NCBI GenBank assembly: GCA_023954855.1
Contig: JAGSGY010000013.1
Location: forward strand, 34,902-98,901
Origin: Pseudomonadota bacterium
GTDB lineage: Bacteria > Myxococcota_A > UBA796 > GCA-2862545
Length of the DNA: 64,000 bases
Direction of reading: 5' to 3'
Below are positions 1 through 64,000 of the stretch, in pieces. Positions within the stretch are counted from its first letter, which is position 1; each line of letters starts with the position of its first letter. Below the pieces are notes generated by a model that saw only the letters and a program-made list of their open reading frames with translations, was not told the origin of the DNA and made no database searches. The position numbers and the translations under genes were made by a program.

Positions 1-1094
1 CTGCAATCGGTGGCTTCGGCTGGCTCGGCGTATTCGTCTCGATCACGCTCCAGATGAAGAAGGTCCACAGCGGCCGCATCAAGGTGCTTCCGTTCCTTGA
101 GGAGGATCTCGAGGGCATGTTCCGCGGCTTTGAACGCTGCAATGCCGAGGACTGGGACTACGTAGTCGGATGGATTGATGCCTTCCCCGGCGGCCGCGCC
201 CTCGGTCGAGGACAGATTCACGCCGCTCGCTACTACGCCGAGGGTGAGGATCCGGAGGCCGTGCCTTCGCTCGCACTCGACCGTCAGCATCTGCCGAGTC
301 GCTTCTTCGTGGTCATTCCCAAGGCGTGGCTGTGGTGGTTGGCGAAGCCGTTCGCTCATCGCTGGGGCATGCGCTTGGTGAACCTGGCGCGCTTTCTGTC
401 GATGAAGATCGGTGACCACGATGTGCACCCGCAAGAGCACGCGCGGTTCAACTTTCTGCTGGACTACGTGCCGAACTGGAAGTGGATCTACAAGCCGACC
501 GGCCTGATCCAGTTCCAGTTCTTCCTGCCGAAGGATGAGGCGCGTCGTGTGATTCGTCGGGCCCTCGAGATGGGGCAAGAGCGCGCGCTCGAGTCGTGGT
601 TGGTCGTCATGAAGCGGCATCGCGCCGACCCGTTCTGGCTGTCGCACGCGGTCGATGGCTACAGCTTCGCCATGGACTTTCAGGTCACCGACAAGAACCG
701 CCAGGCGCTCTGGGACCTCACCCAGGAGTACGCCGAGATGGTGGTCAAGGCCGGAGGGCGCTTCTACTTGGCCAAGGACAGCACCGTGAGCGGCGCCCAC
801 GTTCGGCGCTCGTTGGGTGACTCGGTCCTCGGCCGCTTCTTCGCGCTCAAGCGTCGCCTCGATCCCAACAGCACCCTGATGGGTAGTCAGCTTCGGCGTG
901 TCTTTGGTGGACTTGGCGAAGAACTGGCCGACCTTGGGGATGCGGCTGCAAAGCTTGAGGACACGCCCGGCGAGCCGACCGTGCCGGCCCAGACGTCTGA
1001 AGTAGCGGGCCTGCCCACTGAGCTCCGCGAAGCAGCGGCCGCGCCTACTTCGCCCACGCTTGCCCCAGCCGAAGAAGCGCTCCCTCCGGAGTAG
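1..1094 (+). CDS. FAD-binding oxidase, C-terminal part (5' end outside window)
   Basis: The frame is already open at base 3 and carries AIGGFGWLGVF before the first ATG (54), so the gene begins upstream of the window and that ATG is not the start. The GGFGWLG stretch and the later YVPNWKW, QFQFFLPKDEARRVIRRAL and DFQVTD segments fit the C-terminal half of a PCMH-type FAD-linked oxidase of the aldonolactone oxidase/DprE1/DHCR24 group, which oxidise sugars or sterols with a flavin. The FAD-binding N-terminus is not visible, so substrate and covalent flavin linkage cannot be judged. The last 70 residues are an Ala/Pro/Glu-rich low-complexity tail. It ends 6 bases from the stop of the convergent NlpC/P60 gene. 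The family is fairly sure, the substrate unknown. Confidence 0.75.
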   Translation, partial: AIGGFGWLGVFVSITLQMKKVHSGRIKVLPFLEEDLEGMFRGFERCNAEDWDYVVGWIDAFPGGRALGRGQIHAARYYAEGEDPEAVPSLALDRQHLPSRFFVVIPKAWLWWLAKPFAHRWGMRLVNLARFLSMKIGDHDVHPQEHARFNFLLDYVPNWKWIYKPTGLIQFQFFLPKDEARRVIRRALEMGQERALESWLVVMKRHRADPFWLSHAVDGYSFAMDFQVTDKNRQALWDLTQEYAEMVVKAGGRFYLAKDSTVSGAHVRRSLGDSVLGRFFALKRRLDPNSTLMGSQLRRVFGGLGEELADLGDAAAKLEDTPGEPTVPAQTSEVAGLPTELREAAAAPTSPTLAPAEEALPPE

Positions 1095-1100
1095 GGCCCC

Positions 1101-1832
1101 CTAGTTTCCCGCCCAGGCGTCGATTTCGTCCGGGGCGACGGTCGCGAACCCGCGCCAGAGCTCGCCAGCTAGCCGCTTGGTCCCCGGCCGGTCTGAGCGA
1201 TAGCGGGCGCGAAGGTAGTCGTTCTTCACGGTGCCGTCGGCTGCAGTCTGCACGCTCGGCTCGAGCAGGTTCATGCGCAGCTGGGTGCGGCCCTGGCTGG
1301 TGCCGGCGTGGGCGACCACGATGGTGCCGTCCTCCTCGACCGTCATGACGACGCCGACGTGGGTCAGCTCGTCGTCGAACTTGCCGTTCCCATTGCGGTC
1401 GTATGTGTTGTCGAAGAAGGCAAGGTCGCCGAGGGTGGGCACCTTCCGTTTGTGGGTCGCACCGATGTCCTTCGCTGCGGCCCACAGTGAGGCGGTGTTG
1501 CCCGTCAGGCCCACTCCCGCACGGTCGTACACAGCGCACACAAAACCCGAGCAGTCGTCACGAAACCCGCGAGGCGTGTGCTTTAGGTAGTGTTCCGCAG
1601 CGTCGGCGACGGCGTGCCCCAGGTCCGTGGCTTCGGCCTTGGGATGGGTGCCCTCAGCAGGAGAGGTCGCTTCGACCTCGCGAGGAGCCTCGTCGCGCGC
1701 GACGAGATCGACTGGCTCGTCAGCCGGCGGAACCGGAACGTGTGACCCCACCGAGGCCAGCGGCCCAGGCACAGCAATGCCCTTCGACGCGCAGCCGACG
1801 GTGATCAGCGAGAAGAGGAGAACGGAGCGCAT
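1101..1832 (-). CDS. NlpC/P60-family putative lipoprotein (cell-wall peptidase)
   Basis: 243 residues. The N-terminus has a short hydrophobic signal ending in TVGC, so Cys14 is a probable though non-ideal lipidation site, followed by a Pro/Glu-rich linker. The NlpC/P60 core begins near residue 80: DDCSGFVCAVY supplies the nucleophilic Cys, THVGVV the catalytic His, and AHAG a further polar site. Such enzymes cleave gamma-D-Glu-diaminopimelate bonds in peptidoglycan peptides. Just before the His is an Asp/Asn-Gly loop, DRNGNGKFDDE, resembling an EF-hand or dockerin Ca2+ loop; this is unusual for the family. No strong ribosome-binding site precedes the ATG. The cleavage specificity is inferred from the family. 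Confidence 0.8.
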   Translation of the reverse strand: MRSVLLFSLITVGCASKGIAVPGPLASVGSHVPVPPADEPVDLVARDEAPREVEATSPAEGTHPKAEATDLGHAVADAAEHYLKHTPRGFRDDCSGFVCAVYDRAGVGLTGNTASLWAAAKDIGATHKRKVPTLGDLAFFDNTYDRNGNGKFDDELTHVGVVMTVEEDGTIVVAHAGTSQGRTQLRMNLLEPSVQTAADGTVKNDYLRARYRSDRPGTKRLAGELWRGFATVAPDEIDAWAGN

Positions 1833-1934
1833 GGGCTTAGGGCGGAGGGCGAGAGGGGGCCAGGGAGGCAGGGGGGAAGGGCCCCTAGTATGCTACGCCC
1901 CAACGCGGAAGGAAAGCGCGATGCGGAGGACAAC

Positions 1935-2975
1935 ATGACGGTCTCGGTGCCCGCGCTCTTTGAGGGGATCCCGGATCTCCACCTCGAATGGGCCATGGAG
2001 CGATTCACTCGTATCGAGCTGGACTCGGGCGTGCGGCTGATCGAAGAAGGCGAGAGCGATGAAGACATGCTCATCCTCGAGTCTGGAGGTTTGGATGTCC
2101 TTACTGGGGACACCCACCTGGGCACCGCTGTTCCAGGCGACCTGGTCGGAGAGGCGGCGCTGTTTGGTTACCCGGTGCGCACCGCGTCCGTGGTGACGTC
2201 CTCCCCGTGCAGCATCCTCTTGCTCAATCGCGCGGGATACCAGGAGCTTCGGGAGTCATCGAGCCCGGTGGCTTGGCGCCTCGAACAGCGTGCCCTCGAC
2301 TTGGTGACCGATCGACTGCGGACCGTGGGCGAGCGAATCGGGAAGGCATCTGAAGGCACACCGGTCTCCAGTCACGCGACCCAGGGCTTGTTTCAGCGGG
2401 TGTCGCGGATGTTCGGCGCGGGAGGACAGAAACGGACCGACCACCTCGACCTCCCGTTCGTGCTTCGACAGACACGCATGTTTTCGGACGCGCCCCCAGA
2501 CGCCCTTCGCATCGTCGGTGAGCAGATGGAACAGTTTGGTTTCGGGCCCGGCGCCTTCCTCTGCACGCAGGGCGAGCTCGGGGAGACCTTCTTTGTGCTC
2601 GCAAGCGGCAAGGTCGAGGTTCTGATTGGAACGCCCGATGGCGGCGTGGAGCCTCTCGCTCAGCTGCAGCCCGGCGCGTCGTTTGGCCAAATGGCACTGG
2701 TCTCGGACGAACCTCGCATGGCCTCCTGTGTCGCCGTCGACAAAGTCACCGTCGCCACACTCTCGCGCGAGGCCTTTCAGGCTCTGCGCGCACGCGACGA
2801 CCTCGCCGGAAGTGTGCTTCGCGTCGCGTTGTTGCGGTCGCTGTCCGAGCAGCTCGCCTACGCCAACGGCCAGCTAGCCCAACTCGACTGGGTTGCGCGA
2901 AGCCGCTCGAAGGGCGATGTGCGTCGCCTGATGATGGCGTCGGCTGGAGTCGAGGCCAATCTCGGCGGCCGCTAG
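1935..2975 (+). CDS. Protein with two cyclic-nucleotide-binding-type domains
   Basis: 346 residues from the ATG at 1935, which has GGAGG five bases upstream; an in-frame ATG at 1890 has no such site. Two cNMP-binding beta-barrels are visible. The first is about residues 15-115 (LIEEGESDEDMLILESGGLDV, then PGDLVGEAALFG). The second is about 185-300 (LCTQGELGETFFVLASGKV, then PGASFGQMALVSDEPRMAS). In the phosphate-binding cassette the usual G-E-[LI]-A-L..P-R is FGQMALVSDEPR in domain B, with Gln for Glu, and GEAALFGYPVRT in domain A. There is no DNA-binding or catalytic domain, so it may be a sensor or scaffold. Ligand binding is not certain. Confidence 0.75.
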   Translation: MTVSVPALFEGIPDLHLEWAMERFTRIELDSGVRLIEEGESDEDMLILESGGLDVLTGDTHLGTAVPGDLVGEAALFGYPVRTASVVTSSPCSILLLNRAGYQELRESSSPVAWRLEQRALDLVTDRLRTVGERIGKASEGTPVSSHATQGLFQRVSRMFGAGGQKRTDHLDLPFVLRQTRMFSDAPPDALRIVGEQMEQFGFGPGAFLCTQGELGETFFVLASGKVEVLIGTPDGGVEPLAQLQPGASFGQMALVSDEPRMASCVAVDKVTVATLSREAFQALRARDDLAGSVLRVALLRSLSEQLAYANGQLAQLDWVARSRSKGDVRRLMMASAGVEANLGGR

Positions 2976-3002
2976 GTCGTCTGCTCGAAGAAGAGGGACG
3001 CT

Positions 3003-4595
3003 GTGAACATCCTCGGAGTCGCCGACGGCCTACACGCAGGGGCCGCGCTCACCGTTAACGGCAAGCTGGTGGCAGTTGCTCACCAGCAGCGGCTCGACCG
3101 CGTTGCCGCCTCGAACGCTTTCCCGTGGCAGGCCATCGAGCAGGTGCTCGAAGATGCCGGTGTCGCCCCGGGCGACGTGGATCTCGTGGGGGTCGCCGGC
3201 CGATTCTCGCCCCCATTCGCGGTCCGTCGTCATCCAAGCCTACGGGCGCTGGCGAGGGATCCGTTCTCGCCCGTCCATGATGCTCGTGTGTTCGCTCACG
3301 CTCTTCTGCGCCACTCTGGGCTCGGCGCACTCGAGGCGGATCGCGCTGGTGATTGGCTTGCCGCGCGCTTCGCCGAAAGAGATATCCGCCCGCAGCGCGT
3401 CATTTTGGTGGGCATGCACCGTGCCTTGGCTGAAGCCGCCTACCGTCTGCAGGACGATGACACCGACGTGCTGGTGATCACGCTTCACCCCAAGGGCGAT
3501 GGTGTCGCCCTCGCGGTCCATGTCGGGAACAGCGCACAGCTCGACCGGTATTGGACCCAGCGCGGGTTCGCGAGCCTGCATCTTCATCTCGGACGTTGCG
3601 CGGCTACCCTCGGCCTGCGCGCGGGGGTGGATGATGCGCGCCTCTGGGGTCTTGCTGGACAGGGGGAGCCCACCGAAGAACTCGGGATTCTGCTCGACCG
3701 CCACCTGTCCACCGACGGCCTCAAGCTCTCGCGGCGAAGCTACCTGGTGCCGGCGCGGCGCAAGGACCGGGTCTACCAGGCGCTGGCCGATGCGAATCCG
3801 GCCGATGCCGCAGCGAGTATCCAAGCGAACCTCCGGCGAACCGTCGTCGAGCTTGTGCGCAAGCACGTCGCGCACTGGGGGATTCGCACGGTGGCTCTCG
3901 GTGGCCAGGTGTTCGACAATCCACGCCTCGTCGCTGCCGTAGCCGAGATGGACGAGGTGGAGCGTGTTCTTGCAGGGCCCGAACCTGGGTGGGGCTCCCT
4001 GGCTATTGGCGCTGCGACCATGCTCGCGGGCAAGCCTCCCCGCATCGCACCTTCGCTGGGCTTCGATGCCGGAACGCCCACCAAGAAGCAGATTAAGTCC
4101 GCAGTCGTCGCCCTCAAGAATGGCCAGGGTGTGGCCCACTTCTCGGGTCGGGCCGGGTTCGGCACCGAGGGGCAGGGGAGTCGGGCGGCGCTCGTTCGCG
4201 CTGATGACGCAGCCGCCGTCGAGCGGCTTCGCACGGCGCTGGGGCGCCCAGAACACGAGGAACCCCTCGTGATCCTACTCTCCGCCGAGGCCGACTGCTT
4301 TCGGGCGAGCGACAAGATGCGGCTCCCGCTGGCTTACGGAAGCGCCGCTCCGCTGATCGACAACAAGCACGCCACGAGCATGCTCGGAGCACTGTCGCGC
4401 GACAGCCGAGCGCGGGTCTGCGTAGCCTCTGACGGGGCTGTCAAGCAGCTGCTCGACGGCGTGGCCAAGCACGGCATCCACGCACTCGCAGCTTTCCCGC
4501 TCGCGATGGGCTCCGAGCCGACCCTCTCCCGGGCAGAGGCCGCCAGTCGACTCGCCGCCGAGGCTGGCCTTCACGCCTTGGTTGCCGGTGGCTGA
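3003..4595 (+). CDS. Divergent carbamoyltransferase-like protein (NodU/CmcH family)
   Basis: 530 residues from a GTG start preceded by AGAGGGA. The N-terminus LGVADGLHAGAALTVNGKLV corresponds to the ASKHA-fold opening of NodU/CmcH/TobZ O-carbamoyltransferases. FPWQAIEQVLEDAGV and a C-terminal YrdC-like portion with GVAHFSGRAGFGTEGQGSRA also align with the family. Key motifs are degraded. The usual E-E-R-x-x-R-x-K-H becomes HQQRLDRVA, the HHxxHA metal site keeps only one His (GMHRALAEAAY), and the C-terminal GPRALG motif is GQGSRAAL. Whether it still transfers carbamoyl groups is doubtful. The stop overlaps the start of the CPBP protease gene, so the two are probably co-translated. Confidence 0.65.
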   Translation: MNILGVADGLHAGAALTVNGKLVAVAHQQRLDRVAASNAFPWQAIEQVLEDAGVAPGDVDLVGVAGRFSPPFAVRRHPSLRALARDPFSPVHDARVFAHALLRHSGLGALEADRAGDWLAARFAERDIRPQRVILVGMHRALAEAAYRLQDDDTDVLVITLHPKGDGVALAVHVGNSAQLDRYWTQRGFASLHLHLGRCAATLGLRAGVDDARLWGLAGQGEPTEELGILLDRHLSTDGLKLSRRSYLVPARRKDRVYQALADANPADAAASIQANLRRTVVELVRKHVAHWGIRTVALGGQVFDNPRLVAAVAEMDEVERVLAGPEPGWGSLAIGAATMLAGKPPRIAPSLGFDAGTPTKKQIKSAVVALKNGQGVAHFSGRAGFGTEGQGSRAALVRADDAAAVERLRTALGRPEHEEPLVILLSAEADCFRASDKMRLPLAYGSAAPLIDNKHATSMLGALSRDSRARVCVASDGAVKQLLDGVAKHGIHALAAFPLAMGSEPTLSRAEAASRLAAEAGLHALVAGG

Positions 4596-5331
4596 GCAAG
4601 AGCCCAAGGCGATTCTTCGCGAAGTGGTGCTGGTCTGGCTCGCGACGTTGCTCCTGATTCGGCTCGTCGTCATGGCGGCCGACGCCGGCGCCCCAGAACT
4701 GGTGAAGGCTGCAGTGCCGCTGTTGTTCATGTACGCGCCAGTTTGGTGGCTGCAGCGAACCGGTCGCGATCCGGATGTCTATCCGCTCGCTCTGCCGGCC
4801 TTCTCGGACCGGGCGCCGTACATCGAGGCGCTGAAGCTGAATGCGCTCATCATCGGGCTGATCTTGCTTCCGTGGCTCGCCGGCTACCACTATTGGCAGA
4901 CGAGTTGGCTTCCGTCGATCATGGAGTCCCTTGGATTCAGCCCGAGGAGCATTCCCGAGGTCGAGTACCAGGGAACGTGGCCGTCCAGCCCGCTGCTGCT
5001 GATCGCGTACCACCTGTTCTTTGTGGCCATTCCCGAGGAACTCTTCTACCGAGGCTACGTCCAGAGTCGGCTCGACGAGGTGTGGCCTCCGCGCTGGCGT
5101 CTGTTTGGCGCGGATATCGGCTGGGGTCTGATTGCGGCCTCGGCGATCTTCGCATTGGGGCATTCGATCGTCTCGCTTCAGTGGTGGCATCCCTTCATCT
5201 TCTTCCCGAGCTTGGTCTTCGGTTGGATGCGCTGCCGCACCGGCACGATCGTCGCTGGCGCGCTGTTTCACGCGTGGTCCAACGTGCAGGTGACGACGCT
5301 CGACACCTTGTACGGTATCGTTCCTCCGTGA
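4588..5331 (+). CDS. CPBP-family intramembrane glutamic protease
   Basis: About 247 residues, with around seven hydrophobic segments. The CPBP (Rce1/Abi) active site is complete: PEELFYRGYVQ (EExxxR), then FALGHS (FxxxH) and FHAWSN near the end. I chose the GTG at 4588, overlapping the upstream stop by 8 bases; a TTG at 4582 is the alternative and neither has a clear ribosome-binding site. The family includes CAAX-type proteases, bacteriocin-immunity proteins and the myxosortases that process MYXO-CTERM proteins. A MYXO-CTERM-like motif occurs at 28075-28146, so a sorting role is possible but unproven. Confidence 0.8.
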   Translation: MAEQEPKAILREVVLVWLATLLLIRLVVMAADAGAPELVKAAVPLLFMYAPVWWLQRTGRDPDVYPLALPAFSDRAPYIEALKLNALIIGLILLPWLAGYHYWQTSWLPSIMESLGFSPRSIPEVEYQGTWPSSPLLLIAYHLFFVAIPEELFYRGYVQSRLDEVWPPRWRLFGADIGWGLIAASAIFALGHSIVSLQWWHPFIFFPSLVFGWMRCRTGTIVAGALFHAWSNVQVTTLDTLYGIVPP

Positions 5332-5437
5332 ACCGCTCGCCGAGGGTGGGGTCGAATCAACGGGTCAGAGCAACGGTCCGTAGCTGTCCGGCGCTGTCGC
5401 CGTTATAGGTCCGGGTCGCGAGGTCATCGGAGAGTCT

Positions 5438-7219
5438 TTGGAACCCTGTCCCTTCTGCAACACACCTGTCGATGGGGACTTGATCCGCTTCGGTGGAACT
5501 TGTCCCAGCTGCTTCGGAGAGATCCCAGGCGAAGAGGCCGCTACGGATCCCGGCGAGGCCGTGAAGGCCGCGCAGGTCCAGCAAGACGAAGCACGTGTCC
5601 GACGTCGCATGATGGTCCCGGCCATCATGGGCGCGCTCGCGTTGCTCGCGCTGGGTTCTGCCGCATGCCTGATCGGCTTGCGAACCGCCAGCACCCAGAC
5701 CGAACTCGCGATCGATGCCGCTCTTGCGGATGTCGAGGACGAGGTCACGGTGGATCCCGATGCGCCGAAGAAGGGCGAAGGCAGGCTTGTCGTCGAGCCT
5801 GTCGTGGTCGACGAGGCCACCGGCCGCGTGGGCTACGTCGATCCTCGTACCGGCGAGGAAGTCTCTGTCGATGAAGCCACGGGCACCGTGACGCTCATCG
5901 ACGAAGTCGCTGGCGTGAAGCGGGTCATCAACGCGGCGACCGGTGAGGCCGAGGTTTACGATCTCGAGACCGGTGAGCGGGCGATGGTCGACCAAACCAC
6001 CGGCATGGCCGTCGTGCGCGACGAAGAAGCGGGAACCGCACGCGTCGTCGACCCTCGCACTGGAATCACCACCGTCGTCGACGAAGAGACGGGTGCTCCG
6101 ACACACGTCATCAACCCTGTCACGGGTGAGACACAGGGTGTCGACGAGGGAACGGGCTTCCTGGTGGTCGAAGATCCAAACACGGGCACCAAATCGGTGG
6201 TGAACACAGCGACGGGAATCGTCGCGGACGTCGACTCCCGCACGGGTGTTGCTGAGCTGGTGAACCCCGAAGATGGCAGCGCGCTGCTGTTTGACCCCGA
6301 GACCGAAGAAGTCGCGACGGTCGACCCCACCACTGGCGTCGCGTCGTTTGTGGATGAAGAGGCTGGCACGACGACTGTCGTCGATCCCCGGTCCGGAGCG
6401 ACGGCCGAGGTCGATGGCAGCACGGGCTCGGCGACGCTCGTCAACCCGCGTACCGGCCAGACCACGATCGTGAACCCCGAAGAGGGCACGGTCGCCAAGA
6501 TCGACCCCCTCACGGGAACGGCCATCACGGTGGCTCCGACCGTCGAGGTGAGCGACGAGGATCTCGAGGGGATCGCGGCACTGCCCGACGGACGCCTGCC
6601 GTCTGACGAAGAGCTTGCCGGCCTGGGCGAAGATCTCGATGATCTTCCTGAAGGGCGCATTCGCTCAAAGTCTGAGCTGACCGAGAACTTCCAGATTGGT
6701 GAGCTCGGAACCGCGCCAGACGCGGGCCAAGGCACCACCTCGGGCACCCGCGTCGTCGAGGGCGGCGCGTCCGTGGGCTCTGGACTCTCATCCGGTCCTC
6801 GCGAGGCGACGGTCAAGGTCGATGCTTCGACGGACGTCACGACGACCAAGGCCTCGCAGTACACCGTGCTGGGCCTCACGCCCGACGTGTCGATCTCGCG
6901 GCGCGAGCAGCTCGGCATCCGTCTCGAGGACGACCAGGCCATCATCGCGATGATCAAGCGCGTCATGGACACCGAGATTCCGCGACTTCGGGTTTGCTAC
7001 GAGCGCCGGCTCAAGCAGGCGCCGGAGCTCAAGGGACGCTGGGCCCTCAGATTCACGGTGCGTGCCGACGGCTACACCGAGGCGGCGACCGTGAACGGAC
7101 TCGACAGTCGTGACGACCAGCTCGAGGCCTGCGTGGTCGAGAAGTTGAAGAGCTGGCAGTTCCAGAAGATCCGTGAAGACCAGCCGATCAAGAAGACCGT
7201 CACCTTCCGTCCGAGCTAG
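5438..7219 (+). CDS. AgmX/PglI-like protein with zinc ribbon, TM and decapeptide repeats
   Basis: 593 residues from a TTG with GGAGAG four bases upstream. Order of parts: a CPFC...CPSC zinc ribbon (residues 4-25), a charged linker, one transmembrane helix (57-81), a run of about 24 degenerate ten-residue repeats built on V-D-x-x-T-G-x-x-x-V (124-365), a Gly/Ser-rich linker, and a terminal domain (490-593) with CYERRLKQAPELKG and VNGLDSRDDQLEACV, typical of the AgmX/PglI C-terminal domain of myxobacteria, a TonB-C-like fold. The topology suggests a cytoplasmic zinc ribbon and a long periplasmic repeat rod ending in a small domain. In Myxococcus, proteins with this end are tied to gliding and envelope complexes; the role here is inferred. 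Confidence 0.75.
   Translation: MEPCPFCNTPVDGDLIRFGGTCPSCFGEIPGEEAATDPGEAVKAAQVQQDEARVRRRMMVPAIMGALALLALGSAACLIGLRTASTQTELAIDAALADVEDEVTVDPDAPKKGEGRLVVEPVVVDEATGRVGYVDPRTGEEVSVDEATGTVTLIDEVAGVKRVINAATGEAEVYDLETGERAMVDQTTGMAVVRDEEAGTARVVDPRTGITTVVDEETGAPTHVINPVTGETQGVDEGTGFLVVEDPNTGTKSVVNTATGIVADVDSRTGVAELVNPEDGSALLFDPETEEVATVDPTTGVASFVDEEAGTTTVVDPRSGATAEVDGSTGSATLVNPRTGQTTIVNPEEGTVAKIDPLTGTAITVAPTVEVSDEDLEGIAALPDGRLPSDEELAGLGEDLDDLPEGRIRSKSELTENFQIGELGTAPDAGQGTTSGTRVVEGGASVGSGLSSGPREATVKVDASTDVTTTKASQYTVLGLTPDVSISRREQLGIRLEDDQAIIAMIKRVMDTEIPRLRVCYERRLKQAPELKGRWALRFTVRADGYTEAATVNGLDSRDDQLEACVVEKLKSWQFQKIREDQPIKKTVTFRPS
5809..6530 (+). repeat. About 24 tandem ten-codon repeats inside the AgmX-like gene
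   Basis: The coding stretch encodes repeated V-D-[EP]-x-T-G-x-x-x-[VL] units about 30 bases long, with occasional N for D, A-G for T-G and one 11-residue unit. At the DNA level the copies are diverged (GTCGAC, ACGGG and GAAGAG recur), so this is an old protein repeat and not a fresh microsatellite. The unit length and alternating hydrophobic pattern suggest a beta-solenoid or extended beta-rod. Confidence 0.85.
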
Positions 7220-7644
7220 AGCCTCACGCTGTAGATGACGGCGTGTTCGCCGACGCCGTAGTAGTCGGCGCGGCGCCCGGATTCGGTCCAACCTGCCTCT
7301 TCATAGAGTCGGCGGGCAGCGGCGTTGCCCGCCCTCACCTCCAAGAAGGCGCGGAGGACACCCTCGGCCCGCCAAGTCAGGGTCGCTGTCGCGAGGAGCT
7401 CTCGCCCGAAGCCGCGACGGCGAGCGTCGGGGTGAACCACGACCGTGAGCACCTCGGCCTCATCGACCACAACGGAGCTGATTAGGTGGCCGTGGATGTG
7501 GCCCTCCACCTCGACCACGAGTGCGCGAACGGTTCGAAGCGCAAGCTGGGCTTGAACGCTCGCGGCTGTCCATGGGTGAAAGGCGCCGGCGCCCTCGACG
7601 GCCGCAATCGCCTCGGCGTCCGACGCGACCGCTCGCCGGATCAC
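7216..7644 (-). CDS. rimI: Ribosomal-protein-alanine N-acetyltransferase-like GNAT protein (RimI)
   Basis: 142 residues with one GNAT domain. VVHPDARRRGFGRELL is the acetyl-CoA pyrophosphate-binding motif (R/Q-x-x-G-x-G/A), and VRAGNAAARRLYEEAGW with RADYY is the signature of RimI, which acetylates the N-terminal Ala of ribosomal protein S18. The ATG overlaps the stop of the SurA-like gene by four bases (ATGA), so the two form an operon. RimI is often linked to tsaB or tsaD; here both are on the same segment but not adjacent. Substrate is inferred from the family. Confidence 0.85.
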   Translation of the reverse strand: MIRRAVASDAEAIAAVEGAGAFHPWTAASVQAQLALRTVRALVVEVEGHIHGHLISSVVVDEAEVLTVVVHPDARRRGFGRELLATATLTWRAEGVLRAFLEVRAGNAAARRLYEEAGWTESGRRADYYGVGEHAVIYSVRL

Positions 7645-8144
7645 AGCGCTTTCGGCGCGATCTCGCGGATCACCACGCGCTCACGGGCACCTGCGAATGC
7701 CGCCGCCGCGGCGGCTTGAAATGCAGGGTCCTCAGCAGGCACCTCGAGATTCCGCTTGATGAACTTCTCGACCACCAGTCGCCGCCTTAGGATGGCCGAC
7801 AAGTCCTTCTCTGTCATGCCCCGGTTCTCGAGGAAGGCATCGAAGGACTCGTAGGTCTCGAAGCTGTCACGCACAGCGTCGAGTCGGCTCGACACTTGCT
7901 CCGGTCGCGGTGCGTACACGCTCACATCACCTGCGAGTTCGCGCACGGCGGCGGTGTCGATGGCTCGGCCCAGCGAGGCTTCCCAAATCGGCATGGCCTG
8001 TGCGTCGCGGGTAGCGAGGACCGTGAGAAGGTCGACATCCGAGCTCAGCACGAGCTGGTCTCCGACGACTGCGACGACGCGGTCAAGAGGTTCGGCGGCG
8101 GCGCTACCCCAGAGGAGCGTGGCGATGAAGAGCAAGCGGTGCAC
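7641..8144 (-). CDS. SurA N-terminal-domain-like periplasmic protein
   Basis: About 167 residues from a GTG. This start is chosen because it gives a compact signal peptide (HRLLFIATLLWGSAAAEP) directly before LDRVVAVVGDQLVLSSDVDL, the typical opening of SurA/PpiC-type chaperone domains. Upstream codons in the frame are Arg/His-rich and overlap the divergent gene, so they are unlikely to be translated. The helical region FDAFLENRGMTEKDLSAILRR also matches SurA. No parvulin PPIase domain follows, so this is a short, chaperone-only relative. It is co-translated with rimI. A role in outer-membrane protein handling is inferred. Confidence 0.65.
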   Translation of the reverse strand: MHRLLFIATLLWGSAAAEPLDRVVAVVGDQLVLSSDVDLLTVLATRDAQAMPIWEASLGRAIDTAAVRELAGDVSVYAPRPEQVSSRLDAVRDSFETYESFDAFLENRGMTEKDLSAILRRRLVVEKFIKRNLEVPAEDPAFQAAAAAAFAGARERVVIREIAPKAL

Positions 8145-8213
8145 GACGTCATCGTAACGCGGGTGCGCGATGCCCTCGTGGGATCGGGATACCATGTGGC
8201 CGCTGGAGGCTTC

Positions 8214-9773
8214 GTGAATCGTTTCTGCCACTTCCTCTCGACTGGAATGGTCGCGCTCGCTGCATGCGGAGAGCCGACGAGTGAGGTTGCGAGCCCTGGA
8301 GCCACAGCCCCCGCCGGTGAAGCAGCGCTGACGGTGGTCTACACGGCCCATGGTGAGGGTGAGATTGAGCCCTGTGGTTGACCGCGTCATCCTCTGGGCG
8401 GTCTGTCCAGGCGAAGTCAGTGGGTCGAGGACGCGCGCTCGTTGGGTGCAGTCGTCTATGTGAACGCCGGGAACGCGCTAGCCCCGCCTTCTAGGAACAA
8501 CCATGGGTCGATCGGGGATGCAGAGCGCATCAAGGCCGAGCTCATCCTCCAGACAGCCGCAGCGGACCAGATCGATGCGATGGCTCTCGGCGAAGAAGAT
8601 TGGCGTCTAGGTCTGGACTGGCTTCGGCAGCGGTCCGCAGAGCTTGCATTGCCCGTGCTGGCTGCCAATCTCGAGTGTGATGGCGTCGCGCCGTTCCCGG
8701 CGAGCCGAGTCGTCGAGCGTGCTGGGCTGAAGGTGGGCATTGTCGGTGTGACGAGTGGACAGGTTCCCGGCTGCATCGTTTCCGACCCCATCGCCGCCGC
8801 CGGTCGCGTAGCGGATGGCCTCAGGGCCGAGGTCGACGTGGTGGTGGGCTTACTGCCCCTCCGGCTGACCCGGATTGAGGAAGGAGCGGATCTCGGGATC
8901 GACCTCGCGGTGAGCGGGGGTGAGCCCGTGAAGTACGAAGACCTGGTTCCGTGGCGGGGTGGGTACAAGGCGGCCTCGGGGGGCCAGACCAAGCATCTGG
9001 GTGCCGTCGGTCTCTACCCGAGTCCAGGCGCGACGGGTTGGGCCCCCGATCCATCACTGGTCTTGCTTCGTGAGATCGAGAAGACGCAGGCGCTTCGTGA
9101 TCGCGTTGCCGATCGGCTTGAGAAGGCCAACGACGAAGGGCGGCGTAGCCGCTACGGCGAGATGATCGCCAAGTACGACGCCGATCAAGAGGAACGCCGG
9201 GCGAAAGTCGCGGCGTTGGCGGGAGACAGCGGCGTGGGCAATCGGCTCGTCAACAAGCTGGTCCCTCTCGATGAGGCGATCTCGGATCACCCAGAGACTC
9301 TGGAGCGCGTGACTTCAGCGAAGGCTCGGGTCACTGCGGCTGCCACCGGGGGAGCGGACGTCACCGAGCTGGTCAACGTCCCACACCTCATCCCGGGAGA
9401 CGGACCGTTTGTGGGAGCCGACGCCTGCCAGTCGTGTCACACCGAGCAGCACACCCAGTGGCGTCGGACCTCTCATGCCAGAGCGTACAAGGGCCTTGTG
9501 GACGTCGATAGGGCCATGGACCCGGAGTGCTACTCCTGCCACGTCACCGGGGCGGACTCCGAGCACGGACCGCGCGAGCCGATGCTGGTCGGTCCGTTCC
9601 GCGATGTGCAGTGCGAAGCCTGTCATGGGCCCGGGCGTGCCCACATTGCAGCACCGGCAACGGTACGAATGGTGAAGAGCCCAGATGAATCTCTGTGCAT
9701 CACCTGCCATGATGGTGAGCGAGACATGGGGCGCTTCGAGCTGGAGCGCTACCTCAAGAGGGTGTCGCATTGA
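8214..9773 (+). CDS. Candidate selenoprotein: lipoprotein with degenerate 5'-nucleotidase-like domain and tetraheme cytochrome
   Basis: About 519 residues, reading TGA at 8379-8381 as selenocysteine (residue 56). The GTG at 8214 has GGAGG four bases upstream. The N-terminus is a lipoprotein signal ending LAAC (Cys18). Next comes VVYTAHGEGEIEPCG-U-PRHPLGGLSRR, which matches the PCGC..GG..RR motif I recall from metallophosphatase-like lipoproteins, with U in place of the second Cys. The frame is continuous across the TGA. The nucleotidase-like domain has lost the usual G-N-H-[ED] (here GEEDW), so it is probably not a hydrolase. A coiled region follows, then four c-type heme motifs: CQSCH (9426), CYSCH (9529), CEACH (9612) and CITCH (9695). 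It overlaps the next gene by TTGA. The alternative is a nonsense mutation or base error, with a shorter product from ATG 8442, but that would lack any export signal. Confidence 0.8.
8379..8413 (+). promoter_or_regulatory. Putative bacterial SECIS element directly after in-frame UGA
   Basis: Counting the U of UGA as 1, CUGGGC (16-21) pairs with GUCCAG (27-32), including one G-U, and closes the five-base loop GGUCU. GGUCUG occupies positions 22-27 and a U is at 17, the same positions as the SelB-recognised GGUCUG and U17 of the E. coli fdhF SECIS. In my fold U17 pairs with A31 and is not bulged. GGU CUG also encodes the conserved Gly-Leu, so part of the match could be protein-driven. Confidence 0.75.
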
Positions 9774-10645
9774 GCTTTCCGACGCTGATCTCTGGCGTGT
9801 TCGCCGGACACTGGACCTCCCCAGAGAGGACCACCGGCTGCACGGCGTTTCTTTTTCCAGGCGGCGCGACCGCGGGTGTGTGCGTCCCCGGAAGCGCGAC
9901 GGGTACGCGAGAGATGGGGGCTCTCGAGTCCGGTCATCTTGCGCCTGAGATTCACGGGCTCTGCCTGTCAGGTGGCTCCGCGTTTGGGTTGGCGGCCGCA
10001 GACGGCGTCATGCGTACGCTCGCCGAGCAGGGCATCGGCTTCGACACGTCCAATGGGCCAGTTCCGATCGTGCCGGCGGCGATTCTCTACGACCTCTCCA
10101 CCGGGACGGTGCGTCCCGACGCGGCATCGGGCCGGGCAGCTGCCGAGAGCGCTTCATCGCGGCCCTTGGCCGAAGGGCGGGTCGGCGCTGGCGCCGGAGC
10201 CAAGGTCGGTAGCGTGACGGGCTCCGCGGTCCCCGGTGGCTTTGGCTGCTCGACCTATGCCGTAGGGGAGTGGACTGTAGGCGCCGCCGTCGCTGTGAAC
10301 GCTCTGGGCAGCGTTCGCGACCCCGAGACGGGCGCGTGGGTCGCTGGAGGGCCGCCCACGGACTTGCGTCGACCGGGCAGTCCACGAGAGCAGACGACAC
10401 TTGCCGTCGTCGTGACGGATGCGCCCCTCGACAAGGGTGCGGCCACGGTGCTCGCACGCATGGCAAGTGCCGGGCTTGCCCGCACGCTTTACCCCGCGTA
10501 CACCGCATTTGATGGTGACGTGGTGTTCGCGGTCTCACCTGCCAAGGGCCCCTGTGTCGACCCGATGGATCTGACCCGGCTCGGCCATGCGGCGGCGATC
10601 GTCGTGGCCCGGGCGATTGTGCGAGCGGTCAGTCGAGCATCGTGA
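9770..10645 (+). CDS. P1-family (DmpA/NylC-like) N-terminal nucleophile peptidase
   Basis: 291 residues from a TTG that overlaps the upstream stop (TTGA), so it is translationally coupled to the candidate selenoprotein. LSGGSAFGLAAADGVMRTL, GRVGAGAGAKVGS and WTVGAAVAVNALG are hallmarks of the P1/S58 family. These are Ntn hydrolases that self-cleave at an internal Ser/Thr/Cys to expose the nucleophile and act as L-aminopeptidases, D-Ala esterases or oligoamide hydrolases. The likely cleavage area is near GCSTYAVG or downstream; I cannot fix the nucleophile by eye. It is cytoplasmic, with no signal peptide. Substrate unknown. Confidence 0.8.
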   Translation: MSFPTLISGVFAGHWTSPERTTGCTAFLFPGGATAGVCVPGSATGTREMGALESGHLAPEIHGLCLSGGSAFGLAAADGVMRTLAEQGIGFDTSNGPVPIVPAAILYDLSTGTVRPDAASGRAAAESASSRPLAEGRVGAGAGAKVGSVTGSAVPGGFGCSTYAVGEWTVGAAVAVNALGSVRDPETGAWVAGGPPTDLRRPGSPREQTTLAVVVTDAPLDKGAATVLARMASAGLARTLYPAYTAFDGDVVFAVSPAKGPCVDPMDLTRLGHAAAIVVARAIVRAVSRAS

Positions 10646-11741
10646 TCGCGTCGGACACCTGGGCGTGTCCGATCTGGAGCAGAAAGTCGTTGCGGCGACC
10701 GTAGCTCTTCGCGCCCAACACGAAGAAACGTGGCTCGGGGTTTCGAAGCACTTCGGCGCCCTGGGATACCTGATCGAGGCAGTCTCCTCCGCTACCCGAG
10801 GCGGCGAGCAGGGCCGCTGCGAGCTTCATCGGTCCTTCGGAGGCGTAGCAGAGGTGGACCTGCAGCTCCCGGGTTGGAGCGAGGTCCGGACGAAAGCCGG
10901 TGCACGCCACCAGGGTGTCCACTTGAACGGTCCGTCCATCCTCGAGGTTGATGACGAGGTCCTCGTTGTCGTGGCTCACCGACTCCACGCGAGCGCCGGG
11001 GAGATGTTCGGTCTTCGCGACCGCCTCCCGGGCGGCCACCCAGAGCCCATGTCGCTCGGCCAGAGCGTCGTCGGCCGGTGAGTGGAATGAGGGTGTCTCG
11101 GTACCGCACAGCCAGGTCACCTGGCGGCCCTCTGCGAGGAGTTCGAGCACCAAGGTGCATCCCGTCGCTCCGGATCCGAGTACCGCGACCCGTTCGCCGG
11201 GCACGCTCGTAGCGTGGTGGATTCCATAGAGGATGCGTCCTTCCGCAGCGGCTGCGCGCTCTCCCTTGGCCACGACGCCACCGATGCCCACCGGATTCGG
11301 CTGGCCGACCACGCCAGAGCAATCCAGGACTGCGTCGACGGTCACCACGCGCTCACCGTCAGCGCAGTCGAAGAGGAGGCGAAAGGGGAGCGGGCCGCGC
11401 GTGCCTCCGCCGATGGCCTCGGTCTTGCGTAAGCTCGAGCGAGTGACGCCATGAAGCCTGTGACCCTCGTGGACGTTCAGCGTGGCGGCGATCGGCTTCA
11501 GGTAGTGCTCGACCATGTCGGCCCCGGTGGGGCAGGCCTCGAGTTCGGTGAGGGTACAGAGCTGGCGGCCGAGTTCCGTCGTGTTCATCTTCCACGGCGT
11601 GAAGAGGCGAACGTGCCCCCAGTCCAAGAGGGCTTGACCCACGGCTCCACGCTCGAAGACGTCGACCGTGTGGCCGGCGTTTTGCGCGGCGAGTGCGGCT
11701 TCGATGCCGATAGGGCCTGCTCCGATGACTGCGATTCGCAT
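10629..11741 (-). CDS. FAD-dependent oxidoreductase (NAD(P)-binding, monooxygenase-like)
   Basis: 370 residues from an ATG preceded by AGGAG at good spacing. Two Rossmann folds are visible: VIGAGPIGIEAALAAQNAG followed by ..VFERG at the N-terminus (FAD), and VAVLGSGATGCTLVLELLAEG at about residue 190 (NAD(P)H). ACTGFRPD is the ATG motif typical of flavin monooxygenases and lysine/ornithine N-hydroxylase-like proteins. It converges on the P1 peptidase gene, overlapping it by 17 bases, and diverges from tsaD with about 80 bases between. Substrate unknown. Confidence 0.75.
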   Translation of the reverse strand: MRIAVIGAGPIGIEAALAAQNAGHTVDVFERGAVGQALLDWGHVRLFTPWKMNTTELGRQLCTLTELEACPTGADMVEHYLKPIAATLNVHEGHRLHGVTRSSLRKTEAIGGGTRGPLPFRLLFDCADGERVVTVDAVLDCSGVVGQPNPVGIGGVVAKGERAAAAEGRILYGIHHATSVPGERVAVLGSGATGCTLVLELLAEGRQVTWLCGTETPSFHSPADDALAERHGLWVAAREAVAKTEHLPGARVESVSHDNEDLVINLEDGRTVQVDTLVACTGFRPDLAPTRELQVHLCYASEGPMKLAAALLAASGSGGDCLDQVSQGAEVLRNPEPRFFVLGAKSYGRRNDFLLQIGHAQVSDAITMLD

Positions 11742-11819
11742 AGATGCTCCTGCGGCTCTGTATACCGACTGCCAGGTGCGTTTCACGCGCGAAGAGGACG
11801 CGGGGGTTAATCGCTGCGC

Positions 11820-12785
11820 ATGAATGTCCTCGGAATCGAGTCCAGCTGCGACGAGACCGCCGCCTCTGTGGTGGGGGCCACGGGCGTGCTCTCGGATGTG
11901 GTGCATAGCCAAGTCATCCACGCCGAGTACGGGGGCGTCGTTCCCGAGCTCGCAAGCCGTGCTCACGTCGAGAAGATGGGAACGGTGGTTCGCGCTGCAC
12001 TCAGCGAGGCCGGCATCGAGCGACCAGATGCGGTCGCGGCAACCGCCGGGCCTGGCTTGATTGGCGCAGTGCTCGTGGGCCTGTCGTTTGCGAAGGGGCT
12101 CGCCGCGGCGTGGGATGTCCCATTCCTGGGCATCAACCACCTCGAAGGGCACCTGCTCTCGGCATTGCTCGAAGACCCCGCCCCGGCGTTCCCATTTCTC
12201 GGGCTGGTGGTCAGTGGCGGGCACTCCACCGTGTACCTGGCACGTGACGTGGGCAACTACACCGTGCTCGGTGAGACCATCGACGATGCCGCCGGTGAGG
12301 CCTTCGACAAGACCGCCCGCATGATGCGCCTTGGCTACCCGGGTGGGCCCGTCGTGGACCGGCTCGCTGCCGAAGGCAATCCCAAGGCCGTGAAGTTCCC
12401 CAGGCCAAGACCCGGCGACCTGGACTTCTCGTTCTCAGGACTCAAGACCGCCGTTCGCACCCACGTGCAGAAGAAAGACCGGGCCAGCGATGTCGACGTC
12501 TGCGCGTCCTTTCAGGCGGCAGTGGTCGACTGTCTTCTCGGACGCGTGAAGGAGGCCGCAGAGCGCACCGGTGTGCGGCGTCTCGCACTCGCGGGCGGTG
12601 TGGCCGCGAATAGTGAGCTCCGCCGGCGTGCACTGGAGCTCGATCTCGATGTCTTTGTTCCCCCAAAGAATCGCTGTACCGACAACGGCGCGATGATCGC
12701 GAACGCAGGGCGGCAGCGCCTCATCCGCGGCGAACGCCATGCAATGGACCTGGGCGCTCGCCCCGGCTGGAGGGTCGATGAGTGA
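11820..12785 (+). CDS. tsaD: tRNA N6-threonylcarbamoyladenosine transferase TsaD
   Basis: 321 residues. The protein opens with the family signature VLGIESSCDETAASVV, carries the metal-binding H-x-x-x-H at His107/His111 (NHLEGH), and has SGGHSTVYL, the DDAAGEAFDKTARM stretch, LALAGGVAANSELR and PKNRCTDNGAMIA. TsaD moves the threonylcarbamoyl group from the adenylate made by TsaC onto A37 of ANN-decoding tRNAs and needs TsaB, encoded at 24748. It overlaps rsmA by eight bases. Confidence 0.96.
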   Translation: MNVLGIESSCDETAASVVGATGVLSDVVHSQVIHAEYGGVVPELASRAHVEKMGTVVRAALSEAGIERPDAVAATAGPGLIGAVLVGLSFAKGLAAAWDVPFLGINHLEGHLLSALLEDPAPAFPFLGLVVSGGHSTVYLARDVGNYTVLGETIDDAAGEAFDKTARMMRLGYPGGPVVDRLAAEGNPKAVKFPRPRPGDLDFSFSGLKTAVRTHVQKKDRASDVDVCASFQAAVVDCLLGRVKEAAERTGVRRLALAGGVAANSELRRRALELDLDVFVPPKNRCTDNGAMIANAGRQRLIRGERHAMDLGARPGWRVDE

Positions 12786-13623
12786 AGAACTCCATCCGGC
12801 GGTTCTACTTCGCGCCCTCGAACAGCGGGCACGCAAGCGCTTTGGCCAGCACTTCCTGGCGCGGCCATCGATTGTGTCTCGCATCGTGCGTGGGGCTCGA
12901 GTCTCCGAAGGGGACTCCGTCCTCGAGATTGGACCCGGTCTTGGCGTATTGACGCGGGAATTGATGCGAACTGGGGCCTCGGTGACCGCTGTAGAGCTCG
13001 ACCGCGACCTCGCGGCTTTCCTGCGCGAGCGCGAGCCCGACCTCCGGCTCATCGAGGGGGATGCCATGGTGGTGGACCTCGACGAGGCCATCCCGGATCC
13101 GCCGGCCAAGGTCGTGGCGAACCTTCCGTACAACGTCGGCACGCAGCTTGTGCTGCGTCTGATCGACGAGCCCGCCAAGGTCTCCTCGATCACGGTGATG
13201 CTCCAGAAGGAAGTTGTGCAGCGGATGCTCGCGGAGCCAGGGAACCGGACCTATGGGGCCCTGACCGTTCAAATTGCCGTGCGCGGTCAAGCGAGCTGGG
13301 TCTTGGGCGTCCCGCCGGAGGCGTTCCATCCGCCACCGAAGGTCGACTCGGCGGTGGTCCGGATTGACCTCTACGAGGCTCCTCGCACCGGAGCGGTCAC
13401 TCCAGAGCAGTTCGACAGGGTCGTTCGCGCCTGCTTTACCCAGCGGCGAAAGACCTTGATCAACAGCCTCTCCACGATGATTGGCAAGGAACGGGCCCGA
13501 GCGGCTGCCGAGCGCGCAGAGCTTCCGGAGCGCATTCGCGGTGAGGCACTCGACGTCGAGGCCTTTGTACGGCTCGCCGAGGCTGTGTACGCGATTTCCG
13601 CGGAGCAAGGCGACGAGGCCTAG
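12778..13623 (+). CDS. rsmA: 16S rRNA dimethyladenosine transferase RsmA (KsgA)
   Basis: 281 residues from the ATG at 12778, with GGAGG four bases upstream; this start lies inside the end of tsaD. ARKRFGQHFL opens the family, VLEIGPGLGVLT is the SAM-binding motif, VELDRDL the acidic loop, NLPYNV the catalytic motif IV, and FHPPPKVDSAVV the conserved C-terminal segment. It dimethylates two adjacent adenines in the 3' hairpin of 16S rRNA. Pairing with tsaD places two RNA-modification enzymes in one transcript. Confidence 0.96.
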   Translation: MSEELHPAVLLRALEQRARKRFGQHFLARPSIVSRIVRGARVSEGDSVLEIGPGLGVLTRELMRTGASVTAVELDRDLAAFLREREPDLRLIEGDAMVVDLDEAIPDPPAKVVANLPYNVGTQLVLRLIDEPAKVSSITVMLQKEVVQRMLAEPGNRTYGALTVQIAVRGQASWVLGVPPEAFHPPPKVDSAVVRIDLYEAPRTGAVTPEQFDRVVRACFTQRRKTLINSLSTMIGKERARAAAERAELPERIRGEALDVEAFVRLAEAVYAISAEQGDEA

Positions 13624-13788
13624 AGCCGCCTGTAGCCCTGCAGTCACGGTGGTTTGGTCTGCTCGTTTGGCGCGTACCCGACCCGGACAAGAGGCTTGCG
13701 CGGGCGTCCTCCCCCTGTTTCCGTTAAGAGCCCACGTTTCCAGGCGTTTTTTCTGACGCTTGAACTGCAGACCTCCACAGGAGCGGGA

Positions 13789-14544
13789 ATGCGCATCGCG
13801 TCCGTTGGCATGACCGACGTTGGCCTCAAGCGGGGCCACAACGAGGACAACTACTTGATCAACGAGGAGCTCTCGCTCTTCGTGGTTGCCGACGGCATGG
13901 GCGGTCACGCGGGTGGCGAGTACGCTAGCGCCATCTGCGTGAACACGATCGAAGAGATCGTCACTTCCATCGAGCTTCACGACGATATCCCCGTGGACTC
14001 GGACGACCCTGTCGAGGTTACCCGCGAGCGTCTGCGCTACGCCATTCGTCTTGCCGGCCGTCGCATCTTCGAGAAGGCGCGTGAGGAGCGGGAGTTCCAC
14101 GGCATGGGCACGACCGCCGTCGCGGTTCTCGTGGCTGCCGGAAAGGCCTTCGTGGCCCATGTGGGCGATAGCCGCGTCTATCGCAAGCGCGGGGATAGCT
14201 TCGAGCAGGTCACCGAGGATCACTCGCTGGTCAACGAGAAGCTCAAGGCAGGTCTCATCACCGCCGAAGAAGCCAAGAACCACAAGATGCGCAACGTCAT
14301 CACCCGCTCGCTTGGCTACCAAGAGGACGTTGAGGTCGACCTGTCGGTGTTCGACGTCGAGAAGGGCGATCACTTCCTGCTCTGCAGCGACGGCTTGTCC
14401 GGCCACGTCGATGGCGAGGAACTCGGCCTGCAGATCGGCTCCTCGCTTCAAGACTCCGCGCGTCACCTCATCGAGATGGCCTGCGAGCGTGGCGGCGAGG
14501 ACAACATCACCGTCGTGATCTTCCGGGCGGAGTCCAACGCTTGA
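13789..14544 (+). CDS. PP2C-family Ser/Thr protein phosphatase (Stp/PrpC type)
   Basis: 251 residues from the ATG at 13789, with an AGGAG upstream. All PP2C metal motifs are present: GHNEDN, ADGMGGH, HVGDSRVY, DHSLVNEKL, CSDGLSGHV and GGEDNITVV. These single-domain bacterial enzymes dephosphorylate proteins phosphorylated by Hanks-type kinases, often cell-division and cell-wall regulators. No kinase is in the window. The stop overlaps the TTG start of an M23 peptidase, which supports a cell-envelope link. Confidence 0.92.
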   Translation: MRIASVGMTDVGLKRGHNEDNYLINEELSLFVVADGMGGHAGGEYASAICVNTIEEIVTSIELHDDIPVDSDDPVEVTRERLRYAIRLAGRRIFEKAREEREFHGMGTTAVAVLVAAGKAFVAHVGDSRVYRKRGDSFEQVTEDHSLVNEKLKAGLITAEEAKNHKMRNVITRSLGYQEDVEVDLSVFDVEKGDHFLLCSDGLSGHVDGEELGLQIGSSLQDSARHLIEMACERGGEDNITVVIFRAESNA

Positions 14545-15452
14545 GCGATGCGAGCGCCGAGGCGATGAAGCGACTGCGCGTCCAGGTCTGGGCGTTCGGG
14601 GGCCTCTCGGCTGCGCTCTTGGTCGCACTCGCGGTCGTGGTCCCGCGTAGCAACGCCTATCCAGAATTGGTCGAAGAGAATCTCGAGCTGAAAGGCTCGC
14701 TGGAGCAGATGGGTGCTCGTGTCGACGAGATGGACCGTCTATTGCTTCGGCTTCGCCTGTACGACGCACAGCTGCGCTCGCTGACCGATCCGCTCGGGCC
14801 GTCGGGTCCACTGCACCATGCGCTGGGCGAGGGCGAGGCGGTTGATCCCGTTCGGCCTGCACTCGACGGTCTGGCCGACGCCATCGAAGACACCGACGTC
14901 GACCCCGCGAGTGGGGACTTCCCGGATCTCCGTCCGGCTGAGGCTTGGGCGGCAGCCCTCGATGCTCGCGCCGACACCTTCCTGTCGACCATGGAAGCCG
15001 CAGAGCCCGATGTTTCCTGGATCGTCGAGGAACTCGAGGGGCTTCGGGCCCTCGAAGAAGCGCTGCCTAGCAAGTGGCCGGCCATGGGACAGCTCACGTC
15101 GACCTTCGGGTACCGCCGTGACCCCCTCGATCGCAGGCAGTGGGCTTTCCACAGCGGCCTCGACATTTCAAACAAGCGGGGCACGCCGATCTACGCGGCG
15201 GCCCCCGGAAGAGTGCTCGAGTCGCGCACCGTCTCCGGGTACGGCAAGAAGGTCTTGCTCGACCATGGGTTCGGAATCACCACGACCTACGCCCACTGCA
15301 GCGTGCTTCACGTTGAAGAGGGCGACCTCGTCGAGCGTGGGCAGCTTGTCGGCAGGGTCGGATCGACGGGTCGCGTGAGCGGTCCCCATCTCCACTTCGA
15401 GGTTCGTCTCGACGGCCAAGCAGTGGACCCGCTCGACTACATCGAGCGCTGA
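14541..15452 (+). CDS. M23-family peptidoglycan endopeptidase, membrane-anchored
   Basis: 303 residues from a TTG coupled to the phosphatase stop (TTGA). One transmembrane helix is at about residues 12-34, followed by a coiled-coil stretch (ENLELKGSLEQMGARVDEMD) and a C-terminal LytM domain. The Zn ligands are in FHSGLD and HLHFE, with AAAPGRVLES and YAHCSVLHVEEGD around them, so the enzyme looks active on peptide cross-links. The layout resembles MepM/EnvC-like hydrolases in elongation or division. Extracytoplasmic location is inferred from the anchor. Confidence 0.9.
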   Translation: MSDASAEAMKRLRVQVWAFGGLSAALLVALAVVVPRSNAYPELVEENLELKGSLEQMGARVDEMDRLLLRLRLYDAQLRSLTDPLGPSGPLHHALGEGEAVDPVRPALDGLADAIEDTDVDPASGDFPDLRPAEAWAAALDARADTFLSTMEAAEPDVSWIVEELEGLRALEEALPSKWPAMGQLTSTFGYRRDPLDRRQWAFHSGLDISNKRGTPIYAAAPGRVLESRTVSGYGKKVLLDHGFGITTTYAHCSVLHVEEGDLVERGQLVGRVGSTGRVSGPHLHFEVRLDGQAVDPLDYIER

Positions 15453-15559
15453 ATGGGGCAGGGCGTTGGGCTCTGCACCAAAAAGAAGGGTTGTCTGGCG
15501 CTGTCCTGTGTGCAGGTTGGGCCGCCAACGAGTAAGTACGTGGCCCTTACGGAGACGGT

Positions 15560-18289
<2,730 letters not shown>

Positions 18290-18507
18290 GGTCGTGGCGC
18301 TTGCCCCTTCGAACAGGGCGTGCTAATCGCACCGGCGCTGGGTTTCCAGCGACTAAGACGCACACCGGAACCTGCAGTCGTCCTCGGTGCCTCGCAAGAG
18401 GTCGGGCGACGCACCGGTGGACGAACAACCAAACCACCCTTCGGGGCCAGCCTGAATACCGAAAGATCCCAGGCTGGGATCGCCGCAAGGCGACAGGAAA
18501 GAAAAAG
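18290..18507 (+). other. Intergenic region and rpsB leader
   Basis: This 218-base gap between secA and rpsB has a short inverted repeat near 18302-18330 (GCCC...GGGC) without a T-run, and a purine-rich GGAAAGAAAAAG just before the rpsB ATG that serves as the ribosome-binding site. S2 autoregulates its own mRNA in other bacteria; I cannot identify a specific S2-binding fold here. Confidence 0.35.
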
Positions 18508-19365
18508 ATGAACGTCTCGCTCCGCGACCTCCTTGAGTCTGGTGTCCACTTCGGCCACCAAACCCGTCGCTGGAACCCGAAGATGAAGCCGTACATTTAC
18601 GGCTCCAAGAACGGCATCCACATCATCGACCTGCAGCAGACCGCTCGCGGCCTCGTTGAGGGCGCTCGCTTCCTCTCCGCCAAGGCGGGACAGGGTGGCC
18701 AGATCCTCTTCGTCGGCACCAAGCGCGCCGCCCGCGACATCGTCGCCGAAGAGTCGGCACGCTGTGGCATGCACTACGTCAACCACCGCTGGCTCGGTGG
18801 CACGCTGACGAACTTCCAGACCGTGAAGAAGTCGATCGAGCGTCTCACGCAGCTCGAGTCGGCCCGCGATGAGGGTCGCTTCGACCTCCTCTCCAAGAAG
18901 GAGGCTCTCGAGCTCTCCCGCGAGATCGCGAAGATGGACCGCAACCTCGGTGGAATCAAGGCCATGAAGGGCCTCCCCGCGGCACTGTTCATCATCGACC
19001 CCCGCAAGGAGCACATCGCCATCGACGAAGCCCGCAAGCTCGGCATTCCGGTGGTGGCGCTCTGCGACACCAACTGCGACCCCGGTGGCGTGGACTACGT
19101 CATCCCCGGCAACGACGACGCCATCAAGAGCATTCGTCTGTTCACGGGCGCTCTGGCCGACGCCATCCTCGAGGGCCGTCAGTCCTCGACCAAGCGTCAG
19201 ACTGAAGTCTACGTTGGTAAGAAGGAAGTCGAAGCTCCGGTTGAGGTCATCAAGCGTGGCGCTCCCGCTGCCGAAGCTCCCGCTGCCGAGGCTCCTGCTG
19301 CCGAGGCTCCTGCTGCCGAGGCTCCCGCTGCGGACGCCGCTCCGGCTGCGACGCCCGAGGCCTAG
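18508..19365 (+). CDS. rpsB: 30S ribosomal protein S2 with Ala/Pro-rich tail
   Basis: 285 residues from the ATG at 18508. [24 protein letters not shown] and the later [32 protein letters not shown] are diagnostic of S2. The core is followed from about residue 245 by a repeated P-A-A-E-A tail encoded by five 15-base direct repeats. Such acidic Ala-rich extensions are seen on S2 of some high-GC bacteria and are not needed for ribosome assembly. First gene of the rpsB-tsf unit. Confidence 0.97.
19261..19335 (+). repeat. Five tandem 15-bp repeats in rpsB
   Basis: Five consecutive near-identical copies of GCTCCCGCTGCCGAG, differing only at a few third positions, encode five A-P-A-A-E units. The high nucleotide identity suggests recent slippage expansion, so copy number may vary between strains. 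Confidence 0.9.
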
Positions 19366-19372
19366 TCGCTTT

Positions 19373-19420
19373 GAGCCCTTCGGGGCTCGCTACTCTTCCA
19401 AACTTCGCCCCGAAAGGGGC
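19373..19420 (+). other. Two hairpins in rpsB-tsf intergenic region
   Basis: GAGCCC-TTCG-GGGCTC (19373-19388) and GCCCC-GAAA-GGGGC (19407-19420) are perfect stems with very stable tetraloops. Neither is followed by a T-run. They could modulate the S2/EF-Ts ratio as a weak terminator or an RNA-processing or stability site; this is inference. Confidence 0.55.
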
Positions 19421-19437
19421 CCTGCCGAGGTGAACCC

Positions 19438-20082
19438 ATGGGCATGGCCGAAATCAAGGAGCTGCGCGCCCGTACTGGCGCTGGCATCCTCGACTGCAAG
19501 AAGGCGCTCGCCGCCAACGAGAACAACATCGACGCAAGCGTGGACTGGCTGCGTGCTAAGGGCATCTCCAAGGCCGCGAAGAAGTCGAGCCGCGCCGCGA
19601 CCGAAGGCTCCGTGATGTCCTACATCCACGCCGGCGGCAAGATTGGCGTCCTGCTCGAGGTCAACTGCGAGACGGACTTTGTCGCCAAGAACGACTCCTT
19701 CCAGGACCTCGTCCGCGACATCGCCATGCACATTGCTGCTGCGGGTCCGGACTACGTCAGCCGTGAAGAGGTCCCTGCGGACGTCGTCGCGAAGGAAAAG
19801 GCCGTCCAGATCGCTCGCGTGGTCGAAGAGGGCAAGCCCGAGCACATCGCCGAGCGCATCGTCGAAGGCCGCATCGGCAAGTTCTTCTCGGACATCTGCT
19901 TGCTCGAGCAGAAGTTCGTCAAGGATGACTCCAAGACGGTCGAGCAGCTGCTCACCGACCAGGTGGCTCGCATTGGCGAGAACATCAAGGTTCGGCGCTT
20001 CTCGCGCTTCGTCCTCGGCGAAGGGCTTGAGAAGAAGGCGGACAACTTCGCAGAGGAAGTTGCCGGCATGACCGGCACCTGA
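19438..20082 (+). CDS. tsf: Elongation factor Ts
   Basis: 214 residues, the short form of EF-Ts. IKELRARTGAGILDCKKAL is the UBA-like N-terminal signature contacting EF-Tu, CETDFVAKNDSFQ is the second family signature, and QKFVKDDSKTVEQLL lies in the dimerisation/core region. It exchanges GDP for GTP on EF-Tu. I use the ATG at 19438 (GAGGTG upstream); the ATG two codons later is possible. A strong terminator follows, ending the rpsB-tsf transcript. Confidence 0.96.
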   Translation: MGMAEIKELRARTGAGILDCKKALAANENNIDASVDWLRAKGISKAAKKSSRAATEGSVMSYIHAGGKIGVLLEVNCETDFVAKNDSFQDLVRDIAMHIAAAGPDYVSREEVPADVVAKEKAVQIARVVEEGKPEHIAERIVEGRIGKFFSDICLLEQKFVKDDSKTVEQLLTDQVARIGENIKVRRFSRFVLGEGLEKKADNFAEEVAGMTGT

Positions 20083-20089
20083 TGAAACG

Positions 20090-20115
20090 GGGCGACTTCG
20101 GTCGCCCTTTTTTTT
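20090..20115 (+). terminator. Rho-independent terminator after tsf
   Basis: A perfect seven-base-pair stem GGGCGAC/GTCGCCC with a TTCG loop is followed at once by eight T residues. This is the clearest terminator in the window. It separates rpsB-tsf from pyrH, so pyrH must have its own promoter or rely on read-through. Confidence 0.95.
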
Positions 20116-20158
20116 GCCTTCAATTTAGACACTTCAGTTCTAGTGCGGTGGGGGAAGC

Positions 20159-20875
20159 GTGAAGTTGGCCTACAAGAGCATTCTGCTCAAGCTCTCGGGT
20201 GAGATGCTTGCTGGTGACGGCAAAGAGGGGATCAACCAGGAAACGCTTGCCCGCGTTGCCGAAGAGATCCACCACCTCTCCGACTCTGGACTCCAAGTCT
20301 CGATCGTGATCGGCGGCGGAAACATCTTCCGCGGACTCGCGGGAGCTGCCAAGGGCATGGACCGCGCGCAAGCCGATTACATGGGCATGCTCGCGACCGT
20401 CATCAACTCACTCGCGCTCCAGGACGCCCTCGAGCGTCGCGGCTGCTACACCCGCGTCATGAGCGCAGTGCAGATGCACCAGGTGAGTGAGCCGTACATC
20501 CGTCGTCGGGCCATTCGGCACCTCGAGAAGGGGCGTGTCGTCATCTTCGGTGCAGGTACTGGCAACCCGTACTTCTCGACGGATACTGCCGCTGCATTGC
20601 GCGCCGCCGAGATCGGGTGCGACATCATCCTCAAGGCTACCAAGGTCGACGGCGTCTATGACAAGGACCCGATGATCCACGATGATGCGGTTCGCTTCGA
20701 CAAGCTGAGCTACCTCGATGTCCTGTCTCGAGGCCTTCGGGTGATGGACTCGACGGCGATCACGATGTGCATGGAGAACCAAGTGCCGATCAGGGTTCTC
20801 GATCTCAACGTGCGCGGAAACATTGCCAAGGCCGTCGCCGGTGAGCCCGTCGGTACCCTGGTGACGTCGGACTGA
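20159..20875 (+). CDS. pyrH: UMP kinase
   Basis: 238 residues from a GTG with GGGGGAA upstream. [12 protein letters not shown] is the amino-acid-kinase phosphate-binding start, [10 protein letters not shown] the Gly-rich loop, [22 protein letters not shown] the UMP-site region, and [14 protein letters not shown] the C-terminal signature. It phosphorylates UMP to UDP and is the bacterial hexameric type. It begins the pyrH-frr-uppS-cdsA-rseP-tsaB run of closely packed genes. Confidence 0.97.
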
Positions 20876-20929
20876 CTTTCACCGGGCGCGGTGTGGTGTT
20901 ACGGCCCAAAATCGAACGGAGCAGGCGCG

Positions 20930-21490
20930 ATGGATGAGTATCTAGAGGCGATGGCTGAGGACATGACCAAGGCTCACGAAGCCTTGATTGCGGCGCTTGC
21001 GAAGATTCGCACGGGACGGGCCTCTCCGGCGCTCGTTCAGGGCGTGATGGTTCACGTCGCCTCCTACGGTACGGCGATGCCGCTGAACCAGCTCGCGACG
21101 GTGCAGGCCGCCGATGCGCGTCTGCTGGTGATCACTCCTTGGGACAAGACCACGCTGACGGACATCGAGCGCGGCATCATCGCCGCTGACCTCGGTCTGA
21201 ACCCGTCGAGCGACGGTCAGATTGTCCGTCTGCCAGTCCCCGCCCTCACGGCCGAGCGTCGACAGGACCTCGTGCGCCAGGTGCGCCGCAGTGGCGAGGA
21301 GATGAAGGTCCGCCTTCGCCACGTGCGCCGCGAGTACAACGACATCTTCAAAGACGCGCAGAAAGACGGCGACATCTCCGAAGACGAAGAGCGCCGCCTG
21401 CTCGGAAAGGTCCAGGTCGCCACCGACGCTGCCATCTCCAAGGTGGAGGTCGCTCTGGGTGAGAAGGAGGCCGAGGTCCTGGAGGTCTGA
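20930..21490 (+). CDS. frr: Ribosome recycling factor
   Basis: 186 residues from the ATG at 20930, preceded by GGAGCAGG; an upstream ATG at 20891 would add residues not seen in the family. MTKAHEALIAALAKIRTGRASPALV is the diagnostic helix with the R-T-G-R motif, and PALTAERRQDLVRQV the C-terminal helix. It splits post-termination ribosomes with EF-G. The stop TGA shares its A with the uppS start codon. Confidence 0.97.
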   Translation: MDEYLEAMAEDMTKAHEALIAALAKIRTGRASPALVQGVMVHVASYGTAMPLNQLATVQAADARLLVITPWDKTTLTDIERGIIAADLGLNPSSDGQIVRLPVPALTAERRQDLVRQVRRSGEEMKVRLRHVRREYNDIFKDAQKDGDISEDEERRLLGKVQVATDAAISKVEVALGEKEAEVLEV

Positions 21491-22224
21491 TGACCACGAC
21501 CCCCTCGGTTCCGCGGCATGTCGCGATCATCATGGACGGCAACGGCCGCTGGGCGCAGCAGCGAGGTTTGCCGCGTACAGATGGCCACTCTGCGGGCGCA
21601 GACTCGGTGCGTGAGGCAGTACGGGCTTGCGGCGCACTCGGCGTGCAATACCTTACGCTGTACAGCTTCTCGACCGAGAACTGGGGTCGTCCCGAAGACG
21701 AAGTGCACGCGCTCATGGCCTTGCTCGAGCGCTACCTTCGCGACGAGCTTGGTGAACTCTTGGAGCAGAAGGTCCGTCTCCGCGCGATCGGAGAGCTTCA
21801 GAGGCTCCCGCCGACAGTTCGCACCCTCATCGAGCAAGTGTCTGCGGCCACCGCTCACAATGACCGTCTGCATCTGACGCTGGCGCTGTCGTACGGCAGC
21901 CGCGCGGAGCTTGTTCATGCGGTACAGGGGCTCGCGCGTCAGGTACAGACCGGCGAACTGAGCCCCGACGACATTGACGAGACGGCGGTGTCGAACGCGC
22001 TCTACACCGCTGGCATCCCCGACCCCGAGCTTCTGGTACGGACCAGCGGCGAACTCCGGCTGTCGAACTTCCTGCTCTGGCAGGTGGCCTATGCCGAGCT
22101 GTACGTCACCGACGTGCTGTGGCCTGACTTCAGGCGCCCCCACCTCGAGGTCGCGCTCGACGCCTTCGCTCGCCGTCAGCGGCGGTTCGGTAAGACGGGC
22201 GACCAGATCGGAGAGTCCGCGTGA
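21490..22224 (+). CDS. uppS: Isoprenyl transferase (undecaprenyl diphosphate synthase)
   Basis: 244 residues. HVAIIMDGNGRWAQQRGLPR holds the catalytic Asp and the phosphate-binding residues, YLTLYSFSTENWGRP is the second conserved block, and LVRTSGELRLSNFLLWQ the third, with Glu at the position that is usually Gly-Glu-x-R. The enzyme makes the C55 lipid carrier for peptidoglycan and O-antigen. It is translationally linked to frr upstream and cdsA downstream (four-base overlap). Confidence 0.96.
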   Translation: MTTTPSVPRHVAIIMDGNGRWAQQRGLPRTDGHSAGADSVREAVRACGALGVQYLTLYSFSTENWGRPEDEVHALMALLERYLRDELGELLEQKVRLRAIGELQRLPPTVRTLIEQVSAATAHNDRLHLTLALSYGSRAELVHAVQGLARQVQTGELSPDDIDETAVSNALYTAGIPDPELLVRTSGELRLSNFLLWQVAYAELYVTDVLWPDFRRPHLEVALDAFARRQRRFGKTGDQIGESA

Positions 22225-23039
22225 AGACTCGGTTGATCGTTGGCCTTGGCGGCCTGGCTGTACTGCTCCCGGCGCTGATCTGGGGCGGGGAACTCGCCGT
22301 GCAGATTATCGGGGCCATTGCGGTCCTCGTTTGCGCCGAAGAGTTCGCGTCCATGGCCTTCAAAGAGGACAAGTGGGCGGCGTTCGGCTGGCTGTCTCTC
22401 ACCGCCGGCTCCTCACATCTCGCGTTGGTCCACCTCGGCACCGACGTCGTCGGGTGGCTGTTCCCGATGATTGTCGTGGCGACGATGGCGTTCGTCATGC
22501 TGCGGCCCGGCCCGAGTCTCGAGGCTGCGGCGGATCGAGTCGGTCGCTACGTGCTGGGGCAGGTGTGGATCGGGTTCTTCCTCGCCTCTCTCGTGATTCT
22601 GCGCGGCTTTGACTTCGGTCTTGGCTGGGTCTTCGTAGTGCTCGCAGTTGCATGGTGTGGTGACACGGGTGCGTACTTTGCCGGGCGCTCGCTCGGAAAA
22701 CACAAGCTCTACGAGCGCGTGAGTCCCAAAAAGACCTGGGAAGGCTTCTTTGGTGGGCTCGCGGGTGGCGTCGGCGGGCTGTTCGCCGTCCGCGCGATTG
22801 GTGCCACCTACGGTTGGACCGACCTCACGCCTCTCGACTGCGTGGTTCTCGGCGTTGCACTGGGCTCTGCTGCCGTGGCTGGCGACCTGTCCGAGAGCCT
22901 CATGAAGCGAGCGTTCAAGGTGAAGGACTCCGGCTGGATCATGCCCGGCCACGGTGGGCTGCTCGACCGGATTGACTCAGTCGTATTCGTCGCGCCGCTG
23001 TTGGTTGGATACCTTCGAGTCATCAAGGGTATCGGGTGA
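22221..23039 (+). CDS. cdsA: Phosphatidate cytidylyltransferase
   Basis: 272 residues with about seven hydrophobic helices. CGDTGAYFAGRSLGKHKL, SPKKTWEGFFGG and the C-terminal signature from KVKDSGWIMPGHGGLLDR contain the Asp residues that bind Mg2+ and CTP. It makes CDP-diacylglycerol, the precursor of the acidic phospholipids. The GTG start overlaps uppS by four bases and its stop overlaps rseP. In many bacteria dxr lies between cdsA and rseP; here it is absent. Confidence 0.96.
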   Translation: MKTRLIVGLGGLAVLLPALIWGGELAVQIIGAIAVLVCAEEFASMAFKEDKWAAFGWLSLTAGSSHLALVHLGTDVVGWLFPMIVVATMAFVMLRPGPSLEAAADRVGRYVLGQVWIGFFLASLVILRGFDFGLGWVFVVLAVAWCGDTGAYFAGRSLGKHKLYERVSPKKTWEGFFGGLAGGVGGLFAVRAIGATYGWTDLTPLDCVVLGVALGSAAVAGDLSESLMKRAFKVKDSGWIMPGHGGLLDRIDSVVFVAPLLVGYLRVIKGIG

Positions 23040-24751
23040 TCGCAGCTATCGGCGGAACGGGCATCGGCGCACTAGCGCTCGGCGGAATCGCTGGCATCTT
23101 CATGATTGGCTTCCTCGTGGTGGTTCACGAGTTCGGCCACTTCATCATCGCCAAGTGGTTCGGCATCGGTGTGCCCGTGTTCTCCGTGGGCATGGGGCCC
23201 CGCCTCTGGGGCTTCGAGTGGCGTGGCACGGACTACCGGCTGTCGGCAGTTCCGGTCGGCGGGTACGTGCAGATGTCTGGCGCCGACCCATTCGGTGATC
23301 CCGACTGGGATGCCGACTTGCCCGACGACGAGAACTTCATGAAGAAGCCCGTCTGGCAGCGGCTTCTCGTCATGTTAGGCGGGCCGCTGTTCAACCTGGC
23401 GACGCCGTTTGTGCTGTTTACGGCGGTGTTGATGCTGGGCATGCCGCACGCCGACACGGTGTTTGGCGAGGTGTATCCAGGCTCCACCGCAGAAGGGCTG
23501 GGGCTTGCCGCCGAGGACCGGGTCGTCTCGGTCAATGGCGAGACGGTGGATACCTGGGCCGAGATGCGCGATGTCATCGAGACGGCCGGGGCCGGAAACG
23601 ACATCGCGCTCGTCGTCGAACGCGCAGGCTCTTCTGTACCGATCACGATTCCGGCTGGGCAGACCGCCTGGTACGAAGAACAGTTCGACTCGCCAGCGAT
23701 GGGCATCACACACCGCCGTCAGTCGGCCCGCATCGGCGTCGACGACCCGAGCAGCCCGGCAGGTCTCGCCGGTTTGCAGGTGGGGGACGGCATTGTCGCC
23801 GTAGATGGTCAGCCCACGCAGACCTACCGGAGCCTGCTCGACGCACTAGACGGTCAGCGCCACGAAATCGCCGTGAAGCGGCAGGTGGGCGATGCCCTCG
23901 AGGACCTCTCGCTGGTGCTCGAAGCCGGTGACTGGCAGCCGGCCGGCGACGATCTCTGGGCAAACCGGTTCGGACTGGTTCCCGTCGAGGTCTTCGTCTG
24001 GGACTTTCATGTGACCGACGACACAGGTCCCGCGCCTGCTGAGCAGCAGGGCATCGAGGTCGGCGATCGCATCTTCGCCATCGATGGGGTGCAGGTGGCC
24101 GCGTTCCATCAGCTCTCGCAGGCCGTTCGAGCGACCGCGCCTGACACTACAGACGCGACGACCGTCGCGCGTGCGCTGGACCTGACCGTGATTCGGGGAG
24201 GGGAGCGACAGACGGTCCGGTTTACGCCTCGCATGGACCGCCAGCTCGTTCCCGGCGGCGTCACCTATGTGCCGCGCATCGGCGTTCGATTGCTCCCAGA
24301 CGCCACCCTCGAGGGCGGCAGCGTGCCCGTCTACTACGGCCCGTTTCAGGCGGCCCGACGCTCGGTCCCGCAAGTCGCCGATGCGTTTCGCGACTCGATC
24401 AAGGGCCTGGCCTCACTGCTGACGGGCGAGACGCGGATCAAGGAGGGGCTCGGCGGTCCCGTCGCCATCTTCGCGATTGCCGCTCAAGCGGCTGAGCGTG
24501 GGATTCACGTCTACGTGCGCCTCATCGGCATCTTCAGCATCAGCCTCGGCTTGATCAACCTGCTGCCGATTCCAGTGCTCGATGGCGGGCAGATCTTGTT
24601 TTACACGCTCGAGGGTGTCCGCGGTCGACCGCTTCCGATGATCATTCGGGAGCGCATCCAGATGGCGGGCGTGCTGTTCCTCGTCGGGCTCATGCTCCTG
24701 GTCACGGTGTTTGATGTGAACTCCTTCTTGTTCAACGGCGGGCAGCGATGA
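23036..24751 (+). CDS. rseP: Site-2 intramembrane metalloprotease RseP
   Basis: 571 residues, longer than the roughly 450 of E. coli RseP. HEFGH at residues 31-35 supplies two Zn ligands and the catalytic Glu, and LINLLPIPVLDGGQI near the C-terminus holds the third ligand. Two PDZ domains are seen between (GSTAEGLGLAAEDRVVSVNG, and PAGLAGLQVGDGIVAVDG), with a third PDZ-like piece (AEQQGIEVGDRIFAIDGVQ) that explains the extra length. It cleaves transmembrane anti-sigma factors or signal-peptide remnants. It overlaps both neighbours. Confidence 0.95.
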   Translation: MIAAIGGTGIGALALGGIAGIFMIGFLVVVHEFGHFIIAKWFGIGVPVFSVGMGPRLWGFEWRGTDYRLSAVPVGGYVQMSGADPFGDPDWDADLPDDENFMKKPVWQRLLVMLGGPLFNLATPFVLFTAVLMLGMPHADTVFGEVYPGSTAEGLGLAAEDRVVSVNGETVDTWAEMRDVIETAGAGNDIALVVERAGSSVPITIPAGQTAWYEEQFDSPAMGITHRRQSARIGVDDPSSPAGLAGLQVGDGIVAVDGQPTQTYRSLLDALDGQRHEIAVKRQVGDALEDLSLVLEAGDWQPAGDDLWANRFGLVPVEVFVWDFHVTDDTGPAPAEQQGIEVGDRIFAIDGVQVAAFHQLSQAVRATAPDTTDATTVARALDLTVIRGGERQTVRFTPRMDRQLVPGGVTYVPRIGVRLLPDATLEGGSVPVYYGPFQAARRSVPQVADAFRDSIKGLASLLTGETRIKEGLGGPVAIFAIAAQAAERGIHVYVRLIGIFSISLGLINLLPIPVLDGGQILFYTLEGVRGRPLPMIIRERIQMAGVLFLVGLMLLVTVFDVNSFLFNGGQR

Positions 24752-25395
24752 AGGTTCTCGCGCTCGACACGGCCGGCCCGGTCATCGGCGTCGCCCTGCG
24801 GGTAGATGGCGTGACAGAGGTCCGCACGTCGCGGGTTCAGCGTGGCTCCGAAGGCCTACTGGTGCCTTGGGTCCAGGAACTTTGCGCCGAAGCCGGAACC
24901 ACACTCTCTGAGCTCGACGCCGTCGCCACCGCTGTGGGGCCTGGCGCATTCACCGGTCTGCGTGTGGGTCTTGCGACGGCGACGGGTCTGGCGTTCGGGG
25001 CTGGAATTCCCGTGGTCTCGGTATCGTCGCTCGCATCGAGGGCCGCGGACCATCCCGGTCGGGTGCTCTGCATGCTCGACGCGCGAAAGTCACGGGTGTA
25101 CGCCCAGTGGTTCCAGGACGGGGTCGCGAGTTCTGACCCTGTGGATTGGCCGCCCGATCAGGTGCTCGAAGGGGTCGCGCCTGGCTTCGTAGCTACAGGG
25201 GAGGGGGCGAGCGTGTATCGCGAGCTCGTGGTCGCCGCGGGCGGTGCCCTCGCCGAGACGTGGGAGAGCCCTGCGGTGGACGTGCTGGCCCGAATGGGTG
25301 AGGAGGCGTTCGCACGCGGAGAGGGAACCGATCCCGTCCTCGTGCGCCCTGTCTACCTGAGAGCGCCAGACGCGCGCCCTCCCAAGTTCATCTGA
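24748..25395 (+). CDS. tsaB: tRNA threonylcarbamoyladenosine complex subunit TsaB
   Basis: 215 residues with the ASKHA fold of the family: VLALDTAGPVIGVALR at the start and AVGPGAFTGLRVGLATATGLAF, the TsaB signature. It scaffolds TsaD (11820) and TsaE in t6A37 synthesis; tsaE is not in the window. The ATG overlaps the rseP stop by four bases, and the next gene starts 7 bases after its stop. Confidence 0.93.
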   Translation: MKVLALDTAGPVIGVALRVDGVTEVRTSRVQRGSEGLLVPWVQELCAEAGTTLSELDAVATAVGPGAFTGLRVGLATATGLAFGAGIPVVSVSSLASRAADHPGRVLCMLDARKSRVYAQWFQDGVASSDPVDWPPDQVLEGVAPGFVATGEGASVYRELVVAAGGALAETWESPAVDVLARMGEEAFARGEGTDPVLVRPVYLRAPDARPPKFI

Positions 25396-25402
25396 GGAAG
25401 CC

Positions 25403-26407
25403 ATGTCGCAGGATCTGCGTATTGCCGTCGCCGGTGCCACCGGTGCACTAGGCAAAGAGGTTCTCACCGTTCTCGCGTCCACGAGCTGGGCACCTGAAAC
25501 GGTGACGCCGCTCGCCAGTGAGCGAACGACCGTGTCCTTCATCGAGTACAACGACCGGCAGATCGCCGTCGACGACCTCGGATTCGAAGCCCTTGAAGAC
25601 ATGGACGTGGTCTTCCTGGCGGTGCCCGAGCACGTTGCTCTCGAAGCCGGCGAGCGTGCTGCAGAGGGCGGTGCGTTCGTTGTGGACTGCTCGGGAGCCT
25701 TCTCGGATGACCCCATGGTCCCGATGGTGGTGCCTTGGGTGAACCCCGAGCGCCTTGCTGAGCCTGCACCCAAGGGCATCTTCTCGATGCCGCTTCCCGA
25801 AGTGACGCTGATGGGGCCGATTCTCTCAGCCCTCGGTCGCGCCGGCATTCTCGGTGAGGTCGACGCGACCATCATGGTGCCTGCAAGCGCACGCGGACGC
25901 GGTGGAGTCGACGAACTCTCCAAGCAGGTCATCGCGCTGTTCTCGGCGAACAGTCCGCCACGCAAGGTGTTCCCGGACGGTCTGGCGTTCGACTTGATCC
26001 CGGCCATCGGGATGGTTGGCGACAATGGTTGGACCGATCGCGAGGCGCTCATCTCGCGCCAGGTGAGCCAGATCCTCGGCATCGAGATTCCCGTGCGGGT
26101 GACGCTCGTCGGGGTTCCAGTGTTCTCGGGCATGTCCGTAAACCTGTCGATCCGGACGCCCCGCGCAACCCCGCCTGATCTCGTGGAGCGGGTTCTGACG
26201 GATGCCGGCTTGGTGAAGCCGGAGATGGCTGGCATCCGCTACCTCCCTCGCCCGCGGCGGGTGGATGGCCAGCCCTTCGTGAACGTCGGCCGTATTCGCG
26301 AGTTCCCCACGGGTGGCGGCCTTCAGATCTTCGCAGCCTTCGACAACCTGCGGGGCACGGCGACGGCGGCCGTGGCCATCGCCGGGGCGATGCTCAAGAC
26401 GCGCTGA
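25403..26407 (+). CDS. Usg-like aspartate-semialdehyde dehydrogenase paralogue lacking catalytic Cys
   Basis: 334 residues with the ASD fold: RIAVAGATGALGKEVLTVL (Rossmann), VVDCSGAFSDDPMVPMVVPWVN and a dimerisation domain. At the position where ASD has N-P-x-C with the nucleophilic Cys, the sequence reads IMVPASARGRGGVDEL. This closely resembles the SLISASAQGKKAVDAL stretch I recall from E. coli Usg, a non-enzymatic ASD paralogue. In E. coli usg precedes truA; here truA is the second gene downstream. Expect no ASD activity. The likely start is the ATG at 25403, with GAGGAAG upstream. Confidence 0.8.
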   Translation: MSQDLRIAVAGATGALGKEVLTVLASTSWAPETVTPLASERTTVSFIEYNDRQIAVDDLGFEALEDMDVVFLAVPEHVALEAGERAAEGGAFVVDCSGAFSDDPMVPMVVPWVNPERLAEPAPKGIFSMPLPEVTLMGPILSALGRAGILGEVDATIMVPASARGRGGVDELSKQVIALFSANSPPRKVFPDGLAFDLIPAIGMVGDNGWTDREALISRQVSQILGIEIPVRVTLVGVPVFSGMSVNLSIRTPRATPPDLVERVLTDAGLVKPEMAGIRYLPRPRRVDGQPFVNVGRIREFPTGGGLQIFAAFDNLRGTATAAVAIAGAMLKTR

Positions 26408-26526
26408 CAGTCTGTCAGGCTCCGCCAGCCGCGCCGATGCACGCCTGACAGGATGTCGGCTTGTGGCTGCGGAAGCGCGCGCGAGGGGCCTTCCTGGGGT
26501 GGTATGACCCTTGCAAGGAGGTTGGC

Positions 26527-28821
26527 ATGCTCCCGCTTTCCCTCGCATTCTTGGCCTTCGCCACGCCCCCGACCGATGTCCCATGGTCGACGAGCGCTGG
26601 CAGTTCGGTGGTTTCCCAGTTCGGCGCGAGTTCCGACGCGAGCTGGGCCTCGATGATGTCGAACAATGCGGCATTCTTGGACATGGGCTCCTGGGAGATT
26701 CACTCCCCACCCTGTTCGGCCACCGCCTCGACCGTCAGCGACGACGCGCTCTGGGCAGCCTGTGACGGAGTGGTTCATCGCTACGAGCTGCTGTCGGGCG
26801 CTCTGGTCGAGGATAGCGAGGAGGCCTGGAGCCTCGGCGCGGACGTGCTCGGTCTCTGGCACGACGGCGATGGGCTGTACGCGATGACCAAGGGCTCGAC
26901 GGGCCTGGATGAGGTGCATCGGCGGGTCGACGGTGTCGTCAACTCCGGCAACTATCCCGTGGGCGTCCGGGAGGGCCTCTGGGAAGGACGCCTCACGACG
27001 GGCCGTCTCGTGCTCTGGCACGGCGATGATGACCTCACGACCGTGACCCTCGCGGCGGGGTCCTCGGTGGCATCGACGGCGGTTGGAGGCACGGCCTTCG
27101 ACGACCTCGCGATGTCCTACAATGGGCTTCCATACCTAGTGAGCCACGACACGCAGACGGTGCTCGAGCTGGTGACGGCGACGAACTTCGTGGTGGCGCT
27201 CGGCGGCCTGGACGGGCCGACTTCGCTGGCGCTCAACCAAGATCTGACCGACCCTTGGGCGCTGCTTGCCAGCAATGCCGGACTCGAGGTTCGCGACGCG
27301 AACACCGGCCTCGGAGCGGTCACCGCCACGCTCTCCCCGGGCCTCGGCACCATCACGGACATGTTGGTGGTCGATGGGGTGGGTCTGCTTGGGCATTCGG
27401 ACGGGACCTTGGCGGTGGCAACGGCGCGTCCCTGGGTCGACGCGACGGTGAGCCCGTCCACGGCCACTGAAGGCGACCAGGTCACCGTCTCGTTCACCGT
27501 CGACACGGCCGCTGACTGGGAGCTTGTGCTCGATCGCACCGTGCTCGACTCGGGAACGACGACCGCAGGCACCGTCGTCACGAGTGATGTCCTCGTGGAT
27601 GACTCGTTCGTCGAGGGTGCCACGGGGCTCTGGGTCTACGCGACCTCGGGGCTCGAGACCGGGCACGACCGCGTGGACGTGTTCGTCGACGCACCTCCGC
27701 CGGCGCCCACCCTCGAGGTGGGATTTGCGGACAGCGCGCTGGTCGTCACCCTGTCAGGCATCGACGATGCCGACCTGGACCACTTCGTGGTGTACGCCTC
27801 AGAGACGGCCTTCGACGCGAATGACTTCGCGACCGGCGGGCCCGCAGACTTCGACACAGACGACGCACTTGAACTCCCCGTGGCAGTGTCTGGTGAACCG
27901 GGAGAGGCCGTTGAGCTTCGCCTGGCACCGCTCACGAACGGGGTGAGCTATACGATTGGCGCACGCGCAGTGGATGCGAGCGGCCAGGAGGGACCGATGA
28001 GCGAGACGCAGACCGGCACACCGCAGGAGACCTTCTCGGCTTCTGAACTCGCCGGCGAGACCGGCGGCGTGTCGTGCTCGACCGCTCCGGGTATGGGCTG
28101 GTGGTTCCTCGGTGGACTCGTAGGCTTGCTCGGACGTCGACGCTCGCTGGTGGTCGGTGGACTGCTGGCCTCGACGGCCGCGAGTGCTGGTAACCCTCTA
28201 TGCGCGCCCGGTAAGAACGCGGATGGAGAGGGCAAGGGCGACATGACCCCGACCTGCGCTGACTTCGAACTCCGCTACGGCAGCCGCACCGTCGAGGACG
28301 AGTCTGTGCAAGCGGTGTACGGCAACAAGGCCCACGGCATCCTCATGCTCGAAGCGGGCCCGCAGTTCTTCCGCGTGGTCGAACTGGACCTGGGCTTCGG
28401 CCTCTACCGCAAGTTCGACCGGGCGACCTCGGCGAGCGGTGGCGAGTCCGAGGTCACGACGATGTTCACCCTCTGGCCCGTGTCCCTCGGCGGAACCCTA
28501 CGCCTACAGGTCTTCGATGAGCAGCTGGTCGTGCCTTTCGTGCGCGGTGGGTTTGACTACATCATGTTCGGCGAGCGCTGGGATGACGGCGCTGGCGGCA
28601 AGAATGCCGTGAAGGGCGCGAAGTTCGGAAACCACTACGGCTTCGGTGCGAACATCCTCCTCGACCCGTTTGCGCCGGGGCGCGCATCGCTCCTCGAGGC
28701 CCAAACCGGCATCAACGATACCTTCCTGACCATCGAGTACCGAAAGACGAACGTCAAGCCCGGCGAAGGCTTCGACCTGTCGGGAAGCAATGTCAGCGTG
28801 GGCATCAAGCTCGACTACTGA
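26527..28821 (+). CDS. Exported protein: propeller-like region, internal MYXO-CTERM-like motif, second signal-like segment and barrel-like C-domain
   Basis: 764 residues from the ATG at 26527, which has AAGGAGG six bases upstream and begins a signal peptide (MLPLSLAFLAFAT). Residues 20-310 look like beta-propeller blades and 310-500 hold Ig/fibronectin-like repeats. Then comes Cys517, a hydrophobic stretch and RRR at 537-539, the layout of a MYXO-CTERM sorting tail. That tail should end the protein, but the frame continues without a stop into LVVGGLLASTAASAG, a good second signal peptide, then about 200 residues with alternating hydrophobicity and a final aromatic-rich strand like an outer-membrane beta-barrel. 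Either a polyprotein-like fusion or two genes joined by a lost stop. truA follows immediately. Confidence 0.65.
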   Translation: MLPLSLAFLAFATPPTDVPWSTSAGSSVVSQFGASSDASWASMMSNNAAFLDMGSWEIHSPPCSATASTVSDDALWAACDGVVHRYELLSGALVEDSEEAWSLGADVLGLWHDGDGLYAMTKGSTGLDEVHRRVDGVVNSGNYPVGVREGLWEGRLTTGRLVLWHGDDDLTTVTLAAGSSVASTAVGGTAFDDLAMSYNGLPYLVSHDTQTVLELVTATNFVVALGGLDGPTSLALNQDLTDPWALLASNAGLEVRDANTGLGAVTATLSPGLGTITDMLVVDGVGLLGHSDGTLAVATARPWVDATVSPSTATEGDQVTVSFTVDTAADWELVLDRTVLDSGTTTAGTVVTSDVLVDDSFVEGATGLWVYATSGLETGHDRVDVFVDAPPPAPTLEVGFADSALVVTLSGIDDADLDHFVVYASETAFDANDFATGGPADFDTDDALELPVAVSGEPGEAVELRLAPLTNGVSYTIGARAVDASGQEGPMSETQTGTPQETFSASELAGETGGVSCSTAPGMGWWFLGGLVGLLGRRRSLVVGGLLASTAASAGNPLCAPGKNADGEGKGDMTPTCADFELRYGSRTVEDESVQAVYGNKAHGILMLEAGPQFFRVVELDLGFGLYRKFDRATSASGGESEVTTMFTLWPVSLGGTLRLQVFDEQLVVPFVRGGFDYIMFGERWDDGAGGKNAVKGAKFGNHYGFGANILLDPFAPGRASLLEAQTGINDTFLTIEYRKTNVKPGEGFDLSGSNVSVGIKLDY

Positions 28822-28822
28822 C

Positions 28823-29605
28823 GTGACGCGCTTTGCGATCCGCGTGGAGTACGTCGGCACGGCGTTCTCGGGCTGGCAGGTGCAGCCGGGGGAGCGGACG
28901 GTCCAGCTCGTCATCGAGCAGGCGCTTGAGCGACTGGTTCAGCATCCAACCAGGGTGACGGTGAGCGGCCGTACGGACTCGGGTGTGCATGCGCTTGGCC
29001 AGGTCGCCTCCTTCGTGACGACGGCGTCTCGGAGTGCGCGAGCTGTCCGCGACGGGCTCAACGCCAACCTGCCCTCCGACGTCGCCGTCGTGGACGCGTG
29101 GGAGGTCCCGGAGGCCTTCGACCCCCGTCGCTGGTCTTGGGGCAAGCATTACCGCTACCGCTGGCTCAACCGTCCGTCGCGAAGCCCGATGCGGGCGGAT
29201 CACACGTGGCATCAGCGCCGAGTGCTGGACGTCGAGGCCATGAAGGTCGCTGCGTCCCATCTCGTGGGACGCCACGACTTCACGAGCTTTCGCGCCGCCG
29301 GCTGTGCGGCAGCGCACCCTATACGGGAGGTCACCCGCGTGGAGGTCGCACGTCATGACGACGAGGTCTGGCTCGACGTCTGGGGAAACGGCTTCTTGCG
29401 ACACATGGTGCGCATCGTCGCAGGCACGCTCACCGAGGTGGGACGGGGTGCGGAGACGTCAGAGTGGGTGCGAGCCGTTCTACAGGCGAAAGACCGCGAT
29501 CAAGCCGCACGCACGGCTCCCGCGGCTGGGCTCTGCCTTATCGAGGTCCGATACGAAGAAGGCCCGCCTCCGTGGCACGGGGGCGGGCCTCTGACGCTCG
29601 AGTAA
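28823..29605 (+). CDS. truA: tRNA pseudouridine(38-40) synthase TruA
   Basis: 260 residues from the GTG one base after the preceding stop. FAIRVEYVGTAFSGWQ is the N-terminal motif, TVSGRTDSGVHALGQVASF carries the catalytic Asp, and GNGFLRHMVRIVAGTL the C-terminal signature. It isomerises uridines 38-40 in the anticodon arm of many tRNAs. The coding end contains a hairpin that serves as the terminator of the convergent FYDLN gene. Confidence 0.96.
   Translation: MTRFAIRVEYVGTAFSGWQVQPGERTVQLVIEQALERLVQHPTRVTVSGRTDSGVHALGQVASFVTTASRSARAVRDGLNANLPSDVAVVDAWEVPEAFDPRRWSWGKHYRYRWLNRPSRSPMRADHTWHQRRVLDVEAMKVAASHLVGRHDFTSFRAAGCAAAHPIREVTRVEVARHDDEVWLDVWGNGFLRHMVRIVAGTLTEVGRGAETSEWVRAVLQAKDRDQAARTAPAAGLCLIEVRYEEGPPPWHGGGPLTLE
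29560..29590 (-). terminator. Terminator of the FYDLN gene embedded in the truA coding end
   Basis: AGGCCCGCC (29560-29568) and GGCGGGCCT (29582-29590) form a perfect nine-base-pair stem. Read on the minus strand it lies about 20 bases after the FYDLN stop and is followed by TTCTTCG. There is no T-run on the plus side, so it works better for the minus-strand gene. Confidence 0.65.
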
Positions 29606-29609
29606 GCGC

Positions 29610-29891
29610 TTACTCTTCGTCGTCTTCTTCGGCGGCATCGTCTTCGATGTCGTCATCGCCGTCCTCGTCGTCTCCGTCCGCCTCGGGCGCGGGCGCGGGG
29701 GCCGGCTCTTCCTCGATCTTCGGGATCGGGCGGCCGCGACCGGAGAGCAGGGAGCGCATATCCTCTGCGGGAGCCTCGCGCTGATCCGTCTTGCAGTCGG
29801 GACAGCTGGGCACTTCGCGGTTGAGGTCGTAGAACCTGCATCCGCACTCAAAACAGACGTAGCGGGTTCCAAGCTTGGCCTTGTCGAGCAT
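29610..29891 (-). CDS. FYDLN acid-domain zinc-ribbon protein
   Basis: 93 residues from the ATG at 29891, with GGAGGAG upstream. LGTRYVCFECGCRFYDLNRE..CPDC has the C-x-x-C...C-x-x-C zinc ribbon and the FYDLN motif that names this family. The rest is extremely acidic, ending in runs of Asp/Glu with a short Pro/Ala linker. The family has no known function; the acidic tail could mimic nucleic acid or bind a basic protein. It converges on truA with four bases between stops. Confidence 0.85.
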   Translation of the reverse strand: MLDKAKLGTRYVCFECGCRFYDLNREVPSCPDCKTDQREAPAEDMRSLLSGRGRPIPKIEEEPAPAPAPEADGDDEDGDDDIEDDAAEEDDEE

Positions 29892-30017
29892 TCTAGCTCC
29901 TCCGGGCAATCCGATAATGGACCGCGCTCATACCACACCGGGACCGCACGTCAAGGTAGGTCGCGCTCGCTTCCCCCCGGCTCTATGGTTAGGCATCGAG
30001 CAAGATCCGGAGGACTG

Positions 30018-31499
30018 ATGCGCTTTCACGCCCTATTCTGCCTGGGACTCATTGCCTGTGGTGGCGAGAAGGTCCTTGTGTCGAGTGACGTGCGCGTGGA
30101 CCAGGCCGATCCGGGAAGCGATCCCGATAGCGAGTCGTCCCGGGTCTGCACTTCTCCCAATGGGGACATCTTCGCGGTGTGGTCGGACGCACGCAGTGGC
30201 ATTCCGGCTGTGTGGCTCAATGAGTCTACGGATGGCGGGCTCACCTGGCTTGAGCAGCCGATCCTGGTCAACCAAGGCTCTGGTGCGGCGACCCACCCCG
30301 AGATTGCGTGTACTTCCGATAAGGTCCACGTCGTGTGGGAAGACACGCGTGACGGGCTTCTGGAGAACAAGAACATCTACCTCGCGTCGGGCGCCCGCGG
30401 CGGTGCCGGAAACCTCCGCTTTGGCGACGAAGATGTGCAGCTCGACGGCGATGAAGACGGCGACCACCACAGCCTGAGGCCGCAGATCGCTGCATTTCGG
30501 GACAGCGTTTGGGTGGTGTGGTCCGACCAGCGAAATGGTGCGTACGACATCTACGCGGCCACTTCAGCAGACGCTGGCGACACCTTCTACGAGCCTCGCC
30601 GGCTGGACTCGGACGAGCCAGGCAGCGCATTCTCGGCGTCGCCACGGATCGCTTCTTCTGGGCCTGACCTCGTGTTCGTCGCCTGGGAGGATTCTCGAAA
30701 CGGGCTCAGCGACATCTACGGCGCGATGTCCGACAACGGCGGCCTGAGCTTCGACGACGACTACCGGCTCGACCTGGGCGAGGCCGCCGGCGCGAGCGAT
30801 TCCTTCAGCCCACAGGTCGCCGCTGACGATGACGGTACCGCCTACGTGGTCTGGCACGACACGCGCGACGCCCCCGGCCGGGACGTGTACATCAACTGGA
30901 CCAGCAACGGCGGCGCGAGCTGGGCGGCGGAGGCCGTGCGCGTCGACTCTGACAACCCAGGCTTTGCCGACTCCATTCTTCCGAGTGTCGCCGTGGCCTG
31001 CGGGGTGGGGCACCTTGCATGGCAAGACGACCGGTCCGGCGGCTATGACCTGTTCTACCGGCGCGTCATCGGCGGAGGCTTTGCCGACGAAGAAGTCCGC
31101 ATCAACGGTGGGGGTGCCGGCGCCGCCAATAGTGTCGATGCGAAGGTCGTGGCCTCTGGAGGCTGCAGCACCGCGTCCGACGCCTCGGTAGCCATCGCCT
31201 GGCGAGACCTACGCTCGGACTCCGAAGAGCTCGGCTACAACGACCTCTACTACACGGGCTCGACCGACAATGGCCTGAGCTTCTCGGCACTGGACCTGCG
31301 ACTGGATGCCCTTCAAGCCGGCACGTCGTACAAGGTTGACTTGAGCATTGATCTTCAGGGCGAGGATCTCCGCGCCCTCTGGGTCGACGGACGCTCCGGC
31401 AGCGCCGATGTGTACTTCCACGGGCTCCCGATAGGGGAGGAAGCGGTGCTGGTCCCCGTGGCGGCCTCTGAGCTGGAAGAAGAGGAAGGCGCGGACTGA
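30018..31499 (+). CDS. Lipoprotein with Asp-box (BNR/sialidase-like) repeats
   Basis: 493 residues from the ATG at 30018, with GGAGGACTG before it. The signal ends LGLIACGG, so Cys12 is the lipidation site. At least five Asp-box motifs (S-x-D/N-x-G-x-T/S-W/F) are visible: STDGGLTW, SADAGDTF, SDNGGLSF, TSNGGASW and STDNGLSF. Between them V-W-x-D-x-R-x-G (VWSDARSG, VWEDTRDG, VWSDQRNG, VWHDTRDA) recurs about once per blade. This predicts a six-bladed beta-propeller. The Arg triad of true sialidases is not evident, so a binding role is more likely. Probably cell-surface. Confidence 0.8.
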   Translation: MRFHALFCLGLIACGGEKVLVSSDVRVDQADPGSDPDSESSRVCTSPNGDIFAVWSDARSGIPAVWLNESTDGGLTWLEQPILVNQGSGAATHPEIACTSDKVHVVWEDTRDGLLENKNIYLASGARGGAGNLRFGDEDVQLDGDEDGDHHSLRPQIAAFRDSVWVVWSDQRNGAYDIYAATSADAGDTFYEPRRLDSDEPGSAFSASPRIASSGPDLVFVAWEDSRNGLSDIYGAMSDNGGLSFDDDYRLDLGEAAGASDSFSPQVAADDDGTAYVVWHDTRDAPGRDVYINWTSNGGASWAAEAVRVDSDNPGFADSILPSVAVACGVGHLAWQDDRSGGYDLFYRRVIGGGFADEEVRINGGGAGAANSVDAKVVASGGCSTASDASVAIAWRDLRSDSEELGYNDLYYTGSTDNGLSFSALDLRLDALQAGTSYKVDLSIDLQGEDLRALWVDGRSGSADVYFHGLPIGEEAVLVPVAASELEEEEGAD

Positions 31500-31519
31500 G
31501 TGCCATCGGCGCCGACCGG

Positions 31520-31546
31520 TTGACAGCTTGACGATGGCCGAATAAG
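31520..31546 (+). promoter_or_regulatory. Possible sigma-70-type promoter of rplM-rpsI
   Basis: A perfect TTGACA at 31520-31525 is followed after 15 bases by AATAAG (4 of 6 matches to TATAAT), about 58 bases before the rplM ATG. The spacer is shorter than the 17-base optimum. No other candidate in the 104-base gap is better. Confidence 0.4.
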
Positions 31547-31603
31547 CCGCGCGGGCTCGGGGACCTACCTTGGTTCCCAAAACAGATTGGAAAGCCCTTC
31601 ATC

Positions 31604-32035
31604 ATGCGCACCTACTCCGCAAAGCCCGGTGAGATCGAGCGCGAGTGGTTCGTCGTCGACGCATCCGAGCACAATCTCGGTCGTCTCGCGAACAAGATCG
31701 CAACGATCCTCCGCGGCAAGCACAAGCCGACGTTTACCCCCCATGTCGATACCGGTGACTTCGTTGTCGTCGTCAACGCCTCGCAGGTCAACCTGACGGG
31801 ACGCAAGCTCGACCAGAAGCTCTACCATCGCCACACCGGCTACATGGGCGGCCTGCGCAGCATCGATGCTCGCACCGTTCGTGAGACCGATCCCGAGCGC
31901 ATGATTCAGCAGGCCGTCAAGGGAATGCTCCCGAAGAACCGCCTGTCGCGTCAGCTCATCAAGAAGCTCAAGGTCTATGGCGGATCTGAGCACCCCCACG
32001 CAGCGCAGCAGCCTAAGCCGCTGCCGATTTCCTGA
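31604..32035 (+). CDS. rplM: 50S ribosomal protein L13
   Basis: 143 residues. [22 protein letters not shown] opens the protein, [22 protein letters not shown] follows, and [25 protein letters not shown] is the L13 signature. It is assembled early in the 50S subunit. It is paired with rpsI eight bases downstream, the usual two-gene operon in which L13 can repress its own mRNA. Confidence 0.97.
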
Positions 32036-32043
32036 GGTCCAAC

Positions 32044-32442
32044 ATGGCTCGCACGGTTTCTCAGTACAACGGCACGGGTCGACGCAAGTCGGCAACGGCT
32101 CGCGTTTACCTTCGCCCCGGCAACGGCCGCCTGTTCGTGAACAAGCGCCCCGTCGAGGAATACTTCGTCCGCGAAACGCTGCGGATGGACCTCACTCAGC
32201 CGCTCAACCTCACCGAGACCCGCGACTCGTACGACACGTACGTCACGGTTCGCGGCGGTGGCCACACCGGTCAGGCCGGAGCCATTCGCCTCGGCATTGC
32301 TCGTGCACTCGTCAGCGCCAACCCGTCGCTGCGCGAGTCGCTCAAGCACGCTGGCTTCCTGACGCGTGACGCCCGTAAGGTCGAGCGTAAGAAGTACGGC
32401 CAGCCTGGTGCTCGTGCCCGCTTCCAGTTCTCGAAGCGCTAA
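32044..32442 (+). CDS. rpsI: 30S ribosomal protein S9
   Basis: 132 residues. [19 protein letters not shown] is the N-terminal signature, [19 protein letters not shown] the S9 core motif, and the protein ends [11 protein letters not shown], whose C-terminal basic tail reaches the P-site tRNA. A terminator follows 21 bases after the stop. Confidence 0.97.
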
Positions 32443-32463
32443 GCCTTCATCGACTGCAGCTTC

Positions 32464-32497
32464 GAGCCTCGCCTTCGGGCGGGGCTCTTGTTGTTTG
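32464..32497 (+). terminator. Terminator after rpsI
   Basis: A ten-base-pair stem, GAGCCTCGCC with GGCGGGGCTC (one T-G pair) and a TTCG loop, is followed by TTGTTGTTT. Good placement 21 bases after the stop. Confidence 0.85.
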
Positions 32498-34398
<1,901 letters not shown>

Positions 34399-34643
34399 TC
34401 GTCCCGCGTACGAAACGGCTCGCGCGCCACTCCTGTGTGTTCGTACGCAGGCCCAGGCCGAAGAGGGGACTGCCGAGAAGACCGGTTCCTTTGTACGTTG
34501 GCACGAAATTCGCTCACCACTTGTGTGAGCGGGCTTTCCGCTGCCCATCACCGGGTGTACAGTAAGGTTCAGAATCGACGAAAACCAAGGACTAGCCCGC
34601 GTTCCCGTGGGTGTGTTCTGTGGCTCCGGGGGGCGCCGAGACC

Positions 34644-36086
34644 GTGGCGCTGAATCTCTCACTTCAGTACAAGCAGACTCAGAGTCTGGTCATCACTCCG
34701 AAGTTGCGGCAGGCGATCAAGCTCCTGCAGTACTCGCACATCGAGATGGTGTCCCACGTTGAGGAGCAGCTGCTCGAGAACCCGACGCTCGAGGCGGTTC
34801 CCGACACCGAGTACGGAGACAACACGGCGCAGGCCGAGCTTCGCGAGTCCGCGGGTGCGGCTGACCGGGACCGGCTTGAGCAGCAGAACGGCGCTGAGAC
34901 GAGCATCGACTGGGAGAAGTTCCTAGCCCACATGTCGGACCGCGGTCCGGGGCTCGCGAGCGGGTCGCTGGGCGGCACGATTCACGACGACCTTCCGCCG
35001 ATCGAGACCAACCTCACCTATGGCGAGTCACTGGCGGACCACCTCATCTTCCAGCTCCAGATGATGCGGATGAGTGATGAGGAGCATCGGGCCGCCGAGA
35101 CCATCGCCCACAACCTCGATGCACGTGGCTACCTCGCTTGCGCGCTCGAGGACATCGCGACGGACGCCGACGTCGACATCGAGATTGCGCTCAACGCCTT
35201 GGAGCTCATTCAGAGCCTAGACCCGTACGGATGTGGGGCCAGAGGCCTCTCGGAGTGTCTCGTGCTCCAGGCTCGGGTCGTGTACCCCGAGGACGATACG
35301 TTTGAGCGCATCCTCACCGACCATCTCCGCAATCTCGAGCACAAGAACTACGCTGCGATTGGCAAGGCACTCGGTCTAGATCTCGAAGACGTCATCGAGT
35401 ACCACAAGATGATTCAGGAGCTGGAACCGCACCCTGGGCGGCCGTTCAGCAGCGAAGAACCGCGCTACATCACGCCGGACCTCTACGTGCGACAGCTCGA
35501 AGGGGAGTGGGTGGTCCTGCTCAACGAAGAGGGCATGCCCGAGCTCAAGATCAGCCGCTACTACCAGAAGGTGATGGAGAGCGCGAAGAAAGAGGACAAG
35601 GAGTACTTGATCGACAAGCTCAAGGGCGCCGAGTTCCTCATCAAGTCGATCCACAAACGCCGGCGCACGATTCGGCGGGTGATGGAGAGCATCTTGAAGT
35701 TCCAAGCCGACTTCTTCGAAGTGGGCGTGCAGGGACTTCGCCCCTTGATTCTTCAGGACGTCGCCGACGACATCGATGTGCACATGAGCACGGTGTCTCG
35801 GGCGACGACCAACAAGTACGTCCATACGCCGCACGGCATCTTGGACCTCAAGTTCTTCTTCACGTCGGGTGTCCGTCAGGAGACGGGCGGCGACATGGCT
35901 GCCGAGGCGATCAAGCAGCGTATCCGCTCGATGATTGCCGAGGAAAACCCGAAGAAACCGCTGTCCGATCAGGCGCTTGCCAAAGCGCTTGCGGCAGACG
36001 GCGTCCGTGTCGCTCGTCGCACGGTCGCGAAGTACCGCGAGGCGCTCGGCATCCTGTCGAGCTCCAAGCGTAAGCAGGTGTTCTAG
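34644..36086 (+). CDS. rpoN: RNA polymerase sigma-54 factor
   Basis: 480 residues from the GTG at 34644, chosen because LNLSLQYKQTQSLVITPKLRQAIKLLQYS then matches the activator-interacting region I of the family; an ATG at 34611 would add a poor extension. The core-binding region is in the middle, LILQDVADDIDVHMSTVSRATTNKY holds the helix-turn-helix, and the RpoN box ARRTVAKYREALGI is at the C-terminus. It recognises -24/-12 promoters and needs AAA+ activators; none is encoded here. hpf lies 23 bases downstream, as is common for rpoN. Confidence 0.97.
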   Translation: MALNLSLQYKQTQSLVITPKLRQAIKLLQYSHIEMVSHVEEQLLENPTLEAVPDTEYGDNTAQAELRESAGAADRDRLEQQNGAETSIDWEKFLAHMSDRGPGLASGSLGGTIHDDLPPIETNLTYGESLADHLIFQLQMMRMSDEEHRAAETIAHNLDARGYLACALEDIATDADVDIEIALNALELIQSLDPYGCGARGLSECLVLQARVVYPEDDTFERILTDHLRNLEHKNYAAIGKALGLDLEDVIEYHKMIQELEPHPGRPFSSEEPRYITPDLYVRQLEGEWVVLLNEEGMPELKISRYYQKVMESAKKEDKEYLIDKLKGAEFLIKSIHKRRRTIRRVMESILKFQADFFEVGVQGLRPLILQDVADDIDVHMSTVSRATTNKYVHTPHGILDLKFFFTSGVRQETGGDMAAEAIKQRIRSMIAEENPKKPLSDQALAKALAADGVRVARRTVAKYREALGILSSSKRKQVF

Positions 36087-36109
36087 GCCCGAGAGGGCAA
36101 GGAGGTGGA

Positions 36110-36472
36110 ATGCGACTCGAAGTAAGCTTCCGAAACATGCGGGGCAGAGATGAGGTACGGCGTCGTGCCGAAGGCCTCTTCGACAAGCTTGAGCGCTTTC
36201 TCGACCCAGCTGCCGAAGCCCACATCACGGTGAATCGGGAGCACGGTACGTTCGAGGTCGACTGTGTGGTCACAAACCACAAGGCGATTCATAAGAAGAC
36301 CGAGGCCGACGACGACCTTCGGACGGCTCTCGATCGCATGTTCCATGGCATGGAGGAGCAGCTTCGCCGTGCGAAGGAGCGTCGGATCGACCGGTCCCGC
36401 CATCGCCCCGAGCAGCAGGACGAGGACGAGGATGAGTTCGACGATGAACTCGATGTCGTGGTCAACGACTAG
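36110..36472 (+). CDS. hpf: Ribosome hibernation promoting factor, short form with acidic tail
   Basis: 120 residues, with AAGGAGGTGG just upstream of the ATG. LEVSFRNMRGRDEVRRRAEG and AHITVNREHGTFEVDCVV, then AIHKKTEADDDLRTALDRM, fit the S30AE domain that sits in the decoding centre and silences 70S ribosomes. It lacks the C-terminal dimerisation domain of long HPF but has an Asp/Glu-rich end. The rpoN-hpf order is widely conserved in proteobacteria. Confidence 0.92.
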   Translation: MRLEVSFRNMRGRDEVRRRAEGLFDKLERFLDPAAEAHITVNREHGTFEVDCVVTNHKAIHKKTEADDDLRTALDRMFHGMEEQLRRAKERRIDRSRHRPEQQDEDEDEFDDELDVVVND

Positions 36473-36500
36473 CTGAACAGCGACGTCTGTTCGTCAATCT

Positions 36501-36538
36501 CGCCCCTCCCTACAGGTTTTGCCTGTCGGGGAGGGGCG
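36501..36538 (+). terminator. Long hairpin after hpf, probable terminator
   Basis: CGCCCCTCCC pairs perfectly with GGGAGGGGCG, and inside it ACAGG pairs with CCTGT, giving about 15 base pairs with one small internal loop. It is followed by AATTTGTTC, so the T-run is weak; Rho assistance or a transcript-stabilising role is possible. Confidence 0.65.
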
Positions 36539-36650
36539 AATTTGTTCGTGCGGGTCGGAAATTCTGGGCGGTTCACCTGCTTGACACATGCGCGCCTCGT
36601 GATAGCTCCGGCCTCTTTCCGCACTTCTAGCCCCTACCTGAGGCGAATGC

Positions 36651-37811
36651 ATGGCCCTCCAGAACTTCCTCTTCACATCTGAGTCCGTGACCGAGGGTCA
36701 CCCCGACAAGATGTGCGACAACATCTCCGACGCCGTCCTCGATGCGCACCTCGCGCAGGACCCGAACGCTCGCGTTGCTTGCGAGACCGCTGTCAAGACC
36801 GGCTTCGTGCTGCTCGCCGGTGAGATCACCTCGCGCGCCCGCGTCGACTACCCGGCCATCGTCCGCGAGACGGTCAAGGACATCGGCTACACGCACTCCG
36901 ACATGGGCTTCGACGCTGCGACCTGCGCCGTCATGGTGGCCGTCGAAGAGCAGAGCCCCGACATCGCCCAGGGCGTTGACGAGGGCGAGGGCCTGTACAA
37001 GGAGCAGGGCGCTGGCGACCAGGGCATGATGTTCGGCTACGCCTGCACCGAGACCGACGCTCTGATGCCGATGAGCATCTACTACTCGCACCGCATGAGC
37101 GAGAACCTCTCGCTTGCCCGCAACGACGGTCGCCTCGGCTTCCTTCGTCCCGACGGCAAGACCCAGGTCACCGTCGAGTACCGCGACGGCAAGCCCTTCC
37201 GCGTCGACGCGGTGGTCGTTTCCTCGCAGCATGCCGAGGAGGTCACCCACGACGACCTTCGCGAGGGCATCATCAACGAGGTCATCAACAAGACCATCCC
37301 CGCCGAGCTGATGGACGCCAACACGCGTCTGTTCGTGAACCCGACGGGCCGCTTCGTCATCGGTGGCCCCATGGGCGACGCTGGCCTCACCGGCCGCAAG
37401 ATTATCGTCGACACCTATGGTGGACATGGCTCGCACGGTGGTGGCGCCTTCTCGGGCAAGGACCCGTCCAAGGTCGACCGCTCCGCCGCATACATGACCC
37501 GCTACGTCGCCAAGAACCTCGTCGCCGCCGGCTACGCGGACCGCGCACTCGTGCAGGTTGCCTACGCCATCGGCGTTGCCGACCCGGTCTCCGTCATGGT
37601 CGACACCTACGGCACTGGCAAGGTCAGCGACGAGAAGCTCTCCGAGTGCGTTCGCGAGATCTTCCCCATGAAGCCTGCTGGCCTCATTGAGCACCTCGGT
37701 CTGCTTCAGCCCATCTACCGCCGCACTGCTGCGCACGGACACTTCGGTCGTCCCGGCATGCCGTGGGAGCGCGTGGACATGGTCGACGCGATCAAGGGCT
37801 ACCTCGGCTAG
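36651..37811 (+). CDS. metK: S-adenosylmethionine synthetase
   Basis: 386 residues. [24 protein letters not shown] is the N-terminal ATP/Met-binding motif, [12 protein letters not shown] the GAGDQG signature, [18 protein letters not shown] the central motif, and [19 protein letters not shown] the P-loop-like motif. It makes SAM from methionine and ATP. A TTGACA is present at 36581 but lacks a good -10 at normal distance. The 110 bases before the ATG do not fold into a SAM riboswitch that I can recognise. Confidence 0.98.
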
Positions 37812-37830
37812 GCGATTCTTTTCGCGCCAA

Positions 37831-37868
37831 AGAGGTCGTGTCCTTCGGGGCGCGGCCTCTTGTCGTTT
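37831..37868 (+). terminator. Terminator after metK
   Basis: AGAGGTCGTGTCC pairs with GGGCGCGGCCTCT over 13 base pairs (three G-T) around a TTCG loop, followed by TGTCGTTT. It lies about 20 bases after the metK stop. Confidence 0.85.
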
Positions 37869-38033
37869 GGCCTCTTGCCCCGCAGCCCCCGCCGCTATGG
37901 CGCGCTCGGTTCGAGAGATCTGGCCGCAAGTGGCGTAGGGCAGGGGCTCCCCGACACAAACATTTCGCGGCACCTCATGGCCCCGCCTCCCCCGACGTAG
38001 TATTCGCAGCCTCTTACGCGCCGAGGAGAAGGT

Positions 38034-38849
38034 ATGGCAGCGAATCCGACCGGTGTTGGCGGTCACGAGTATGGTTACGCGAAGACGACGCGCACCGATA
38101 AGTGGTGGGTGGGTCCCGCAGCGACGGCCTTCGGGCTGGGCTTGTGGCTCATCTACTACGTCTGGTCTGCGGCTCAGGGTGACTACTACGCCGCCGGTCC
38201 CTACATGTCCCCGTTCTACCCGTTCTATCTGCATCCGTCGGAAGCAGGGATGGGTGCGAGCGACGCCTTCTTCGGAATGAACCCGGCTTGGTGGCCGGCG
38301 CTGATCAGCCCCGCGCTGATCGCGGGCTTCGCGCCCGGTGCATTCCGCATCACCTGCTACTACTACCGCAAGGCCTACTACCGCGCGTTCTTCGGAACGC
38401 CGCCGGGATGTGCGGTTGGCGCTCGCCCGCAGGACTACCGCGGCGAGACCTTCCTGCTGGTCTTCCAGAACCTGCACCGCTACGCGCTCTACGGCGCGCT
38501 GCTGCTGCTTCCATACCTGTACTGGGAGGCGTTCCAGTCCTTCCGCTACCACGGTGAGTGGGGCGTGGGTGTCGGCAGCATCGTCATGGTGCTCAACTCT
38601 GTCTTCCTGACCTTCTACACCCTCGGGTGCCACGCTTGGCGTCACCTCGTGGGTGGTCAGCTCAACTGCTTCTCCTGCGGTGCTGTGCCCCGCTTGCGCT
38701 ACGGCGCCTGGAAGGGCGTGAGCCGCCTCAACGAGAACCACATGAAGTGGGCGTGGACCAGCCTCATCTGGATTGCGTTCACGGACATCTACATTCGCCT
38801 CGTGTCCATGGGTGTCATCACTGACCTCAACACCTGGGGAGGATTCTAG
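38034..38849 (+). CDS. sdhC: Succinate dehydrogenase/fumarate reductase membrane anchor subunit
   Basis: 271 residues with about five hydrophobic helices. It is identified mainly by position directly before sdhA and sdhB, and by family features of the single-subunit anchors of actinobacterial and deltaproteobacterial complexes: FLLVFQNLHRYALYGA and LGCHAWRHLVGGQLNCFSCG, where the His residues are candidate heme ligands. The protein anchors SdhAB and passes electrons to the quinone pool. The CFSC pair faces the cytoplasmic side in my reading. The next ATG is one base after its stop. The direction of catalysis is not decidable from sequence. Confidence 0.8.
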   Translation: MAANPTGVGGHEYGYAKTTRTDKWWVGPAATAFGLGLWLIYYVWSAAQGDYYAAGPYMSPFYPFYLHPSEAGMGASDAFFGMNPAWWPALISPALIAGFAPGAFRITCYYYRKAYYRAFFGTPPGCAVGARPQDYRGETFLLVFQNLHRYALYGALLLLPYLYWEAFQSFRYHGEWGVGVGSIVMVLNSVFLTFYTLGCHAWRHLVGGQLNCFSCGAVPRLRYGAWKGVSRLNENHMKWAWTSLIWIAFTDIYIRLVSMGVITDLNTWGGF

Positions 38850-38850
38850 A

Positions 38851-40686
38851 ATGCTCGACGTCAACGAGATTCAGACCATTACGCACGACGTGATCGTGGT
38901 GGGCGCCGGCGGCGCTGGCCTCCGCGCTGCCGTCGAGTGTTCCCGCCAAGGCCTCGACATCGGCGTTGTCTGCAAGTCACTGCTCGGCAAGGCCCACACG
39001 GTCATGGCCGAGGGTGGTGCTGCAGCAGCGCTCGGCAATGTCGACAGCCGCGACAACTGGAAGATCCACTTCCGCGACACGATGCGTGGCGGCAAGTTCC
39101 TCAACCAGTGGCGCATGGCGGAGCTTCACGCGAAGCAGTCGCCAGACCGCATCCGCGAGCTCGAGGAGTGGGGTGCCGTCTTTGACCGCACCAAGGACGG
39201 CCTCATCGCCCAGCGCAACTTCGGTGGCCACCGCTACCCACGGCTCGCGCACACCGGCGACCGTACTGGCCTCGAGCTGATTCGCACCCTGCAGGACAAG
39301 GGCGTTCACTCCGGCATCTCGGTGCACCAGGAGTGCACGGTCCTCGACCTTCTCAAGGACGAGAACGGCCGCATTTCCGGCATGGTCGGATACTGGCGTG
39401 AGACGGGTCGCTTTGTGCTCTACCGGGCCAAGGCCATCATCTTCGCTACGGGCGGCGGTGGTAAGGGCTGGCGCATCACGTCGAACAGCTGGGAGTACAC
39501 CGGCGACGGACAGGCCATGGCCTACCGCGCAGGCGCCGAGCTGATGGACATGGAATTCTGTCAGTTCCACCCCACGGGCATGGTCTGGCCTCCGTCCGTT
39601 CGCGGCATCCTCGTCACAGAGGGCGTGCGTGGAGAGGGCGGCATCCTCACCAACTCGGAGGGTGACCGCTTCATGTTCAAGTACACCCCCGAGAAGTTCC
39701 AGTCGGAGACGGCGGACACGGTCGAGGAAGCCAACCGCTGGCTCGCAGGCGACAAGAACGCCCGTCGGCCCCCCGAGCTTCTGACTCGCGACGTCGTCGC
39801 CCGGTCCATCGTCCAAGAGGTCAAGGCAGGCCGCGGTTCGCCGCACGGCGGTGCCTTCCTCGACATCGGCTCGCGCCGTCCTGCGGACTACATCAAGAAG
39901 AAGCTCCCGTCGATGTACCACCAGTTCAAGGAACTGGCCGAAGTCGACATCACGAAGGACCCGATGGAAGTCGGGCCGACCTTCCACTACATGATGGGTG
40001 GCATCCGGGTCGACGCCGACACGCAGATGACGCGCGTCGACGGTCTCTTCGCCTGCGGTGAGTGCGCCGCCGGTCTCCACGGCGCCAACCGCCTCGGTGG
40101 AAACAGCTTGTCCGACCTTCTTGTCTTCGGTCGCCTTGCGGGCGTCGGGGCCAAGGAGTTCATCGACGCGAACGAGGGGCTGCCTGAGATCAATCACGAT
40201 CAGGTGCGCGGCATCATTCGCTCGGCGACCGACATCCTGAACCGCGAGGAAGGGGAGAACCCGTATCTGATTCACGAGGCGCTTCGCGACGTGAACCAGG
40301 ACTTCGTTGGTATCTACCGCACGAAGGAAGGCCTCACGGAGGGCATCGCCAAGCAGGCGGAGCTCAAGGAAAAGGCCAAGACGGTCAAGGCCTACGGCAC
40401 CAGCCAGTACAACGCCGGCTGGCACGAAGCCCTCGACCTCGGCAACCTGTTCATCACCTGTGAGGCCATCGCCCGCGCGGCGCTGCTTCGCGAAGAGAGC
40501 CGTGGCGGTCACTCCCGCGTCGACTTCGAAGGTGAGCGCGAAGAGTGGGGCCTCGTCAACATCGTTTGCCGGATGGGCGACGACGGCAACATGATCGTCG
40601 AGAAGCTCGAGCGCGGCGAAGATCCCGAACACCTCGCGAAGGTCGCTCACGCGACACTCGAGGAGCTGGAGGGCAGCAATGGCTAA
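38851..40686 (+). CDS. sdhA: Succinate dehydrogenase/fumarate reductase flavoprotein subunit
   Basis: 611 residues from the ATG at 38851; GGGGAGG lies upstream in the end of sdhC. HDVIVVGAGGAGLRAAVECS is the FAD fold, KAHTVMAEGGAAAALG contains the His for covalent FAD attachment (H-T-x-x-A-x-G-G), and EFCQFHPTGM, LVTEGVRGEGGIL and YMMGGIRVDADTQM are the dicarboxylate-site motifs. It oxidises succinate to fumarate. The stop overlaps the sdhB start by eight bases. Confidence 0.95.
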   Translation: MLDVNEIQTITHDVIVVGAGGAGLRAAVECSRQGLDIGVVCKSLLGKAHTVMAEGGAAAALGNVDSRDNWKIHFRDTMRGGKFLNQWRMAELHAKQSPDRIRELEEWGAVFDRTKDGLIAQRNFGGHRYPRLAHTGDRTGLELIRTLQDKGVHSGISVHQECTVLDLLKDENGRISGMVGYWRETGRFVLYRAKAIIFATGGGGKGWRITSNSWEYTGDGQAMAYRAGAELMDMEFCQFHPTGMVWPPSVRGILVTEGVRGEGGILTNSEGDRFMFKYTPEKFQSETADTVEEANRWLAGDKNARRPPELLTRDVVARSIVQEVKAGRGSPHGGAFLDIGSRRPADYIKKKLPSMYHQFKELAEVDITKDPMEVGPTFHYMMGGIRVDADTQMTRVDGLFACGECAAGLHGANRLGGNSLSDLLVFGRLAGVGAKEFIDANEGLPEINHDQVRGIIRSATDILNREEGENPYLIHEALRDVNQDFVGIYRTKEGLTEGIAKQAELKEKAKTVKAYGTSQYNAGWHEALDLGNLFITCEAIARAALLREESRGGHSRVDFEGEREEWGLVNIVCRMGDDGNMIVEKLERGEDPEHLAKVAHATLEELEGSNG

Positions 40687-41422
40687 TCGCACCATTCGCA
40701 TTTGGCGCGGCGACCAGTCCGGCGGCCAGTTCGAAGAGTACACCGTCGACGTGGGCGAGGGCATGGTTGTGCTCGACGTCATCCACCTCGCGCAGATGCA
40801 CCACGCCAACGACATGGCCGTGCGCTGGAACTGCAAGGCGGGCAAGTGTGGCTCGTGTTCGATGGAGATCAACGGCAAGCCTAAGCTCGGCTGTATGACC
40901 CGCATGGGCGACTACGAGGCCGACGAGATCATCACCGTTCAGCCGATGAAGTCGTTCCCCGTCATCCGTGACCTCGTCACCGACGTCTCGTGGAACTACC
41001 GCCAGAACGAGCGCATCACGCCGTTCACGCCCCGTCCTCGCGACGCGGACGGAAACTGGCGCATGTACACCGAGGATGTGGAGCGTACGCAGGAGTTCCG
41101 GAAGTGCATTGAGTGCTTCCTCTGTCAGAACACCTGCCACGTGCTTCGCGACCACGACAAGCGTGACCAGTTCGTCGGTCCACGGTTCATGATTCGCATC
41201 GCGCAGCTCGACATGCATCCGCTCGACACCGTCGACCGTATTCCGGCGACGAAAGAAGAGTACGGCGCCGGCTACTGCAACATCACGCGGTGCTGCACCG
41301 AGGTGTGTCCCGAGCACATCAACATCACCGACAACGGCATCATCCCGATGAAGGAGCGGATCGTCAGTCGCTACTACGACCCGATCACGATGCTTGCGCG
41401 GAAGCTGTTCGGCGGAAAGTAA
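40679..41422 (+). CDS. sdhB: Succinate dehydrogenase/fumarate reductase iron-sulfur subunit
   Basis: 247 residues. The [2Fe-2S] ligands are in WNCKAGKCGSCSMEING with a following GC, the [4Fe-4S] ligands in CIECFLCQNTCHV, and the third cluster in CNITRCCTEVCPEHI. It relays electrons from SdhA to the membrane anchor. The complex then feeds quinone in the TCA cycle, whose other genes (citrate synthase, sucCD) follow directly. A strong terminator lies 17 bases after the stop. Confidence 0.95.
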   Translation: MANRTIRIWRGDQSGGQFEEYTVDVGEGMVVLDVIHLAQMHHANDMAVRWNCKAGKCGSCSMEINGKPKLGCMTRMGDYEADEIITVQPMKSFPVIRDLVTDVSWNYRQNERITPFTPRPRDADGNWRMYTEDVERTQEFRKCIECFLCQNTCHVLRDHDKRDQFVGPRFMIRIAQLDMHPLDTVDRIPATKEEYGAGYCNITRCCTEVCPEHINITDNGIIPMKERIVSRYYDPITMLARKLFGGK

Positions 41423-41439
41423 GTCTCCGATGGAGAGTT

Positions 41440-41482
41440 GGGCCCGGCCATCGCGAGAGCGGCGGCCGGGCCCTTGTCGTTG
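41440..41482 (+). terminator. Terminator after sdhB
   Basis: GGGCCCGGCC (41440-41449) and GGCCGGGCCC (41464-41473) make a perfect ten-base-pair stem, with an inner CGC-GAGA-GCG stem, followed by TTGTCGTT. The remaining 190 bases up to the citrate synthase ATG show nothing I can name. Confidence 0.85.
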
Positions 41483-41672
41483 GGAGGGTGATTTCGCCCC
41501 ACCTGGGGCAACCGGGCGCCGCTTTGTGCCAGTGCATGACGCAACTCTGACCTGTCGGATCCGTAGAGGGCAAGGGGTATCCGAGAGGGCCGAAAATTGG
41601 GGGCTCGGAGGGCCTTGACCCCGCTCCGCAGGGCGCATAAACCTTCCGACCGCCCCCTGGGAGTACGCAGCT

Positions 41673-42842
41673 ATGGCAGAGCCAACCGACGTCCTGTTTG
41701 AGATCACTCAAGCGCACCTGAACTCTGGCCTTCGCGGCTTTCCGGTCGGCACCTGCCGCACGTCGCGCGTGGACCCGAACACCGGCGTTTCCTACGTCGG
41801 TTACCCCATCGCTGAGCTCGCCGACCTCGAGGAAGAGGCCGTGGCCTACCTCATGCTGCATCGCGAGCTTCCGACCGATGCCCAGCTGACCGAGTTCGTC
41901 GCGGACATCAAGTCCCGCCGCGGCGTGCCGCCCAAAGTCATCGAGCTGCTCAAGGCCCTCCCGAAGGAGGGGCACCCGATGGAGTGGCTCATCTCGGGCC
42001 TGATCTTCCTCGGCATGACGAGCAAGACCGGTGACTACGTCGAGGACGCCAAGAACGTCGTGGCGCGCCTGCCCGAGCTCGTGGCCGCCATCTTCCGCAT
42101 CCGCAGCGGTTGGGGTGAGCCCATCGCTCCGAACCCCGAGCTCGGCCTCATCGAGGACTTCGTGCACATGCTCGACGTTCCCGGCGCCGACGCCGAGGCT
42201 TTGACGAGCCTGCTTCGCGTCTTCTACATCCTCCACATGGACCACGGCGGCGGAAACCTCTCGACCTTCACCGGCAAGACTGTTGCCTCGGCCCATACCG
42301 ACATCTTCGCGTCCCTGGGTGCTGCGATGTCCGGGCTGTACGGTCCGCTTCACGGTCGCGCCAACCAGGACTGCCTGAACTTCGTGCGTACCGTCGGCAG
42401 CTCCGACCCTGCCGAGATCGAGAAGTTCATTCGCGACGCGCTCGCGAACAAGAAGAAGATCTACGGCTACGGCCACGCAGTGCTCCGTGCCGAGGACCCT
42501 CGCGCGACTATCCAGTACGGACTTGGCGAGAAGATCTGCCCTGACGACGAGCTGTTCCGCACGGCAGCCAACATGCGCATCGTCGCGGTCAAGGTTCTCA
42601 AGGAGTTCCCGAAGATCTCGAACCCGTACCCCAACGTCGACGCGGTTTCCGGAACGCTGCTCAACGCCTGCGGCCTGACCGACTCCGACTTTTACACGGT
42701 CCTGTTCGGCCTCTCCCGCTGCACGGGCATTGCTGCCCAGATCGTCGACGAGCGCGTGCGCTTCCGCGGCGGCAAGGGTGCCCCCATCTACCGGCCCAAG
42801 TACGTCGCTGAGGACCAGACTCCTCGCCACGTGAAGGGCTAG
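41673..42842 (+). CDS. gltA: Citrate synthase
   Basis: 389 residues. The catalytic triad is in place: HMDHGGGNLSTFT (oxaloacetate His), YGYGHAVLRAEDPRA (second His, with the Arg-Asp-Pro-Arg element) and YPNVDAVSG (Asp). GLYGPLHGRANQ is the family signature loop. The protein condenses acetyl-CoA and oxaloacetate. Sequence blocks such as HPMEWLISGLIFLGM differ from the NADH-sensitive E. coli hexamer, so a dimeric type is likelier. It lies between sdhCAB and sucCD. Confidence 0.93.
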   Translation: MAEPTDVLFEITQAHLNSGLRGFPVGTCRTSRVDPNTGVSYVGYPIAELADLEEEAVAYLMLHRELPTDAQLTEFVADIKSRRGVPPKVIELLKALPKEGHPMEWLISGLIFLGMTSKTGDYVEDAKNVVARLPELVAAIFRIRSGWGEPIAPNPELGLIEDFVHMLDVPGADAEALTSLLRVFYILHMDHGGGNLSTFTGKTVASAHTDIFASLGAAMSGLYGPLHGRANQDCLNFVRTVGSSDPAEIEKFIRDALANKKKIYGYGHAVLRAEDPRATIQYGLGEKICPDDELFRTAANMRIVAVKVLKEFPKISNPYPNVDAVSGTLLNACGLTDSDFYTVLFGLSRCTGIAAQIVDERVRFRGGKGAPIYRPKYVAEDQTPRHVKG

Positions 42843-42915
42843 TCCAAGCACTTTCTGACGGGAGCGGGCAAGCGCTCGCATCCCCATCACTCACCACCGA
42901 GCTCGAGGAGCTGGG

Positions 42916-44151
<1,236 letters not shown>

Positions 44152-44154
44152 ATC

Positions 44155-45033
44155 ATGGCCATTCTCGTCAATAGCGACACCCGGGTCATCACCCAGGGCA
44201 TCACCGGCAAGTCCGGTGCCTTCCACACCAAGCAGTGCATCGCGTACGGCTCGAACGTCGTCGGCGGCGTCGTCCCCGGCAAGGGCGGCCAGACCTTCGA
44301 AGACACGGGTCTCCCGATCTTCAACACGGTCGAAGAAGCCGTGGCCGAGACCGGTGCGAACGCCTCGATGATCTTCGTGCCTCCGCCGTTCGCGGCAGAC
44401 GGCATTCTCGAAGCCATCGACGCGGGCATCGAGCTTGCCATTGGCATCACCGAGGGCATTCCGGTTCGCGACATGATCGGTGTGTGGGCCGCGCTCGAGA
44501 AGAGCAAGACCCGCCTGATCGGCCCGAACTGCCCCGGCGTCATCACGCCCGGACAGTGCAAGATGGGCATCATGCCCGGCCACATCCACACCCCCGGCCG
44601 CATCGGCGTGCTCTCCCGCTCGGGGACGCTCACCTACGAAGCGGTGGGCCAGCTCTCCGCCGTCGGCTTGGGCCAGTCCAGCTGCGTCGGCATTGGTGGA
44701 GACCCGATCATCGGCACCAAGTTCATCGACGTGATGGACCTCTTCAACCAGGACGATGACACCGACGCGGTCATCATGATCGGTGAGATCGGCGGCAACG
44801 CCGAGGAAGAAGCCGCCGCCTGGATCAAGAAGAACTTCACCAAGCCGGTGGTCTCGTTCATCGCCGGCGCCACGGCTCCTCCAGGACGTCGCATGGGCCA
44901 CGCCGGTGCCATCGTCTCTGGCGGCCAGGGCACGGCGGAGTCCAAGTTCGCGGCGCTCTCCGACGCTGGCGTGCACATCGTGCGCAGCCCCGGCGGCATG
45001 GGCAAGAAGATGGCCGAGGTCCTTGGCAAGTAG
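44155..45033 (+). CDS. sucD: Succinyl-CoA synthetase alpha subunit
   Basis: 292 residues. [22 protein letters not shown] binds Co[23 protein letters not shown] is the conserved central motif, and [21 protein letters not shown] carries the phosphorylated His. It pairs with SucC. Good AAGGGG precedes the ATG. A terminator follows 20 bases after the stop, ending the TCA gene block. Confidence 0.97.
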
Positions 45034-45052
45034 CCAACGACGCTCTGCATGA

Positions 45053-45088
45053 GGCCTCGCTTGGTTCGCCGAGCGGGGCCTTTTTGTT
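45053..45088 (+). terminator. Terminator after sucD
   Basis: GGCCTCGCT (45053-45061) pairs with AGCGGGGCC (45072-45080), nine base pairs with one T-G, then TTTTTGTT. A classic intrinsic terminator. Confidence 0.9.
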
Positions 45089-45124
45089 GGCGGACTGGAG
45101 GGGCTGCCGATGCGATACTGAGGC

Positions 45125-45670
45125 ATGCGCACACTTCTCTTCGTCGTCGCTCTCTCGGGCTGTGTCCGCCAAGCCTCACCCGAGGTGCCGTATGTCGAGC
45201 TGATCGAGCCGATCAAGAGGCCGGTTCAGCTCGTAGAGAAGGGGAGCGGCGTGGTCGGGTTCACTGCGGCGCCCAGTCGCATCTCGTCGTCCCATCCTGG
45301 GGTGGTGTCGGTGGTGCGTTTCGACGGCGAGCGGCGCTTTCACCTGTTCGCCGAATCCATCGGTGAGGCGTGGATTTCCGCCGAGGTGAATGGTGAGCGG
45401 CAGTCGGTCCCCGTGCGCGTCGTCGCCAGCACGGAGGTCGAGGCGGATCTCGAGCTGTCGGTTGGGGCACAAGCGAGCTTTCCCATCGAGGGTCCCGTGA
45501 GCCGAGTGGTTGTGGGAGACCCCGGCATCCTCGAGTTCAAGGTGGTCGGTGGCCTCGGGGCCGAGGTGGACTCGGTCCAGTTGCGCGGCAACCGCGTCGG
45601 ACGCACCCATGTGGTGGTGTCGACAGGGGAGGACGCCGCACCGATCTTCCGCTGGGTTGTCGTCGACTGA
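45125..45670 (+). CDS. Lipoprotein with pilus/secretin N-terminal-like domain
   Basis: 181 residues. The signal ends VALSGC, so Cys13 is the lipidation site. The second half ([30 protein letters not shown], then [16 protein letters not shown]) matches the small domain found at the N-terminus of CpaC/RcpA-type secretins, here on its own. The first half has a similar beta-rich pattern and may be a second copy. No pilus or type II secretion genes are nearby, so it may bind a distant secretin or act in the envelope alone. Confidence 0.65.
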
Positions 45671-45743
45671 ATCGCGGGACGTTGCACCCAGTGGCGAACC
45701 CTGGTGCGTGTGTTACCTCCGCCGGCCAACGAATGGAGGCCAC

Positions 45744-46169
45744 ATGGCTATCGAGCGCACCCTTTCCATCATCAAGCCTGACGCCACCGAGAAGAACGTG
45801 ATCGGCAAGATCATCGCCCGCTTCGAGGAAGAGGGCCTTCGTCCCATCGGCATTCGCATGCAGCACCTCTCGCTGTCCGACGCGCAGGGCTTCTACGCCG
45901 TGCACAGCGAGCGTCCTTTCTTCGGCGAGCTGGTCGAGTTCATGACCCGCAACCCCGTCGTCGTCATGGCCCTCGAGGGCGAGAACGCCGTCGCCAAGAA
46001 CCGCGAGATCATGGGCGCCACCAACCCCGCCGATGCCGCCGAGGGAACCCTCCGCAAGCTCTTCGCCTCCTCGATTGGCGAGAACAGCGTGCACGGTTCG
46101 GACAGTGCCGAGAACGCCGCGATCGAGATCGCGTACTTCTTCCGCAGCACCGAGCTCTGCCCCCGCTGA
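45744..46169 (+). CDS. ndk: Nucleoside diphosphate kinase
   Basis: 141 residues from the ATG at 45744, with TGGAGG upstream. [19 protein letters not shown] opens the fold; [20 protein letters not shown] holds the phosphorylated His and the NDK signature. It equalises NTP pools by a ping-pong mechanism. Monocistronic, between a lipoprotein gene and a terminator. Confidence 0.97.
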
Positions 46170-46190
46170 AGTGGCCGCGAGCCCCTGAAG

Positions 46191-46216
46191 ACCCGGCCTC
46201 GGCCGGGTTTTCTTTT
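46191..46216 (+). terminator. Terminator after ndk
   Basis: ACCCGGC-CTCG-GCCGGGT is a perfect seven-base-pair hairpin followed by TTTCTTTT. It sits between ndk and the convergent unknown gene; on the minus strand the stem is followed by CTTCAGG, so it serves the plus strand. Confidence 0.9.
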
Positions 46217-46221
46217 GTCTG

Positions 46222-46995
46222 CTATTCGCGCTCTTCGAGCTGCGGCTGGGTGAAGCCGAAGCGAACCTGCAGACTCATCTCGTCTTCGGTGATGACGAGT
46301 TCGAGCTCGTCGACACCCATCTTCGTGTTCAGCGCACCGCCGAGTCCGCCGACCATTTCCTCGACCTGGTCGCGCCGCAGGACAGGGACAGGGTTGACCT
46401 TGGGGAGCTGTTGCTCCAGGGCCTTCTCACCAAGACGGGCGACGAGCTGCATCACCGTACCCTCGCCGAGGTGAAGCGCCAGGTCGCCAAGGGAGCCGAT
46501 GACGGCCCGACGATGACGGTCAAAGTGGATGTCGTCGAGCACCACAGAGGCGCCGAGCTTGCGCTCGAAGATGAACGGCATCTCGACATTGGCCCGAGCC
46601 AAGTAGATGGTTCCCTCGGCGATACCCTTCACGTAGGCATCCGCACCGACGCGTTGTCGGCCGTAGCGGAACTGGGTGCCGGCCTCCGAGAGCTCTACGC
46701 GGAAGCTGCCTTCCACGCGAATCATGTCGGTGATCTGGCGCTTAATGGTCGGCTTCCCACGCTTCCACAGAGCCCGGGCCCGGGCTCCGACGCGGCGAAC
46801 GGGCTGGGGAGCGCGTCCGTCCTCGAGTAGTCCGCTGACGCGCTGGCGTACGCCGAGCTGACGTACGGCACTTCGGGTGTTCTCAACGAGGTCGAAGTCC
46901 CCCTTGGCGACCTCGATCGGAAGAGCCGCGCGGAGCAGGTCTTCCCAGAGGTCTCGTCCGAGGGAGAGCGAGAGGTGTGGGCTTTTCATGGGCAT
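46222..46995 (-). CDS. Conserved-looking protein of unknown function
   Basis: 257 residues, no signal peptide or membrane helix. The N-terminal third is basic and helical; the middle (QITDMIRVEGSFRVELSEAGTQFRYGRQRVGADAYVKG) and the end (KMGVDELELVITEDEMSLQVRFGFT) are beta-rich with alternating polar and hydrophobic residues. I do not recognise a family. The start could be either ATG at 46995 or two codons inside; neither has a strong ribosome-binding site. It lies 20 bases upstream of the ackA-pduL fusion on the same strand as the final gene of that possible transcript. Confidence 0.6.
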   Translation of the reverse strand: MPMKSPHLSLSLGRDLWEDLLRAALPIEVAKGDFDLVENTRSAVRQLGVRQRVSGLLEDGRAPQPVRRVGARARALWKRGKPTIKRQITDMIRVEGSFRVELSEAGTQFRYGRQRVGADAYVKGIAEGTIYLARANVEMPFIFERKLGASVVLDDIHFDRHRRAVIGSLGDLALHLGEGTVMQLVARLGEKALEQQLPKVNPVPVLRRDQVEEMVGGLGGALNTKMGVDELELVITEDEMSLQVRFGFTQPQLEERE

Positions 46996-47015
46996 AGTCT
47001 ACTTGAACAAGAGGC

Positions 47016-48779
47016 CTAGCGGCCTGTCTGCTTTCGCAACGTCTTCACGCGGCCTTCCGTTCCGAAGATGAAGCCTTCGGCCCCACGGCCGAGATCCGCG
47101 GCGTTTCCCTCGTCGGTGTCGACATGCATCTCCAGCTTGTAACTGCCTTTGACGCGGACGACGACGTCGCCGAAGACGAGGTCCCGGCCGTTCGTGTCGA
47201 GGGCGACCTCGACAATGTCCTTGTGTTTCACGCCGTAGATCTCGGCGTCGTCCGGGGTCATATGAATGTGCCGCTGGGACTGGATCACGCCCTCGGTGAG
47301 GGTCACGTCGCCATGCGGGCCGCGAAGCGTGAGTCCCGCACTTCCTGCGAGGTCGCCCGAGCGGCGGATGGGGGCGTCGATGCCGAGCGCGAACTCATCG
47401 GTCCGGCTGATCTCGACCTGGGTCTGCGAGCGCTCAGGTCCAATGATGCCAACGCGCGTCATCTCGGACTTCGGCCCGACGAGCGTCACTCGTTCCACAC
47501 ATGCGAACTGGCCGGGCTGAGTGAGCTCCTTTCGGGGGGTGAGGGCGTGGCCGGGCCCAAACAACGCGTCGATGTGCTCGCGCGAGAGGTGCACGTGGCG
47601 AGCTGAGATCGCGACGGGGATCACGCGGTCCGCCTTGATGGGCGCCGGTGCTGCAGCGACTTCGGCGGCCTCGCGAGCAATCTCGAGCTGTTCGTCGGTG
47701 CGGACCACGAGCAGGCGGCAGCGACTTGTGGGGGTCGAGATCTCAGCGACCAGGTGGGTGTCGCTGACGCGCGCGTCGCGGTTTCGGTCTTCGTCGAGGC
47801 GGGCCCCGAGAAACTCCAGCCGCTGGGCCGCACGGTGCCGCATCGATGCGCTGTTCTCGCCAATTCCACCCGTGAAGACAATCGCGTCCACGCCTCCGAG
47901 GACGGCGGCGTACGCACCAATGTACTTGCGAACTCGGTGGGCGAAGACGGCCACGGCGAGTCGACACCGGTCGTCGCCGGCTTCGGCTCGTGCCTCGATG
48001 TCGCGGAGGTCGTTGCCCACGCCAGACAGCCCTGCGAGTCCGCTGTGTCGATTGAGCAGATCATCGAGTGCGTCGAGGTCGAGGTTCTCGGCCCGGGCCA
48101 GGGCGAGCAGGGCGCCGGTGTCGGTGTCACCCGCGCGAGTCCCCATCACCAGCCCTTCAAGAGGGGTCATGCCCATCGAGGTCTCGATGCTCCGACCGAA
48201 CTCGACGGCGGTCGCGCTCGCGCCGTTGCCCAGGTGAAGCGTGATGATGCGGAGGTCTTGGACCTTTGCGTCGAGGTGCGCTGCTGCGCGTCGGGCGACG
48301 ATGGCGTGGCTGGGGCCGTGAAAGCCATACCGACGGATGCCGTGCTTCTGGGCCGTGTCTTGCGGAAGCGCATAGGTGTGCGCGCGACGCGGCAGGGTTT
48401 GGTGGAAAGCCGTATCGAACACAGCGATGTGCGGAAGATTGGGAAGCGCCGTGCGGGCGGCGTGGATTCCCGCCAGGTTTGCGGGGTTGTGCAGCGGGGC
48501 GAGGGGAATCAGTGCATCGAGGGAGTCGATGACGTCCTGGTCGATGCGGGTGGCCTCGCGAAACGCCGAGCCGCCGTGGACGACGCGATGTCCGACGGCC
48601 TCGAGCCCCTCGACGTCGTCGAGTTGGTCGAGGAGCACGGCCATTGCCTCTGCGTGGCTGGGTACCTCCGGGCTCCCGATGCGCTCGACCGAGGCCTTTG
48701 CGAGGGCCACTTCGGTGTCGGTGTCGATAACCGCACCCTTGATCGAGGAGCTTCCAGCGTTCAGTACGAGGACGCGCAT
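47016..48779 (-). CDS. Bifunctional acetate kinase-phosphotransacetylase (AckA-PduL fusion)
   Basis: 587 residues from the ATG at 48779 with GGAGGG upstream. Residues 1 to about 370 are an acetate kinase: VLNAGSSSIK, GHRVVHGG, DTAFHQTL, GFHGPSH, LHLGNGASATAV and FTGGIGENSASMR are all present. From about 385 the protein is a PduL-type phosphate acyltransferase: PVAISARHVHLSREHI and QSQRHIHMTPDDAEIYG provide the His metal ligands, with HVDTDEGNAA near the end. The fusion would channel acetyl phosphate between acetate+ATP and acetyl-CoA. The E. coli-type Pta is absent. The join shows no stop or frameshift. Confidence 0.93.
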   Translation of the reverse strand: MRVLVLNAGSSSIKGAVIDTDTEVALAKASVERIGSPEVPSHAEAMAVLLDQLDDVEGLEAVGHRVVHGGSAFREATRIDQDVIDSLDALIPLAPLHNPANLAGIHAARTALPNLPHIAVFDTAFHQTLPRRAHTYALPQDTAQKHGIRRYGFHGPSHAIVARRAAAHLDAKVQDLRIITLHLGNGASATAVEFGRSIETSMGMTPLEGLVMGTRAGDTDTGALLALARAENLDLDALDDLLNRHSGLAGLSGVGNDLRDIEARAEAGDDRCRLAVAVFAHRVRKYIGAYAAVLGGVDAIVFTGGIGENSASMRHRAAQRLEFLGARLDEDRNRDARVSDTHLVAEISTPTSRCRLLVVRTDEQLEIAREAAEVAAAPAPIKADRVIPVAISARHVHLSREHIDALFGPGHALTPRKELTQPGQFACVERVTLVGPKSEMTRVGIIGPERSQTQVEISRTDEFALGIDAPIRRSGDLAGSAGLTLRGPHGDVTLTEGVIQSQRHIHMTPDDAEIYGVKHKDIVEVALDTNGRDLVFGDVVVRVKGSYKLEMHVDTDEGNAADLGRGAEGFIFGTEGRVKTLRKQTGR

Positions 48780-48828
48780 GGTCCCTCCGGTCGGCACATA
48801 GGAGTGCGGTGTTCTGCTCTCGGCGCGA

Positions 48829-50658
48829 CTAGAGTTCGACGCCAGTAGAGGCGTCGAAGATGCCCTGAGGGCCGAAGGAGACCCAGTGGCCCCCGGGCAG
48901 AGCGCGGAGCACTCGGCGCTCCTTGCCCCACATATCGAACTCTTGGATGGCGGAGCCGCGAGCGGGCTGCAAGATGTGACCTGTCTCGGGGTCGACCCAC
49001 ACATAGGGAAGAAGCCCGGGGGTCTCGCTGACGACTTCACCGCGCTCTAGGTCGACGAAAATGATGGTCGCGGTGTCGTCTTCTTCTTGGAAGCGCACGG
49101 CCGCGTACCGCCCGCCGGTGATGCCCCAGAGACGGTCAACGGCGACATTGAGGTCGAGCACGTCTTCGCCCACGGCTGGGCGGTCTTCCTTCACGCTCAC
49201 GGCCAGGTCGTAAATCGAGAGCACGCCCTCTTCGTCCATGACGAGCAGGTCCGGCCGCCGGTTGACGAAGGACACGAGCGACACTGGGATGTCTGCGACG
49301 GGCTCTGGGGCGGGAATCGCATCCTTGCCGGTGGCTGGATCGATGATGCGGACGTTGCCCTTGGGCGTGATCACCCCAATCCAGGTGCCTCCACCGCTGA
49401 GCGCAAAGTGGGTGGCCCAGTCGAGCTCGAAGACCTGGTTGTCCTTGAGGTCGTACCAACGCATGCCGCCGCGCTGGAGCATGCAGGCGACGATCGGACC
49501 GCCCACTTCCATCTTGGTGGTGTCGGCGGTCTCGGGACCCGCATCGAACAGGTGGCGGCCGCTCTTCGCATCGAAGACCTGCATGCCTGAACCGTCGTCG
49601 GGAAGCCCGATCAACAGACGGCCGTCACGGTCGATCTTGGTCTCGACAAAGCGCTTCTTGGCCGAGAAAGGACGGCGCTGCCGGTCCTTGGTCCAGATGG
49701 CGACCTTTTCGCCGTGAATTGCGGCACGGTGGTCGCCGAACCCGGTGCACGCGGTGACCGCTTCGAGTGATGCGCGCTCGCCAGGACGGTACAGCGAGCC
49801 ATCGGCTCCTCCGACCGCGACCCCTTTGCGGTCCCAGAGAGCAGCTTGCGTCGCCTCGGGCGCGCCGTGCTTGGTGCTTCCGACGGGCTGTAGGTCTGGG
49901 AGCGAGAAGGTGTGGATCGAGCGCTCGGTGATCGCTGCAACCTCGTCCCCGCGAGGAGAGAGCACCATGCTGAGCATCCCCGAGGAGCCTCGGGCTGTGA
50001 ACGAGGTGACGATGCGGCCCTCGGGCATGCCGATGAGGGTGATGCCGCCCGGCCCCATGGCGACGATGTGATCTCCGCTTGGCGTGAATCGCGCCACCGT
50101 GACGCCGCCCGGTACCATCTCGAGATCGACCTGCTCATGCGACATCATGTCGATGAGCTTCGGCTGGTTCAGATTGTCGATGACAAGCAGGTACTTGCCG
50201 TCGGGTGCGAAGTTGATCGACTGGCCGGAGTAGCCGGACCAGTTCGCCATGCGCTCCCACCGAGCGATGTCGTAGACGCGGATGATGCCGTCGATGGCTA
50301 GGCAAGCGAGCAGGGTGCCTTGCGGGTTGAACGACAGGGCGCGCATCGCTCGGGCGGCCCCGTCGGCGCCTTCGCGGACATCCTCGAACACACAGGTGCC
50401 GTCCCACGTCTTGTATACGGACACCGAACCGGACTCGTCGCCGACGCCCGCGAGGCTTCCGCCGGGGCTGACTGCCACCGAGCCGTACACCGCGGCCCAG
50501 CTCTGGAAGATGTGGCTGGGACTCAGATCGTGCGGCTTGGTGATGGCGACGATGCCCCAGGCATCCGCGGTGACACGGGCGCCGGAGTCGGGGTCGAAGG
50601 CCGCGGCGGTAACGGCGGCGGAGTGGGCGTCTGGACAGTACTGATCGACGATGCTCAT
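48829..50658 (-). CDS. WD40-like beta-propeller protein
   Basis: 609 residues without a signal peptide. Repeating blade elements are visible: VTAAAFDPDSGARVTAD, GSVAVSPGGSLAGVGDESGSVSVYKTWDG, MRALSFNPQGTLLACLAIDGIIRVYD, then INFAPDGKYLLV, ARFTPSGDHIVAM and MVLSPRGDEVAAI, giving perhaps two seven-bladed propellers. No catalytic domain is seen, so it is probably a cytoplasmic scaffold. It diverges from the GH57-like gene with 241 bases between. Function unknown. Confidence 0.7.
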   Translation of the reverse strand: MSIVDQYCPDAHSAAVTAAAFDPDSGARVTADAWGIVAITKPHDLSPSHIFQSWAAVYGSVAVSPGGSLAGVGDESGSVSVYKTWDGTCVFEDVREGADGAARAMRALSFNPQGTLLACLAIDGIIRVYDIARWERMANWSGYSGQSINFAPDGKYLLVIDNLNQPKLIDMMSHEQVDLEMVPGGVTVARFTPSGDHIVAMGPGGITLIGMPEGRIVTSFTARGSSGMLSMVLSPRGDEVAAITERSIHTFSLPDLQPVGSTKHGAPEATQAALWDRKGVAVGGADGSLYRPGERASLEAVTACTGFGDHRAAIHGEKVAIWTKDRQRRPFSAKKRFVETKIDRDGRLLIGLPDDGSGMQVFDAKSGRHLFDAGPETADTTKMEVGGPIVACMLQRGGMRWYDLKDNQVFELDWATHFALSGGGTWIGVITPKGNVRIIDPATGKDAIPAPEPVADIPVSLVSFVNRRPDLLVMDEEGVLSIYDLAVSVKEDRPAVGEDVLDLNVAVDRLWGITGGRYAAVRFQEEDDTATIIFVDLERGEVVSETPGLLPYVWVDPETGHILQPARGSAIQEFDMWGKERRVLRALPGGHWVSFGPQGIFDASTGVEL

Positions 50659-50899
50659 GCCGGCCAGTGTATACCGGACGGCTCGCGATGAGACGGAGTT
50701 GCTTCCGCTCGTTGCAGGAGTCGAGCGCGATCAGCGTGGGTGCGCGCCGCTAGCGACGTGAGGCGAGTTGGGGTCGGCGGAGATGTCATTCCTTGGGTAG
50801 GGGTCGCGATCGCTCAAGTGGAGCGCGTGCGGCATGGGTGCGTCGGGGTTGTGCACTCTTTGGGTTGAGGCCTTTGCGCCGCTGTGGTGATCTCTGCGG
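50659..50899 (+). other. Divergent intergenic region, WD40-like gene and GH57-like gene
   Basis: 241 bases with no ORF bearing a ribosome-binding site, no clear hairpin with T-run and no convincing promoter hexamer. It must hold the promoters of both flanking divergent genes, but I cannot place them. Confidence 0.3.
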
Positions 50900-52765
50900 G
50901 TGACATCTCCAGCTCTCATTCTCTTGCTGCGCCTACCGCCAGGAGCACCGGCTACGGCCACCCAGGTGCTCGTGGAGAAGGTGCTTGTTCCGGCTTTCGC
51001 CGCCCTGGACGACGCTCCGGCCGTGCGTGCGGCGTTCGTCGCCAATGGCGAGGTCCTTCAGGCCCTCGAGTCTGAGGCGCCCGAGCAGCTTGAGCAGCTT
51101 CGCGTGCGCGCACAGGATGGTCGTCTCGAGGCGCTCGCGGTGCCGATCTATGAGCCCCATCTCGGCCAAGTGCCGGAGCGGGATGCCCTCGCCCAGACGG
51201 TGGCCCACATCGCCTTGCTCAGGCGCATGCTCGACGTGCGAGCGCACGGATTGTTCGTCCCGTGGAGCGTCTACGACAGGACAGTTCCGCCTGTTGCGGA
51301 GGGGGCCGGCCTGGACTGGGTGGCACTTCGCGGCGGCCAGGGCGTGGTGTCGGTCGAATCGGCAGGCTCGTCCGTCCGCGCAGTGGGGTGGCGGCCGATG
51401 GGTCCGGGCGAGTCTGCACTTGTCGAGGGAGAGGTCGGACTCGTCGACCTGTCGGCGCTCCACCGCGATGGCGGGATGGCCTGGTTTCAGCAGTTGCTCA
51501 CCTCGCTCCCGGGCACGCGCCTGCCGTCTGAAGTGATCGCGGCGGGCATTCCGGCGCCACGCAGCGTCTGGGCCCCGACTCAGAGTGCGGCTCTATACCG
51601 ACAGGAGTGGGGTGCGGCGGACTTGCTGCACCAACGCGTCATGGCCACTTCGCAGCTCGTCGCGCGCTTCGCCAAGGGCGATGAGGACGGCGAGTTTGCC
51701 GCCGATCCGGTCGGTTTGCGCCAAGCACAGCGCTACCTCTGGCGTGCGCAGGCAGGGGATGTGTTCACCGACGGCCAAGCCGGCGGAATTCGTTCGCCGG
51801 ATCAACGCCACCGTGCGTGGCGCGATGTGCTCAGGTCCGAGCGTGTCGCTCTCGAGGGCCTCCGGGCTGCCGGTCGTCCAAGCGCGGCCCGCGTCGACCT
51901 CGACGGCGACGGCATCGATGAGGTGATGCTTCGGTCACCTGAGTCGGCCATCCGCTTGGTGCCGGCACGGCGTGGAGGCTTGGCTTCATGGAGTGTGGCG
52001 AAGTCGGCGCTCCAGCTCGCCGCCGTCCCGCGCCGAACGCGTGCAGAGTGGGAGGCTGAGCTTCGTCCCGATCCCACCGCGCCTCCGAACCCATCGATCG
52101 CTCCAGAGCATCGGCCTGGGCAGCTCCATGGGTTGCTTCGCGAGGATGTCGAGACGCGACTGTGCTTCGACGACCGCTTTCTTCATGCGTCTGCGAGCCT
52201 GGCACGCTTCGAGTCAGGACTCCTCGACGCACACTCCACCGGCCTGGATACGCCGTGGGAGATCGAGAGCTGTGAGCGCTCGGGGCGCGGGGCGCGCACG
52301 ACACTCGTCGGACGCGGCGAGCTGCAGGATGCCGACGAGGCCTGGCCCGTCGAGATTCGCAAGCGCTACGCCCTTCGAGGATCTGAGATCGAGCTGCGCT
52401 ACGAGGTGCAGAACCGTGGCCTAGGAGTTCTTCGAACGCGGGTGTTGTTCCCGCTTGATTTGTCTCTCGGCGCACAGGCCTCCGAGCACCAGATCGTGTA
52501 CCGCGGCGTAAGGCACGGGATCGACGAACTCGATGACGAGGCGGATGTCGACAAGGTCCGCGTGCTCGGAGCTGCGGGAGAGATTTCCATCCAGACCGAC
52601 ACGGGCGTACGGCTCTGGCGCTATCCGATTCACACGGTCCACCGCCACGGCGGGGAGCCGAGAGCGGCGCTTCAGGGCGTTTGCCTTGGCCTTGTGTGGC
52701 TTCTTCAGCTCTGGGCGCGAGAGACGGCCGTGTTCACGGTTCGGGTGAGTTTCACCCCTACGTGA
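50900..52765 (+). CDS. GH57-like (4-alpha-glucanotransferase-related) protein, possibly inactive
   Basis: 621 residues from a GTG. The order of parts follows GH57 amylase/4-alpha-glucanotransferases: an N-terminal barrel (YEPHLGQVPERDALAQ), the central helical domain (LRQAQRYLWRAQAGDVFTDGQAGG), and a beta-rich C-terminal half with DLDGDGIDEVML and RRGGLASW. The nucleophile region, usually WLTERVW, reads FVPWSVYDRTVPP with no Glu, and I find no counterpart of the D-D-G-E-K-F-G acid/base motif. It may therefore be a binding or regulatory protein. It overlaps the convergent LysR gene by eight bases. Confidence 0.65.
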   Translation: MTSPALILLLRLPPGAPATATQVLVEKVLVPAFAALDDAPAVRAAFVANGEVLQALESEAPEQLEQLRVRAQDGRLEALAVPIYEPHLGQVPERDALAQTVAHIALLRRMLDVRAHGLFVPWSVYDRTVPPVAEGAGLDWVALRGGQGVVSVESAGSSVRAVGWRPMGPGESALVEGEVGLVDLSALHRDGGMAWFQQLLTSLPGTRLPSEVIAAGIPAPRSVWAPTQSAALYRQEWGAADLLHQRVMATSQLVARFAKGDEDGEFAADPVGLRQAQRYLWRAQAGDVFTDGQAGGIRSPDQRHRAWRDVLRSERVALEGLRAAGRPSAARVDLDGDGIDEVMLRSPESAIRLVPARRGGLASWSVAKSALQLAAVPRRTRAEWEAELRPDPTAPPNPSIAPEHRPGQLHGLLREDVETRLCFDDRFLHASASLARFESGLLDAHSTGLDTPWEIESCERSGRGARTTLVGRGELQDADEAWPVEIRKRYALRGSEIELRYEVQNRGLGVLRTRVLFPLDLSLGAQASEHQIVYRGVRHGIDELDDEADVDKVRVLGAAGEISIQTDTGVRLWRYPIHTVHRHGGEPRAALQGVCLGLVWLLQLWARETAVFTVRVSFTPT

Positions 52766-53657
52766 GCGGCGCCTCGGCGAGGACGCTGCCTAGCGACGTG
52801 TAGACCGCTCGCAGTGGGTCCCCGTCGCGGAAGAGCAGGCGGAAGTGGTCCGAAAGTGGAACGATGTCCGGGAGGATGCGTGTGAGCGTTCCGTCCTGGA
52901 GCTGCTCGCGTACCAAGTACTCGGGTAGGACCGCCACTCCGTCGCCGCGGACGACCAGCGCTCGAATGGCATCGATGGTGCCCATGCGAAGCAGCTGGCG
53001 AAAGCGCAGGCTGTCCACCCCGCCTGGTGCGTCCCGCCAGTACCGGAAGAGAGGCGCGTCAGCCGACGTGTCGAGCAAGGTGTGGTGCTTCGCGTCCTCG
53101 GGACCCGCGAAGGGAGTCGTCTCGAGCAACCTGGGGCTCGCCACGAAGGCGTAGGCTTCCTCGTGTAGGCGAATGAAGTCGATCGAGGGGTCGTGGATGC
53201 GCCGGGAGCTGATTGCGCAGTCCACCTGCTTCGTGCGGATACGGTCTTCGAGGTCGGGACCGGATCCGAAGTACAGGTGGAAGGTCACGTTCGGGTGGGT
53301 GCGCTTCAGCTCTGGGAGAACGTTCACGAGCCAGGACAACCCAAGCTCGTGCCGGGTGCCGAGCACGAGCTCGAGCGGCGCTGGGCCGAGTTCACCACGA
53401 GCTGCAAGCACGCACCGGCGGGCCGCGTCGATCGCGGCCTCGGCGGCGGGCAGCAAGGCCAAGCCCGCCTCGGTGAGCTCCACGCGTCGGGTGGTTCGCG
53501 TGAAGAGATCGACGCCAAAGCCCTCTTCGAGGCGGCGAATGCGCTGGCCAAGTGCGGCAGGCGTCAGCCCAACGACGCGGGACGCTGCGCGGAAGTTGAG
53601 CAGCTTGGAGGCTTCAACGAAGCAGCGGAGGGACTCGAGGTCGGGGAGTGACGCCAT
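52758..53657 (-). CDS. LysR-family transcriptional regulator
   Basis: 299 residues. The winged helix-turn-helix is at residues 5-65 (LESLRCFVEASKLLNFRAASRVVGLTPAALGQRIRRLE), followed by a periplasmic-binding-like effector domain of normal length. The target cannot be read from sequence. It lies 32 bases after the CDF transporter gene on the same strand, so it may be the end of a trxA-CDF-lysR transcript; LysR genes more often diverge from their targets. Confidence 0.88.
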   Translation of the reverse strand: MASLPDLESLRCFVEASKLLNFRAASRVVGLTPAALGQRIRRLEEGFGVDLFTRTTRRVELTEAGLALLPAAEAAIDAARRCVLAARGELGPAPLELVLGTRHELGLSWLVNVLPELKRTHPNVTFHLYFGSGPDLEDRIRTKQVDCAISSRRIHDPSIDFIRLHEEAYAFVASPRLLETTPFAGPEDAKHHTLLDTSADAPLFRYWRDAPGGVDSLRFRQLLRMGTIDAIRALVVRGDGVAVLPEYLVREQLQDGTLTRILPDIVPLSDHFRLLFRDGDPLRAVYTSLGSVLAEAPLT

Positions 53658-53689
53658 GGGCTCACACTACCTGAGAATGTCTGCGGTGC

Positions 53690-54703
53690 TCAGTCGGGCT
53701 CGATGGCGATGTTTTGAGCGCCAGGCAGGGCTTCGCGAATACGGTCTTCGATGCGGTCCACCTCGTCGCCGAGGTGGTCGACGATGTGTTCGGCGAACTC
53801 GCTGAGAAAGGGCGCCACGGCCTGGGGGTCGGACAACTTCTCGGAGAGCGTGTTCACATCCCGCTCCTCGAGCCACTGGCTCGCCAGGTAGTGCCCGTTG
53901 AAGTCGAGCTCTGCCGACACGCGGTACGCGCTCGCGCCGGTGACGGCCGCGCGTTGAATCGCCACATGATCGATGGCCGGGTCCTCTTCGAGGATGCGCT
54001 GGAGCGTGGCTCGGTCCTTCGGCTGCATGGCCCGGCCAATCAGCAGGCCGCGGTTCTTGTAGATCAAGAACACGGCCACGAAGCCGAGCAGGCCGCCAAT
54101 GGCGAGCGTTCCCACCGCGTCCCAGATGGGATTGTGCGTGTAGGAGACGAGGGCCAGGCTTGCCATCGCGATCAGCACACCAAACACCGCTGCGGCGTCC
54201 TCGAGGAACACCGCGACGGCAAACGGGTCGTCCGTCGTGCGTAGGTTCTCCCAGAAGCCCAGTTCTTGCTTCTTGGCCGCGTCCATCAGCGCCTTGATGG
54301 CGAGCCACCAGCTTCCGCCTTCGATGACCAGCGAGAAGATGAGGATGCCAATGGCGATGTTGGTGCCGACCAGCTCGGCTGGATGGTCGTCGGTGAGCGC
54401 GTGAATGCCGTGCATCACCGTGACGCCGCAACCGACGAAGAACAGGCCCACCGCCGAGATCAACGACCAGACGAAGGCCTCTCTGCCGTAGCCAAACGGA
54501 TGGGCTTCGTCAGCCGGCTGTGCGGCGCGCTTGATGCCGAAGGCGAGAAATGCCTGGTTCGCCACGTCTGCTGCGGAGTGCACAGACTCCGAGAACATGG
54601 CACCCGACCCAGTCATCATGAAGCCCGTGAACTTCGCAACCGTGACCAGGCTGTTTCCTGCGATGGCGGCATAAACCGCGGTCTTACTTCCGTTGGCTGC
54701 CAT
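53690..54703 (-). CDS. Cation diffusion facilitator family transporter
   Basis: 337 residues with six predicted helices. ESVHSAADVANQ in the second helix is the metal site (H-x-x-x-D) of CDF Zn/Mn/Co exporters, and HPFGYGREAFVWSL is the conserved loop. FLEDAAAVFGVL in the fifth helix holds the partner Asp. The cytoplasmic C-terminal domain (DHVAIQRAAVTGASAYRVSAELDF) is divergent and extended, like the ZnT9-type branch. It starts two bases after the thioredoxin stop. Metal specificity is not assigned. Confidence 0.85.
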   Translation of the reverse strand: MAANGSKTAVYAAIAGNSLVTVAKFTGFMMTGSGAMFSESVHSAADVANQAFLAFGIKRAAQPADEAHPFGYGREAFVWSLISAVGLFFVGCGVTVMHGIHALTDDHPAELVGTNIAIGILIFSLVIEGGSWWLAIKALMDAAKKQELGFWENLRTTDDPFAVAVFLEDAAAVFGVLIAMASLALVSYTHNPIWDAVGTLAIGGLLGFVAVFLIYKNRGLLIGRAMQPKDRATLQRILEEDPAIDHVAIQRAAVTGASAYRVSAELDFNGHYLASQWLEERDVNTLSEKLSDPQAVAPFLSEFAEHIVDHLGDEVDRIEDRIREALPGAQNIAIEPD

Positions 54704-54705
54704 CT

Positions 54706-55032
54706 TTAGATGTGGCGGCCCACGAAGCTCCGCAGGGCGCTAATGCCACCGCCGGCTCCGGTCTTCCGATCGACCACTTCGCCGTCCTTGAGGATCAGCA
54801 GGGTGGGGATGTTCGACACGCCGTAGCGCTGGGCGAGACCCATGTCCTTCTGGATGTCGAGCTTCACGATCTTGAGGTTGCCGGCGTTCTCGTCCGCCAC
54901 CTGCTCGAGCAGGGGAGCGATGGCCTTGCAGGGCGCACACCAGGTGGCCCAGAAGTCGACGACGACAGGCGTGCCGGCCTCGACGACCTCGGCGTTCCAG
55001 TTGGCGGACGTGACGTCTGCGAGCTTGCCCAT
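54706..55032 (-). CDS. trxA: Thioredoxin
   Basis: 108 residues from the ATG at 55032, with AAGGAGAG upstream. VVVDFWATWCAPCKAIAP has the active site W-C-A-P-C-K (Ala replaces the usual Gly), and GVSNIPTLLILKDGEVV the cis-Pro loop. A single cytoplasmic domain, reducing protein disulfides. It begins a minus-strand unit with the CDF transporter and diverges from ccsA. Confidence 0.95.
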   Translation of the reverse strand: MGKLADVTSANWNAEVVEAGTPVVVDFWATWCAPCKAIAPLLEQVADENAGNLKIVKLDIQKDMGLAQRYGVSNIPTLLILKDGEVVDRKTGAGGGISALRSFVGRHI

Positions 55033-55196
55033 GATTGCTCTCCTTCGCGGGATGGTTTCGGCCAAGGGGCATGAAAGATGCGAGCAGGTGCAACTCATGG
55101 GCCGGAGCCGAACAGGTAACCTCCGACCTGCGTGCGGCAAGCCCGAACCCAACGGCGATCGCAGAGGGGGCGGTAGCGGGATAGACCGCGTGCGAA

Positions 55197-56006
55197 ATGG
55201 ATAGCCTCCCGTACATCGCTGTGCTGATCGCCTACGGGCTGGTTGGGGCCGCTCATCTGCTCCCCGGGATTGTCGGCGAACGGCTGAAGTCTCGCGTGCG
55301 TCCCATTGCGCTCACCGGTGTGTTCCTGCACGCGGCCGCCCTGTTTCTCGGCGTGGCCACCATCGGCGGGGGCACGGGCTTCCGTGAGGCGCTCTCGGCC
55401 CTCGCGCTCGGCATCATGGGAGCGTACGTCGCAGCCGGCCGGGGCCGTCTATCGGCGCTCGGGTTGTTGCTCGCGCCCCTCGCGACGGTCCTGCTTGGAA
55501 TCGCCCTGGTGGTGCCCCGTCATCAAGTTGCGGCGCTCGAGCACACCCCAGGCGTTCTTCCTTGGCTGCCTATTCACCTCGCTCTGGTCTTCTTTGGGCT
55601 GGCTTGCTTCGCGCTCTCGTTCGCGCTTGGGGCGCTGTACCTGCTGGTCCGACGCGAGCTCAAGGCGAAGCGCTTCGACAGGCTCGGGCGTCTTCCGTCC
55701 CTCGAAGTGCTCGATTCGATGCAGTTCCGAGCCACCCTGTTCGGCTTCGTGGCGATGACCCTCGGCATTGGGGTCGGCGGTGGAATCGCTGCCGCGTCGC
55801 TCGACGTACCGTGGGCCTGGGACCCCAAGGTCGGCTTCACAGCACTGCTGTGGGCCTGGTACGGACTCGCCCTTCAGCTGCGCATCGTCGCGGGCTGGCG
55901 CGGCAAGTGGTCGGCACTGTTTGCGATCGTCGGCTTTGCGGCGGCGATGTTCTCGCTGGTCGGCTTCAACTTCTTCTTCACGGGCTGGCACGGCTATGCC
56001 GGCTGA
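55197..56006 (+). CDS. CcsA/HemX-family membrane protein
   Basis: 269 residues, about eight transmembrane helices. WAWDPKVGFTALLWAWYGLALQLRI is a degenerate version of the W-x-W-D-P-K heme-handling segment of CcsA/CcmC/HemX proteins, and conserved His residues occur at PRHQ and PIHLAL. The gene directly precedes hemA and overlaps it by 11 bases, the hemX-hemA arrangement seen in many bacteria, where HemX limits HemA levels. It may instead take part in cytochrome c assembly, which would suit the multiheme protein at 8214. Confidence 0.8.
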   Translation: MDSLPYIAVLIAYGLVGAAHLLPGIVGERLKSRVRPIALTGVFLHAAALFLGVATIGGGTGFREALSALALGIMGAYVAAGRGRLSALGLLLAPLATVLLGIALVVPRHQVAALEHTPGVLPWLPIHLALVFFGLACFALSFALGALYLLVRRELKAKRFDRLGRLPSLEVLDSMQFRATLFGFVAMTLGIGVGGGIAAASLDVPWAWDPKVGFTALLWAWYGLALQLRIVAGWRGKWSALFAIVGFAAAMFSLVGFNFFFTGWHGYAG

Positions 56007-57273
56007 GCGCCGCCTGATCGCGGTTGGGCTGTCGCACCTGACGGCTCCCGTCGAAGTGCGTGAGCGACTCGCCGTCGACCCCGCAGGCGTGCGCCGCACC
56101 CTGAACAACCTTGTCTCAACCGGAGTGAGCACGGAAGCGCTGTTGATCTCGACCTGCAACCGGGTCGAGCTGTACACGGTGCCCGGACGAGGCGGCGAGG
56201 TCGGAGTCGCCGAGTTCCTAGCGAGCTTCCGCGGGCCCAAGGGCGAGGCACTCGACAACTACCTCTACTGGCACCGCGGACGCGATGCGGTGCACCACTT
56301 GTTTCGGGTGTCTTCGGCTCTCGACTCGATGGTGCTCGGCGAACCCCAAATCTTGGGACAGGTGAAGAGCGCGGTCCGTCAGGCCCAAGAAGTGAACGCC
56401 CTCGGCCGCGTGCTCAACCGCCTGGCGCAGCGCAGCCTGGCGGTGGGCAAGCGGGTACGCACCGAGACGGCTCTGGGGCAGCACCGTGTCGGCATCGGGA
56501 ACGCCGGAGTCGACCTAGCGACGCAGATCTTCGGTGACCTCGGGGGGCGGAGGGCCATGCTGCTCGGCGTCGGCGAGATGGGCCGACAGGTCGCCAACGC
56601 GCTGCAGAGCGCCGGCTTGCGTGAGCTCGTCGTCTGCAACCGCACGCTGGAACGCGCGCAAGAGCTCGCAGAGGCCCAGGGCGGCACAGCCATCGAGTGG
56701 AGCCGGATGGCGGACTACCTCGGGCGCGTGGACATCGTGATTGCTGCGACGGGTGCTGCCGAGCCCGTACTCGTCGCCGAGGACGTGCGCAGAGCGCTCA
56801 AGGCGCGGTCGTACCGGCCCTTGTTGCTCGTCGACCTGTCCGTTCCTCGCAACATCGATCCTGGGGTCGACGACCTCGAAGATGCGTACCTCTTCAACGT
56901 GGACGACCTGCGAAGCGTGCAGTCACGCGGAATGGCCCTCCGTCAGGATGCGGCACTCGATGCAAGGAAGCTCGTCTCGACCGAGGCCGACCGCTTCATG
57001 ACCTCGCTCGCCGAGCTCGATGTCGCGGCTCGGATTGGCGGCGTCGTGCGGCATGCCGAGGTGCTTCGCATCGCCGAGATGGCCCGCAGTCAGCGACTCG
57101 TCTCCTCGCTCGACGGGTCCCAGCAGGAAGCCCTCGATCAAATGACGCGGGCCCTCGTGAAGAAGGTGCTGCACAACCCACTTCAGAACCTCCGCAGAGC
57201 CGCCCGAGAGGGCGACTCGGAGCGCGTCGAGGCGATCCTCAACGCGATGGGAGTCCAAGATGAGGACGCTTAA
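55996..57273 (+). CDS. hemA: Glutamyl-tRNA reductase
   Basis: 425 residues from the ATG at 55996, inside the end of ccsA. IAVGLSHLTAPVEVRERLA opens the protein, LLISTCNRVELY holds the catalytic Cys, HLFRVSSALDSMVLGEPQILGQVK is the family signature, and AMLLGVGEMGRQVANAL the NADPH fold. It makes glutamate-1-semialdehyde, the first committed step of C5-pathway heme synthesis. It overlaps hemC by 14 bases. Confidence 0.96.
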   Translation: MPAERRLIAVGLSHLTAPVEVRERLAVDPAGVRRTLNNLVSTGVSTEALLISTCNRVELYTVPGRGGEVGVAEFLASFRGPKGEALDNYLYWHRGRDAVHHLFRVSSALDSMVLGEPQILGQVKSAVRQAQEVNALGRVLNRLAQRSLAVGKRVRTETALGQHRVGIGNAGVDLATQIFGDLGGRRAMLLGVGEMGRQVANALQSAGLRELVVCNRTLERAQELAEAQGGTAIEWSRMADYLGRVDIVIAATGAAEPVLVAEDVRRALKARSYRPLLLVDLSVPRNIDPGVDDLEDAYLFNVDDLRSVQSRGMALRQDAALDARKLVSTEADRFMTSLAELDVAARIGGVVRHAEVLRIAEMARSQRLVSSLDGSQQEALDQMTRALVKKVLHNPLQNLRRAAREGDSERVEAILNAMGVQDEDA

Positions 57274-58126
57274 GCTCGGAACCCGTGGCTCACTGCTCGC
57301 GCGGACCCAGAGTGGCCATGTGGCGGCCGCCATCACCGAAGCCACTGGCGTTGCTGTCGAGTTGGTGATCTTCACCACCCGCGGCGACCAGGTGCGTGAC
57401 CGGCCCCTCGCCGAGGTCGGCGGCAAGGGTCTGTTCACCAAGGAACTCGAGGACGCTCTGCTGTCCGGCGCCGTGGACCTCGCCGTCCACAGCATGAAGG
57501 ACATGCCGACCGATCAGCCTGCGGGACTGCGGTTTGGGGCGATTCCCGTCCGTCAGGACCCCCGCGATGCGCTGGTGGGCGCGGCGCTCGCCGATCTGCC
57601 CGCCGGGTCTGTGGTCGGCACCGGTTCCGCACGGCGTTCCGCGCAGGTTCGCGCCATGCGACCCGACCTGGGCATCGAGGGCATTCGGGGAAACGTGCCG
57701 ACCCGCATCGCGAAGCTCGATACCGGACCCTATGACACCGTGGTGCTTGCCGCAGCGGGACTGGCTCGACTTGGGCTGTCCGATCAGGTGGCCGAGTATC
57801 TGCCCATCGACACCTTTACGCCGGCCGTGGGCCAGGGCGCCTTGGCGGTGCAGTGTCGTGAAGACGACGAAGAGCTTCTCGGCTGGCTCAGCGCGATTCA
57901 CGACCCCAACGTGGCGAATGAGGTCGAGGCCGAGCGCGCCTTTCTCGAGGCCGTCTCCGGAGGCTGCTCCGTCCCCGCCGCTTGCCACGTGAAGATCACC
58001 GGCGACGATGCGACGGTGTGGGCGGCCTGGGAGCGCAACGATGTCCTTCGGCGCACGCGACTCGAGGGACCGGCTGCCGACGCATCGGCCCTCGCACGGG
58101 CCGCAGCGGCAGGACTCGCGGTCTAG
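57260..58126 (+). CDS. hemC: Hydroxymethylbilane synthase
   Basis: 288 residues. LKLGTRGSLLARTQSGHVA opens the fold, AVHSMKDMPTDQP and GTGSARRSAQVRAMRPDL are substrate-site motifs, and EAVSGGCSVPAACH carries the Cys that binds the dipyrromethane cofactor. It polymerises four porphobilinogens. hemD, the next step, lies at 61752 on the other strand. The stop overlaps the convergent DUF692 gene by four bases. Confidence 0.96.
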   Translation: MRTLKLGTRGSLLARTQSGHVAAAITEATGVAVELVIFTTRGDQVRDRPLAEVGGKGLFTKELEDALLSGAVDLAVHSMKDMPTDQPAGLRFGAIPVRQDPRDALVGAALADLPAGSVVGTGSARRSAQVRAMRPDLGIEGIRGNVPTRIAKLDTGPYDTVVLAAAGLARLGLSDQVAEYLPIDTFTPAVGQGALAVQCREDDEELLGWLSAIHDPNVANEVEAERAFLEAVSGGCSVPAACHVKITGDDATVWAAWERNDVLRRTRLEGPAADASALARAAAAGLAV

Positions 58127-59391
58127 ACCGCTGACCAGGCCTTGAACAAGGCCGCCTCCTCCCATGGAAAGACGGCGGTGGCCGGGCTGTTGCGGTGGTA
58201 GCTCGAGAAGCGCCGGGTGAAGCCCTGTGCGTCGGTGTCGAGCGCGGCGTCGATACCCTCTACGCCGTTGAGGATCCGCTCGAAACGCAGCTTGGCGATG
58301 AGCATGGCCGACAGGCGCAGGCCATCCGCGTCTGCCTGAAGCACCGCCTCGCGATGGGGGGCGGGTAGAGCGTTGCCGAGGTCCCTGACCGCTTGGACGG
58401 GGCTCGCAGAGCGCAAGGCGGGGCCGAGTCCGCGTTCGAAGCTGAGTGCGCTTGCGTAGGGCAGCTCGGGCAACAGGGGACGCTCGCGCCGTCGTGGGGC
58501 ACCTTCGCTCGGAACGTCCGAGCAGAGCGTGTTGAGCCGCCGCAGCTCCTCACCGAGGTGGTCGACATCCTCGGGGCCGGCGGTGCCCTCCATGCGTTCC
58601 AGGGTGACCCCCCGTAGCATGGGGCAGTGCGGAAGCACGCGGGTGAGCAGCTCCCAAACCGGCTCCGGCACGCTGCTGTCGTGTGCATCGAGCCACATCG
58701 GGCGCAGGCCTCCTCCCCAGTTGGGGTCGGAGGGTGAGCCTCCTGAGATGTGGATCTCGATCACCCTCGAGAGGTCGAGGTGCGCAATCCAGTCGACCGC
58801 CGAGAAACCGCCGTTTTGCGCCATCGTCCATACGTTGTGCAGATCGAGCAGGATGTGGCTGTTCGCGGCTTGGGCGACCTGCGCTTGAAGCTCCGCCTCA
58901 AGCATCGGGTCACCCCAATGGGCGTAGCTGGCCGACGTCTCGAGGCCGACGGTGGGCACGGCCTTCTGCATAGTGGCAAGTCGCTGGGCGGTGGCCTCGA
59001 CCGTGTTCGCGGTGGGAAGGGCCGGAATCGGGAGGGCGTGATTCTCGCCGGCCCAGGTGAGCCCGTGATGGTCGGTCCACCACGCGTAGTCAAGCGCATC
59101 GGCCGCAGTCCGCTCTGCCCACTGGTGGGTGCGTGCAGTGTCGCTGGGGTCGAGAGTGCACGGTGACAGCGCGACCCCATGCGCGACGACAGGCAGATCG
59201 AAGGCCGCAGCCGCTTCCTGGAACAGCCGTGCGTAGCTATTCGGAACCAGCTGCTTGTTGGCGTTGTGGCGCCACGCGGTCTCGGGTGCGATCTCGATGT
59301 ACTGCACCCCACCACTGCGCAGTAGCTGCACGGCCACCCGGTGAAAGTCGAGATTGGGGTGCAGCGTGAAACCGACTGGAATGCGGCGCAC
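58123..59391 (-). CDS. DUF692/MNIO-family multinuclear iron enzyme with C-terminal extension
   Basis: 422 residues from the GTG at 59391, with GGAGG four bases upstream. The TIM-barrel metal ligands of MNIOs can all be placed: His71 (AHGVALS), Asp107/His108 (WTDHHGLTW), Glu151 (GLETSASY), Asp183/Asn186 (LLDLHNVW; His185 for the usual Asn), His214 (EIHISGG), Asp235/His237 (LDAHDSS) and Glu265 (TLERMEG). MNIOs use two or three irons and O2 to rewrite cysteines in peptides, as in methanobactin. The last 140 residues (FTRRFSSYHRNSPATAVFPW) are outside the barrel and could replace the usual separate partner protein. It is the last gene of a four-gene minus-strand operon. Confidence 0.88.
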   Translation of the reverse strand: MRRIPVGFTLHPNLDFHRVAVQLLRSGGVQYIEIAPETAWRHNANKQLVPNSYARLFQEAAAAFDLPVVAHGVALSPCTLDPSDTARTHQWAERTAADALDYAWWTDHHGLTWAGENHALPIPALPTANTVEATAQRLATMQKAVPTVGLETSASYAHWGDPMLEAELQAQVAQAANSHILLDLHNVWTMAQNGGFSAVDWIAHLDLSRVIEIHISGGSPSDPNWGGGLRPMWLDAHDSSVPEPVWELLTRVLPHCPMLRGVTLERMEGTAGPEDVDHLGEELRRLNTLCSDVPSEGAPRRRERPLLPELPYASALSFERGLGPALRSASPVQAVRDLGNALPAPHREAVLQADADGLRLSAMLIAKLRFERILNGVEGIDAALDTDAQGFTRRFSSYHRNSPATAVFPWEEAALFKAWSAV

Positions 59392-59408
59392 AACGCCTCC
59401 CGGTGTGT

Positions 59409-60095
59409 TTAGACCTCGAAGAAGTAGAGCACACGCACCGAACGGGCTTGCACGTGGCCCATGCCGCAGCCCATCGCCATTCGGTCGGCCTCGCCCTCGA
59501 TGTAGGACCCGCATCCGCCTTGCACGGACCACCGTGAGCCCGGAATGGACTCTTTCACCGCATCGCGGAGTCGTGCCCCCGCTCTCAGTGGGTTGCTCGC
59601 GGCCGGAAGCGCGTTGTCGATGAGCGTCGCGATCGCCGCGATACGCGCATCGATAGAAGCCTCTTCTGGGTCGGGGCCCTGGCGGCTCCAGTCGTGGTCG
59701 TACTTGGGCTGGATGAGCGGTGTCTGAAGCGCGAGGGCTCGGGAGGGGACCTTCGACGGATCGACGAGCACCATCAAGGGCTCGCCCTTCGGGGCGCTTG
59801 GGACCAGGGTGCGCAGATCGCTCATGGTGGCGGCCACAAGCTCCGCTTCACCCAGGCGTGCAAGCGTGGCCTCGGGTCCGTGGTTGAGGAACTCGCCAAG
59901 CGCGCGGCCACGCAGGTACTTCTCGCCGTTGTCTTCGGGGATGACGAACACGAGCATCTTCCTGCCCGAGGCGACCGCTGCTTGGAACACGGCGCTGACG
60001 TTCGAGAGGCGAGTGACGTCGCCGTCGAAGCCGCTGGCGAACGCGGGCAGCAGCAGGGCGGCGAGACTGGTTCCTAGGAATCGACGGCGGTTCAT
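59409..60095 (-). CDS. Tat-exported two-Cys protein A, candidate MNIO substrate
   Basis: 228 residues. MNRRRFLGTSLAALLLPAFA is a twin-arginine-type signal. The middle, with KMLVFVIPEDNGEKYLRG, GEFLNHGPEATLARLGEAELV and GEPLMVLVDPS, is an alpha/beta domain I cannot assign. The C-terminus is the most conserved part with paralogue B: W-x4-G-C-G-x2-I-E-G-x2-D-x6-C-G-M-G-H-V and then LYFFEV. Cys195 and Cys210 are the only cysteines. The DUF692 gene starts 17 bases after its stop. Function unknown; substrate status is inferred. Confidence 0.8.
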   Translation of the reverse strand: MNRRRFLGTSLAALLLPAFASGFDGDVTRLSNVSAVFQAAVASGRKMLVFVIPEDNGEKYLRGRALGEFLNHGPEATLARLGEAELVAATMSDLRTLVPSAPKGEPLMVLVDPSKVPSRALALQTPLIQPKYDHDWSRQGPDPEEASIDARIAAIATLIDNALPAASNPLRAGARLRDAVKESIPGSRWSVQGGCGSYIEGEADRMAMGCGMGHVQARSVRVLYFFEV

Positions 60096-60137
60096 GGTGC
60101 CTCCTCTGACTGCGAGAACGGTGTACTTGGCCGGCGC

Positions 60138-60815
60138 TTACAGCACATCAAAAAAGTAGAGCATCCGCGCGCTCTCGGGCTCGACATGGCCCATGCCGCA
60201 TCGCGCCATGAGAGCGTCGCTCTGCCCCTCGATACGGAAGCCGCAACCGGTCGCCTGCGCCCACTTGGACCCTGGGATGGCTCGAGCCAGCACGCCGGAC
60301 CTCAGGGCTTCCGCTGTCGGTCCTGCATCCTTCGTCTTGGGGAGATGGGTCCGGGCGAGGGTGGCGATGGCGTCGATGCGTTGACGCACCTGTGCTTTGG
60401 AGTCCGTGTCGCCGAACCTGCTCATCGGGGCGAGGGAGGTGTGCAGGCTCTGGGTCTGCGCGGGCACGATACTGGGATCGATGAGCACCATCAGTGGTTC
60501 GCCATCTCCGTGGTGAGGAAGCAACACTCGGACGTCTTCCATGCTCGCCGCGACGAGCTCGACCTCACTCAATCGCGCGATCGCGTCGTCGGGTCCAAAG
60601 TTGAGAAACTCCCCGAAGGTTTGGCCTCGGATGTACTTGTCGCCGTCATCTGCGGGGATCACGAACACCAGTACGCTGCGCCGATTCCTCGCCGCACGGT
60701 GAAAGGCCGCAGCGAGTGCGCTGAGGGATTCGGGTCGGTCGACACCAGATGCGAAGGTGAACAGGACGGCGCTGGCACCCAAGCTGCGAAGCAGGTCGCG
60801 ACGATGCATGCTCAC
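60138..60815 (-). CDS. Tat-exported two-Cys protein B, candidate MNIO substrate
   Basis: 225 residues. The GTG at 60815 overlaps the lipoprotein stop (GTGA) and has GGAGG five bases upstream; an ATG two codons on is possible. The signal MHRRDLLRSLGASAVLF is Tat-like. It parallels protein A along the whole length (LVFVIPADDGDKYIRG, GEFLNFGPDDAIARLSEVELV, GEPLMVLIDPS) and ends with the same motif: GCGFRIEG, RCGMGHV, LYFFDV. Cys191 and Cys206 are its only cysteines, 15 apart as in A. A gene duplication within the operon. Confidence 0.8.
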   Translation of the reverse strand: MSMHRRDLLRSLGASAVLFTFASGVDRPESLSALAAAFHRAARNRRSVLVFVIPADDGDKYIRGQTFGEFLNFGPDDAIARLSEVELVAASMEDVRVLLPHHGDGEPLMVLIDPSIVPAQTQSLHTSLAPMSRFGDTDSKAQVRQRIDAIATLARTHLPKTKDAGPTAEALRSGVLARAIPGSKWAQATGCGFRIEGQSDALMARCGMGHVEPESARMLYFFDVL

Positions 60816-61678
60816 CTCAGCCTCCGGAACTGGCGACCGTCTGGGAAGGCCAAGGTAGACACATCATCGCTGAACGTGAGTCGGGTCGGGCCCGTGAAGT
60901 CGTGAAGGACGACTGTGTCTCCTTTGCTCGTCCAGATCCGCTTGCCGTCGGCTCCGCAGTACGAAGCATCGCCGGCTGCATCGAGAATGATGCAAGCGTC
61001 ACCGTAGGTGTACACCCCGACGTGCACGGGGTTGGCGTACAGGCTGTGGGCAACGGCACCTGTCGCCTTCGCCTTGTTCGGAACCTCCGAACTGGCCCCA
61101 TCCGCCTGGTTTCCGCCACCGAAAGTGAGGGTGATGGCATGCCTGACCGTGGACGTCGATGACTGGCCTACACCCGACGTGTGGAGGGGGCCGAGGGGCT
61201 CCACGGCGCGCTCCGGTGCGTCGATGGGGACTGCTTGGACTTCGAGCACGCCGTCTGGCGCGTCGAGGTCGGAGAGCAACAGGAAGAGATCCTCGGACTC
61301 GAGTAGGCCTCCGGAGAGGGCATCCACCCCGGCTTGGTAGGCCAGTTCTTCTCGCGCATCGGCGTCGGCCTCAACGTACAGAAGGTCGCTGTTGTAGTCC
61401 TCGTCGAGGTAGCCGAACACCAGGTCGTCGGCGGTGATGCGCAACACCTCGCCGGGCCCGAGTGCTACCGAGTGCACGTCTGGTCCCAGGTAGATGGTCG
61501 CTTCGGTGCCTTGCGGAATGATCGTGGGCAAGATGCGTGTTTGATCCACGCCGGCCAACTCGACGGCGTGTCCAGCCTCTCTGGCGGCGCTGTCCATGAT
61601 CACGAACCCGTCCGGGTGGTTGTTCTGGCTGCACGCCGCCAGTGTTGCGAGTGTGAGCGTCGCCCATAGTGGCCGCAT
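60812..61678 (-). CDS. Lipoprotein heading the MNIO operon
   Basis: 288 residues from the ATG at 61678, with GGGAGG upstream. The signal ends TLAAC, lipidation at Cys16. The rest is acidic and beta-rich (DGFVIMDSAAREAGHAVELAG, YLGPDVHSVALGPGEVL, EEDLFLLLSDLDA-like stretches) with two more cysteines, in DACIILD and ASYCGADG, and a C-terminal TRLTFSDDVSTLAFPDGRQ. I recognise no family. Its stop overlaps the start of protein B, so it is part of the same transcript and may be an outer-membrane partner of proteins A and B. Confidence 0.75.
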   Translation of the reverse strand: MRPLWATLTLATLAACSQNNHPDGFVIMDSAAREAGHAVELAGVDQTRILPTIIPQGTEATIYLGPDVHSVALGPGEVLRITADDLVFGYLDEDYNSDLLYVEADADAREELAYQAGVDALSGGLLESEDLFLLLSDLDAPDGVLEVQAVPIDAPERAVEPLGPLHTSGVGQSSTSTVRHAITLTFGGGNQADGASSEVPNKAKATGAVAHSLYANPVHVGVYTYGDACIILDAAGDASYCGADGKRIWTSKGDTVVLHDFTGPTRLTFSDDVSTLAFPDGRQFRRLR

Positions 61679-61751
61679 GTCTGCCTCCCGATGCGTACGA
61701 CCACTCGGCGGGCCGTAGGTTCCGGAAGGGAACGCAACCTGCGTGGATTCC

Positions 61752-62465
61752 TTACAGCTCCAGCGCGCTTTGCACGGCCGCAAGCATGCCGGCGCGGTCG
61801 TGTGGACTTGCGATCGCGAGCACGGTCAGCGCTTCGGCTTCTGCCGTCTTTGCGGTACTTGGGCCGATGACCACCGCTGGAGCCGCGGAAGTGCCCGTTT
61901 GGCGAGCGGCTCTTGCATACCTACGCGCTGACGAGCCCGAGAACAGCGTGACGATGTCGACGCGACCGGCCTCGATGAGCCTCCGGCGCAGACCCGGGGG
62001 TGCGGTGTTTCGGTACACGACGATGTCGGTGAGGTCCGCACCCGCCCGATGCAGCGCGTCGGTGGTCGCGCTGGTGGCGACTTCGGCGCGCGGGTAGAGC
62101 ACGCGCACGCCGGACAGGGGACCTAGCGCCTTCACAAGATCGCGGCCCGTGGCGGTGTCGGGGATGACGTCGACCGGAAGCCCAAGTTGCTCTGCCTGCT
62201 TGGCCGTCGCCGGGCCGACTGCCGCGAATCGGGGCGCTCGAACCGGCTCCCGCCAGACCCGAGCGACGGCGGTTGCGGCCATCGCGCTCGTGAGGAGCAC
62301 CACCTCAGCGGTGACCAATGCGCGGCGCAAGCGGGCGGTGCTCTCTGTGACTAGGGTCCGGGTGATGAGCGGCACGTGCACGGCAGTGCACCCGAGAGCC
62401 TCGAGCTCGGCCATGAAGACTGCGGCATCTTCTTCGGCGCGCGTGACCAGGACCCGCGGCTTCAT
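61752..62465 (-). CDS. hemD: Uroporphyrinogen-III synthase
   Basis: 237 residues. RVLVTRAEEDAAVFMAELEALG opens the HemD fold; LLTSAMAATAVAR, AAVGPATAKQAEQLGLPVDV, VLYPRAEVA and VTLFSGSSARRYAR are the weakly conserved family landmarks. It closes hydroxymethylbilane to uroporphyrinogen III. The ATG overlaps the stop of the acyl-CoA dehydrogenase gene (ATGA), an unusual partner. It is on the opposite strand from hemAC, with the MNIO operon between. Confidence 0.9.
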   Translation of the reverse strand: MKPRVLVTRAEEDAAVFMAELEALGCTAVHVPLITRTLVTESTARLRRALVTAEVVLLTSAMAATAVARVWREPVRAPRFAAVGPATAKQAEQLGLPVDVIPDTATGRDLVKALGPLSGVRVLYPRAEVATSATTDALHRAGADLTDIVVYRNTAPPGLRRRLIEAGRVDIVTLFSGSSARRYARAARQTGTSAAPAVVIGPSTAKTAEAEALTVLAIASPHDRAGMLAAVQSALEL

Positions 62466-63613
62466 GTCACCGGGGCGAGTCGGGAGAGATCCTTGGTGAG
62501 GTTCTTCTGGTGGGACTCGAGGGTTCCACCGCCGATCTCAAGGAGCTTGGCATCGCGCCAGAGACGCTCGACTGGGTATTCACGGCAGTAGCCGGATCCG
62601 CCCATCACCTGCATGGCCCAGTCCGCCACGTTCTTCCCGACGGGGGCCGCGAAGAGCTTTGCAGCGTCAGAGCCAATGCGGTTGCGGTTGTGGGGCCCCA
62701 CGTCCTTCGCGACGTTGTAGGTCAGGCACTTTGCAGCTTCGGTCGCGGCGTATCCGTCCGCGATGTAGCGCTGGATCTGGCCGAAGCGGTTGATCGGCGT
62801 GCCGAAGGCCACGCGCTCTTGTCCGTGACGCACCATGATCTCGACACAGCGGTCGGCGATGCCCACGCTCATGGCAGCGAGGGTGAGGCGCTCGAGCTCG
62901 AGGTTGCGCATCATGTGCGTCAAGCCACCGCCCACCTCGCCGATGACGTTGGCGACGGGCACGCGGCAGTCTTCGAAGATCAGCTCGGACATGGTTGAAC
63001 CACGCATGCCGAGCTTGTCGATGTGGTGCGAGGTGGTGAAGCCGGGGCAGTCGCGGTCGACCAGAAAGGTCGTGATGCGTCCGTCGACCTTGGCGTACAC
63101 GAGGAAGCAGAACCCCTCGCAGCCGTTCGTGATGTACGTCTTGGTGCCATTCATCACGTAGTGCTCGCCGTCGAGCACGGCGGTGGTGGTCATGCCGATG
63201 ACGTCTGTGCCCGCGCCTGGCTCGGTCATGCCCATGCCACCGATCCATTCGCCGCTGATCACCTTCGGAAGCACGCGAGCCTTCTGCTCGGCGTTGGCGC
63301 TCTGGGCGAAGTTGTTCACGAACAGCATGGAGTGTGCGAGGTAGGCCAGGCAGAAGCCGGGGTCGGACTTCGAGAGCTCGTGGTGGACGATCACCGCGGC
63401 GACCGCGTCCAGGCCCGCTCCGCCATCTTCCTCGGGGACGGTGATTCCGAGGAGGCCGAGCTCGCCGAGCTGGCGAAACAGGGGGACGTTGAGCACGCCC
63501 TTTGCGTCAAACTCCGCGGCTTGCGGCTCGACCTCGTTGGCCGTGAAGTCCGCGACCATCTCGCGCAACATGCGGTGTTCTTCGGTCGGATTGAAGAGTT
63601 CGTCGTAGGCCAT
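62462..63613 (-). CDS. Acyl-CoA dehydrogenase, isovaleryl-CoA dehydrogenase-like
   Basis: 383 residues from the ATG at 63613. GMGMTEPGAGTDV and the later MQVMGGSGYCREYPVERLWRD are the family signatures. The catalytic base of short- and medium-chain enzymes (the Glu of Y-E-G-T near the C-terminus) is Gly here (LEIGGGT), but RNLELERLTLAAMS has the Glu used by isovaleryl-CoA and long-chain enzymes, so it should be active. It probably acts in leucine or branched-chain acid breakdown, passing electrons to ETF. Coupled to hemD downstream. Confidence 0.88.
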   Translation of the reverse strand: MAYDELFNPTEEHRMLREMVADFTANEVEPQAAEFDAKGVLNVPLFRQLGELGLLGITVPEEDGGAGLDAVAAVIVHHELSKSDPGFCLAYLAHSMLFVNNFAQSANAEQKARVLPKVISGEWIGGMGMTEPGAGTDVIGMTTTAVLDGEHYVMNGTKTYITNGCEGFCFLVYAKVDGRITTFLVDRDCPGFTTSHHIDKLGMRGSTMSELIFEDCRVPVANVIGEVGGGLTHMMRNLELERLTLAAMSVGIADRCVEIMVRHGQERVAFGTPINRFGQIQRYIADGYAATEAAKCLTYNVAKDVGPHNRNRIGSDAAKLFAAPVGKNVADWAMQVMGGSGYCREYPVERLWRDAKLLEIGGGTLESHQKNLTKDLSRLAPVT

Positions 63614-63659
63614 CGTGTGCTCCGCGGTGCAAGGGCACTTGCCTAACGTGTTGGAGCCA

Positions 63660-64000
63660 CTACATCCGCCCGCGCACGCCGAGATAGCGTGGGCCGAGGT
63701 CAACACGTAGGCCCTGGATGACGTGAATGCCTACGAGGCCGGCCCCCACGCCGGTAAGCGTCCACCCTGTAGCGTTCAGGATGACCGACGTATTGAAGGG
63801 CTGCGGCGTGGTGTAGCTCACGTCTTCGCGCGTGGCGTTGAGGTACGTCGTGGTGCCGAGAGCGGCGCCCGTGGCTGCGATCCCGATGCCCGCAATCAGA
63901 AGGCCCTTCGAGCGCTTTCCGGCGGGCTTCGGCTCCTTCGGCTCCTTCGGCTCCTTCGGCTCCTTCGGCTCCTTCGGCTCCTTCGGCTCCTTCGGCTCCT
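63660..64000 (-). CDS. Membrane protein with Lys-Glu-Pro repeats, C-terminal part (5' end outside window)
   Basis: The frame is open from the right edge to a TAG at 63660-63662 and has no start in the window, so the gene enters from outside. The visible 113 residues begin with at least seven K-E-P repeats, then PAGKRSKG, a hydrophobic helix (LLIAGIGIAATGAALGTTTY), a polar loop, a second helix (GWTLTGVGAGLVGIHVI) and the end VRGRM. Two helices with a charged proline-rich stretch before them suggest a small membrane protein or the end of a larger envelope protein. Function unknown. Same strand as the dehydrogenase gene, 46 bases upstream of it. Confidence 0.75.
   Translation of the reverse strand, partial: EPKEPKEPKEPKEPKEPKEPKEPKPAGKRSKGLLIAGIGIAATGAALGTTTYLNATREDVSYTTPQPFNTSVILNATGWTLTGVGAGLVGIHVIQGLRVDLGPRYLGVRGRM
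63931..64000 (-). repeat. Perfect 9-bp tandem repeat encoding Lys-Glu-Pro
   Basis: Seven identical copies of GGCTCCTTC on the plus strand plus seven bases of an eighth run to the window edge. The array encodes (KEP)n on the minus strand. Perfect identity implies recent slippage, and the copy number continues beyond the window; assembly of such an array may also be imperfect. Confidence 0.95.

Follow-up and report, generated by a model that had tools for sequence, protein, structure and literature searches.

A predicted lipoprotein selenoprotein of the UshA-like CxU family with four c-type heme motifs

Published UshA-like selenoproteins and the gene in the window

Selenoproteins designated 'COG0737, UshA-like, CxU' are represented by 76 sequences in Table 2 of Zhang and Gladyshev 2008 (PMC2398784). 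The UshA-like CxU selenoprotein was given again in 2022 (PMC9312934) and, as NF041198, in 2026 (PMC13188914), and the latter paper gives the motif of NF049981 as CxxU. Thus, the family has been listed since 2008, and no tested function is given for it in the available parts of these three papers (PMC2398784, PMC9312934, PMC13188914). Our literature search found no paper that treats selenoprotein, selenocysteine and Myxococcota together.

The gene described here is located on contig C9 of a genome of 6.1 Mb that is 97% complete, in a stretch of 64,000 nt that was analyzed as a whole and is called the window below. Its product has the features of the COG0737 CxU selenoproteins, that is, an UshA-like (5'-nucleotidase) domain and a Cys-x-Sec motif, with UGA in the second position and Cys there in homologues. 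The NCBIfam profile NF041198 ('UshA-like (seleno)protein', UshA_like_PCGU) covers residues 31–504 (E 4e-72), a match that takes in the heme part of the protein. The score of 243 bits is under the curated cut-off of 275, and therefore the NF041198 equivalog label is not applied. Since the window protein groups with the above-cut-off members from L066–L070 and shares with them TsaD and the next gene, it is filed in the wider published UshA-like CxU family, to which it belongs as a new member. The initial annotation had proposed a new selenoprotein family; the NF041198 match and the entries in the available parts of the three papers (PMC2398784, PMC9312934, PMC13188914) rule this out. One difference concerns the heme part: in its main text, as far as available, the 2008 paper has no word beginning 'heme' or 'cytochrome' (PMC2398784), whereas the window protein carries four heme motifs. 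The NF049981 profile ('UshA-like (seleno)protein family 2') gave a weak match (residues 39–214, E 4e-7, 29.7 bits vs. a cut-off of 140); the UshA-like domain is held in common, whereas the motif, given as CxxU in the available part of the 2026 paper (PMC13188914), differs from the C-G-U of the window protein.

Conservation and predicted decoding of the in-frame UGA

The features of the gene are compiled in Table 1. The initial annotation had described a continuous frame from a GTG with GGAGG, a lipoprotein signal and four CxxCH motifs, broken by a TGA at 8379 alone. Translation confirmed this description: codon 56 is the sole break in the frame before the final TGA, and the residues around it read E-P-C-G-(TGA)-P-R-H-P-L-G-G-L-S-R-R.

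Table 1. Features of the predicted selenoprotein gene, in window coordinates
Feature	Position	Strand	Basis
Complete frame from GTG to TGA; 519 residues, with predicted selenocysteine as residue 56	8214..9773	+	
GGAGG ribosome-binding site, 4 bases 5' of the start codon	8205..8209	+	sequence
Predicted signal peptide of a lipoprotein; Cys18 ends the lipobox LAAC	8214..8267	+	by-eye call from sequence
5'-nucleotidase/SoxB-like domain, residues 37–378, including a helical segment (280–337)	8322..9347	+	
Cys54-Gly55-Sec56 (C-G-U, Sec predicted); UGA at 8379–8381	8373..8381	+	aligned with Cys-Gly-Cys of homologues
Predicted six-pair SECIS hairpin with GGUCU as its loop (8400–8404)	8394..8410	+	
Shorter ORF, 443 aa, TTG start; protein database entry P0002 instead of the full protein	8442..9773	+	
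Four CxxCH heme motifs, cytochrome c554-like	9426–9440, 9528–9542, 9612–9626, 9696–9710 (within 9426..9710)	+	

To follow the site in other genomes, we searched 377 genomes of the phylum and 14 control genomes with the NF041198 profile at E 0.001. Matches were present in 371 of the 377 phylum genomes, 22 of them over the cut-off, and in 9 of the 14 controls, none over the cut-off, so that weak matches mean little. The best 150 matches comprised 50 from the class of the window, each with one TGA inside (19 of these 50 over the cut-off, 31 under it), and 100 from other classes, all free of stops. For the 30 best loci, the DNA was read at the site; 22 have TGA and 8 have TGC or TGT, in every case after PCG. 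In a set of 34 larger loci, TGA was found in all 20 from the window's class, and PCGC in 12 of the 14 from outside it, the other two (L080 and L082) having no readable site. With the profile of alignment A1, a site-spanning match with an internal TGA was obtained in 58 of the 71 class genomes, the place of the TGA having been read for the fetched loci only. Such a match is missing in 13 genomes, and in two of these (G299 and G307) the match starts downstream of the site. Many class genomes also carry open paralogues. After removal of duplicates and of two stretches with N, 32 distinct TGA sequences remained (one in the window and 31 in related genomes, some loci sharing a genome), all with the TGA at the same codon position.

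The protein database contained 181 homologues of the window protein. Among the 120 of these that were listed, all 17 with a coverage of at least 92% have PCGC, and many others start downstream of the site, as gene callers do after a stop. One homologue, P0003, is a protein of 437 aa ('hypothetical protein EP330_29665', Deltaproteobacteria bacterium); it presumably comes from the G068 contig, in which the TGA was read. A search of genome contigs for related loci returned three Halieaceae loci, which match query residues 397–478 (the heme part) alone. Altogether, the alignment of homologues that had been called for yielded UGA in 32 distinct sequences and Cys in the other homologues read, and the earlier proposal that the TGA takes the place of a Cys was borne out.

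A sequencing error or a decayed gene is an extremely improbable explanation: nothing except the stop itself speaks for it, whereas the same TGA recurs at the levels of genus, family, order and class, no further stop is found within the 519 codons, and the retention of TGA at one place in 32 distinct sequences leaves sequencing error without explanatory power. Hardly more credible is a true stop at the UGA, which would leave a lipoprotein fragment of 55 residues and, apart from it, an ORF of 443 residues starting from TTG 8442. That ORF is indeed the one in the protein database (P0002). However, it has no export signal by eye, and the attachment of c-type hemes needs export; moreover, the 32 sequences agree in having TGA at this codon and Cys is found in other homologues, the frame is open on both sides, the selenocysteine machinery is present and the loop codons are biased, as described below. 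The stop codon, sequencing error and decay were all rejected on the conserved TGA.

For the genome that contains the window, the presence of selenocysteine genes had been proposed as a check, and selA, selB, selD and a tRNA-Sec(UCA) were all found. The three protein genes each score over their curated cut-offs, with a selB ORF of 629 residues. A single tRNA-Sec match exceeds the Rfam cut-off (61.9 bits); because this cut-off was also exceeded in 5 of the 14 control genomes, the anticodon matters, and ARAGORN identified the match as tRNA-SeC with the anticodon TCA. Across the window's class, selB is over its cut-off in 59 of the 71 genomes. Its co-occurrence with the TGA gene is modest (both in 51 genomes, the TGA gene alone in 7, selB alone in 8, neither in 5; Fisher p 0.036), and incomplete genomes are possible for the 7 of the 58 TGA-gene genomes in which selB over the cut-off is absent.

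Directly behind the UGA, the initial annotation had recognized a six-pair hairpin with the loop GGUCU and a U at +17 in SECIS register, and the hairpin was found as described. Counted from the U of the UGA as +1, it consists of CTGGGC (16–21), GGTCT (22–26) and GTCCAG (27–32), a register that we take to be that of the E. coli fdhF SECIS. Of the 32 distinct sequences (alignment A3), 31 share GGTCT as the loop (+22 to +26), the exception being GGACT, and U17 is retained in only 23 of the 32. GGT encodes the Gly at +22 in 31 of the 32, as required for the GGUCU loop of a bacterial SECIS, compared with a background of 129 GGT among 957 Gly codons (13.5%) further down in 21 of these genes. GGTCT is combined with a stem of three or more pairs in 31 of the 32 sequences vs. 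4.1% of synonymous recodings. Within the 64 kb window, TGA followed by 18 bases, GGTCT and a stem of at least 3 pairs is found at two places; the other one, at 35030 (−), is antisense to a 491-aa ORF and looks like chance.

The stem itself gave less distinct results. The fold energy of the window hairpin is ordinary in comparison with synonymous recodings (z −0.47, 32% as low), and the mean energy of the 32-sequence set was reached by 22 of 500 recoded sets. At the six fixed pairs, 78.1% of the cells pair vs. 75.2% in shuffles, a two-sided change is seen at one pair only, in one sequence, and RNAalifold favors pairs other than the six. One reason, as judged by eye, is that in sequences carrying C or T at both +18 and +27 the pairing is shifted by one position. 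Rfam at gathering score gave no match within the window. Hairpin energy and covariation alone support a SECIS weakly. From the sequence comparisons, selection on the loop codons is clear and selection on the exact stem less so. Taken together, the presence of the selenocysteine genes, the retention of TGA in 32 sequences, the Cys of the homologues and the GGT bias of the loop indicate that UGA 8379 is likely decoded as selenocysteine, in which case SelB with Sec-tRNA would read it at the hairpin just behind it.

A phosphatase-like domain with a predicted loss of its metal site, fused to a heme domain

That a metallophosphatase-like domain is joined to four heme motifs in one protein had been seen correctly in the initial annotation. 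The CxxCH motifs are located at residues 405–409, 439–443, 467–471 and 495–499. The C-terminal heme domain matches PF13435 (E 9e-13, 49.4 bits vs. a gathering score of 20.8) and, with the window sequence alone as query, 1bvb (E 1e-7), which we take to be cytochrome c554 of Nitrosomonas. The heme domain is shared with this cytochrome, whereas in the window protein it is fused behind an UshA-like domain with a predicted Sec. Another frame of the same genome, of 459 aa (G000:C132:44137-44925), has two matches to the heme part of NF041198.

In the UshA-like domain, positions 46, 48, 87, 127, 215, 236 and 238 presumably correspond to the metal ligands of motifs I–V of UshA and the 5'-nucleotidases. 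All seven are replaced in the window protein, which differs in this respect, and in its four added heme motifs, from the 5'-nucleotidases UshA, CD73, 2z1a and YfkN. The ligand positions also set it apart from the SoxB thiosulfohydrolase, which is absent from the window's own NCBIfam matches. The replacements suggest that the phosphatase-like domain has lost its metal site. Across 47 aligned rows, none of the seven positions is kept in 24, and 2 or 3 of them are kept in 15. A second Cys pair, at window residues 155 and 187, is present in 23 of the 47 rows of alignment A1, never with one Cys alone, and likely forms a disulfide.

We consider the protein probably to be an exported lipoprotein selenoprotein that couples four c-type hemes to a phosphatase-like domain, the latter predicted to lack a metal site and to act as a redox domain. 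The lipoprotein would be exported and lipidated, and the four hemes would be attached to the CxxCH motifs. Where the metal site is predicted to have been lost, Cys54 and Sec56 could form a selenenylsulfide redox couple that would exchange electrons with the hemes, and a small periplasmic substrate would be reduced or oxidized. In its specific form, the proposal of a metal-free phosphatase fold that acts as a heme-wired selenenylsulfide oxidoreductase at the cell envelope, with Cys54-Sec56 at the old active site trading electrons with the four fused hemes, perhaps aided by Cys155/187, is tentative.

As the main alternative, Cys54 and Sec56 might bind a metal in replacement of the lost ligands; the protein would then be an altered metallohydrolase, or bind a metal or metalloid, with the hemes serving another step. 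The alignment with 2z1a, in which Cys-Gly-Sec falls in the loop that directly follows ligand motif I, is consistent with such a site, as are the 15 rows with 2 or 3 ligand positions and the Cys locus L042, in which TDVHG still precedes YLEPCGC. Nevertheless, the absence of all seven ligands from the window protein and from the 24 rows argues against it, four fused hemes bring no obvious gain to a hydrolase, and at least 4 Sec/Cys changes on the tree, as described below, are usual for redox sites. Metal binding is therefore unlikely.

Evolution, gene neighborhood and significance

A tree was built from the 47 rows with the site columns left out. One branch with a support of 100/100 has 28 rows (19 Sec and 9 Cys) on one side, and the window and the five above-cut-off rows (genomes of L066–L070) are among them. 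Sec and Cys switched at least 4 times. By path, the nearest sequence to the window is that of a genus mate (Sec), followed by P0006 (Cys) and L058 (Sec). The tree gives no direction, but several losses of Sec would readily account for the Cys rows that stand among the Sec rows.

Of 31 loci, 16 have TsaD and the gene next to it downstream; these 16 all belong to the class of the window and include L066–L070. An operon for an ABC transporter ATPase, an ABC-2 permease, ABC_transp_aux and DUF4340 lies upstream in 9 or 10 of the 20 class loci; it is not in the window. In L064, this operon (8935–13580, −) is directly upstream of the predicted Sec gene. Subsets of the Cys members have valyl-tRNA synthetase, or RimM, TrmD and L19, in their vicinity. 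Within the window, a Peptidase_S58 gene follows (9770–10645, +), and because its TTG start overlaps the stop codon of the selenoprotein gene, the two may be co-translated. Upstream, degenerate repeats (by eye, of the VVDPRTG..TVVDEETG kind) make up most of a 593-residue protein (5438–7219, +), which has no Pfam match.

Most of the conserved neighbors that were annotated are housekeeping genes, and they point to no substrate. As they give no pathway, they would also agree with a structural or electron-storage role only, e.g., a heme-protein scaffold with a stable selenosulfide. We regard such a role as quite improbable, since C-G-C/U is kept while the ligand positions drift, the invariance of PCG being partly by construction in the 47-row alignment, which was picked largely by this motif.

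The gene is widespread in the window's bacterial class, which may be one of the Myxococcota to judge by the names of database homologues. The database entries matched to the gene are shortened, their UGA having been taken for a stop codon, and 31 of the 50 class TGA matches listed score under the NCBIfam cut-off. For the family, the lost ligands beside a kept Cys-Gly-Sec and fused heme motifs would turn the guess of an 'UshA-like' hydrolase into a testable redox idea.
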